Source of the DNA: a virus
Length of the DNA stretch: 32,470 nt
Reading direction: 5' to 3' (one strand)
IMG/VR virus record: IMGVR_UViG_3300048904_000202
Coordinates: 132,007 to 164,476 of that record
The translations under genes were made by a program, and so were the position numbers. A model generated the notes under the pieces. It did no database searches. It was given only the letters and a program-made list of their open reading frames with translations, and had not been told where the DNA came from. This document shows, piece by piece, positions 1 to 32,470 of the stretch; position 1 is the stretch's first letter, and every line of letters begins with the position of its first letter.

Positions 1-1
1 C

Positions 2-49
2 AAGGGCCGGCGCGGCACCAAGAAGCTGAAAGGCTCCAGCCACGCGTGA
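2..49 (+). CDS. 3' end of an unidentified gene entering from the left
   Basis: An open frame runs from the window edge to a TGA at 47-49 and reads KGRRGTKKLKGSSHA, a lysine- and arginine-rich tail. A hairpin follows 8 bases later, as expected at the end of a gene. Too little is visible to assign a function. The terminase large subunit is not found elsewhere in the window and must lie outside it, but nothing here shows that this is its end. Confidence 0.4.
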   Translation, partial: KGRRGTKKLKGSSHA

Positions 50-56
50 TCCCGGC

Positions 57-88
57 CTGTCCGAAGAATGCCTACATCTTTCGGACAG
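57..88 (+). terminator. Hairpin after the partial left-edge gene
   Basis: CTGTCCGAAGA at 57-67 pairs with TCTTTCGGACAG at 77-88, with one extra T and a 9-base loop. There is no long T-run behind it, so it is either a weak terminator or an mRNA 3'-end stabiliser. Confidence 0.45.
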
Positions 89-100
89 CCAAGGTGGCCC

Positions 101-170
101 GTTAACCATATCTGTTTAGGTTAACATCCGGCGCGGACCAGTTAACCTTAACAGACCGCATCTCGTGGAC
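101..170 (+). promoter_or_regulatory. Degenerate copy of the cassette leader boxes
   Basis: This stretch has the cassette-leader parts: GTTAACC at 101, TTTAGGTTAAC at 114-124, GTTAACCTTAAC at 141-152 and CTCGTGGAC at 162-170. The 27-bp step between the boxes at 114 and 141 is kept. No TTGAC hexamer, leader hairpin or GGGAGACAC ribosome site follows. A strong terminator-like hairpin sits there instead. It may be a relic leader or a protein-binding site without a promoter. Confidence 0.5.
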
Positions 171-175
171 CTCTG

Positions 176-210
176 GGGACCCTTTTCCTGAACGGAACGG
201 GGTCCCTTTT
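176..210 (+). terminator. Intrinsic terminator with no gene in front of it
   Basis: GGGACCC at 176-182 pairs with GGGTCCC at 200-206, with a further TCC/GGA pairing inside the loop, and TTTT follows at 207-210. It lies 6 bases after a CTCGTGGAC box, so it could stop or attenuate transcription entering this control region. Confidence 0.55.
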
Positions 211-282
211 CGTATCTGGCTCATGGTACCTACTTTCAGCGTGACGCTCGGGGACCCTTCCGAAATGAGAAGGGGCCGGTGT

Positions 283-344
283 TCCCGTTCGGGAGCAAAA
301 TAGCCCCGTAGCCGCGATCGAGCAGCATATGCTCCCGTACGGGA
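283..344. promoter_or_regulatory. Two near-identical 12-bp palindromes 50 bp apart
   Basis: TCCCGTTCGGGA lies at 283-294 and the fully palindromic TCCCGTACGGGA at 333-344, starts exactly 50 bp apart. Paired palindromes in non-coding DNA are typical dimer-binding operators. No adjacent promoter is obvious. Confidence 0.4.
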
Positions 345-941
345 TCATCACCGGTCACCATCACGCGCTAACTCCCACAGCATCACCCCACCGCCACCAA
401 TATACCACCACGACGCCGGCCGATCTCGCCAAACTGGCGCCCGGCGGCCGAAAAGTGTCCCAAACCGTTTTCTGTCAACAGATTTTGCCTGATTTTTTCT
501 GTCATCGCACCTGAAAAAGTGCCTATTTGCCATATATTTAGCTCCGTGCCACCGCGACGCAATGACCGAGAATGAGCATTAGTAGTCATCACGATTTCAA
601 TTGACACGATTTCGCTTGACCCGGCGAAAATCGAAAAACTGCCGGCCGGCGACCGCGATCGGGCTGAGGTGTCGACAGAAAAGCCTCCTTCTCGGTCAAC
701 ACGGCGAATCGCCCCGAATCAGGTCACGACTCGCGGAAATGCGTGGTTTTCCTCACTGGGAGCGACCGAGAACAACGGTTAGGGGAGGGCACGGGGGCGT
801 GGGGATCATAGCGCCGATCCGCATGGGGCAGGGACGGCGTCTCGACCCTCCAGAGTGGATAATGCCGGCGAGAGAAGCCTATTCGCCGGGATTGCCCGTT
901 CTGGACCCCATTTTTGGCCAAGAATGCGTCAAAATCTACTA
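345..941. other. Non-coding stretch with no convincing gene
   Basis: The open frames here start at poor codons without ribosome sites and give arginine-rich, low-quality translations. The one local structure noticed is a tandem 15-bp repeat at 591-620 (ACGATTTCAATTGAC then ACGATTTCGCTTGAC, 13 of 15 identical). Each copy ends in TTGAC and so resembles duplicated -35 elements, but no good -10 follows either. Confidence 0.4.
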
Positions 942-965
942 AAAACGCTGTAAAAACAGCATTTT
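942..965. repeat. A+T-rich inverted repeat
   Basis: AAAA-C-GCTGT at 942-951 faces ACAGC-A-TTTT at 956-965 across an AAAA loop. It borders the 34-bp tandem repeats and is the most A+T-rich spot nearby. It could act as a bidirectional terminator or as an unwinding element next to the repeats. Confidence 0.5.
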
Positions 966-1000
966 AGCCTCCAAAATCGCGTTTTTCTGCCGATTTCGGC

Positions 1001-1136
1001 GAACAGCGGAGGGTATTTTGACCAAGATCGCCGCGAACAGCGGTCGCCATTTTGGCCGGAGGACCCGCGAACAGCCGACGCCATTTTCGCCGCGCGCCCG
1101 GTGAACAGCGGACGCCATTTTGGCGGAGTCATTTTC
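1001..1136. repeat. Four tandem 34-bp repeats
   Basis: GAACAGC recurs at 1001, 1035, 1069 and 1103, exactly 34 bp apart. Each unit then carries GGACGCCATTTTGGC or a close variant (GGTCGCCATTTTGGC, CGACGCCATTTTCGC, and GGAGGGTATTTTGAC in the first unit). The 34-bp period is not a multiple of three and no good gene covers it, so these look like protein-binding direct repeats. They lie just before the GTTAAC box cluster and may belong to an origin, partition or regulatory site. Confidence 0.75.
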
Positions 1137-1205
1137 GCGCGAGAGCCAGACCGCGCCGCCGCCCGACCTCGCCAAATGGTTAACGCGCTGCTAACTGAGT
1201 ACGAG

Positions 1206-1340
1206 GTAAGGTTAACGAAAACAGCGAGCGCGTTAAGGTTGACGAGTAGTAAGGTTAACGATCCGGTTAAGGTTAACAAATATTAAGGTTAACGATCCAG
1301 TTAGGGTTAACGAGTGGTAACCCTAACGGATATGGTTAAC
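1206..1340. repeat. Iteron-like cluster of GTTAAC boxes
   Basis: AAGGTTAAC or a one-base variant starts at 1208, 1235, 1251, 1269, 1285 and 1303. The last five steps are 16, 18, 16 and 18 bp. An inverted copy (GGTAACCCTAACG) lies near 1316-1328 and a further GGTTAAC at 1334-1340. The unit TTAAGGTTAAC is the reverse complement of the box GTTAACCTTAA that heads the downstream cassettes, so one protein probably binds both. It may be an origin iteron array or a master operator for cassette 1. Confidence 0.65.
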
Positions 1341-1368
1341 AAATTCACGGCGAATATTAACTATCTTT

Positions 1369-1436
1369 CTCGTGGACTCGTGCTGGACTATCCCCTAGAC
1401 CGTGATTGCGCCGATTCGCGGCGCGGGAGACACAAC
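1369..1436 (+). promoter_or_regulatory. Cassette 1 leader: promoter and 5' hairpin
   Basis: CTCGTGGACTC lies at 1369-1379. The likely -10 is TAGACC at 1396-1401. The -35 is TGGACT at 1373-1378, inside the CTCGTGGA box, with a 17-bp spacer. Twelve bases after the -10 start, where the mRNA should begin, is a perfect hairpin GCGCCG-ATTCG-CGGCGC at 1408-1424, followed at once by ribosome site GGGAG (1425-1429) and ATG 1437. This fixes the start of the next gene. Confidence 0.65.
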
Positions 1437-1805
1437 ATGCAAGTTTTCAAACGCCTTTCCGCCGCACTCAAAGCCGCAGGTGACGGCCCTTATCTCCGTA
1501 TCGGAACCGGTAACGATAAGCTCTACATCGTCGGTATCGAAAGCCATACCGGAATTGAGCTTGTCAGCGAAGTGAAGCCTCCCAAAGGCTCGCAAACAAC
1601 CGGCTCGCGCCTCATTTCCGGGCAAGTTCTTCTCGGACATCTCGACCGGCTGGGTAACGCCAACAGCGCGGCGGCCGCTCGCCTGAATCGGGAACCTACG
1701 TTCCGTCAAGCTGGTCTGTCGCAAAACTTCATGCGCGAAGCTGACCGCGAAGATTACGAGACCATGTGCCAAGCCGAAAAAGCGAAACAGGCGGAGATCG
1801 CGTAA
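1437..1805 (+). CDS. Unrecognised 122-aa early protein (cassette 1)
   Basis: The protein starts MQVFKRLSAALKAAG. ATG 1437 is chosen over the in-frame GTG at 1314 because it follows the conserved hairpin and GGGAGACACAAC ribosome site, and because the upstream extension would be read from repeat DNA. The N-terminal half looks like a small beta fold (YLRIGTGNDKLYIVGIE) and the C-terminal third is charged and helical (EADREDYETMCQAEKAKQ). No family is recognised. Its stop overlaps the next start in TAATG, so the two are probably translationally coupled. Confidence 0.75.
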   Translation: MQVFKRLSAALKAAGDGPYLRIGTGNDKLYIVGIESHTGIELVSEVKPPKGSQTTGSRLISGQVLLGHLDRLGNANSAAAARLNREPTFRQAGLSQNFMREADREDYETMCQAEKAKQAEIA

Positions 1806-2056
1806 TGTACGTCATCCGTCACAGCATCACCGGCAACGCCATATCGTCGCATCTATTCGAGATGACCGCAAAAGACCTTCGCGAGGCGCAAGCGTCCGAT
1901 ACGTACGATATCGAGGCGAACACGGGCGACGGCGTGTTTCACGAACACGTCACCGCCGAACGCGCACACCGCCATGTCAAACAGGGCCGCATACATTCAA
2001 CGCCGCTCTATATCGACGATCGCGGACGCATCCGCTACGCGCGGGACGGTTACTGA
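1805..2056 (+). CDS. Unrecognised 83-aa early protein
   Basis: It begins MYVIRHSITGNAISSHLFE. The ATG overlaps the previous stop (TAATG) and the TGA overlaps the next ATG (TGATG), so it sits in a tightly coupled cassette. The protein is polar, with many His, Asp and Arg residues (AERAHRHVKQGRIHSTPLYIDDRGRIRY). No domain is recognised. Confidence 0.7.
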   Translation: MYVIRHSITGNAISSHLFEMTAKDLREAQASDTYDIEANTGDGVFHEHVTAERAHRHVKQGRIHSTPLYIDDRGRIRYARDGY

Positions 2057-2286
2057 TGCAGCGCGTAGAGATCGCACGGGGCGGCGGATTCGCCCTTATC
2101 AGCATCGGTAACGGGTGGGCCTATGAACTGGGCTGCAACGGCGCCAGTGGGACAATTTTCGTCCAAGGTGACGACGCAACCCAGTTTCGCGAGGAATGGG
2201 ACGCGCTGGAGCAAGCGAAGCCAGACACCCACACAACCGCGCTACTGCGCGAGATGTGGGACCGATATGCGGAGATCGCTAGTTGA
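2056..2286 (+). CDS. Unrecognised 76-aa early protein
   Basis: It begins MQRVEIARGGGFALISIGNGWAYE, glycine-rich and probably beta-stranded, and ends in an amphipathic helix (TTALLREMWDRYAEIAS). Its start is coupled to the preceding gene by TGATG. Its TGA at 2284-2286 overlaps the TTG start of a membrane microprotein, the same arrangement as the unrelated 139-aa gene at 6007-6426. No family is recognised. Confidence 0.7.
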   Translation: MQRVEIARGGGFALISIGNGWAYELGCNGASGTIFVQGDDATQFREEWDALEQAKPDTHTTALLREMWDRYAEIAS

Positions 2287-2354
2287 TTGGCGCGATCGGG
2301 CGACTCATCTGTGGGCTGTTCCTGATACTCATCGCGGGCGCCTTCATTCTCTAA
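2283..2354 (+). CDS. 23-aa single-helix membrane microprotein, copy 1
   Basis: From TTG 2283, overlapping the upstream TGA (TTGA), 23 codons run to TAA 2352-2354. The peptide is almost entirely hydrophobic; residues 7-21 read RLICGLFLILIAGAF, one membrane span with little outside it. A second copy at 6423-6494 has the same length, the same TTGA overlap and 14 of 23 identical residues. The DNA differs at many third positions (ATT/ATA, CTC/CTT, GGG/GGA, CTG/CTA, GCG/GCT), so selection acts on the protein. An intrinsic terminator follows 4 bases after the stop. The role is unknown: perhaps a small toxin-like, holin-like or membrane-protein-modulating peptide. Confidence 0.75.
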   Translation: MIGAIGRLICGLFLILIAGAFIL

Positions 2355-2357
2355 CCC

Positions 2358-2383
2358 GGCGGGCCACGGCCCGCCTTTTCTTT
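2358..2383 (+). terminator. Intrinsic terminator ending cassette 1
   Basis: GGCGGGCC at 2358-2365 pairs with GGCCCGCC at 2368-2375, followed by TTTTCTTT. Confidence 0.9.
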
Positions 2384-2398
2384 ACCCGGTAACCGGTC

Positions 2399-2518
2399 GT
2401 TAACCTTAACAAAATCGCCTCAGTCCATTAACCATCTAACTCGTGGGCCATTGTTGACTCCTGCTGGCGATTCAGCGTAGATAACTCCTACACCGATTCG
2501 CGGTGTGGGAGACACGAC
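2399..2518 (+). promoter_or_regulatory. Cassette 2 leader: boxes, promoter and 5' hairpin
   Basis: Box 1 GTTAACCTTAAC is at 2399-2410 and box 2 ATTAACC at 2427 (28 bp on). CTCGTGGGC is at 2440, -35 TTGACT at 2454-2459, an 18-bp spacer, and -10 TAGATA at 2478-2483. Twelve bases past the -10 start is hairpin ACACCG-ATTCG-CGGTGT (2490-2506), then GGGAG at 2507 and ATG 2519. Compared with cassette 1, the stem has swapped two G-C pairs for A-T pairs while keeping pairing and loop. Confidence 0.8.
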
Positions 2519-2659
2519 ATGCAAGTAACTGTTACCATCCCGGCGAGCGTACAGGCCGCCAAAATCGCGGCACGCGCCGCGCCGACCATGGCGGAAGCCG
2601 CTCGCATCTACTGCGACGCTCTGCGTAGCGCTAAGCTGCCTCTCCCGGTGATCCGGTGA
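2519..2659 (+). CDS. 46-aa unrecognised small protein (cassette 2)
   Basis: The ATG is fixed by the conserved GGGAGACACGAC ribosome site just before it. The protein is rich in alanine and helical: MQVTVTIPASVQAAKIAAR, then TMAEAARIYCDALRSAKLP. It resembles a short DNA-binding or antitoxin-like strand-helix-helix pattern only in outline, which is not enough for assignment. Its TGA overlaps the GTG of the next small ORF (GGTGA). Confidence 0.65.
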   Translation: MQVTVTIPASVQAAKIAARAAPTMAEAARIYCDALRSAKLPLPVIR

Positions 2660-2733
2660 AGGCCCGCGCTCGCAAGCGGGCGGACCGCATCGCGGCGCTC
2701 TCGCGCTGGATCATGAAGGGACGGAAGGGCTAA
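2656..2733 (+). CDS. 25-aa strongly basic microprotein
   Basis: A GTG overlapping the previous stop opens 25 codons ending at TAA 2731-2733. The peptide is mostly Arg, Lys and Ala (KARARKRADRIAALSRWIMK), a likely amphipathic basic helix. Evidence is the gap-free fit between two genes with start-stop overlap. There is no second copy in the window to confirm it. Confidence 0.45.
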   Translation: MKARARKRADRIAALSRWIMKGRKG

Positions 2734-2736
2734 GCC

Positions 2737-3207
2737 ATGACCACCAAAAAAGCTCAAAAGGCCGCTGAAATCGCGGAAGCGATAGAATCGCTGCGCAAGC
2801 TGATCAAGCCGGGCGACACGATTTATTGCGTCCTGCGGTCGCGCTCCTCGTCGGGCATGTCGCGGGTTATCGACCTGCTTATTCCCTATCGGGAAGTCAT
2901 TACCGAATATCCGCCACTCCCGGCCGATAAGGCGGAATATCCGGGACAACGCGATTACAACGCAAAGCCCAAAACCAAAGCGGGCAAGCTCCGTATTCGC
3001 TCGATCGGCTGGACCGCTTCGAAAGCTATGGAGCGGACTCACGACTCGGATAAGGGAGGTATTTCCATCGCTGGTTGTGGGATGGATATGGGCTTTGCCC
3101 TCGTTTACGATCTGGGGCGTACGCTTTACCCGAAGGGCGCGAAGGGAAGCGCCCTCAGGGAAGGACAGAAAGACGGCGGGTACGCTTTCAAACACGAATG
3201 GCTTTGA
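2737..3207 (+). CDS. Conserved phage protein with SSSGMSR and GCGMDMGF motifs, 156 aa
   Basis: After a helical N-terminus (TTKKAQKAAEIAEAIESLRK) the protein carries SRSSSGMSRVIDLLI at about residues 33-47 and ISIAGCGMDMGFALVYDLGR at about 109-128. This motif pair is one I recall from hypothetical proteins of many phages and plasmids; its biochemical role is not known to me. The ATG lies 3 bases after the preceding stop and a terminator follows, so it is the last and largest gene of cassette 2. Confidence 0.85.
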   Translation: MTTKKAQKAAEIAEAIESLRKLIKPGDTIYCVLRSRSSSGMSRVIDLLIPYREVITEYPPLPADKAEYPGQRDYNAKPKTKAGKLRIRSIGWTASKAMERTHDSDKGGISIAGCGMDMGFALVYDLGRTLYPKGAKGSALREGQKDGGYAFKHEWL

Positions 3208-3210
3208 CTG

Positions 3211-3237
3211 GGAGGGCTACGGCCCTCCTTTTCTTTT
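3211..3237 (+). terminator. Intrinsic terminator ending cassette 2
   Basis: GGAGGGC at 3211-3217 pairs with GCCCTCC at 3222-3228 across a TACG loop, followed by TTTTCTTTT. Confidence 0.9.
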
Positions 3238-3251
3238 GCGCAGAACTCTTC

Positions 3252-3361
3252 GTTAAGGTTAACCGCCGGCCGGAAACCGTTAACCGTCTATCTCGTGGAA
3301 TATTGCTTGACCCGACTCGTGGACTCGGTCTAGACCCTGATTCGCAATTGGGAGACGCAAC
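3252..3361 (+). promoter_or_regulatory. Cassette 3 leader: boxes and promoter, hairpin degraded
   Basis: Box 1 is inverted here (GTTAAGGTTAAC, 3252-3263), with GTTAACC 27 bp on at 3279. CTCGTGGAA is at 3292, -35 TTGACC at 3307-3312, a second CTCGTGGAC inside the spacer at 3316-3324, and -10 TAGACC at 3331-3336. The loop remnant GATTCGC is kept but the stem no longer pairs, and the -10 to GGGAG distance is 19 instead of 29. GGGAG is at 3350, ATG 3362. Confidence 0.75.
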
Positions 3362-3523
3362 ATGTGCCTGACAGTGAAAAAGTCCCGCGACGGTAAGACC
3401 ATCATGGTTTCTCGCAACGGACGGTTTGACGTGTCGCAGCGTGACGGGCGCGGCGACTGGGTTCGCAAGCTCGAACAGGTTTCGCTTGGCGAAGCCGAGT
3501 CGTTCATGCGTTTGCATCCGTAA
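3362..3523 (+). CDS. 53-aa small protein, paralogue of the gene at 4254
   Basis: It begins MCLTVKKSRDGKTIMVSRNG. The pattern V-(K/R)-K-S-x-D-G, then I-M-V, then a short loop and V-S is shared with the 67-aa protein that opens cassette 4, and both are the first gene after a shared-type leader. That supports duplication of a whole leader-gene unit. The start is fixed by the GGGAGACGCAAC site. The function is unknown; it may be a small beta-rich protein. Confidence 0.7.
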   Translation: MCLTVKKSRDGKTIMVSRNGRFDVSQRDGRGDWVRKLEQVSLGEAESFMRLHP

Positions 3524-3534
3524 GGGGAGGGGCC

Positions 3535-3690
3535 GTGTTGTTCGCTACTCGCACCAAGCTGGCTTGGTTTACCGTCGTGACGACGTTGCGGACGTTCCGC
3601 CTCGAAGCGGCGGACCTCGCGACCGCGACCGAAACCGCGTCGCATATCATCATTTCCTGTATCGAAACCGTAGTGGAGGTAAAACCATGA
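3535..3690 (+). CDS. 51-aa unrecognised small protein
   Basis: The GTG start follows a good ribosome site (GGGGAGGGGCC). The 51-codon frame reads MLFATRTKLAWFTVVTTLRT onward and stops in an ATGA overlap with the next gene, which supports coupling. It is Thr- and Ala-rich with a mildly hydrophobic first half. No family is recognised. Confidence 0.55.
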   Translation: MLFATRTKLAWFTVVTTLRTFRLEAADLATATETASHIIISCIETVVEVKP

Positions 3691-3884
3691 TCCAGATCAT
3701 TGAGTCCAACATGTCGCGCCGCACCGTCATCGCGACCGCGCCCGATTTCGCCGCTGCCAAAGCGAAGGTTGAGGCGATGGGTGTCGCCTACATGGAGGAT
3801 GACGCCGATCACGCCGATTGCGCTGACGCCTACACAAATGACGGGCGCGTCATCGCGATTCAGCCCGAAGGGTTCAAGCTGTGA
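3687..3884 (+). CDS. 65-aa acidic small protein
   Basis: The ATG overlaps the preceding stop (ATGA), with GGAGG upstream. It reads MIQIIESNMSRRTVIATA, then an Ala/Lys helix (FAAAKAKVEAMGV) and an acidic, Asp/His-rich stretch (MEDDADHADCADAY), ending in a beta-like tail. The pattern fits a small globular alpha/beta protein. No family is recognised. Its TGA overlaps the next GTG. Confidence 0.7.
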   Translation: MIQIIESNMSRRTVIATAPDFAAAKAKVEAMGVAYMEDDADHADCADAYTNDGRVIAIQPEGFKL

Positions 3885-4093
3885 AGCTGGAGCCCGTAAC
3901 CGTTCGCCTAGAATTAGATCGGGCAAGCCTTAATCGCTATCTAGGCAACGTCGAAAGCGTGCCTTTAGAGACGGCCGTAGCGGAGCTTTTGGGCAATCTG
4001 CTAGGTGAGTTGCCTTTCTATTGCGAGCGTTGCGGGACGGCGCATCAAGAGGATACCGGAATCAAAGGACGGTTTGAGATCATGGAAAGCTAG
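3881..4093 (+). CDS. 70-aa protein with a single CxxC pair
   Basis: The GTG overlaps the preceding TGA (GTGA). The protein starts MKLEPVTVRLELDRASLNRYL, continues as a helix (AVAELLGNLLGELPF) and ends with YCERCGTAHQEDTGI. CxxC with the nearby His gives at most three zinc ligands, so a half zinc-ribbon or a metal site completed by a dimer is possible. It is the last gene of cassette 3. Confidence 0.7.
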   Translation: MKLEPVTVRLELDRASLNRYLGNVESVPLETAVAELLGNLLGELPFYCERCGTAHQEDTGIKGRFEIMES

Positions 4094-4094
4094 G

Positions 4095-4118
4095 AGGTCC
4101 GCAAGGCCCTTCCTTTTT
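4095..4118 (+). terminator. Probable terminator ending cassette 3
   Basis: AGGTCC at 4095-4100 and GGCCCT at 4105-4110 pair with one mismatch across a GCAA tetraloop, followed by TCCTTTTT. Confidence 0.65.
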
Positions 4119-4132
4119 GGCGGTAACTGGAG

Positions 4133-4253
4133 GTTAACCTTAACGAACGGCCGCGAATCGTTAACCATCTAACTCGTGGACTCAGTGTTGACTCGTGGAC
4201 TCGACTCGGGCATTAAGGTGCTACGCCGAGTCGTGGCGTATGGGAGACACGCA
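4133..4253 (+). promoter_or_regulatory. Cassette 4 leader: boxes, promoter and 5' hairpin
   Basis: Box 1 GTTAACCTTAAC is at 4133-4144 and box 2 GTTAACC at 4160 (27 bp on). CTCGTGGAC lies at 4173-4181 and again at 4192-4200 inside the spacer. The -35 is TTGACT at 4188-4193 and the likely -10 is CATTAA at 4211-4216. Twelve bases later is hairpin ACGCCG-AGTCG-TGGCGT (4223-4239), which can extend by one T-A pair, then GGGAG at 4242 and ATG 4254. Confidence 0.75.
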
Positions 4254-4457
4254 ATGAATACCGTTCGCAAGAGCCCCGATGGAAACATCATGATCGTACA
4301 GCGTCCTAGCGGCTATGCCGTCTCGACCCGTGCGCCGCACTGGAACCCCGGAGATTCCATTCGCATCATCGGCGTGCAAACGCTGGAATGGGCAACGGTC
4401 GCAAAAGGCTTGGACCTCAGCGCCGCAACCGCCATGTTTGACAAGCTGGCAGCCTAA
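4254..4457 (+). CDS. 67-aa small protein, paralogue of the gene at 3362
   Basis: It begins MNTVRKSPDGNIMIVQRPSG and shares the V-R/K-K-S-x-D-G...M-V...V-S pattern with the 53-aa protein at 3362. The C-terminal half differs: a beta-like RIIGVQTLEWATVAKG followed by a helix (AATAMFDKLAA). ATG 4254 is fixed by the GGGAGACACGCA site; the frame upstream runs through the promoter and hairpin. The function is unknown. Confidence 0.75.
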   Translation: MNTVRKSPDGNIMIVQRPSGYAVSTRAPHWNPGDSIRIIGVQTLEWATVAKGLDLSAATAMFDKLAA

Positions 4458-4469
4458 GGAGTCCTAACA

Positions 4470-5027
4470 ATGCCTGAGTTCATCGCGGATACAGACGGGA
4501 CCGTAAATGGCATGTCGTTTGACGACCTGTCAGACATTTTTCAGGGCTACGTTGAAGCCATGCTTTTCACCGAAACTTGCAGCGGTATCAGCATGGTCGA
4601 TTGGAACGACCCGAAAAACGTCGAGGATGTCGAGGAAGGGCGCGCCGATGGAAGCATCCCGACCGACGCCGGATGGGGCGACATTCATCCCAACTCGGCG
4701 GAGCGCATGCAACTCGATTGCTTCAATTTCGAGGTTGAAGCTCGCGACCTGTTGGCGCAAGCCTATCGCCATACCTTTCCAGCCCGCACGATCGGCGACG
4801 GGACGTTGCCTGATAGTCACCGCGAAGCATGGGACTATGACGCGAAAGCGGCCGGCCGCGACTTTTGGTACACCCGCAATGGTCACGGTGTCGGTTTCTG
4901 GGATCGTGGACTCGGCGACATTGGCGACAAGCTAGCGGAGATTGCCCGCAAATATGGAACGGTAAACGTGTCGTTCGGCCCGGATGAAAGCTCACCGACC
5001 GGTTACGGATACGTCTACGCGGAATGA
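4470..5027 (+). CDS. Conserved phage hypothetical protein with TRNGHGVGFWDRGLG motif, 185 aa
   Basis: The N-terminal part is acidic (FIADTDGTVNGMSFDDLSDI). At about residues 130-155 it has GRDFWYTRNGHGVGFWDRGL and then GDKLAEIARKYG. I recall this FW-TRNGHG-GFWDRG signature from hypothetical proteins of many phages; no biochemical role is established to my knowledge. ATG 4470 follows AGGAG by 8 bases, in the same cassette as the 67-aa gene. Confidence 0.85.
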   Translation: MPEFIADTDGTVNGMSFDDLSDIFQGYVEAMLFTETCSGISMVDWNDPKNVEDVEEGRADGSIPTDAGWGDIHPNSAERMQLDCFNFEVEARDLLAQAYRHTFPARTIGDGTLPDSHREAWDYDAKAAGRDFWYTRNGHGVGFWDRGLGDIGDKLAEIARKYGTVNVSFGPDESSPTGYGYVYAE

Positions 5028-5032
5028 AGGGG

Positions 5033-5061
5033 AGGGGCTGGGCAACCGGTCCCTTTCTCTT
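5033..5061 (+). terminator. Intrinsic terminator ending cassette 4
   Basis: AGGGGCTGG at 5033-5041 pairs with CCGGTCCCT at 5046-5054 across a GCAA tetraloop, with two G-T wobbles, followed by TTCTCTTT. Confidence 0.8.
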
Positions 5062-5076
5062 TGCTGGTATGCACTC

Positions 5077-5206
5077 ATTAACGTTAACGAACGTGTCCGA
5101 TCTGTTAACCAAACAAAAAGAGGTCTAACTCGTGGACTCATGTTGACTCAGCACGTGGACTCGTCCATCACTTTCCTACGGCGACTCGCGCCGTGGGAGA
5201 CACAAA
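5077..5206 (+). promoter_or_regulatory. Cassette 5 leader: boxes, promoter and 5' hairpin
   Basis: ATTAACGTTAAC is at 5077-5088 and GTTAACC at 5104 (27 bp on). CTCGTGGAC is at 5129, 12 bp further from box 2 than in other leaders. The -35 TTGACT is at 5143-5148, CACGTGGAC in the spacer at 5152-5160, and the likely but weak -10 CATCAC at 5166-5171. Hairpin ACGGCG-ACTCG-CGCCGT at 5178-5194 keeps pairing with a G-C to C-G switch. GGGAG then leads to ATG 5207. Confidence 0.7.
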
Positions 5207-5332
5207 ATGCGTATTACTTTCGAGGTGAAACCGGGTAACAAGCTGGGCAAGCGGATCGACCGCGCCGACAAGCGCGACCGTCGCGAGCAGCGCCGGGCGA
5301 AGGAAGCCCGCCAGCGTTTCTTTCACGCCTAA
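5207..5332 (+). CDS. 41-aa highly charged small protein
   Basis: The start is fixed by the leader ribosome site (GGGAGACACAAA). After MRITFEVKPGNKLGKRID the rest is one Arg/Lys/Asp/Glu-rich helix (DKRDRREQRRAKEARQRFF). It could bind nucleic acid or pack as a coiled coil. No family is recognised. AGGAGG directly after its TAA serves the next gene. Confidence 0.65.
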   Translation: MRITFEVKPGNKLGKRIDRADKRDRREQRRAKEARQRFFHA

Positions 5333-5345
5333 GGAGGGCGACACA

Positions 5346-5831
5346 ATGGAAGCTCAGTTCCGCAATATCGACATCAAGGGACCGCAGCGCGTCAAGTTCC
5401 AGTGGCGTCGCGAAACGCCACGCGATGAAACGTCCGACCGTCCAGACGAACGCGATGATGGTTTCTGGCCGTCGCTCAACCCGGAAGAAGCCGGCTATAT
5501 CGGCGACGCCGAGCCGTCCGACGTTGATGGCGCTGCACAGCAAGCCCGCTACGACTCTGCGCTGGCAGCCGCTGAAAAGCGTATGGAAGCATGGGAAAAT
5601 GACGAATGGGAGTTCGTCGGTGTCGTCGCCGTCGCGGAAGTCGCTATCCCTATTGGTGGTGGGTCCTACGCCCTCCACACGTTCCGCTCGCCGGGCGTTT
5701 GGGGCGTGGAAAGCGATGCGGGAGATTATCTTGACACGCTCTATGTAGAGCAAAAGGCCGAGTTGCTTGCACAACTCCGCACGCTGGGCGCGGCGCTTGG
5801 TCAACCCGCCGACTTCGACGAGGAAGGCTGA
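5346..5831 (+). CDS. Unrecognised 161-aa acidic protein (cassette 5)
   Basis: ATG 5346 lies 8 bases after AGGAGG. The N-terminus reads MEAQFRNIDIKGPQRVKFQW, followed by a charged, probably disordered segment (about residues 23-60), a helix (ARYDSALAAAEKRMEAWEND) and a beta-rich region (EFVGVVAVAEVAIPIGGGSY), ending in a helix (VEQKAELLAQLRTLGAAL). The middle has the look of a small sensor-like alpha/beta domain, but no family is recognised. Confidence 0.8.
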   Translation: MEAQFRNIDIKGPQRVKFQWRRETPRDETSDRPDERDDGFWPSLNPEEAGYIGDAEPSDVDGAAQQARYDSALAAAEKRMEAWENDEWEFVGVVAVAEVAIPIGGGSYALHTFRSPGVWGVESDAGDYLDTLYVEQKAELLAQLRTLGAALGQPADFDEEG

Positions 5832-5839
5832 AAGGCGAG

Positions 5840-5863
5840 GGGGCGGGGAAACCCGCCCCTTTC
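5840..5863 (+). terminator. Intrinsic terminator ending cassette 5
   Basis: GGGGCGGG at 5840-5847 pairs with CCCGCCCC at 5852-5859 across a GAAA tetraloop, then TTTC. Confidence 0.9.
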
Positions 5864-5887
5864 GTGGTTAACGATAAAGGCCTACAG

Positions 5888-6006
5888 GTTAACCTTAACA
5901 AACCGACCTAAATCATTAACCATCTGACTCGTGGAATTATGTTGACCCGACTCGCGGACTTCGCCTAGACAGGTATTGTACCGATTCGCGGTGCGGGAGA
6001 CACGAA
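5888..6006 (+). promoter_or_regulatory. Cassette 6 leader: boxes, promoter and 5' hairpin
   Basis: Box 1 GTTAACCTTAAC is at 5888-5899 and ATTAACC at 5915 (27 bp on). CTCGTGGAA is at 5928, -35 TTGACC at 5942-5947, CTCGCGGAC in the spacer at 5951, and -10 TAGACA at 5966-5971 (18-bp spacer). Twelve bases from the -10 start is hairpin GTACCG-ATTCG-CGGTGC (5978-5994) with one T-G wobble, then GGGAG at 5996 and ATG 6007. Confidence 0.8.
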
Positions 6007-6426
6007 ATGCATAACGCCAAAATTCAACCGGCTTGGGCTCAATTCATCAAGCGCGACCAAACGGAAAACCGCGTCGCGTTCGTCGCCGCGCTCCTGATGG
6101 AACGCGTTCCACTGGCGCAATCTAAGCGAGCGATCGAGAAAGGGGATGATTTCAAGCTTAGGTCGCATATCGCCGAGGGCTTCGCCGTCGAGTTGTCGCG
6201 GCTTGCGCGCGCCATTAAGCGCCACGCTGAGAATGCGTGCAATCGCGAAGTGTCGGAAGCCGAGGAAGCGCGCGACGCCAAGAATCAGGCCCGTTTCGCT
6301 GCGATTGCCTCAGCGCTTGGTTTCGAGGCCCGCACCGGCGGCGATCCTCGTGGCGCGTGCGCCTACTTGATCGATCCAGATGACCGGAAGGGGGATGGCT
6401 GGGGCGAAGGCTGGGCGGTCTATTGA
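6007..6426 (+). CDS. Conserved-type phage hypothetical protein, 139 aa
   Basis: The N-terminal two thirds is helical and charged (FVAALLMERVPLAQSKRAIE, then EVSEAEEARDAKNQARFAAI). The C-terminus has GFEARTGGDPRGACAYLIDP and KGDGWGEGWAVY. A GDPRG-x-x-x-YLI segment near the C-terminus is familiar to me from short phage hypothetical proteins, but I cannot name a family. Its TGA overlaps the TTG of the second membrane microprotein. The start is fixed by the leader. Confidence 0.75.
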   Translation: MHNAKIQPAWAQFIKRDQTENRVAFVAALLMERVPLAQSKRAIEKGDDFKLRSHIAEGFAVELSRLARAIKRHAENACNREVSEAEEARDAKNQARFAAIASALGFEARTGGDPRGACAYLIDPDDRKGDGWGEGWAVY

Positions 6427-6494
6427 TATCCGCCCTAGCGCGCCTTTTCGGCGGACTTTTCCTAATCCTACTGGCTAGCGCCTTTCTGCACTGA
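6423..6494 (+). CDS. 23-aa single-helix membrane microprotein, copy 2
   Basis: TTG 6423 overlaps the preceding TGA and the frame stops at TGA 6492-6494. Residues 7-21 read RLFGGLFLILLASAF, one hydrophobic span. It has the same length, start codon, overlap and position (last gene, just before a terminator) as the copy at 2283. The shared core is G-L-F-L-I-L-x-A-x-A-F. The genes in front of the two copies are unrelated, so the microprotein moves or is retained independently of its partner. Confidence 0.75.
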   Translation: MISALARLFGGLFLILLASAFLH

Positions 6495-6504
6495 GCCCAA
6501 ATCT

Positions 6505-6531
6505 AGGCCGGCGCCAACGCGCCGGCCTTTC
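6505..6531 (+). terminator. Intrinsic terminator ending cassette 6
   Basis: AGGCCGGCGC at 6505-6514 pairs perfectly with GCGCCGGCCT at 6519-6528 across CAAC, followed by TT and C. Confidence 0.85.
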
Positions 6532-6547
6532 TATGTGCCTGCCACAT

Positions 6548-6623
6548 GGGTTAACACAGCACCATGAACTATTAACCAGATTTGTTCGTAGACTGGTAAG
6601 GTGACAAGCCATAAACTGGGCGC
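6548..6623 (+). promoter_or_regulatory. Degenerate leader in front of the 58-aa gene
   Basis: GGTTAAC near 6549, ATTAACC near 6572 and TTCGTAGAC near 6584 are recognisable but weakened copies of the cassette boxes. There is no clear TTGAC, no hairpin and no GGGAGACAC site. The gene behind it may use a different promoter or be poorly expressed. Confidence 0.4.
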
Positions 6624-6800
6624 ATGGAAACGACGACTCACCACATAACAGCGGCCTTGCGGGACAAGCGCATTGCGCAGATCATGAAAAGAGAAGGCTT
6701 CGACTATCTCGGCGCTTACCGCCGCGATCAAGCAAGGCAGGCTGTCAACGCCACGCTACGCGCTGCGCCACGTTGTGCCTCAATCAACATGTGCAAATGA
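6624..6800 (+). CDS. 58-aa basic small protein (cassette 7)
   Basis: ATG 6624 opens 58 codons: METTTHHITAALRDKRIAQI, then MKREGFDYLGAYRRDQARQA and a cysteine-containing tail. The composition (helical, basic) and placement between a degenerate leader and the next true leader support a gene. The ribosome site is poor (CTGGGCGC) and no terminator follows, so it is less certain than its neighbours. No family is recognised. Confidence 0.5.
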   Translation: METTTHHITAALRDKRIAQIMKREGFDYLGAYRRDQARQAVNATLRAAPRCASINMCK

Positions 6801-6807
6801 CGTGCTA

Positions 6808-6889
6808 CTCGTGGAAGATACGTGGAATATGACTTGACCGAATCGATACGACTCGTCTATAAACGAATCACTGATTAGGGAGACACGAC
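6808..6889 (+). promoter_or_regulatory. Cassette 8 leader: promoter with short hairpin
   Basis: CTCGTGGAA at 6808 and ACGTGGAA at 6820 are 12 bp apart. The -35 TTGACC is at 6834-6839, with an 18-bp spacer and -10 TATAAA at 6858-6863, the best -10 of the set. The 6-bp hairpin is absent; only AATC-ACT-GATT at 6866-6876 remains, overlapping the expected start of the mRNA. GGGAGACACGAC follows at 6878 and ATG at 6890. The GTTAAC boxes are not obvious upstream. Confidence 0.75.
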
Positions 6890-7183
6890 ATGACCAACGC
6901 AATGCCCGCTTTCACTGTCCTAGTTAACAAGCTGGCTATCGGTCGCGTTAGCGCTGTATCGCACGCACAAGCGATGACCCGTGCCCGCGCCCTTGCCCGC
7001 GCCGCTGGCCACGCCCGGTTCGAGATCGAGGCGGAAGGCAACGTCACCCTTGACCGCGCCGCACGCACCAATTTCAGCCGCTCCGATACGTCCTATAGCG
7101 CGGGCCGCGCCCCCTACGCCACGCCGGGCTTTGAAGAGCGCCGCGCTGCTATGATAGCAGCCTATAAGGCGGGCGCGCTCTAA
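6890..7183 (+). CDS. Unrecognised 97-aa basic protein (cassette 8)
   Basis: The start is fixed by the GGGAGACACGAC site. The protein reads MTNAMPAFTVLVNKLAIGRV, then a long alanine/arginine helix (AQAMTRARALARAAGHARFE), a short acidic strand and a C-terminal helix (FEERRAAMIAAYKAGAL). A strong terminator follows, making this a one-gene cassette. No family is recognised. Confidence 0.75.
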   Translation: MTNAMPAFTVLVNKLAIGRVSAVSHAQAMTRARALARAAGHARFEIEAEGNVTLDRAARTNFSRSDTSYSAGRAPYATPGFEERRAAMIAAYKAGAL

Positions 7184-7204
7184 GCCACACACCCGACGCC
7201 ACAC

Positions 7205-7240
7205 AGCGCCGCCTAGCAGCCCAGCTAGGCGGCGCTTTTT
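7205..7240 (+). terminator. Strong intrinsic terminator ending the accessory block
   Basis: AGCGCCGCCTAGC at 7205-7217 pairs perfectly over 13 bp with GCTAGGCGGCGCT at 7224-7236, then TTTT. It is the longest terminator stem in the window and separates the accessory cassettes from the virion half. Confidence 0.95.
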
Positions 7241-7295
7241 CGTGCCCGTGTTCATTAAGGTAAACGATTCGTTAACTATAACGACACGATCGCGC

Positions 7296-7326
7296 TTAGC
7301 GACGCGTTAGGATTGTGCGTCGCTAA
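7296..7326. other. Perfect 10-bp stem in non-coding DNA
   Basis: TTAGCGACGC at 7296-7305 and GCGTCGCTAA at 7317-7326 pair completely across an 11-base loop. No T-run follows. A 14-bp palindrome TAGGCGCGCGCCTA lies further on at 7436-7449, and CCTAGG occurs at 7377 and 7388. These may be protein-binding sites or RNA structure in the gap between 7184 and 7940, where no gene is seen. Confidence 0.5.
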
Positions 7327-7496
7327 CCTCACCGCGCGGCGCGACAGTATCACCAAAATTCGCTTGGCAGGCGCGTCCTAGGGAGAGCCTAGGGGACCCA
7401 AAGGGGTATACCCTCCGTTAACCAAACCGGCCCTCTAGGCGCGCGCCTAATGTAATAGAGGTCGGAATTTCAGAACTCTGCCGAGTCAAGTTTCGC

Positions 7497-7525
7497 TCGA
7501 CTTTTCCGTCCGATGGTGTTAGTAT
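7497..7525 (+). promoter_or_regulatory. Probable late-type promoter ahead of phoH
   Basis: TCGACT at 7497-7502, a 17-bp spacer and TAGTAT at 7520-7525. The sequence GTGTTAGTAT resembles GTGTTAGTTT at the -10 of the promoter at 9602. The -35 overlaps a small hairpin (AGTC...GACT). This is the best candidate for transcription of the phoH group, with a leader of about 400 bases. Confidence 0.45.
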
Positions 7526-7648
7526 CTCTGTCCATGGTCATCACGGCCATCCCATCACTCGCAAAGGGACCCACGGGGGACCCATCCCGCACATCACGGA
7601 CAAATCGAACCCCGTCAATTTTGTACACCCATATCGACAAATTCAGAA

Positions 7649-7695
7649 CTGTGATCCTCGCAAGCGGATCGCAGTTTTCTCACCCACAGGGTGAG
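7649..7695 (+). terminator. Terminator followed by a second hairpin, no gene in front
   Basis: CTGTGATCC at 7649-7657 pairs with GGATCGCAG at 7666-7674 (one G-T wobble), followed by TTTT at 7675-7678. CTCACCC-ACA-GGGTGAG at 7679-7695 follows immediately. Lying between the promoter at 7497 and phoH, it suggests either a short non-coding transcript of about 150 bases or attenuation of phoH. Confidence 0.55.
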
Positions 7696-7722
7696 GAGAA
7701 CTCTACCCGGCCGTCGAATTGG

Positions 7723-7850
7723 CATCACGGCGAAATGAGTAGGGGACCCATCGACGGTACGTCATCACGGCAGACTTCGAATGGGTCCCATTGGCGGTAT
7801 CACATCACGGCCAGAGGATAGAGGTCTCCTCGGCAGTATCACATCACCGC
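7723..7850. repeat. Diverged 40-bp direct repeats headed by CATCACGGC
   Basis: CATCACGGC starts at 7723, 7763 and 7803, exactly 40 bp apart, and CATCACCGC at 7842. Units share a middle motif (GGGACCC, GGGTCCC or GGTCTCC) and end near CGGTA or CAGTA. Looser copies of the 9-mer lie at 7539 and 7592. The first two middles form an inverted repeat with each other. They lie in the phoH leader, ending about 90 bases before its start. Confidence 0.6.
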
Positions 7851-7940
7851 GAGTGATGAGCGATCGAACCGTCAGGCTTGTCCAGCTTGATACCCTTCAT
7901 CGCAGCGACCGGCCGAGCCGGCGCAATCACGGAGTCTCCC

Positions 7941-8690
7941 GTGTCCAAGCCCAAGCAGAAGTTCTTCCCCACCGAACCGCAGCACAAGGAAGCCCAGCAG
8001 GCCGTCCTAAAGCTGCCCACCGAGGAAATCCCGCTCAAGCCGCGTAACGCGACCCAGCGCTTCTATTTCCGCTCCTGCCAGAACATCAACTACCCCTACG
8101 TCATCGGCCACGGTCCGGCCGGCGGCGGTAAGACCCACGGGCCAGTGATTGCGGCGATCAACGCTCTCCGTGCCGGAGAGATTCAGAAGATCATCATCAC
8201 GCGCCCGATGGTCGGCGCCGGTGGTGAGGACTTGGGCACGCTTCCGGGCGGCGTCGTCGAGAAAGTGGCACCGTGGTGCATCCCGATCCTCGACATCCTC
8301 AAGGAGCATTACACCCCTGCACAGGTCGCGTCGCTGATCGAGCGGGAGATCATCGAGATCGCGCCACTCGCGCTGATGCGTGGCCGCACCCTCAAGAACG
8401 CCTACATCATCGTGGACGAAGCGCAGAACACGACACCCGAGCAGATGGAAATGATGCTCACCCGGCTCGGCGAGGGCAGTCGCATGTTCATCACCGGCGA
8501 CGAGAAGCAGCACGATCGCGAATATGCGCTGCCGGGTCTGGTCGACCTGCTGCGCCGCCTCGAACGCTATCCGAACGACGATTTCGCCATCCACGGCTTC
8601 CGCAAGTCGGATTGCGTTCGTCACCCGGCGATCCAGAACGTGTTGAACATGTATGCGGGCGAACCGGTCGGCATGGCGGTGGCGGCATGA
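7941..8690 (+). CDS. phoH: PhoH-like P-loop ATPase, 249 aa
   Basis: The Walker A motif GPAGGGKT is at residues 58-65 and Walker B IIVDEAQN around 156-163, followed by FITGDEKQHD, the arrangement of PhoH family ATPases. Phage PhoH proteins are common, but their exact role (RNA or stress-related ATPase) is unsettled. The GTG at 7941 is preferred to a TTG at 7878 because GGAG lies 7 bases before it. The length fits the phage family. It overlaps the next gene by ATGA. A leader of several hundred bases with repeats and a terminator lies upstream and may regulate it. Confidence 0.9.
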   Translation: MSKPKQKFFPTEPQHKEAQQAVLKLPTEEIPLKPRNATQRFYFRSCQNINYPYVIGHGPAGGGKTHGPVIAAINALRAGEIQKIIITRPMVGAGGEDLGTLPGGVVEKVAPWCIPILDILKEHYTPAQVASLIEREIIEIAPLALMRGRTLKNAYIIVDEAQNTTPEQMEMMLTRLGEGSRMFITGDEKQHDREYALPGLVDLLRRLERYPNDDFAIHGFRKSDCVRHPAIQNVLNMYAGEPVGMAVAA

Positions 8691-9115
8691 CCGGAGAGCT
8701 TCGACATAGCCAAGCGAGCCAGCAGGGCGAGCTTCCTGTCATTCACGCGACCGTCATGACGCAAGGGGAGGGCGGCCACCCGGCCGCCTTCCTTCGCGCC
8801 GGCTGCCAACTGACGACTGAGGCGCCGCCATCCCGGCCAAAGGATAAGCTGGCGATCGTCTGTGCCAGCATGGACCACGCGGACAAAGTTGCCCGTCAAT
8901 ACGGGATCACCAACGCCCAGCGCAGGAATGAGGATGTCATGATCCTCGTGCCCGGACAGGCCGTCGTGGGCCACCGCTTCCACACCGTCCTCGTGACGGA
9001 CTGGTTCAACTTTCACCAGAAACATGCTGGCGAGAGCCGCCGCGCCTCCTTGCAGGAGTGGATCGAGGTAGACCTTCGCATCCGCGTCGGTACCGGAAAG
9101 ATCATCTACCTGTGA
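8687..9115 (+). CDS. Phage protein, 142 aa, related to the next gene
   Basis: The start is taken at the ATG overlapping the phoH stop, but the first 60 residues are polar and read across a hairpin (8775-8794), so a later start is possible; ATG 8756 is an alternative. The folded part is KLAIVCASMDHADKVARQYG, VMILVPGQAVVGHRFHTVLV and LQEWIEVDLRIRVGTGKIIY. The strand-helix-strand pattern with VxVxD-like ends suggests a small Rossmann- or P-loop-like fold without catalytic motifs. The downstream 93-aa protein follows the same layout. Confidence 0.65.
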   Translation: MTGELRHSQASQQGELPVIHATVMTQGEGGHPAAFLRAGCQLTTEAPPSRPKDKLAIVCASMDHADKVARQYGITNAQRRNEDVMILVPGQAVVGHRFHTVLVTDWFNFHQKHAGESRRASLQEWIEVDLRIRVGTGKIIYL

Positions 9116-9393
9116 GCGTCAAGACCTGCATCATCGCCGAGCATGACATTGCCTGCCAGCAGCTTCGCCGAGAACTCGCGATCGGACCGGCCGGTGCATC
9201 ACTCGTCCACGCCAACCCTTACTTCCACGTCCTGACGCCGGGCGAGATGCCGTGTGCCGTCATGTACGATGAGGTGATAATCTTCGAGAGCGTGGACGAG
9301 AAGATTGCAACCTGCCCGCGCCACGAGGACTGGTTCGAGACTTGCATCCGCACCCGGATGACGCGAGACGCCCAGATCGTGATCGTCAAATGA
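9112..9393 (+). CDS. Phage protein, 93 aa, probable paralogue of the preceding gene
   Basis: The GTG overlaps the preceding TGA (GTGA). The protein reads MSVKTCIIAEHDIACQQLRR, then CAVMYDEVIIFESVDEKIAT and HEDWFETCIRTRMTRDAQIV. Both proteins have a first strand with C-I/V-x-A, a helix, a middle strand ending in a VLV/VII-type core, and a closing W-(I/F)-E-x-x-x-R-x-R...(K/Q)-I-(I/V) strand. The function is unknown. It sits in a coupled row phoH-142aa-93aa-zinc ribbon. Confidence 0.75.
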   Translation: MSVKTCIIAEHDIACQQLRRELAIGPAGASLVHANPYFHVLTPGEMPCAVMYDEVIIFESVDEKIATCPRHEDWFETCIRTRMTRDAQIVIVK

Positions 9394-9605
9394 ACGATCC
9401 TTGCCGCATCGTGGAGATCAAGGAAGTCTCGGCTAAGTGCTGTCCGTTCTGCGGCCGACAAGACATCCGCACGTTGCGGACCAAGGAAAACATGTGGGCT
9501 ACGATCTGCTACCCGTTCGAGGACGGTTGCGGTGCCCGCACCGATTACCATTTCAGTGCTTGGTCATCACGCGCCGCGTGGGACCGCCGGGTGGACCCTA
9601 CTTGA
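9390..9605 (+). CDS. Lar-like zinc-ribbon protein, 71 aa
   Basis: CCPFCGRQDI at about residues 16-25, then C...DGCGARTDYHFSAWSSRA and AWDRR. A CPxCG knuckle, a second CxxxxxCGA knuckle and a final A-W-(D/N)-R-R helix are the signature of Lar-type restriction-alleviation proteins and related phage zinc ribbons. Lar of the Rac prophage modulates type I restriction; that this copy does so is inference. The ATG overlaps the previous stop. Its TGA (9603-9605) overlaps the -35 of the next promoter. Confidence 0.8.
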   Translation: MNDPCRIVEIKEVSAKCCPFCGRQDIRTLRTKENMWATICYPFEDGCGARTDYHFSAWSSRAAWDRRVDPT

Positions 9606-9639
9606 CATATTCCAGAACCTGTGTTAGTTTAACTGACAC
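9602..9639 (+). promoter_or_regulatory. Late-type promoter with a palindrome over the -10
   Basis: TTGACA at 9602-9607, a 17-bp spacer and TAGTTT at 9625-9630. The -10 lies inside GTGTTAGTTTAACTGACAC (9621-9639), two 9-base arms around a central T with one G-T mismatch. The -35 overlaps the stop of the zinc-ribbon gene. A similar inverted repeat spans the promoter at 25623, and a shorter one the promoter at 31728. Confidence 0.7.
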
Positions 9640-10067
9640 TGGTATCTGACCGAGATGGGGCTGGCGCGTAGTCGGCCTTCCATCTTGTGGACGAGACGAC
9701 AGGGTTGATGGATGGCAGCGGCTTCTTTGGTCGGTTGCCGCATCGTCCGTAGAGGAGTCGGTTCGGGCGTTCGTCCGCACGGCTCGGTCTCCAAACCTCC
9801 TTGCGTTCATGAACGGCATCACGGCCTGATCCGGTATTCGGACTGCCTGACCTTCGAGTGAGGTCACGAAGGGCGGTCCACCCCAAGGGAGCCTAGGGCA
9901 CAGGCGAAAGCCCCTGTCCGGTCGAAGCTCCCGCCCCATTCTTTCTGTCCAGCGCCCGTCATTGCGCCTCCTTCCCGGCTTATGCCCTTGTGCCGGGGGA
10001 CACGAACAAGGGCCGTCTCCCTAACCTGCCCGGCTGCGCGTCTCCATCCGCGCGCCGGGCACTTTTT
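9640..10067 (+). ncRNA. Candidate structured non-coding RNA or very long leader, about 430 nt
   Basis: No gene is visible between the zinc ribbon and the portal. The stretch starts at a promoter and ends in an intrinsic terminator. Hairpins follow one another: AGATGG/CCATCT (9653-9685), GCGGC/GCCGC (9718-9741), GAGTCG/CGGCTC enclosing CGGGC-GTTC-GTCCG (9755-9785), CGTTC/GAACG (9803-9814), TCCG/CGGA (9830-9841), competing CCTTCG/CGAAGG and TGACC/GGTCA pairings (about 9848-9872), ACAGG/CCTGT (about 9900-9917) and GCCCTTGT/ACAAGGGC (9984-10013). It matches no RNA family I recognise; a regulatory RNA or a leader controlling portal expression are both possible. Confidence 0.4.
10027..10067 (+). 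terminator. Strong intrinsic terminator just before the portal gene
   Basis: TGCCCGGC at 10027-10034 and GCGCG at 10036-10040 pair with CGCGC at 10049-10053 and GCCGGGCA at 10054-10061: 13 pairs with one bulged T. C and TTTTT follow at 10062-10067. It would end a transcript starting at 9602, or allow regulated read-through into the virion genes. Confidence 0.85.
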
Positions 10068-10082
10068 ACGGACATCCTTCCC

Positions 10083-11894
10083 TTGGCCTCCGCCCCGCCC
10101 GAAAAGATCACCAAGAAGCAGGCCAAGTCATATCAGGCGCGGCAGGCGGCCTACGCGGCCAAGCGTTCCAAGCAACAGCTTGCCGATCTCATGCCGGCGT
10201 TCGTCAACTGGGACTATACCAACTGGCGCGACATCTGGCGCTCGATCCGACACGCGATGATCGGTGAAGTCGCCATCAAGCAGCAGGGCAAAATGTACCT
10301 GCCGCAGCCCGAGGGGATGGATGACGGCCAGTACGCCGCCTATCTCGATCGCGCCGTCTTCTACAACATGGTCTATCGCACGGTCACCGGACTCACCGGT
10401 GCCATCTTCCGTCGCGATCCGCGCCTCCTCAAAGCCAGCACGAACCTGACGGCTCTCACCAAGCGCGTTTCGAAGGACGGCCTCTCCCTCAATATCTTCG
10501 CCAAGGTCGTGGCGCAGGAAATGCTCTCGGTCGGCCGCTTCGGCATTCTGGCCGACAAGGCGGCATCCGACAGCCTCACGGCCAAGCCGTACCTCGCGGG
10601 ATATACCTGCGAGAACATCTTGGACTGGACGTGGACCGAGATCGACGGCCGCAACGAGTACGATTACATCTTGCTGCGCGAGTTCATCATGGACCGCCGC
10701 ATGTGGATCGCCGAGGGGAAGCAACTCGTCTCGAACCCGAGCTACGGTCAGCTTTTCTGCGCGTACCGCTGCCTTCGCCTGATCTACAACCCGGAGTTCG
10801 ATCGCTGGGAGTACATTCAGGAATATTACACCCGTGGCAACGAAGACGCGGACCTGACGGAAGACCCGGAGATCACGCAGCCGCTGATCTTTGGCGTGCC
10901 GATGAATCGCATCCCGTTCAGCTTCTTCAACGCGACGACCAACCTTGGCGACATCGAGAAGCCGCCGGTCCTCGACATCCTGTCGCTGAACCTTTCCCAC
11001 TACAAGACATATGCTCAGCTTGAGCATGGTCGCTTCTACACCGCGAACCCGGTCTACTGGGTGTCGGGGTCACAGGAAGACGACGAGTATCTGATCGGTC
11101 CATCAGTCGTCTGGGAAATTGGAACCAACGAAAAAGCAGGCCTCATCGAGTTTAATGGGCAGGGGCTCAAGTCGCTCGAAATCGCGCTCTCCACCAAGGA
11201 GACACAGGTCGCATCACTCGGCGGCCGGCTCATCGGCGACGCGGCAACTGCCGGTCAGTCCGACAATCAGATCAAGCTCAAGGATCGCAACGAACAGTCG
11301 CTGCTCCTCAACGTCACCACCGTCATCAACGAGAATTTCACGTTCCTGCTCGGCATCTTGGCTCAGTGGATGAACGAGAATACGGACGGTCTGGAGTTTC
11401 GGGTCAATCAGGACTTTCTCCTCGATGGCGCAGCAGCCCGCGAGTTCCGCGCCGTGGCGCAGATGTACGCGGACGGCATGGTACCGATCGAAATCTTCTA
11501 CGAGTATTTCCTCAAGAACGAGGTGATCCCCGATTACGTCGATCTGGAAACCTTCAAGAATCTCCTCGAAGACGCCAATCAGTTCCCGAACGATCCGGAC
11601 TTCGAAGCTCGCGTCGAAGGGTACAAGGACGCCGCTTCGAAGGTTTCCTCGGAGACCCAGATCAAGGTGGCCGAGATCACTGCCGGCGCGGCGACCGATG
11701 TGGCGGAAGCCAATAACGACACCAAGGTCGAGTTGCAGGAATCGCAGCAGCAGCACGACGCGCAGCAGAACGCCCAGCAGCGCAAGACGGACGAGAAGGT
11801 CGCCAAGAATCAGCCTCGGATTCCTCCGGTACCGACGCAAGGGCGACAGGCTCTCCAGCGCGATGCCACCAAGCCGGCCGGCGGGACCAAATAA
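10083..11894 (+). CDS. Portal protein (DUF4055 type), about 603 aa
   Basis: The N-terminal part (NWDYTNWRDIWRSIRHAMIG, then YLPQPEG and FYNMVYRTVTGLTGAIFRRD) is typical of DUF4055 phage portal proteins, which form the dodecameric DNA gate at the capsid vertex. The C-terminus is Gln- and Lys-rich (ESQQQHDAQQNAQQRK) and probably disordered. The frame is open from GTG 9990, but that start lies inside a hairpin stem and the extension reads through the terminator at 10027-10067, so TTG 10083 is proposed. ATG 10192 is another option; none has a good ribosome site. Its TAA overlaps the next ATG. Confidence 0.9.
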   Translation: MASAPPEKITKKQAKSYQARQAAYAAKRSKQQLADLMPAFVNWDYTNWRDIWRSIRHAMIGEVAIKQQGKMYLPQPEGMDDGQYAAYLDRAVFYNMVYRTVTGLTGAIFRRDPRLLKASTNLTALTKRVSKDGLSLNIFAKVVAQEMLSVGRFGILADKAASDSLTAKPYLAGYTCENILDWTWTEIDGRNEYDYILLREFIMDRRMWIAEGKQLVSNPSYGQLFCAYRCLRLIYNPEFDRWEYIQEYYTRGNEDADLTEDPEITQPLIFGVPMNRIPFSFFNATTNLGDIEKPPVLDILSLNLSHYKTYAQLEHGRFYTANPVYWVSGSQEDDEYLIGPSVVWEIGTNEKAGLIEFNGQGLKSLEIALSTKETQVASLGGRLIGDAATAGQSDNQIKLKDRNEQSLLLNVTTVINENFTFLLGILAQWMNENTDGLEFRVNQDFLLDGAAAREFRAVAQMYADGMVPIEIFYEYFLKNEVIPDYVDLETFKNLLEDANQFPNDPDFEARVEGYKDAASKVSSETQIKVAEITAGAATDVAEANNDTKVELQESQQQHDAQQNAQQRKTDEKVAKNQPRIPPVPTQGRQALQRDATKPAGGTK

Positions 11895-12079
11895 TGTCGA
11901 CGCCGGAATACGAGATTCACTTGAACCACGATCGCTACGCGTCGCTGTGGGGCGGAAGTGACTCGGATTCCGAAAGCGTTCCGTTCGGCGAGGATGATAC
12001 TGAGATTGCCCGTCTCATTGAAGAAGAATTGGGTCCCTCGCGGCGACGCGGGCGGGCACGTAAGGTAGAGTCACGATAA
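11894..12079 (+). CDS. 61-aa acidic protein with a basic tail
   Basis: The ATG overlaps the portal stop (TAATG). The protein reads MSTPEYEIHLNHDRYASLWG, then a Ser/Asp/Glu-rich stretch, a short acidic helix (EDDTEIARLIEEELG) and a basic tail (SRRRGRARKVESR). The charge separation fits a small head-assembly accessory, but no family is recognised. Confidence 0.7.
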   Translation: MSTPEYEIHLNHDRYASLWGGSDSDSESVPFGEDDTEIARLIEEELGPSRRRGRARKVESR

Positions 12080-12089
12080 CTTTTTTGGC

Positions 12090-12136
12090 GTTAAGGTTAA
12101 TTTTCCCTTGACTTCCACGAGATGGTCCAGTATGAT
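12090..12136 (+). promoter_or_regulatory. Promoter ahead of the scaffold and capsid genes
   Basis: TTGACT at 12108-12113, a 17-bp spacer and TATGAT at 12131-12136, the closest match to a sigma70 consensus in the window. A GTTAAGGTTAA box (12090-12100), identical to the early cassette boxes, lies 8 bp before the -35. Early and late controls may therefore share a DNA-binding protein here. Confidence 0.75.
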
Positions 12137-12150
12137 TTACGCCATCTTTG

Positions 12151-12347
12151 ATCTGATAGAGGTTTAGCCGGGGTCCGGCTTATCTACCCTGTCGATCCAT
12201 CCCAAAATCAGATGTTGGCCCACCTTGTAGGGCAACGACGCTCCGGGGGAGCGGTCTAACAGAATCCCCCACCCGAGATTTCGGACACCTCCGACGTGTC
12301 CAGAATGAAATCCTCCGGAGGGTCCGGAGGTAACGCATGTCTGCGTT
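12151..12347 (+). promoter_or_regulatory. Highly structured leader of the scaffold mRNA
   Basis: Between promoter and scaffold start are: ATCTGAT (12151) pairing with ATCAGAT (12207) around AGCCGG-GGT-CCGGCT (12166-12180); a GCCC/GGGC hairpin near 12218-12233; CGCTCC-GGG-GGAGCG (12239-12253); GGACAC/GTGTCC (12283-12301); CTCCGGA-GGG-TCCGGAG (12313-12329); and AACGCA-TGTC-TGCGTT (12332-12347) with TT after it. No ORF is seen. The last hairpin plus T-run could act as an attenuator. Confidence 0.55.
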
Positions 12348-12378
12348 TTCTCCAGTCCCTCGGTGAGGAACTTCAATA

Positions 12379-13164
12379 ATGCCAATCATCAATTTCGACT
12401 CTCTTGAGCAGGTCCCCGAGGGGCTTCGCGAGGGTGCCAAGCCCGACGACCAGACCGGCAAGTACGTGGTCAACGTCGTGCTGAACAGCAAGCTGGACGA
12501 GTTCCGCGAACGTAACGTGGAGCAGGCCAAGAAGCTGGAAAAGCTGGAACCGCAAGTTCAGCGTCTCACGTCGATCGTGGGTGAAGACCCGGCCGCGTTC
12601 GAGAACGAACTGACCCAGCTTCGCGATATCCACAAGCGCGTCAATGATGGCGAGTTGAAGACCAACGACCAGATCGAGCAGGCCGTGCAGGATCGCGTCA
12701 AGGCGGTCAAGGACGGCTACGAAGAGACCAACAAGGCAGCGCGCAACGAGGCTCAGACCTTCAAGCAGCGCGCCGAGACGCTCCAGCAGAAGCTGGATCG
12801 CACGCGCATCGACAAGGAAGTCACTTCCGCTGTCATCCAGCCGGATAGCGGCGTCCGTCCCGAAGCACTCCCGGACGTTCTGGAGCGCGCCTACCGCCTG
12901 TTCAAGGTCGAGGATGAGAAGATCATCCCGAAGCAGGGCGAGGCGACGGTCTTCGGATCGAACGGCGCGGACCCGATGACGCCCAGCGAATGGCTGGTCA
13001 AGCTGCGTACCGAGGCTCCCCATTACTTCAAGGGGAACAACGGCGGCGGCGCGGCCGGCGGAGCGGACAAGATTGGCGGGTTCACCCGCAAGGAAGTCGC
13101 CGGACTGTCGGCGGCTCAGAAGCTCGCTCTGGCGAACGATCCCGCGACGGGCGGCAAGCGCTAA
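12379..13164 (+). CDS. Capsid scaffolding protein, 261 aa
   Basis: A long charged helix with coiled-coil character runs from about residue 35 to 150 (LDEFRERNVEQAKKLEKLE, ARNEAQTFKQRAETLQQKLD). A glycine-rich linker (about 218-230) and a short basic C-terminal helix (GFTRKEVAGLSAAQKLALAN) follow. Scaffolds of HK97-fold capsids look like this: helical rod plus a capsid-binding C-terminus. Position between portal and major capsid protein agrees. The ATG follows GAGGAA by 8 bases. No protease is visible, so scaffold removal may not need one encoded here. Confidence 0.85.
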   Translation: MPIINFDSLEQVPEGLREGAKPDDQTGKYVVNVVLNSKLDEFRERNVEQAKKLEKLEPQVQRLTSIVGEDPAAFENELTQLRDIHKRVNDGELKTNDQIEQAVQDRVKAVKDGYEETNKAARNEAQTFKQRAETLQQKLDRTRIDKEVTSAVIQPDSGVRPEALPDVLERAYRLFKVEDEKIIPKQGEATVFGSNGADPMTPSEWLVKLRTEAPHYFKGNNGGGAAGGADKIGGFTRKEVAGLSAAQKLALANDPATGGKR

Positions 13165-13181
13165 GGCGCTCGCCGCTCCTC

Positions 13182-13281
13182 AGTCTGGGTTGGCGTCGGA
13201 TCACACGAGATTGCCCCGGCTTTCGGCCGTCTGTCGGGGTTAGTTTAATCAACCTCTAGACGGCCAAAGTCAACCCAGACT
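13182..13281 (+). other. Nested stem-loops between scaffold and major capsid gene
   Basis: AGTCTGGGTTG (13182-13192) pairs perfectly with CAACCCAGACT (13271-13281). Inside, GGCCGTCT (13225-13232) pairs with AGACGGCC (13258-13265), and inside that GGTT (13238) with AACC (13251). CCCCG (13214) with CGGGG (13235) is a competing pairing. The structure ends a few bases before the capsid ribosome site AGGAG. It may stabilise or separate the abundant capsid message. Confidence 0.65.
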
Positions 13282-13300
13282 CTACAGGAGTAACCTTTTC

Positions 13301-14227
13301 ATGCTGACTCTTTACGAGGCATCGAAGCTGGTCGATGGGGACCTCAAGCGTCAGGCGATCATCGAGATGTTCGCCGGCTCGACGGACCTCATGGCGGCGA
13401 TGCCGATCATGGACATTCCGGGCAACAGCTATAGCTACGCTCAGGAAGCGAAGCTGCCGGCCGTTGGCTTCCGTGGCTACAACGGCGTCTATCAGTCGTC
13501 GGTCGGCGTCGTGAACAACGAGAGTGAATCGCTCCGCATCGCGGGCGGCGAACTCGACGTGGACACGGCTCTCGTCAAGACCCACGGCATGGGCGTCCGC
13601 ACCCGCCACGAGGCGATGCAGGTCAAGGCGATGGGTCAGACCATCACCGCCGGCTTCATCAACGGCGATAGCTCGGACGGCGTCTCGTTCGACGGTCTTC
13701 GCGTTCGTGTCCGTGGCAACCAGCTTCTGGCGGCCAACATGGACACGCCGACTGTGTCGGGCGCGCTGAGCCTCGCCACCCTCGACGAAGCGATCGACCG
13801 CGTCGACAGCCCGACGCACATCATCGTGTCGAAGCGTATGCGCAACCTGCTGTCGCAGGCGTCGAAGGACCGCGATGTCGCGGGCAACCTGTACTTCGGC
13901 AAGGACGACTTCGGTCGCCGCGTCGCCTTCTACAACGACCTGCCGCTCCTCATCACCGAGGACGACCAGCACGGCAACAAGATCATCGACTTCAACGAAG
14001 CCGGTCCGGACGCCGCTGGTTCCACGCAGTCGCTGTACGTCGTCTCGCTCGGCGAAGGCAAGATCATGGGTCTCCAGAACGGGATCATGGAGGTCAAGGA
14101 CCTCGGTGAGATCGACGCGGCCCCGGTCTACCGTACCCGCGTCGAGTGGCTGATCGCCATGGCCGTCATGCACGGCAAGGCTGTCACCCGCGTTTGGGGC
14201 ATCACGGACGCAGCGGTCACCCGCTAA
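13301..14227 (+). CDS. Major capsid protein, 308 aa
   Basis: The start reads MLTLYEASKLVDGDLKRQAI, with FAGSTDLMAAMPIMDIPGNS, then a beta-rich middle and VEWLIAMAVMHGKAVTRVWG at the end. Length, position after the scaffold and the beginning (a helix, then a hydrophobic stretch with PIMDIPG) fit phage HK97-fold coat proteins of the non-proteolysed group. The ATG follows AGGAG by 10 bases. A structured RNA element precedes it and a moderate hairpin (14237-14265) follows. The subfamily is not certain. Confidence 0.88.
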   Translation: MLTLYEASKLVDGDLKRQAIIEMFAGSTDLMAAMPIMDIPGNSYSYAQEAKLPAVGFRGYNGVYQSSVGVVNNESESLRIAGGELDVDTALVKTHGMGVRTRHEAMQVKAMGQTITAGFINGDSSDGVSFDGLRVRVRGNQLLAANMDTPTVSGALSLATLDEAIDRVDSPTHIIVSKRMRNLLSQASKDRDVAGNLYFGKDDFGRRVAFYNDLPLLITEDDQHGNKIIDFNEAGPDAAGSTQSLYVVSLGEGKIMGLQNGIMEVKDLGEIDAAPVYRTRVEWLIAMAVMHGKAVTRVWGITDAAVTR

Positions 14228-14319
14228 GTCTGGATGGTGGGGGAGGCTCTACCGGGTCTCCCCACTGACCCTCCCTCCACCAACCCGCACATCCCCAAAT
14301 CGGAAAGGATATTTTCGCC

Positions 14320-14775
14320 ATGGCGAAGATGAACTCGAAGTATCGTTACATGTACGATGCAGCGCCGTCGATTGCGCTCATCACCAAGGACGGCGTCGCC
14401 AAGACGGCGACCTTCAACGGCGTGACCCACACCCTCGACAAGCTCGAAGGCTGGTGGAACACGGCCGGCGAAATCGCGGACGGCGTCTTCGCCATCGCGA
14501 TCAACGTCGATGCCCTCGACCACACGACCGGCGACGAGACCTACACGCTCGCTCTGCAAGTCGGTGACAATGCCTTCGCGCACAGCGTCACCACGCAGTC
14601 GATCGCCGTCACGGCACCGGGCCAGTATGTCCTCCTCGTGGACATGCCCACGATCGTTGCGTTGCTCGGCGCGAACTCGCCGACCAGCCTGCGCCTCGTC
14701 GCAACGCTGGCGGGCACCACGCCGTCGTTCACCGGCTACGCGTGGATCGCCGGTCAGATCATCGACGGCCTCTAA
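14320..14775 (+). CDS. Putative capsid decoration/cement protein, 151 aa
   Basis: The protein starts MAKMNSKYRYMYDAAPSIAL and contains FAIAINVDALDHTTGDETYT and ALQVGDNAFAHSV, followed by valine-rich strands to the end. All-beta character and position right after the major capsid gene suggest a protein that binds the outside of the capsid, similar in layout to Bbp16-like cement proteins. That identification rests on pattern and context only. An AAAGGAT ribosome site precedes the start and a strong terminator follows. Confidence 0.6.
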   Translation: MAKMNSKYRYMYDAAPSIALITKDGVAKTATFNGVTHTLDKLEGWWNTAGEIADGVFAIAINVDALDHTTGDETYTLALQVGDNAFAHSVTTQSIAVTAPGQYVLLVDMPTIVALLGANSPTSLRLVATLAGTTPSFTGYAWIAGQIIDGL

Positions 14776-14784
14776 GCTGATCTC

Positions 14785-14813
14785 CGGACGGACCTTCGGG
14801 TCCGTCCGTTTTT
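14785..14813 (+). terminator. Intrinsic terminator after the decoration gene
   Basis: CGGACGGACC at 14785-14794 pairs perfectly with GGTCCGTCCG at 14799-14808 across a TTCG tetraloop, then TTTTT. It would lower transcription of the connector genes relative to the capsid genes. Confidence 0.95.
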
Positions 14814-14840
14814 CCCGACCCAGCTAGAAGAGAACCAGAC

Positions 14841-15251
14841 ATGTCCAGCATCGATCCCAACATGATCTTCGTCTACTCGCCGAGCGGCGACGCGGCCGAA
14901 GTCTCCAAGGCCAACGCCCGCGACCTCGTGTCGCACGCGGGATGGGCCTACGAAAAGCTCGTCGCTGCCGCAACGCCGGCTCCGACCCCCGCACCGGCTC
15001 CCACGCCGGCTCCTGCTCCCGCCCCGGTGACGCCGTCGGCTCCCACGACCGAAGAAGCTGCCAAGCCCTTCACCACCGTCGAGGAGTTCGCTGCACTGAC
15101 CGAGAAGGCCGACATGCAGGAGTATATCACCAAGCACTTCCCGGACTTCAAGATCGACGGCCGCGCCAACCGCGACAAGCTGGTCGCTCAGGCGATCGAA
15201 CTCGCCAAGGGTGAGACGGTCGAAACGGTCGACGAGGACGAGGCCGAGTAA
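14841..15251 (+). CDS. Virion-region protein with Ala/Pro linker, 136 aa
   Basis: An N-terminal segment of about 45 residues (MSSIDPNMIFVYSPSGDAAE, beta-like) is joined by an Ala/Pro/Thr linker (about residues 45-72, repeats of PAPTPAPA) to a helical C-terminal part (TVEEFAALTEKADMQEYITK, then GRANRDKLVAQAIELAKG). The C-terminal part resembles a small helix-extension-helix DNA-binding fold in outline. An acidic tail ends it. The function is unknown; it overlaps the next small gene by TAATG. Confidence 0.75.
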   Translation: MSSIDPNMIFVYSPSGDAAEVSKANARDLVSHAGWAYEKLVAAATPAPTPAPAPTPAPAPAPVTPSAPTTEEAAKPFTTVEEFAALTEKADMQEYITKHFPDFKIDGRANRDKLVAQAIELAKGETVETVDEDEAE

Positions 15252-15385
15252 TGGGCGTCGCTTGGATGTCGCAGTACGAGGCTGACAAGCTGAATGGCAC
15301 GTCCAAGCCCGCTGCTCAGGTCACCGCCGGTATCGCCCACCAACGTGTGGTCGTCCCCAAGCCGGCAAAACCCAACCGCAAATAA
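15251..15385 (+). CDS. 44-aa small protein in the head-connector row
   Basis: The ATG overlaps the preceding stop (TAATG). It reads MGVAWMSQYEADKLNGTSKP, then AAQVTAGIAHQRVVVPKPAK and a basic end, stopping at TAA 15383. The coupled start and a terminator soon after support it. No family is recognised. Confidence 0.6.
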   Translation: MGVAWMSQYEADKLNGTSKPAAQVTAGIAHQRVVVPKPAKPNRK

Positions 15386-15408
15386 TCCCCCAGCCATCCG
15401 GCTGATAG

Positions 15409-15440
15409 GCGCTCGGCAGGCAAGCTTGCCGGGCGCTTTT
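15409..15440 (+). terminator. Intrinsic terminator before the DnaT-like gene
   Basis: GCGC-T-CGGCA (15409-15418) pairs with TGCCG-G-GCGC (15427-15436), followed by TTTT. The loop region also contains the palindrome GGCAAGCTTGCC. Confidence 0.85.
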
Positions 15441-15459
15441 GGTTTCAGGAGCCTCGAAC

Positions 15460-15966
15460 ATGGACATCATCGTCGAAGACGGCACTGGCATCGTCATCGC
15501 CAACTCGTACCTGTCCACGGACGAGGCTGACGACCTGCTGTCGATCAACATTCACTCGACGTGGGCTACCCTCGTAGACGACGACAAGGAAAAGCTTCTC
15601 ATGTACGCGACTCGTGTACTGGATGAGCGTTGCCGCTGGAATGGCGTCAAGACCTTCCCGACTTCGGGCCTCGCATGGCCGCGTATGCGCGTTCGCGACA
15701 AGGAAGGGAACCTCGTCGAGGACAATATCGTCCCCCTCGCGGTGAAGTACGCGACCGCCGTCCTCGCAAACCACCTCATCACCAACAACCCGGAAGTCGC
15801 CAACACTTCGGCAAACCTCACCCAGATCGAGGTCGATGTCATCCGGATCAAGTTCGACGTTTACAAGGCGACCGAGAAGTATCCGGACGAGATCAAGTTC
15901 ATCCTCGACGGCCTCGGCACCTTCCGCAGCGGCAAGCGCACCACCGGCCGCATCCAGAAGTGCTAA
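15460..15966 (+). CDS. Head-tail connector, DnaT-like phage family, 168 aa
   Basis: The sequence IVIANSYLSTDEADDLLS, TWATLVDDDKEKLLMYATRV, then LDERCRWNG and LAWPRMRV follows the pattern of the phage family often labelled DnaT-like (N-SY-S--EAD----, W-----KE--L--AT--LD, WPR). Despite the label, members sit between capsid and tail-completion genes and are probably connector or adaptor proteins. ATG 15460 is preferred to an upstream in-frame TTG because AGGAG lies 9 bases before it. Confidence 0.8.
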   Translation: MDIIVEDGTGIVIANSYLSTDEADDLLSINIHSTWATLVDDDKEKLLMYATRVLDERCRWNGVKTFPTSGLAWPRMRVRDKEGNLVEDNIVPLAVKYATAVLANHLITNNPEVANTSANLTQIEVDVIRIKFDVYKATEKYPDEIKFILDGLGTFRSGKRTTGRIQKC

Positions 15967-15969
15967 GCC

Positions 15970-16350
15970 ATGGCTAACCTCAAGACTCTGATCGATCAGC
16001 AGATCGCCAACGCCTTCAACAACATTCTCGCGCCGGGTGGCCTCACGGTAGAGATCACGGTGCGCTTCCTCGTGTCGAACGGGGAATGGGACCCGGTGAC
16101 CGAAGAAACGAACCCGATCTACAATGACGTGCCCAAGGTCACTTGCGTCCTCGCAAAGCCGGGCTCGACGGACGTGAAAGATCACGGTGTCAGCCTCACG
16201 GACGGCAAACTCATCATCCCCGGAACATTCATCCCGCAAGAACCCGACACGGACACCGACCGCGTGATCCTGAACGGACGGGAATGGAACATCCGCAAGG
16301 GTGTCGGCGTGCCGGGGCAAGGCGTCTATATTCTCTATGTGAACCTGTAA
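15970..16350 (+). CDS. Probable head-closure (stopper) connector, 126 aa
   Basis: It begins MANLKTLIDQQIANAFNNIL and is rich in beta strands after residue 25. It ends DRVILNGREWNIRKGVGVPG followed by a short strand, like connector proteins with an S-V---G-x-x-(W/Y)-x-V core near the C-terminus. Position between the adaptor-like and HK97-gp10-like genes supports the call. Sequence alone would not. Confidence 0.6.
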   Translation: MANLKTLIDQQIANAFNNILAPGGLTVEITVRFLVSNGEWDPVTEETNPIYNDVPKVTCVLAKPGSTDVKDHGVSLTDGKLIIPGTFIPQEPDTDTDRVILNGREWNIRKGVGVPGQGVYILYVNL

Positions 16351-16351
16351 C

Positions 16352-16837
16352 ATGGCGCGCTACGTACAGGGCGCCGAAGCCGCACACGCAGCGGCCCTCA
16401 AACAGATCGATGATCTGGAGAAGCGCTTCCAGCAGAACATCGAGCTTCTCGTCCGCGAGGTCCATGAGTTCATCACGTCCAAGACCCCGGTTAACACCGG
16501 TCAGGCCGTGCGAAACATGATCTGGGTACGCGGAGAGGGGCATTCGATCGTGCTGGACGCCTTGGGCTCGGGCGCTCCGGGACCGACCAACAGCATGACG
16601 CTGGGATCGGAACCCCGACGCGCCGAGAACGAAGCCGATGCCAAGAACACGATCGCCGGTCTGAACCTCTCAAATCCATTTGGCGTCTTCACACTCCAGA
16701 ATAACGCGCCGGACATCGTCGGGCTTGAACTCGGCGTCTTGCCGGGCCCGCCTCTCACACCACGTTCGCCGCAAGGCATGTTCGGCTTGGCTTCGCACTA
16801 TTTCTCGTCCAAGATCGAAAGCAAGGGCATCCTGTAA
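16352..16837 (+). CDS. HK97 gp10-like tail-completion/neck protein, 161 aa
   Basis: The N-terminus is a helix (AHAAALKQIDDLEKRFQQNI, then LLVREVHEFIT) leading to SKTPVNTGQAVRNMIW, the TPVDTG-type motif typical of gp10-like neck and tail-completion proteins, then a beta region with NSMTLGSEPR. It lies one base after the preceding stop and overlaps the next start by TAATG. Confidence 0.75.
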   Translation: MARYVQGAEAAHAAALKQIDDLEKRFQQNIELLVREVHEFITSKTPVNTGQAVRNMIWVRGEGHSIVLDALGSGAPGPTNSMTLGSEPRRAENEADAKNTIAGLNLSNPFGVFTLQNNAPDIVGLELGVLPGPPLTPRSPQGMFGLASHYFSSKIESKGIL

Positions 16838-17295
16838 TGAGTTTCGAAAGCCAGCGCAGCTACCTTGGGTCCCGCATGAAGCAGGTCGACACCGGCCTGC
16901 CGATGGCTTTCCCCAATGTGAAGTTCGACCGCCCCAAGGACGCGCCTTACGGCGAGTTTCACATCATGGGCGGCGATTTCTATTACAAGGAAATCATGGG
17001 AGCGAGCCCAACGGCCGGCATGGTCCGGGTGAAGGTCTGCTATACTCCGATGCTCCAGATGACGATCTGGATTCCTGAGGAAGGAAAAGAAGGCCCGGCG
17101 ACACGCGCCGCCGACGCTCTGCATCAGCGCTTCGCAAATCGTCAAGGGTTCGACGACAGCGGCGACTTCTATCGCTTCAAGACGGTGCAGCCGATCACGC
17201 CGCAATCCACCAAGCAGGGATGGAAGGCGTACATCTTCCGCATCCCCTTCACCCGAGACACGATCGAGGAAGTGCCCATCGGCTTGACCCTGTAA
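16837..17295 (+). CDS. Probable tail terminator protein (DUF4128-like), 152 aa
   Basis: The protein starts MSFESQRSYLGSRMKQVDTG, with PNVKFDRPKDAPYGEFHIMG, RVKVCYTPMLQMTIWIPEEG and a C-terminal strand set ending in FRIPFTRDTIEEVP. A helix, then F/PN--F--P----Y-x-F, is the usual layout of proteins that cap the tail tube and join it to the head. It is followed by a promoter and the tail tube gene, as expected. DUF4128 membership is by pattern. Confidence 0.7.
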   Translation: MSFESQRSYLGSRMKQVDTGLPMAFPNVKFDRPKDAPYGEFHIMGGDFYYKEIMGASPTAGMVRVKVCYTPMLQMTIWIPEEGKEGPATRAADALHQRFANRQGFDDSGDFYRFKTVQPITPQSTKQGWKAYIFRIPFTRDTIEEVPIGLTL

Positions 17296-17347
17296 TGGGT
17301 CAACTCGCGGAATAGCAGTTCGCGGGCACGTAAACGCTTTCGCTATA

Positions 17348-17421
17348 TTGACAAGTAACGATAACGCTGCCATCGTGGAGTGTTATTCTCCCTTGACAAT
17401 CTACCCACTTTCGTTTACCAT
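17348..17421 (+). promoter_or_regulatory. Promoter ahead of the tail tube gene
   Basis: TTGACA at 17393-17398, a 17-bp spacer and TACCAT at 17416-17421. A second TTGACA at 17348-17353 has no good -10. CTCGCGGAA, a variant of the cassette box, lies near 17305. A strong promoter here suits the many copies of tube protein a long tail needs. Confidence 0.6.
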
Positions 17422-17487
17422 TACGCTCTCTTTCCGCCCCATCTGCTGGGCGCATCGCTCCCACGCACCTGAGAGGGCTCATACCAC

Positions 17488-19314
17488 ATGGCACGCAAGC
17501 TGTTTGCGGACTCGAACCGCGCCTCGCTCCGCGAGATCATCGAAGACAACAACGACTGGGGTACGACCCCCGCCGCCGGTGTTTCGCGCGCCCGCCGCTT
17601 CACGCAGTCCTCGATCGTCGTCTCGAAGACGACCGCCGAGAGCGCCGAAATCCGCGACGACCGCATGGTCTCCTCGATCATCGAAACCGCCGCTTCGTCG
17701 GGCGGCGAAATCCAGTGGGAGTTCGCGGCCGGCTCGCAGGACGGCGATTTCCAGCGCGTCCTCATGTCCTACTGGTCGCGCCCGATGGGCTTCGACGTGT
17801 TCCGTGGACAGGTCGTGTCGATCGTGGCCAACAACCAGTTTGCCATCTCCGGCGCCGACGATTTGTCGCCCTATTTCACGGCATCGCGCCGTGTGAAGCT
17901 CGCCGGCTTCGTCAACCCGGCGAACAACGACTATCTCCAGATCAGCGGCGTCGCTTTCGCGGGCGGCGTTACCACGGTCACCGTCACCGCCACGACGCTG
18001 GTCGCGGAGGCCGGCACCGCGTTCACGACCGTCTATGACGCGAATGACGTGGTCCTTCTCAAGTCGACCGCGATCCGCTTCGGCAACACCGCCAAGACGA
18101 TCGACTCGAACGGCGCCAACGCGTTCGCGGCGGCTATCGCCGCCAAGCAGCTTGTCCCCGGCCAGCGCATCTTCGTCGAAGGTGTGGGCTACGAGGCCGG
18201 CACCATCACGCTCGACACGGTTCTGGACGGCGAGACCGTCACGATCTCGGACGGCGTGAACACGTTCGCGTTCGAAGCGCAGAGCGACAGCGATATCGCC
18301 GATGCCGACGCGTTCACCTTCGCGATCGGTGTTGACGACACGGCGACCGCCGTGAACCTCGCCGCCAAGATCAACGCGATCCGCGTCACCGGCGACCTCA
18401 ACGTCTCCGCGACCTCGGCTCTGGGCGTCGTTACCGTCACCAACCTGAACAAGGATGGCGGCTCGATCAGCACGACCGACGCCGACATCACGGTCGTGGA
18501 TTTCGCGAACGGAGACGCAACGCTCGGTGGCTTCTACACGATCGTCAGCCTGACCGACGACAAGATCGTCGTTGATCGCGACGTGCCCGTCCTCGCGGCC
18601 GGCAAGCATGTCACGATCAAGGGCTCGATGATCCGCAATCCGGGCTCCTCGGCCGACATCACGCCGCAGTCGTTCTCGCTGGAGACCGGCTTCCACGACG
18701 TGAGCCAGTATTTCAAGGCGGACGGCCTGCGCGCCGGCACGCTGGCGCTGGACGTGTCGTCGGGTGCGATCATCACCGGTTCGACCACGACCATGGGTCG
18801 CGACACCACCCGTGCGAACACGGAAGTGTTGGCGGGCGCCGGCTACACGCCGATCGACGCGGCGGCCACCGAAAACATCTCGGCAACCGCAAACGTCGGC
18901 CAGCTTTCGGTCAATGGTGCTTCGCTGTCGACCGCGATCCAGTCGATCAAGTTCTCGATCGAAGGCAACCTGCGTGAGCAGCGCGCCGTGGGCTCGAAGT
19001 TCCCCGAAGGCATCGCGGCCGGCCGTCTCAAGATCACCGGAACGATCGCGGCTTACTTCGCGGACGGTACGCTGTTCGACAAGTTCCTCGCGCACGAGAC
19101 GACCTCGCTGTCGTTCCCGTTCGTCGACCCGGACAAGAACACCTACTACTTCACGATCCCGGCGTTCAAGATCACGTCGGACCCGATCTCGCCGGGCGGT
19201 CTCGATCAGGACGTTATGGAGAACATGCAGTTCTCGGCGTTCCGCGACGTGGCAACCAAGTGCATGATCCAGATCGATCGCTTCTCGTCCACCGCGCCGG
19301 TCACCGCGCTGTAA
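17488..19314 (+). CDS. Major tail tube protein with an inserted domain, 608 aa
   Basis: The N-terminus (residues 1-150, LFADSNRASLREIIEDNNDW, then SGGEIQWEFAAGSQDGDFQR) and C-terminus (about 400-608, YFTIPAFKITSDPISPGGLD) look like one phage tail tube protein. About 350 residues would be usual, so this one is large. At about 250-345 lies a separate beta-rich module (VTISDGVNTFAFEAQ, DDTATAVNLAAKINAI) of a type found as an add-on in phage tail proteins. It may project from the tube surface. The ATG lacks a strong ribosome site (GAGGG about 13 bases upstream). A terminator follows. Confidence 0.8.
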   Translation: MARKLFADSNRASLREIIEDNNDWGTTPAAGVSRARRFTQSSIVVSKTTAESAEIRDDRMVSSIIETAASSGGEIQWEFAAGSQDGDFQRVLMSYWSRPMGFDVFRGQVVSIVANNQFAISGADDLSPYFTASRRVKLAGFVNPANNDYLQISGVAFAGGVTTVTVTATTLVAEAGTAFTTVYDANDVVLLKSTAIRFGNTAKTIDSNGANAFAAAIAAKQLVPGQRIFVEGVGYEAGTITLDTVLDGETVTISDGVNTFAFEAQSDSDIADADAFTFAIGVDDTATAVNLAAKINAIRVTGDLNVSATSALGVVTVTNLNKDGGSISTTDADITVVDFANGDATLGGFYTIVSLTDDKIVVDRDVPVLAAGKHVTIKGSMIRNPGSSADITPQSFSLETGFHDVSQYFKADGLRAGTLALDVSSGAIITGSTTTMGRDTTRANTEVLAGAGYTPIDAAATENISATANVGQLSVNGASLSTAIQSIKFSIEGNLREQRAVGSKFPEGIAAGRLKITGTIAAYFADGTLFDKFLAHETTSLSFPFVDPDKNTYYFTIPAFKITSDPISPGGLDQDVMENMQFSAFRDVATKCMIQIDRFSSTAPVTAL

Positions 19315-19320
19315 TCGGGA

Positions 19321-19347
19321 GAGGGCGGCCAAAAGTGCCGCCCTCTT
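19321..19347 (+). terminator. Intrinsic terminator after the tail tube gene
   Basis: GAGGGCGGC at 19321-19329 pairs perfectly with GCCGCCCTC at 19337-19345, followed by TT. The T-run is short but the stem is perfect. Confidence 0.75.
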
Positions 19348-19386
19348 CATACGAGAACAACATTTAAAGCATATACCAGCGCTTCC

Positions 19387-19553
19387 ACCTCATGGCGCTG
19401 ATGAGGTCCACGATTGGGCCGACACTCCGCGCATGATCGCGGTCTCCCAAAAATCCACAGTTTGGCCGGTCCCGAACCATCCGGCCTATCCAGCTTCCCG
19501 ACCTAGTTCGCTGGCGAACCGTGGGTGCCGTTGTCGGGACGGCACCCACACCC
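19387..19553 (+). promoter_or_regulatory. Structured leader before the tail-assembly chaperone
   Basis: Four perfect stems lie in a row: ACCTCAT/ATGAGGT (19387-19407), GGCCGG/CCGGCC (19464-19486), GTTCGC/GCGAAC (19506-19519) and GTGGGTGCCG/CGGCACCCAC (19521-19549). The last is followed by ACCCTTTT, like an intrinsic terminator, only about 20 bases before the gene. No ORF is seen in this 260-base gap. Confidence 0.5.
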
Positions 19554-19574
19554 TTTTCCCGACAGGAATCCCTC

Positions 19575-19982
19575 ATGAACATCTACGAGCAGTTTGCCTC
19601 GGACGGCCTCATCGACGAGGCAAAGACCTTCCCACTCTCGGAAAGCGCTGAGATCACCATGCTGCCGACCGGCGGCGAGAAGGCGCGCCGCGCTTTCGAG
19701 AAGATGATGGAGCCGTATGGCCCCCGTCTCAATGCCGGTGGCAAGCTGACCGACGAGGAGAACAAGAAGCTCAACGCCCGCTTCTACGCCGAGTACATCG
19801 TCAAGGGCTGGAAGGGCATCAAGGGCAAGGACAACGAGGAGATCACCTTCTCGAAGGAAAACGCCCTCGCGCTGTTCACCGATGAGAAGCTGGCCGGCTT
19901 CTTCGCCCTGATCATCCGCATGTCGCAGAACGACGAGGGCTTCAAGGCCGCTGCCGAAGCGACCGACGAGGGAAACTCCTAA
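19575..19982 (+). CDS. Tail-assembly chaperone, short form (G-like), 135 aa
   Basis: It begins MNIYEQFASDGLIDEAKTFP, with KARRAFEKMMEPYGPRLNAG and KLAGFFALIIRMSQNDEGFK. Size, position between tail tube and tape measure, and the end in a slippery GGGAAAC identify the first of the two chaperone products that coat the tape measure protein during tail assembly. The ATG follows AGGAA. In-frame reading ends at TAA 19980-19982. Confidence 0.85.
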   Translation: MNIYEQFASDGLIDEAKTFPLSESAEITMLPTGGEKARRAFEKMMEPYGPRLNAGGKLTDEENKKLNARFYAEYIVKGWKGIKGKDNEEITFSKENALALFTDEKLAGFFALIIRMSQNDEGFKAAAEATDEGNS

Positions 19983-20392
19983 GCTACCTTCGTTGGAGCC
20001 AGAAGCCGACTGCAAAGAAGGCTGACTGGCTCCGCAAGGTAGCGGAAGAGCAGGGAGGCACATTCAAGACACTGGACGATGAGCCCACGCTTGGCGCTCA
20101 TCTCCAGTGGATTTGGAAGGCCTTCACGGACCTGAATTATCGCCGAGGCGCCAGCATGGCTGGCCCGCTGCCCTTCGCGTACGCGGACATCGAAGCGTAC
20201 TGCAACCTCAAGGGCATCTACCTTCTCGGGGAACGCGAACGCCTTCTCCGTCTCCTCGACCCGCTCGATCGCGAGTGGATGCAGAAAGCCTACGAGGAAA
20301 ACGGGCGCGGGTCCACCGCCCCGCCACCACCACCCCCAAACCACAGTCCACCGCGTGATCGCGGCAACCGCCAACGCACAAAGCAGGTGTAA
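19575..20392 (+). CDS. Tail-assembly chaperone, long frameshift form (GT-like), about 272 aa
   Basis: Zero-frame reading to 19976 continues after a -1 slip at GGGAAAC (19970-19976) into the frame ending at TAA 20390-20392. The second frame has no start of its own near its beginning, yet reads as real protein: LLSYLRWSQKPTAKKADWLR, GAHLQWIWKAFTDLNYRRGA, ADIEAYCNLKGIYLLGERER, ending in a proline-rich tail. This matches the lambda G/GT system, where the slippery site is GGGAAAG. The internal ATG 20156 would give only the last 78 residues and is less likely. The stop overlaps the tape measure ATG. Confidence 0.85.
19970..19976 (+). promoter_or_regulatory. Programmed -1 ribosomal frameshift site GGGAAAC
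   Basis: The heptamer fits X-XXY-YYZ in the zero frame (G GGA AAC) and lies 3 bases before the zero-frame stop, inside the overlap with the -1 frame. Confidence 0.85.
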
Positions 20393-23300
20393 TGAGCGTC
20401 GAACAACACGGCTTGAAGTTTGTCGTCGATACGGCTGACGTTGCGAAGGGTTTTCGCGACTACAAGTCGGCTGTCGATGGCGTCTTCGCGTCGCTGGACA
20501 AGTTCGAAGCCCACGTCGCCAAGACGATGAAGGGTATTGCTAGCGCGTCCAGCAACAAGTCCGCGCTCAATGCCTTCAAGAACGCCCTCCAGTCGATTTC
20601 CGATGTGAAGATCAGCGCGTCCACCGTTCGCTCGGTGGGCGCGCTGTCGGCTGCCATGAAAGATTTCCGCGCGCCGTCCGAGGGACAGTCCGCGAACCTT
20701 CGCGCATTCAGCCGCGCCCTCGGCACATTGCCGGACCTGACCAGCGCTTATCGCACGATCAAGTCGATCGACGATCTCAACATCGCGATGCGTGGATTCA
20801 AGGCGCCGCCCGCGTCGCAGGCCGCCAACCTCATTGCGCTGGGTAAGGCGCTGGAGAATTTCGGTCCGCGCCTCAAGGCGCTCGCCAACATCGGCAACCT
20901 CGCCGGCAATATCGCCGCGATCAGTTCGCTTGGCGTCGCCCTCGGCCGCCTCAAGCCACCCACTGCCTCGCAGGTCACCAACCTCGGCAATTTCGCGCTC
21001 GCCCTTCGTAGCTTCAACTTCGGCAACCTGTCGGGGACCGCGAACCTGTTCGCGACGCTCCGTGGTATCTCGGACTTCAAGGCGCCGAGCGCTGCCCAGA
21101 CCCGCGCGCTGGTGAATTTCGCGCACGCGGTCGGCCAGATCAAGGTGCCCTCGAACGCCTCGGCGCTCACCTCCTATCTCAACTCGATCAGCAGCGCCGC
21201 CGCAAAGGCGCAGGGCGCTGTCGTGCGCTTCCACGGTGGCATGGGCTCCGGTGGCGCGTCGTTCAGCAAGTTCAGCAGCGGCGTACACAATTCCCGCCTC
21301 GAACTCATGGGCCTCCAGAACGCGTTCTCGGGGACGTTTCAGGTTGGGTCGCTGCTGCGCTCGCTGATCGGCGGCCTCACGATCGGCGAACTTGGCCGCG
21401 ACTTCTTCGAAGCTACCCAGAGCGCCAACCAGTTCCACGCGTCCATGATGGTCGTCACGAACAACCTGCAAGAGCAGGAAGCAGCGTGGCAGCGAGCGCA
21501 AAATGCCGCTGACCACTACGGCGTCGACCTCAAGACCTACTCGGACGGCTTCGCAAAGTTCGCGGCGGCTGTCCACGAGTCGGGCGGCTCCCTCAAGGAA
21601 TCGACGAAGATTTACGAGGGCTTCCAAACCGTCATCACGGCTATGCATCTCGGGACCGAGCAGCAGCAGTCGGTTGGCCTCGCGCTGCGCGAAGGTATGG
21701 ATCGCGGCTACGTCTCGACTCAGATTCTGACTCGTCAGCTTGGTCTCGTCCTGCCGGGCGCCATGGCCACCGCCCAGAAGGCGTGGAAGGAAGCAAATGG
21801 CGAGCAGTCGAACTTCTTCGATGCGCTCAAGAAGAAGCAGGTCGACTCGATCTGGCTCTTCGACAAGCTCGCCGAGAAGTATCAGCGTGACTACGGTCCC
21901 GCCCTCGCGCAGGCGCTGGAGTCGCCGGTTCAGCAGTGGGCGATTCTCAAGAACCGTGTGACCGAGTTCATGCAGGAAGTGGCCAAAGCCGGCGCCCAGA
22001 AGGGATTTGCCGAACTCATCGCCAAGATTTCCAGCAAGCTCGATCCGGCGCACATCAAGAAGTATGCCGACGCGATCGGTAAGGACCTCCACAAAGCTCT
22101 CCAGAAGACGGGAGAGATGATCGATTGGTTCACGAACAACTGGGACAAGATCAAAGGTCCTTTGCTGACGGCACTCAAGCTGTTCGGCGAATGGATGGTC
22201 GTGACCGCAGCATTCGACATCGGCCGTCATCTGACGCGCCCGCTGATCACGTTTGCCGGTCTGTTCACCGGTGAGAAGAACATCCTCACGTCGCTGAGTA
22301 CCTTCAAGAAGCTCCTGATCGACATCAACGCCATCAAAATGACCAGTATGTTCGGTGGCCTCTTTGCCGGCGGATTGCAGACGGTTGGTGCCCTTTCGAC
22401 GGGACTCAACAAAATCCTTGGGATCGGTCCGAAGATCGCGTCCCTCGGTCCGGCAATCAAGGCCGGACTGACGACGCCGATCGAGGGACTTCTGACCACG
22501 GTCGGAGCCGTTGCCGGAGCGATTGCTGTCGGCATCGGAGGCGCGTTCGCGATTGCGGTGAACGTCGGCCGTCAGGCCGGCGTGCAGATGCAGCATGATC
22601 AATACACCACCGGCGAAATCATCAAGGGCGGCTTCCTGCTCGTTGGTGACTTCATTGCCGGTGTGTGGGGCAAGACGGTTAGCTACCTCGACAAGGCCGC
22701 CCAGTGGGTTGGTAGCGCGATCGGCGTGCCATTCGCAAACGCCGCCGACTTCATCGGCAAGGCGTTCTTTAGCATCTATTATGTGTTCAAGAAGGTCGGC
22801 GAACTCCTCATCGGCTCCGCGCAAGCGATCGGTGAGTCGATTGGTATCTTCATCGGCTCGAAGATCAGTGCGTTCGTCAAGATCGGACAGGGCGATTTCA
22901 AGGGCGCGTACGCTGATCTCAGCAAGGGTATCGGCTCTTCACTCGCCGAAGGTTTCAAGAACCGCCTCGGAAATTTCCAAGTCAATGCAGCCGACTTTCA
23001 GCGCTCGGCGGAAGAAGCTGGTCTAGGCGCGGATGCCTTGCTGGCCAAGATGGGTCAGCGCGGCCGTGGCAAGCGCGTTGGACCGCCGCCCGCACCGAGC
23101 CTCGTTAGCCCGTGGACCCCGGCCGAGGGCGATCAGGACGGACGAGACTCGCACTATCAGGGCAACACCGGCAACGACAAGAAGAAGAAAGGTAAGAAGG
23201 ACAAGGCGTTTAACGACCTCAAGACGGCTGAGGACGGGTTCGACGCACTGTTCAAGAAGCTCGATCAGGACGACCCGGTGGCCAAGCTGCTGGACGGCTG

Positions 23301-25602
23301 GACCAGCACGCTCATGGATGCATCGAAGTTGATGCTCAACAAGGGCGGCTATCTCGATGCGATCAAGACGGTCGGTGACAAGTCCACGGACTCGGCCGCG
23401 AAGCTCAAGGCTTTGGAGGACCAGCTTCGCGCGGGTAGCCTCAACAAGACTGCCGAAAAGGCGTTGGCCGCTCGTGGCATGAACAAGGACGACCTCATCA
23501 AGGAACTCGACGAGGCGTACATCTCGCTCCAAGAGAAGATCAAGGAGACGTTCGCCAAGACTGCCACCAAGGCCCTCCAGCGCGACCTCAACGTGTTGAA
23601 GAAGCTGGGCGAGGACGACGCCGTGATCAAGGTCCGCGTCGAGTTCACGGACGACTACCTCAAGGAAGCCCAGCAGTTCCTCAACCCGGACGCCTTCAAG
23701 GCGCTCATGCCGACCATTTATGGCGTGAAGGACGGATCGGTCTCGGCCGCGACGGCAACCGGTGCGCTCGTGACTGCGCTCCGCAATGGCGGCGCTGCGG
23801 CGGGCTATTCGAAGGAACTCATCGACAAGCTGACGCTGTCGCTGGAGCAGACCGCGCGCGCAACCGACTACAAGACGATGAAGGCGAAGGAAGAGATGAC
23901 CTTCGGCGCGGTCGCTCTGCGTCAGCGCCGCGAGGATATCGCGACTTCACTGCTCGACGAGAACCAGCAGAAGGCCCTCGCGTCGACCAAGGAAGCCGTC
24001 AACGCGGCGCTCGAAAAGGGCATCAAGCTCTCGCAGGCGCAGGTCGATGCCTATTACGCTCAGGTCGAAGCACTTGAGAAGATGAACGACGCTCTGGCTC
24101 GCCAGAAGGAGTTCATGGAGAACAACGGCATCCGCCAGTTCATGGGCGACGGACAGTCGTTTGGTGAGATGGTCAACCATCTCGATAAGGACTTCTTGGG
24201 ATCGCTCAAGGACCAGCTTTCGAGCCTCGGAACGACCGGTAGGTTCTCGTTCAAGGCGATCTTCGACACCGTCCAGAAGGGCCTCATCGATTGGGCTGCC
24301 CAAGGCGTGACCGAACAGTTCCTCGGCTTCCTCAAGCCGGGGTACAAGCAGCAGATCGCCGCCGGTCAAAACCCGTCCATCTTCGGCGGCCTTCTCTCGA
24401 AGGTCACCGGTCAGAAGTACGAAGCGTCGCCGGACAAGAAGGCGATGCTCGGCCTGACGCCCTCGACGCCCATGTACGTCGCGATCGTTGATGCGAACAC
24501 CGGCATGACGACCTTCGGTTTGAATCCGGCCTACAACGCCGGCAAGCCGACGCACGCGGGTAACGCCGGCACGGACATCACGCAGTTCAATTCCGCGCTA
24601 CCGTCTCTCGGCGGCTTGACGGATGCAGCGACTCCGGGGGCGAATACCCCGGCAGGGGCGCTGCTCCAGTCGTATCAGGCTGTGTCGCCGACGCTGGCGG
24701 CCGACTTCCAGACGAAGATGGCCGGGACGTTCCCGCAGCTTGCCCAGCAATTCTCTTCGGCCATGGCCGGAACGGGTGGCGTGGCGGGCGGAGGCATCAC
24801 GGGCACCGCGACGGCAATTGCGAACGCGGCCAACGATAACGCTGGTCCGTCGCTCAACATGACCAACCTCCTCCACAACCACCCGGATGGCGCCGCTGGC
24901 GACATGACGGGCGGCGTGCAGGCTGCCGCCGCCAAGGCCGGTGGGCTGGGCGGACTTGGTGCGTTCGCGCCAATGGCCCTCCAAATGGGCGGCATGGCGT
25001 TGTCGCAGCAGGGAGGCGCTCTGGGCGCCCTCGGTGGCTTCATGTCGGGCGGCCTGCCGGGCCTCGCTGGTAAGCTCATCGGCGGTAAGGTTGGCGGGAT
25101 CATCTCGCAAATCGCGCCGCTCCTCGGCATGTTGATTCCGGGCCTCGGTGGCATGGGCGCATTGGGTGGTTTGTTCGGTGGCGCTGGTGGTGGTCTGGGT
25201 GGTCTCTTCGGAGGCCTGTTCGGCGGCGGTGGTGGTGCCGGCGGCGGCCTGCTGTCGCTGCTCGGCGGTCTGTTCGCCGAGGGCGGATATTCGGACGGCG
25301 CGGCGGTTTCCACCCGCCTGATCTCGCCGGCCGCGTTCCGCAACGCTCCGCACTATGCGGAAGGCACGCACAACACCTCGGGCATCCCAGCGATCCTGCA
25401 CGATAACGAAGCGGTCATCCCGCTGTCGCGCGGCCGTAAGGTTCCTGTCGAAATGACCGGCGGTGGCTCGAAGGGGACGGTGGTGAACAACAACTTCAAC
25501 ATCAGCACCCCGGATGCGGACTCGTTCAAGCAGTCGCGCCAGCAGCTTGCCACGCAGTACCACGTCATGGCGAACCGCGCCTACGCGCGCAACAATCGCT
25601 AA
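20392..25602 (+). CDS. Tail tape measure protein, 1736 aa
   Basis: It is the longest gene in the window, directly after the chaperone pair (TAATG overlap). Residues about 85-260 hold four loose repeats of 42-51 residues, each with a F-(K/R)-A-P-x-x-x-Q-x-x-N-L-like start (DFRAPSEGQSANLRAF, GFKAPPASQAANLIAL). Hydrophobic segments lie near 700-725 (VGAVAGAIAVGIGGAFAIAV). The C-terminus has a Gly-rich hydrophobic stretch (about 1580-1650) and then HNTSGIPAILHDNEAVIPLS, a common tape measure ending. The protein sets tail length; if helical at about 1.5 angstrom per residue the tail would be near 260 nm, which is inference. No muramidase or peptidase motif was seen. Confidence 0.92.
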   Translation: MSVEQHGLKFVVDTADVAKGFRDYKSAVDGVFASLDKFEAHVAKTMKGIASASSNKSALNAFKNALQSISDVKISASTVRSVGALSAAMKDFRAPSEGQSANLRAFSRALGTLPDLTSAYRTIKSIDDLNIAMRGFKAPPASQAANLIALGKALENFGPRLKALANIGNLAGNIAAISSLGVALGRLKPPTASQVTNLGNFALALRSFNFGNLSGTANLFATLRGISDFKAPSAAQTRALVNFAHAVGQIKVPSNASALTSYLNSISSAAAKAQGAVVRFHGGMGSGGASFSKFSSGVHNSRLELMGLQNAFSGTFQVGSLLRSLIGGLTIGELGRDFFEATQSANQFHASMMVVTNNLQEQEAAWQRAQNAADHYGVDLKTYSDGFAKFAAAVHESGGSLKESTKIYEGFQTVITAMHLGTEQQQSVGLALREGMDRGYVSTQILTRQLGLVLPGAMATAQKAWKEANGEQSNFFDALKKKQVDSIWLFDKLAEKYQRDYGPALAQALESPVQQWAILKNRVTEFMQEVAKAGAQKGFAELIAKISSKLDPAHIKKYADAIGKDLHKALQKTGEMIDWFTNNWDKIKGPLLTALKLFGEWMVVTAAFDIGRHLTRPLITFAGLFTGEKNILTSLSTFKKLLIDINAIKMTSMFGGLFAGGLQTVGALSTGLNKILGIGPKIASLGPAIKAGLTTPIEGLLTTVGAVAGAIAVGIGGAFAIAVNVGRQAGVQMQHDQYTTGEIIKGGFLLVGDFIAGVWGKTVSYLDKAAQWVGSAIGVPFANAADFIGKAFFSIYYVFKKVGELLIGSAQAIGESIGIFIGSKISAFVKIGQGDFKGAYADLSKGIGSSLAEGFKNRLGNFQVNAADFQRSAEEAGLGADALLAKMGQRGRGKRVGPPPAPSLVSPWTPAEGDQDGRDSHYQGNTGNDKKKKGKKDKAFNDLKTAEDGFDALFKKLDQDDPVAKLLDGWTSTLMDASKLMLNKGGYLDAIKTVGDKSTDSAAKLKALEDQLRAGSLNKTAEKALAARGMNKDDLIKELDEAYISLQEKIKETFAKTATKALQRDLNVLKKLGEDDAVIKVRVEFTDDYLKEAQQFLNPDAFKALMPTIYGVKDGSVSAATATGALVTALRNGGAAAGYSKELIDKLTLSLEQTARATDYKTMKAKEEMTFGAVALRQRREDIATSLLDENQQKALASTKEAVNAALEKGIKLSQAQVDAYYAQVEALEKMNDALARQKEFMENNGIRQFMGDGQSFGEMVNHLDKDFLGSLKDQLSSLGTTGRFSFKAIFDTVQKGLIDWAAQGVTEQFLGFLKPGYKQQIAAGQNPSIFGGLLSKVTGQKYEASPDKKAMLGLTPSTPMYVAIVDANTGMTTFGLNPAYNAGKPTHAGNAGTDITQFNSALPSLGGLTDAATPGANTPAGALLQSYQAVSPTLAADFQTKMAGTFPQLAQQFSSAMAGTGGVAGGGITGTATAIANAANDNAGPSLNMTNLLHNHPDGAAGDMTGGVQAAAAKAGGLGGLGAFAPMALQMGGMALSQQGGALGALGGFMSGGLPGLAGKLIGGKVGGIISQIAPLLGMLIPGLGGMGALGGLFGGAGGGLGGLFGGLFGGGGGAGGGLLSLLGGLFAEGGYSDGAAVSTRLISPAAFRNAPHYAEGTHNTSGIPAILHDNEAVIPLSRGRKVPVEMTGGGSKGTVVNNNFNISTPDADSFKQSRQQLATQYHVMANRAYARNNR

Positions 25603-25609
25603 CGCCGGA

Positions 25610-25651
25610 GGGTTAGTTTCACTTGACATTATAGTCGAGGTTAACTAACCC
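25610..25651 (+). promoter_or_regulatory. Late promoter spanned by a 9-bp inverted repeat
   Basis: TTGACA at 25623-25628, 17 bp, TAACCC at 25646-25651. GGGTTAGTT (25610-25618) and AACTAACCC (25643-25651) form a perfect inverted repeat around the -35, the right arm covering the -10. A repressor dimer or tetramer, or an mRNA structure, could act here. It drives the tail-tip genes. Confidence 0.65.
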
Positions 25652-25731
25652 ATCAGACCCATCTTTATCCCGTTCCACAGAGATTGGCGACGCGATGCGC
25701 TTCGCCGATCCAGCCCCTTTCTGGACGATCG

Positions 25732-26340
25732 ATGCCGCTTCCTGATTTCCATAACGTCATCTTTCCCGAGGATATTTCCTACGGGAGTTCCGGCGGTCCC
25801 GGATTCAATACCTCGGTCATCGAGCTTGCCTCGGGGGCGGAGCAGCGCAACGTCAACTGGAAACAACAGCGCGCCGAATATGACGTATCTCATGGCGTGA
25901 AGACACGCGACCAGATGGAGCATCTGGTGGAGTTCTTCACGGCACGACGCGGCAAGGCATACGGGTTCCGCTTCAAGGACTGGATGGATTTCACCATCGA
26001 TCGTCAGGCGCTCAACCTGACCACCGGCCTCACGGGCACGCGCCAAATCTACAAGCGCTACGAGCCCGAGACGGATTACTTCTTCGATCGTCCGATCACC
26101 AAGATCATGCCGGGTACGGCGTCGATCTGGATCGACGGCGCCCTTGTCGGCGACCCGGACTCCATCCTCGATTACGACACCGGCATCATCACGGTCGGTA
26201 ATGGCTCGGTCTGCGAGATCGAGTGCGAGTTCCACGTTCCGGTTCGCTTCGACACCGACACGATGAAGATCAGCCATGACGATTGGGAACAGATGTCGTG
26301 GCCGTCGATCCCGTTGGTCGAACTCAAGGCGCGCATCTAG
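25732..26340 (+). CDS. DUF2460 tail-tip protein (GTA g12-like), 202 aa
   Basis: PDFHNVIFPEDISYGSSGGP, TSVIELASGAEQRNVNW and YGFRFKDWMDFTIDRQ are hallmark segments of DUF2460 (TIGR02217) proteins, which form the distal tail ring in alphaproteobacterial phages and gene transfer agents. The length matches the family. ATG 25732 is chosen over an upstream in-frame TTG because the family begins at about this point; the ribosome site is weak. It is followed directly by the DUF2163 gene. Confidence 0.9.
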   Translation: MPLPDFHNVIFPEDISYGSSGGPGFNTSVIELASGAEQRNVNWKQQRAEYDVSHGVKTRDQMEHLVEFFTARRGKAYGFRFKDWMDFTIDRQALNLTTGLTGTRQIYKRYEPETDYFFDRPITKIMPGTASIWIDGALVGDPDSILDYDTGIITVGNGSVCEIECEFHVPVRFDTDTMKISHDDWEQMSWPSIPLVELKARI

Positions 26341-26342
26341 CC

Positions 26343-27746
26343 ATGAAAACGATCTCGGCCGCGCTGGACGGTCACCTGAATCTTGAGGTCACTACGCTTT
26401 GCACCTGCTGGCGCATCGAGCGCACGGACGGTGTGGTGCTTGGCTTTACCACGCTCGATCAGGACATCTTCTACAACGGTGTGAACTACGAGAGCCAGTT
26501 CGGGTATAGCCGCACCGCGCTGTCAGGTGGCTCCGACTTCTCGGTCGACAACATGGACGTGAACGGGGTCCTAGATTCCGACACGATTACCAACGAAGAC
26601 CTCCGCAACGGTGCCTACAATTTTGCCCGCGTCTTCGTCTTTTTGCTCAATTATGAAGACGTGAGCCAAGGCGAGCTTCCACTTCGCACCGGCTGGTTCG
26701 GCGAAGTGTCGACGACGCAGCGAGGTGAGTTCACCGCCGAGCTTCGCGGTCTCAATCAGGCGCTCAGCCACAACACCATCGAAGTGTTCACGCCGGAGTG
26801 CCGCGCCGACTTCTGCGACAAGCGGTGCAAGCTCAAGCGCTCGGACTTCATGCGTCGAGCGTCCATCCAAGCACTGAGCGGCAATAGCCGCACGACATTC
26901 CGGGCAACCAACCTGCCGTCTGTGCCCGGCGTAACCAGCGTTGGCGCCCATCGTGTGTGGGGTATCCGCATCCTGCATACGGGAACCGGGGTCGCTCATG
27001 GAGGGATCGCCGAGGTCAAGTTCTACGACCAGTCACTGGACGAGATCGAGGGCGGAGAAGCCAACGCTACCAGTTCAGATGTTGGTCATCGCCCGTCCGC
27101 CGCGCGCGACGGCAAGACCACAACGTGGTGGCGCACCGCCGATCTCAATTCTTCGACTCCGGCTGAGGAACAGATTGAAGGCCAGATTTGGTACACCAAG
27201 TGGTCCAGTCCGGTCGATGTGAAGGAGATCATGCTCACAGCATGTCCGGACATCGGAGACAATCCGATCCGGTTCGAACTGATCTACGGAACCGTCCAGT
27301 TCGAAGACGATGACATCGCACACGATGAAATCACTTGGTCCGATGTCCAGCCGTTTGCCATGACGTGGACGACCGCCGGCCAGAACGCGATCTGGGGCGT
27401 GTCGCAGACCGGTGAAGACCCGCTGAGCTTGCCTCAATCGCTGTCGTCGATCCCCCCACCATTCACCGGAGCATCGACCTACATCGGCGGCACCGTGACG
27501 TTCCGTACGGGACACAACCACGGCAAGACCATGGAGATCAGCGGACTGGATAACAACAATTTCATCACCCTGTTCGAGGGGATGCCGTTCGAGTTCCAAG
27601 TCGGTGACGTGTTCGACATCGTACAGGGCTGCAACAAGGACCCTGAGACGTGCAAGCTCTACAACAACATCATCAACTTTCGAGGTGAACCGGATGTACC
27701 CGGACAAGACGAATACCTCAAATATCCAGATGCTCCCACCGGGTAG
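26343..27746 (+). CDS. DUF2163 tail-hub protein (GTA g13-like) with an inserted lectin-like domain, 467 aa
   Basis: Residues 1-165 are DUF2163: WRIERTDGVVLGFTTLDQDI, LRTGWFGEVST, CRADFCDKRCKL. The end (about 375-467) is the BR0599-type C-terminal domain: VTFRTGHNHGKTMEISGLDN, CNKDPETC, INFRGEPDVPGQDEY. Between them, at about 200-320, is extra sequence: VWGIRILHTGTG, GGIAEVKFYDQ, RDGKTTTWW and VDVKEIMLTACP. This matches the outline of F5/8 type C (discoidin, galactose-binding-like) domains. Usual family length is about 290 residues. A host-glycan contact role is inferred. The ATG lies 2 bases after the previous stop. Confidence 0.87.
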   Translation: MKTISAALDGHLNLEVTTLCTCWRIERTDGVVLGFTTLDQDIFYNGVNYESQFGYSRTALSGGSDFSVDNMDVNGVLDSDTITNEDLRNGAYNFARVFVFLLNYEDVSQGELPLRTGWFGEVSTTQRGEFTAELRGLNQALSHNTIEVFTPECRADFCDKRCKLKRSDFMRRASIQALSGNSRTTFRATNLPSVPGVTSVGAHRVWGIRILHTGTGVAHGGIAEVKFYDQSLDEIEGGEANATSSDVGHRPSAARDGKTTTWWRTADLNSSTPAEEQIEGQIWYTKWSSPVDVKEIMLTACPDIGDNPIRFELIYGTVQFEDDDIAHDEITWSDVQPFAMTWTTAGQNAIWGVSQTGEDPLSLPQSLSSIPPPFTGASTYIGGTVTFRTGHNHGKTMEISGLDNNNFITLFEGMPFEFQVGDVFDIVQGCNKDPETCKLYNNIINFRGEPDVPGQDEYLKYPDAPTG

Positions 27747-28158
27747 AGACGATGTAGTGGACGCGGCGCGGACGTGGCTAGCGACGCGTTGGGTACACCA
27801 AGGACGTAGCGAGATGGGCATCGACTGTGCTGGTCTTGTCATCAAGGTCCATCACATGCTCGGGCTGCCTTGCGAGGACATGCAGGGCTACCGACGCACT
27901 CCCAATGCGAACATGTTCCTAGAACATATCCGCCGCCAGTCGAGCCCGGCACGTCAACCGCAGCCGGGATCGCTTGGTATATTCCGGCAAGACCGTTTCG
28001 CGTGCCACGTAGGAATCTTTGGATGGCACCCGCAATGGGACTGCCTTTCTCTCATTCACGCACATGCGGCCCACAAGATGGTGGTCGAGGAACCGTTCAC
28101 GCGGGACTGGTTCTTCCACCTCGTCGAGTGCCGCGACATCATTGGACTTCGGGACTAA
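27694..28158 (+). CDS. NlpC/P60 cysteine peptidase of the tail tip (GTA g14-like), 154 aa
   Basis: WVHQGRSEMGIDCAGLVIKV carries the nucleophile Cys45, and RFACHVGIFG the catalytic His105; the third polar residue is probably the H of LIHAH. NlpC/P60 enzymes cleave peptidoglycan peptide links, and this tail-tip type helps the tail through the cell wall. ATG 27694 with GAGGTG before it overlaps the preceding gene by 53 bases; ATG 27730 is an alternative with a shorter overlap. Confidence 0.88.
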   Translation: MYPDKTNTSNIQMLPPGRDDVVDAARTWLATRWVHQGRSEMGIDCAGLVIKVHHMLGLPCEDMQGYRRTPNANMFLEHIRRQSSPARQPQPGSLGIFRQDRFACHVGIFGWHPQWDCLSLIHAHAAHKMVVEEPFTRDWFFHLVECRDIIGLRD

Positions 28159-28161
28159 AAC

Positions 28162-31100
28162 ATGGGTCAGCTTGTTCTCACGATTGCCGGCGGCGCGCTC
28201 GGCTCGCTCATCGGTATGCCGCAACTGGGCATGATCGTTGGCGGGGCGATTGGCGGCGCGCTGTTCGGTGGCAGCGGAGCGGGCGGTCCGCGTCTGGAGG
28301 ACAAGACGGTTTCGGCGTCAACGTATGGTGTCGCGATCCCGCGCTCGTTCGGAACCGTGCGAATGGCATCGAACCTGATCTGGACCGATGGCATCAAAGA
28401 GCATAAGTCCGGAGGCGGGAAGGGGATGGGTTCAGGTCAGAAGACCTATACCTACACCTGCTCGTTCGCCGTCGCGTTCTGCGTCGGCGAGATCGACGAA
28501 ATTCTGCGTATTTGGGCCGACACCAAATTGTTGTTTGGCGCGGCCGACATGAACAAGCTCCGCGACGCGCTCAAGAATGGTGCGGACTTCGGAACGCTGC
28601 TCGGCGCCTATCAGCTTGGTAAGAAGAAGAAGAAGTACAAGCTCCGTATTTACAGGGGCTCGGAGGATCAGCTTCCGGACGCACTCATCGTCTCGAAAAA
28701 GGGCGCCGACAGCACGCCCGCTTATCGAGGCCTTTGCTATGCGGTGTTCGAAGATATGCCCCTCGCCGATTATGGCAACCGCATCCCGAATATCTCCGGG
28801 GAGGTAACGCGCTCTAAGTCAGCGAGTCTGCCGAGCCTCACGTTTGAGGATTTGGGCGGAGGCGAGGCGTATCTGCCGAATGCATATTTCGATTGGGACG
28901 CTAACCGCGCCGTCAACGCCGCGAACGGAAATTTCGAGGTTTACTCGTTGCGTACCATGAAAATGATCGCCAAGTTTCCGATGCCGCCGAATCAGTCTGG
29001 TAGCAAGATCGGTTGCTGTCCCGGCGGCGGTCCTGTGGTCATGCAATACGGTGGATCAAACAGTCGAAAGGTAGTGCTTCTCGACGGAAATACTTTCACC
29101 CCTTATCTAACCATGGGACGCACTTCAAACAGTCTCGGTGAGTTTCCATTCACCGAATGCACTGGTGTGCCCGGCGATCAGGGAGCTACCGCGTTCCTTG
29201 TCGCAAACGGTTATTTCCATTGTATGCGCGTCCAGTCAAAGAATTCGTACAGCTATTATTTCGTGAACTTCAACGGATTCGGAGGAAATAGCCTTTGGGA
29301 TTTTAACGGCAACTTCATCAACTTTCTAAGCCGAAACGGAAACGCGCTCACACTGGCAGAGAACGCCGGCTCTACCGATTTTTGCGTCTGGGGCGGTAAC
29401 AGCGATGATTCGGTTTGGGTCGATAAATACACGATCACCGGCGAAGTCGCGAAGATGGACTTGGTAGAAAGTCCCGATTGTGGTCGTGGATTGAAAGAGG
29501 TGTTGACGAGTGTCGCCGACCTAAATCCACAGACGTTCGTCCTCGTACCGCCGAACGGAGGTACGATCCAACAGTTGCTTTACAACGAGACCGACAACAC
29601 GATTCTCGTGACCTGCTTCAACGGAAGCCCGTACATCGCAATCTGGTCGTTGGACGACGCAGCATTCACGAAGGTAATTCCGTGCCCCGGTACATTCCCG
29701 ATCGGCGGCCTCGGCCGCTCGCGCTTGACCGGATACAAATTGGGCTATGCACGCACACAAGACAATCACATCGTCACAATCGATCTCAACACCGGAGATG
29801 CGACCGAGCAATTCTACGCTCCCGCATTCAACCTTTTTGACTCGACGACCATCTGGGACGACGCGACGCAGTCGGTGTATTTCGCCTACCTAGGAAACGG
29901 TAATCATTGGGTCCGTGTGTTCTCGCAGAACCTGCCGCAGGAGGTCACAGTCGGATCGATCGTGTCAGAAATCCTCGACGATACCGGGCAGCTTGATCAG
30001 ACCGACTACGATACGACCGATCTCAACGACATTACCGTGACCGGCTATCTGGTCGGTCGCGAGGCGACGGCGCGTGACATCATTACGCAGCTTGGCGGCG
30101 CATATTTCTTCGATGGCGTGGAGAGCGACTATCAGATCAAATTCGTCAAGCGGGGTGGTGCTTCGAAGGTAACGATCCTTGAAGATCAGATGGGCAACCT
30201 GTCGGACCGCGACGTGCAGCTTCGCGAGACGTTGGCGCAGGAAACCGAAGCGCCCATGCGCGTCACGATCAACTATATGGATCAGGATCGCGATTACCAG
30301 ACCGCAAGCCAGTTCTCCAAGCGCATCGCCAATCCGTTCCCGGCAGTCAACACGCGTCGCGAGGACAAGGTCGAACTACCGATCGTCTTGAACGCCGATC
30401 AGGCCAAGCAGATGTCGGACAAGGCCTTGAAAGCGGCGTGGGTGGGTCGTGTGTCCAACGAATCCGTGTTGCCGTGGCGCTTCCTCAAATACGACCCAAC
30501 CGACGTGGTGACCTACACCATGAACGACGGATCGACCCGCATCAGTCGCTTCACCAAGATGGACATTGGTGAGGACATGACGATCAAGACCACGGGTGTG
30601 AACGATAGCGCAGTAGCCTATGTTTCCAACCTGACTGGCGATTCCGGCTCAGTGCCACCGCAGGTCGCGGGCGACCCGACGCCGGCCGACATCGTCGTCC
30701 TGAACACGCCCTTGCTGCGTGATACCGACGACACCCAAGGCGTAGGTTCCGTCATTTACCTGTCGGCCGTCACTCCGACTGGCCCGTTCGGCGGCGCCTA
30801 TCTCCAGAAAGCGGACACCGGGGAGGATTTCGCAGATATCGGTCCGATCACGAAGGAGCCGATCGCCGGCTATACGGTCAACAAACTCGAACCGACGCGT
30901 TCGTGGGCCGCGATGGACACGACCTCGGTGGTCAAGGTCCTGCTGTACGACAACGTGCAGACGTTGGAGTCGTGCAGCTACGACGAATTGATGGCCGGTA
31001 AAAATCTCGCCATCGTGGGCAATGAGGTCATCCAGTTCCAGACCGCCGAAGTGGACGCTAATGGATACTGGAACCTGACCAATATCCTTCGCGCGCGTCG

Positions 31101-31731
31101 TGGAACCGATCCTTATCTCGACACCCATGCGATCGGCGAGCGCTTCATCATGCCGGCGGTGGATGGGTCGATCATGATCAACACCCGCAACTCAATCGAC
31201 GAGAAGCACGACGAACGCATTCGCGCCGTCGTGTCGGGCGAGACTGTGGACGATAGTGTCGGCCTGACCTACGAGATTGATCCGAACGATCTGCGTCCTT
31301 ACACGGTTGCCAACGTCAAGGTGACCGACCTCGACGCTGGCATCAGCATCTCCTTCGATCGACGCTCTCGCATCACGAACACGCTCACCGATGGCGATCC
31401 TTCCATCCCCTATCGGGAGGGAGACACGGCCTCGGGCAACTATTCCTACGTGTTGTGGTCGACCACGCTGGGAGATGCTGCCAAGCCGTGGGTCACCCCA
31501 ACGGACGGAACCACGTTGCGTACGGGACAAATCGGCGTCGCTGGTTTGGTCGATGGTACTCTATCGATCCTCGATCCGAAGATCGACTTCGCCGATCTGG
31601 GCGTACCAGCAATTGGTGACGGGTTCGTGATTCAGATCGCGCATAACGGCTTCGTCAAAGGCTTCCCGAGCTACCGCTATTTCGAGAAGCAGGGCGACGG
31701 CACTTACGCCGTGACCGAGCTTTTTCCTTGA
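28162..31731 (+). CDS. J-like tail hub/host-specificity protein with beta-propeller-like insert, 1189 aa
   Basis: The N-terminus has a Gly-rich hydrophobic stretch (about 8-38) and the usual opening PRLEDKTVSASTYGVAIPRS then YTYTCSFAVAFCVGEIDEIL. The part from about residue 600 on (YFFDGVESDYQIKF, LTNILRARRGTDPYLDTHAI) is the phage-tail_3 and C-terminal region of GTA g15/J-like proteins. Residues about 225-590 look inserted: aromatic, Asn- and Gly-rich blades (NGYFHCMRV, VWGGNSDDSVWVDKYTITGE, ITIDLNTGD-like turns) resembling a beta-propeller, with more A+T in the DNA. The stop TGA overlaps the -35 of the next promoter. Confidence 0.85.
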   Translation: MGQLVLTIAGGALGSLIGMPQLGMIVGGAIGGALFGGSGAGGPRLEDKTVSASTYGVAIPRSFGTVRMASNLIWTDGIKEHKSGGGKGMGSGQKTYTYTCSFAVAFCVGEIDEILRIWADTKLLFGAADMNKLRDALKNGADFGTLLGAYQLGKKKKKYKLRIYRGSEDQLPDALIVSKKGADSTPAYRGLCYAVFEDMPLADYGNRIPNISGEVTRSKSASLPSLTFEDLGGGEAYLPNAYFDWDANRAVNAANGNFEVYSLRTMKMIAKFPMPPNQSGSKIGCCPGGGPVVMQYGGSNSRKVVLLDGNTFTPYLTMGRTSNSLGEFPFTECTGVPGDQGATAFLVANGYFHCMRVQSKNSYSYYFVNFNGFGGNSLWDFNGNFINFLSRNGNALTLAENAGSTDFCVWGGNSDDSVWVDKYTITGEVAKMDLVESPDCGRGLKEVLTSVADLNPQTFVLVPPNGGTIQQLLYNETDNTILVTCFNGSPYIAIWSLDDAAFTKVIPCPGTFPIGGLGRSRLTGYKLGYARTQDNHIVTIDLNTGDATEQFYAPAFNLFDSTTIWDDATQSVYFAYLGNGNHWVRVFSQNLPQEVTVGSIVSEILDDTGQLDQTDYDTTDLNDITVTGYLVGREATARDIITQLGGAYFFDGVESDYQIKFVKRGGASKVTILEDQMGNLSDRDVQLRETLAQETEAPMRVTINYMDQDRDYQTASQFSKRIANPFPAVNTRREDKVELPIVLNADQAKQMSDKALKAAWVGRVSNESVLPWRFLKYDPTDVVTYTMNDGSTRISRFTKMDIGEDMTIKTTGVNDSAVAYVSNLTGDSGSVPPQVAGDPTPADIVVLNTPLLRDTDDTQGVGSVIYLSAVTPTGPFGGAYLQKADTGEDFADIGPITKEPIAGYTVNKLEPTRSWAAMDTTSVVKVLLYDNVQTLESCSYDELMAGKNLAIVGNEVIQFQTAEVDANGYWNLTNILRARRGTDPYLDTHAIGERFIMPAVDGSIMINTRNSIDEKHDERIRAVVSGETVDDSVGLTYEIDPNDLRPYTVANVKVTDLDAGISISFDRRSRITNTLTDGDPSIPYREGDTASGNYSYVLWSTTLGDAAKPWVTPTDGTTLRTGQIGVAGLVDGTLSILDPKIDFADLGVPAIGDGFVIQIAHNGFVKGFPSYRYFEKQGDGTYAVTELFP

Positions 31732-31756
31732 CTTTCAGGGTTAGCTAGACTAACAC
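31728..31756 (+). promoter_or_regulatory. Late promoter ahead of the tail fibre gene
   Basis: TTGACT at 31728-31733, overlapping the stop of the J-like gene, then 17 bp and TAACAC at 31751-31756. GTTAG-CTAGA-CTAAC (31740-31754) is an inverted repeat reaching into the -10, as at 9602 and 25623. Confidence 0.65.
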
Positions 31757-31777
31757 CAGCGCCTCATAAGGATATCT

Positions 31778-32470
31778 ATGCCTAACACTCCGATCCTCGG
31801 CATTCCGCAGGTCTCGCCCACGCAAGCGCAGAAAGAAGTCACCATCAACGACGCCATCGTGGCGTTGGAGGCGGCGACCAATGGCAACCTGACGGTGACC
31901 TACGGCACCGAGGTCACCAAGACGCTTTCGGAAGCGCAGTTCACCCGCAACTTCCTGTTCACGGCCGATATCACCACGGCCGACGCGATCTTGCAGGTAC
32001 CGGCAACGATTGCCGGCGATCCGGCCAAGCGCCTCTTCGCGGTTCGCAACAAGACGACGTTCGGGCTCACCGTACGATCGGCGTCGGGGACGGGGGATTC
32101 GATCACGATCCCGAACGGCGAAGCACGCTTGCTCGCCATGGTGGACGACGACGTGATCGTTGCGGCGCAGCCGTCGACTCCGGTAGGCTTCCTTGCGCTG
32201 GCTGAGACACCCGACAGCTATGCCGGCAAGGCCGGACAGTTCCTCAAGGTTGCATCCAGCGAGGACGGTCTTGTGTTCGTGGCTGTTCTCGACACGATCG
32301 ACAATTTTGCCGATGTTGACCTGTCAGGACAGGTCGATGGTCAGGCGCTGATCCGCGTCGGCGGCGTCTGGAAGCCGGGCAATATCCCGTCATCTGTCCA
32401 CACCTTCCTTGCGCTCGATGACGTGCCTGACACGTACGGGGCGGCGGGGACGTTCGTTCGCGTCAATGGT
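31778..32470 (+). CDS. Tail fibre or receptor-binding protein, 5' part, at least 231 aa
   Basis: The frame is open from ATG 31778 (AAGGAT before it) to the window edge. The N-terminus MPNTPILGIPQVSPTQAQKE, then VTINDAIVALEAA, resembles the QAQK-(E/H)-V-x-x-N-(D/E)-A start of DUF2793-type fibre proteins. Further on, FLALAETPDSYAGKAGQFLK and FLALDDVPDTYGAAGTFVRV are two copies of a FL-L-D-P-(S/T)-Y---AG--(L/V)-(K/R)-V repeat known from tail fibres. It probably attaches to the J-like hub. The receptor-binding end lies outside the window. Confidence 0.8.
   Translation, partial: MPNTPILGIPQVSPTQAQKEVTINDAIVALEAATNGNLTVTYGTEVTKTLSEAQFTRNFLFTADITTADAILQVPATIAGDPAKRLFAVRNKTTFGLTVRSASGTGDSITIPNGEARLLAMVDDDVIVAAQPSTPVGFLALAETPDSYAGKAGQFLKVASSEDGLVFVAVLDTIDNFADVDLSGQVDGQALIRVGGVWKPGNIPSSVHTFLALDDVPDTYGAAGTFVRVNG

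Follow-up and report, generated by a model that had tools for sequence, protein, structure and literature searches.

The window analysed here, a 32,470-nt stretch at the end of a viral record of 164,476 bases, very probably encodes a real, conserved and previously undescribed structured RNA, which we call RNA1. RNA1 (9637-10067, + strand; about 430 nt) extends from a promoter to an intrinsic terminator ahead of the portal gene, and it is recognised by syntenic homologues in 11 other distinct phages, by a covariance model of its core and by base-pair statistics, with no match in Rfam. The initial annotation had proposed an independent non-coding RNA at this place. Homologues and compensatory changes bear out a structured RNA of about 430 nt between promoter and terminator, but its independence is only half borne out, since the same RNA appears to be the untranslated leader of the portal gene. 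At about even confidence, and judging from sequence, we read RNA1 as the terminated leader RNA of the structural operon, perhaps with an activity in trans, rather than as a purely independent RNA. It probably controls the timing or the amount of phage head building.

RNA1 represents a family of structured RNAs that Rfam lacks. It occurs in large phages related to Sphingobium phage Lacusarx, which include phages of Sphingomonadales (Sphingobium and Erythrobacter) and related metagenomic phages, ahead of the gene for the portal through which DNA enters the capsid. Given that it heads the structural operon, the question arises of whether a folded leader RNA controls, through termination, the supply of portal protein, a dose-critical step of head assembly.

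Genomic context and distribution of RNA1

The RNA1 span is flanked on its 5' side by a PhoH-like gene with trailing small ORFs and on its 3' side by the portal gene, and the same gene order surrounds it in Lacusarx and L02. Named relatives were obtained from portal searches and comprised Erythrobacter phages XM05 and vB_EliS-L02 (L02), Sphingobium phage Lacusarx and Citromicrobium phage RXM; about eight distinct metagenomic lineages were found in addition, and a third scan added no new lineage. The order of promoter, non-coding RNA, terminator and portal is kept in the 11 other distinct relatives, and in all relatives but RXM a non-coding stretch of about 310-500 nt is followed by a terminator. 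In two close relatives, L020 and L033, the upstream genes differ and the unit of RNA1 and portal is the same. Direct DNA similarity of the RNA1 span to phage records was not detected.

The span 9602-10067 had been annotated as gene-free, and the search for a conserved ORF in its about 430 nt found none. None of the ORFs of the window's span has a counterpart in the relatives, and the ORF matches seen among close relatives, which occur in several frames, are what DNA conservation alone would produce. The longest antisense ORF of the span (113 aa) had no match in phages. A hidden ORF was rejected on these grounds. Upstream of the RNA1 promoter lies a small zinc-ribbon-like ORF (9342-9605), whose stop codon (9603-9605) overlaps the -35 box; it has a weak match to a Lar-like restriction-alleviation protein (PHROG_599, E 2e-4).

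Two relatives depart from the common layout. Ahead of its portal gene, RXM (L005, about 2685-2920) retains the promoter together with two hairpins of the leader, but it lacks the RNA1 core and carries no U-tract after the last hairpin; on its sequence, we take it to be a natural loss variant of RNA1. In L019 (about 2900-3000), just the 3' end of RNA1 adjoins the portal gene, the 5' part being swapped for unrelated, apparently coding sequence, and the breakpoint reflects either a chimeric contig or recombination. The core gave no convincing match in phages of Rhodobacteraceae, Mesorhizobium, Caulobacter and Microcystis or in RXM. Among bacterial genomes, 61 exact matches to a 17-mer core pattern were found, which is near the chance number for a collection of this size, and 0 of them had the core. 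Pattern matches in eight viral contigs (L079, L083, L086, L087, L090, L091, L092 and L095) lay in coding-like or unrelated sequence and were rejected.

Conserved core of RNA1

The initial annotation had counted at least eight hairpins between promoter and terminator. Many hairpins are indeed present, but their density is not above chance in G+C-rich DNA. The folding energy has a z value of -2.04 for 9638-10067 and of -0.46 without the terminator. Since this energy is weakly unusual, the evidence for RNA1 comes from comparison and not from the number of hairpins.

Ten relatives define a core of 90 nt with two adjacent elements, the first a stem on which a hairpin is stacked, with a bulge on the 3' side, the second made up of a stem, a small hairpin and, between them, an internal loop GGUA/NNUCGAA. 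The core of these ten was aligned by sequence alone with MAFFT (alignment A3). The covariation score of A3 lay above that of every shuffle (0/500); pairs changed on both sides numbered 4 against 2.2 in shuffles (41/500), which is not exceptional. A covariance model, R1, was built from A3, without Lacusarx and the window, and it matched the left-out Lacusarx blind with an E of 3e-8. When Lacusarx was added (11 sequences), two-sided changes were found at 9 of the 25 core pairs, compared with 2.7 in shuffles (0/500), and sliding the partners by 1-3 columns destroyed this signal. Addition of the window (12 sequences) raised the number to 11 of 25 against 3.3 in shuffles (0/500), in an alignment that was fitted to the model and is therefore biased in favour of structure. 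Judging by these pair changes, the base-paired core is shown to be under selection. That the structure is unselected or arose by chance is scarcely credible: the unremarkable folding energy and the divergence of the window would agree with it, but the two-sided changes, the blind match to Lacusarx, and a promoter and terminator kept in place speak against it.

With default filters, R1 did not find the window. Unfiltered, its best match in the 32 kb was 9840-9941 on the + strand, which covers all 90 positions at 12.3 bits; its E is 0.19 when the window is taken as the search space and 0.003 when the 509-nt gap is. A second model that includes Lacusarx, R2, gave the window 16.3 bits (E 0.03) as its top match, the runner-up reaching 11.7 bits; in other DNA, about 750 kb in all, two chance matches reached 15.6 bits or more. 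The match is convincing because it lies within the 437 nt where the core is expected and on the right strand, its score itself being modest. Plain sequence comparison of the window with single relatives gave weak signals (Lacusarx, the best, 4/300 shuffles; sum over relatives, 10/300). The window has the promoter, both core elements, the terminator and the portal gene in the order of the family, and by these features it is a divergent member of the RNA1 family. The covariance-model search that had been suggested at the outset recovered core homologues, and compensatory changes are present among them.

In the window, element 1 (9840-9879, +) was located by the R1/R2 match and pair counts and consists of the GGACUGCC/GGCGGUCC stem, a stacked UGACC/GGUCA hairpin and the 3' bulge CGAAG. 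The two competing pairings noticed earlier at 9848-9872, UGACC/GGUCA and CCUUCG/CGAAGG, are both present, and comparison with the relatives backs UGACC/GGUCA, inside the outer stem. Element 2 (9887-9932, +) reads GGGAGC-CUA-[GGGCA..UGUCC]-GGUCGAA-GCUCCC; its internal loop UA/UCGAA is conserved and its stem covaries.

Outside the core, the window shares further features with relatives. A hairpin with a conserved UUGGUC loop, GCGGC-UUCU-UUGGUC-GGUU-GCCGC (9718-9741, +), has a stem that covaries between relatives. A conserved GAGAC block (9692-9696, +) was identified by alignment, and GUCUC at 10015-10019 is its possible long-range partner; the pairing is unproven because the blocks hardly vary. 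The two-part stem that had been noted at 9755-9785 (+) was recovered by folding, and its GGCGUUCGUCC hairpin is common to L021. A probable H-type pseudoknot (9974-10013, +), read from the sequence and the Lacusarx alignment, combines CCCGGC/GCCGGG (9974-9979/9992-9997) with pairing of the loop GCCCUUGU (9984-9991) to ACAAGGGC (10006-10013), and Lacusarx has a readable but shorter counterpart. A variable 5' hairpin (9652-9686, +) was predicted by folding; in Lacusarx, RXM, L006, L015 and L021, the corresponding position carries hairpins or long stems of unrelated sequence.

Promoter of RNA1

The TTGACA promoter proposed at the left end of the span was confirmed at 9602-9630 (+), with the -35 box TTGACA at 9602-9607, a 17-nt spacer and the -10 box TAGTTT at 9625-9630; transcription is expected to start near 9637. 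Position and form are kept in 13/13 sequences compared, RXM included, each of which has a perfect TTGACA with a 17- or 18-nt spacer before the portal gene. The pattern TTGACA-N16-18-TAGNTT matches once in the 164-kb record, at the RNA1 promoter. By comparison, the element is shown to be a conserved promoter of sigma-70 type. A simple signal scanner missed both this promoter and the terminator. An imperfect palindrome, TGTGTTAGTTTAACTGACACT, lies across the -10 region (9620-9640) and is a possible operator.

An extended element, ATTTTNNCTTGAC, is common to the RNA1 and scaffold-leader promoters of Lacusarx, XM05 and L02; the RNA1 promoter of the window is without this extension. Each of these genomes (L002, L003 and L004 records, W01-W03) has 4-10 matches to the pattern ATTTTNNCTTGAC-N18-21-TA, distributed over both strands, with 0 matches for a reversed-pattern control, and the pattern is a candidate phage-wide promoter class.

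Thirty distant relatives, whose portal identity is about 37-45%, were also compared. TTGAC was present at most 250 nt upstream of the portal match in 29 of them, against 23% of background windows, and TTGAC together with a -10-like sequence at proper spacing in 9, against 2.8% of control windows. None of the 30 had the RNA1 core. The promoter before the portal gene seems older than RNA1, which lies between the two in the Lacusarx-like lineage.

Terminator and start of the portal gene

The right end of the span had been assigned a 13-bp intrinsic terminator with T5, and this is present at 10027-10067 (+). Its stem, TGCCCGGC-U-GCGCG / CGCGC-GCCGGGCA (10027-10061), has 8+5 bp with one bulged U and is followed by C and T5 to 10067. 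A terminator occurs here in 12/12 members other than RXM; the stem sequences are very different between relatives, with pairing still kept, and the tracts are T4-T5, some of them set off from the stem (L004, L009). The span does lie before the portal gene as described, but the listed ORF start (GTG, 9990) was not correct, alignment placing the true start at the TTG at 10083. The portal gene (10083-11894, +; PHROG_145, E 7e-103, and alignments) thus has a UUG start 15 nt after the T-run. The corresponding distance is 9-17 nt in 12/12 members with a terminator, and therefore there is no room for another promoter. Given this, and the -35-like element before the portal gene of distant relatives, RNA1 is regarded as the untranslated leader of portal as well.

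Transcripts begun at the RNA1 promoter would end at the terminator after about 430 nt, and only those that read through it would serve as portal mRNA. The folded RNA1 may set or time this read-through, through an action on RNA polymerase or through a phage or host factor that it binds, and the released RNA may play a further role. A leader with a terminator to be passed is favoured because the terminator abuts the portal start, the promoter site seems older, and the ATTTTNNCTTGAC element is shared. Passage of the terminator may come from leakiness, from a protein antiterminator or from an action on polymerase like that of put (PMC9378689); a role in trans of the released RNA is a further candidate. 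Three observations stand against the leader reading: the 5' arm of the terminator showed no alternative upstream partner beyond chance, RNA1 is larger than a leaky terminator needs, and the window's core score (12.3-16.3 bits) is modest and rests partly on position. It is rather unlikely, though conceivable, that RNA1 is a new class, an RNA-only antiterminator or an assembly-sensing leader, in which the emerging transcript, by modifying the host's RNA polymerase or by binding a protein of capsid assembly, lets transcription continue past the terminator into the portal gene and structural operon.

Other readings assign the terminator a different part. As a possible but less favoured account, RNA1 would be an independent trans-acting RNA whose 3' end is set by the terminator, portal being reached by incidental read-through. 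Its own promoter and terminator, its large fold with conserved loops that resemble binding sites (UUGGUC; GGUA/UCGAA), and a length and layout like those of other orphan phage RNAs agree with this. However, every real core match in the searched records directly precedes the portal gene and none was found elsewhere, RXM retains promoter and leader without core or U-tract, and no separate portal promoter fits. A purely passive arrangement, in which portal, present at 12 copies per virion, is kept below scaffold and capsid by a leaky terminator and the fold has no role, is unlikely; it would suit the short and sometimes offset T-tracts and the separate promoter of scaffold and capsid, which lies before scaffold, but it leaves the selected base pairs and the conserved core loops unexplained. 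A classical attenuator or riboswitch, whose terminator and antiterminator exclude each other, might be expected from a site before a terminator that adjoins a start codon. Yet no alternative upstream partner for the 5' arm of the terminator rose above shuffles in any of the 12 members, so that a simple attenuator switch is unsupported and we consider it very unlikely.

Comparison with known RNAs

The initial annotation had recognised no known RNA family, and Rfam 15 agreed: at gathering and relaxed thresholds there was no match in the window or in the loci of eight relatives, the GOLLD/ROOL and phi29 pRNA models included, and the best sub-threshold matches in the span were at chance level (12.7 bits against 46.6 and 50 needed). 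Passages found in the literature on Lacusarx, L02 and CtrA-regulated phages describe promoters and terminators, and name no such RNA.

At the late promoter of phage lambda, PR', a short untranslated RNA (6S) ends at an intrinsic terminator (tR'), and the structural genes are reached via read-through. The arrangement at RNA1 resembles this constitutive short RNA followed by antitermination at phage late promoters, with the geometry of promoter, untranslated RNA, terminator and structural genes found in 12/12 members. In contrast to the lambda leader, RNA1 is a large, covarying, conserved fold and its terminator almost touches the portal start; the likeness seen here is one of geometry. The put RNA of HK022 (about 70 nt) forms two stem-loops, binds the beta' zinc-binding domain and suppresses termination, acting on early transcripts (PMC9378689). 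Like put, RNA1 would be a nascent phage RNA downstream of a promoter, and its core also has two adjacent stem-loop elements with internal loops; at 300-500 nt, however, RNA1 is far longer, and the similarity lies in the two-element shape.

GOLLD and ROOL are large structured phage RNAs of unknown function, many GOLLD exceeding 800 nt, and both are often near tRNA islands (PMC12286853). RNA1 is likewise a large structured phage RNA, but it has 300-500 nt, precedes the portal gene, and lies in a window without any tRNA. Since RNA1 adjoins the portal gene and so, like phi29 pRNA, comes from a packaging-related locus, a packaging RNA working with portal and motor was also considered. This is extremely unlikely: Rfam gave no match, RXM has no core, and these phages have terminase genes with no sign of an RNA-dependent motor, ordinary small and large terminase genes being reported for L02 (PMC9127768).

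Scaffold leader RNA2

A second conserved structured leader, RNA2 (12108-12383 of the window), follows a promoter, TTGACT-N17-TATGAT, and precedes the scaffold gene. It occurs in 12 phages, including RXM in a shortened version, and had no match in Rfam. RNA2 suggests that RNA leaders may be a general control layer of the structural operon. Its parts are a hairpin with a GGGGUCC loop, the hairpin CCUCYGGGAGGGUCCCGGAGG, and CCUCGGUGAGGA directly 5' of the start codon; in a further hairpin, GGYUCCGGGGGARCC, the G-run stands opposite a conserved UCCCCC, a possible pseudoknot. Within 12137-12379, CCUCGG can pair with one of two partners, the neighbouring GAGG, which belongs to the likely ribosome-binding site, or a CCGGGG close to the 5' end, and this alternative pairing is a possible translational switch for the scaffold protein. 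A minimal RNA2, the GGGGUCC-loop hairpin with CCUCGGUGAGGAGG before the ATG, is present in the distant Microcystis phage Mwe-JY26 (L204, about 3195-3265).
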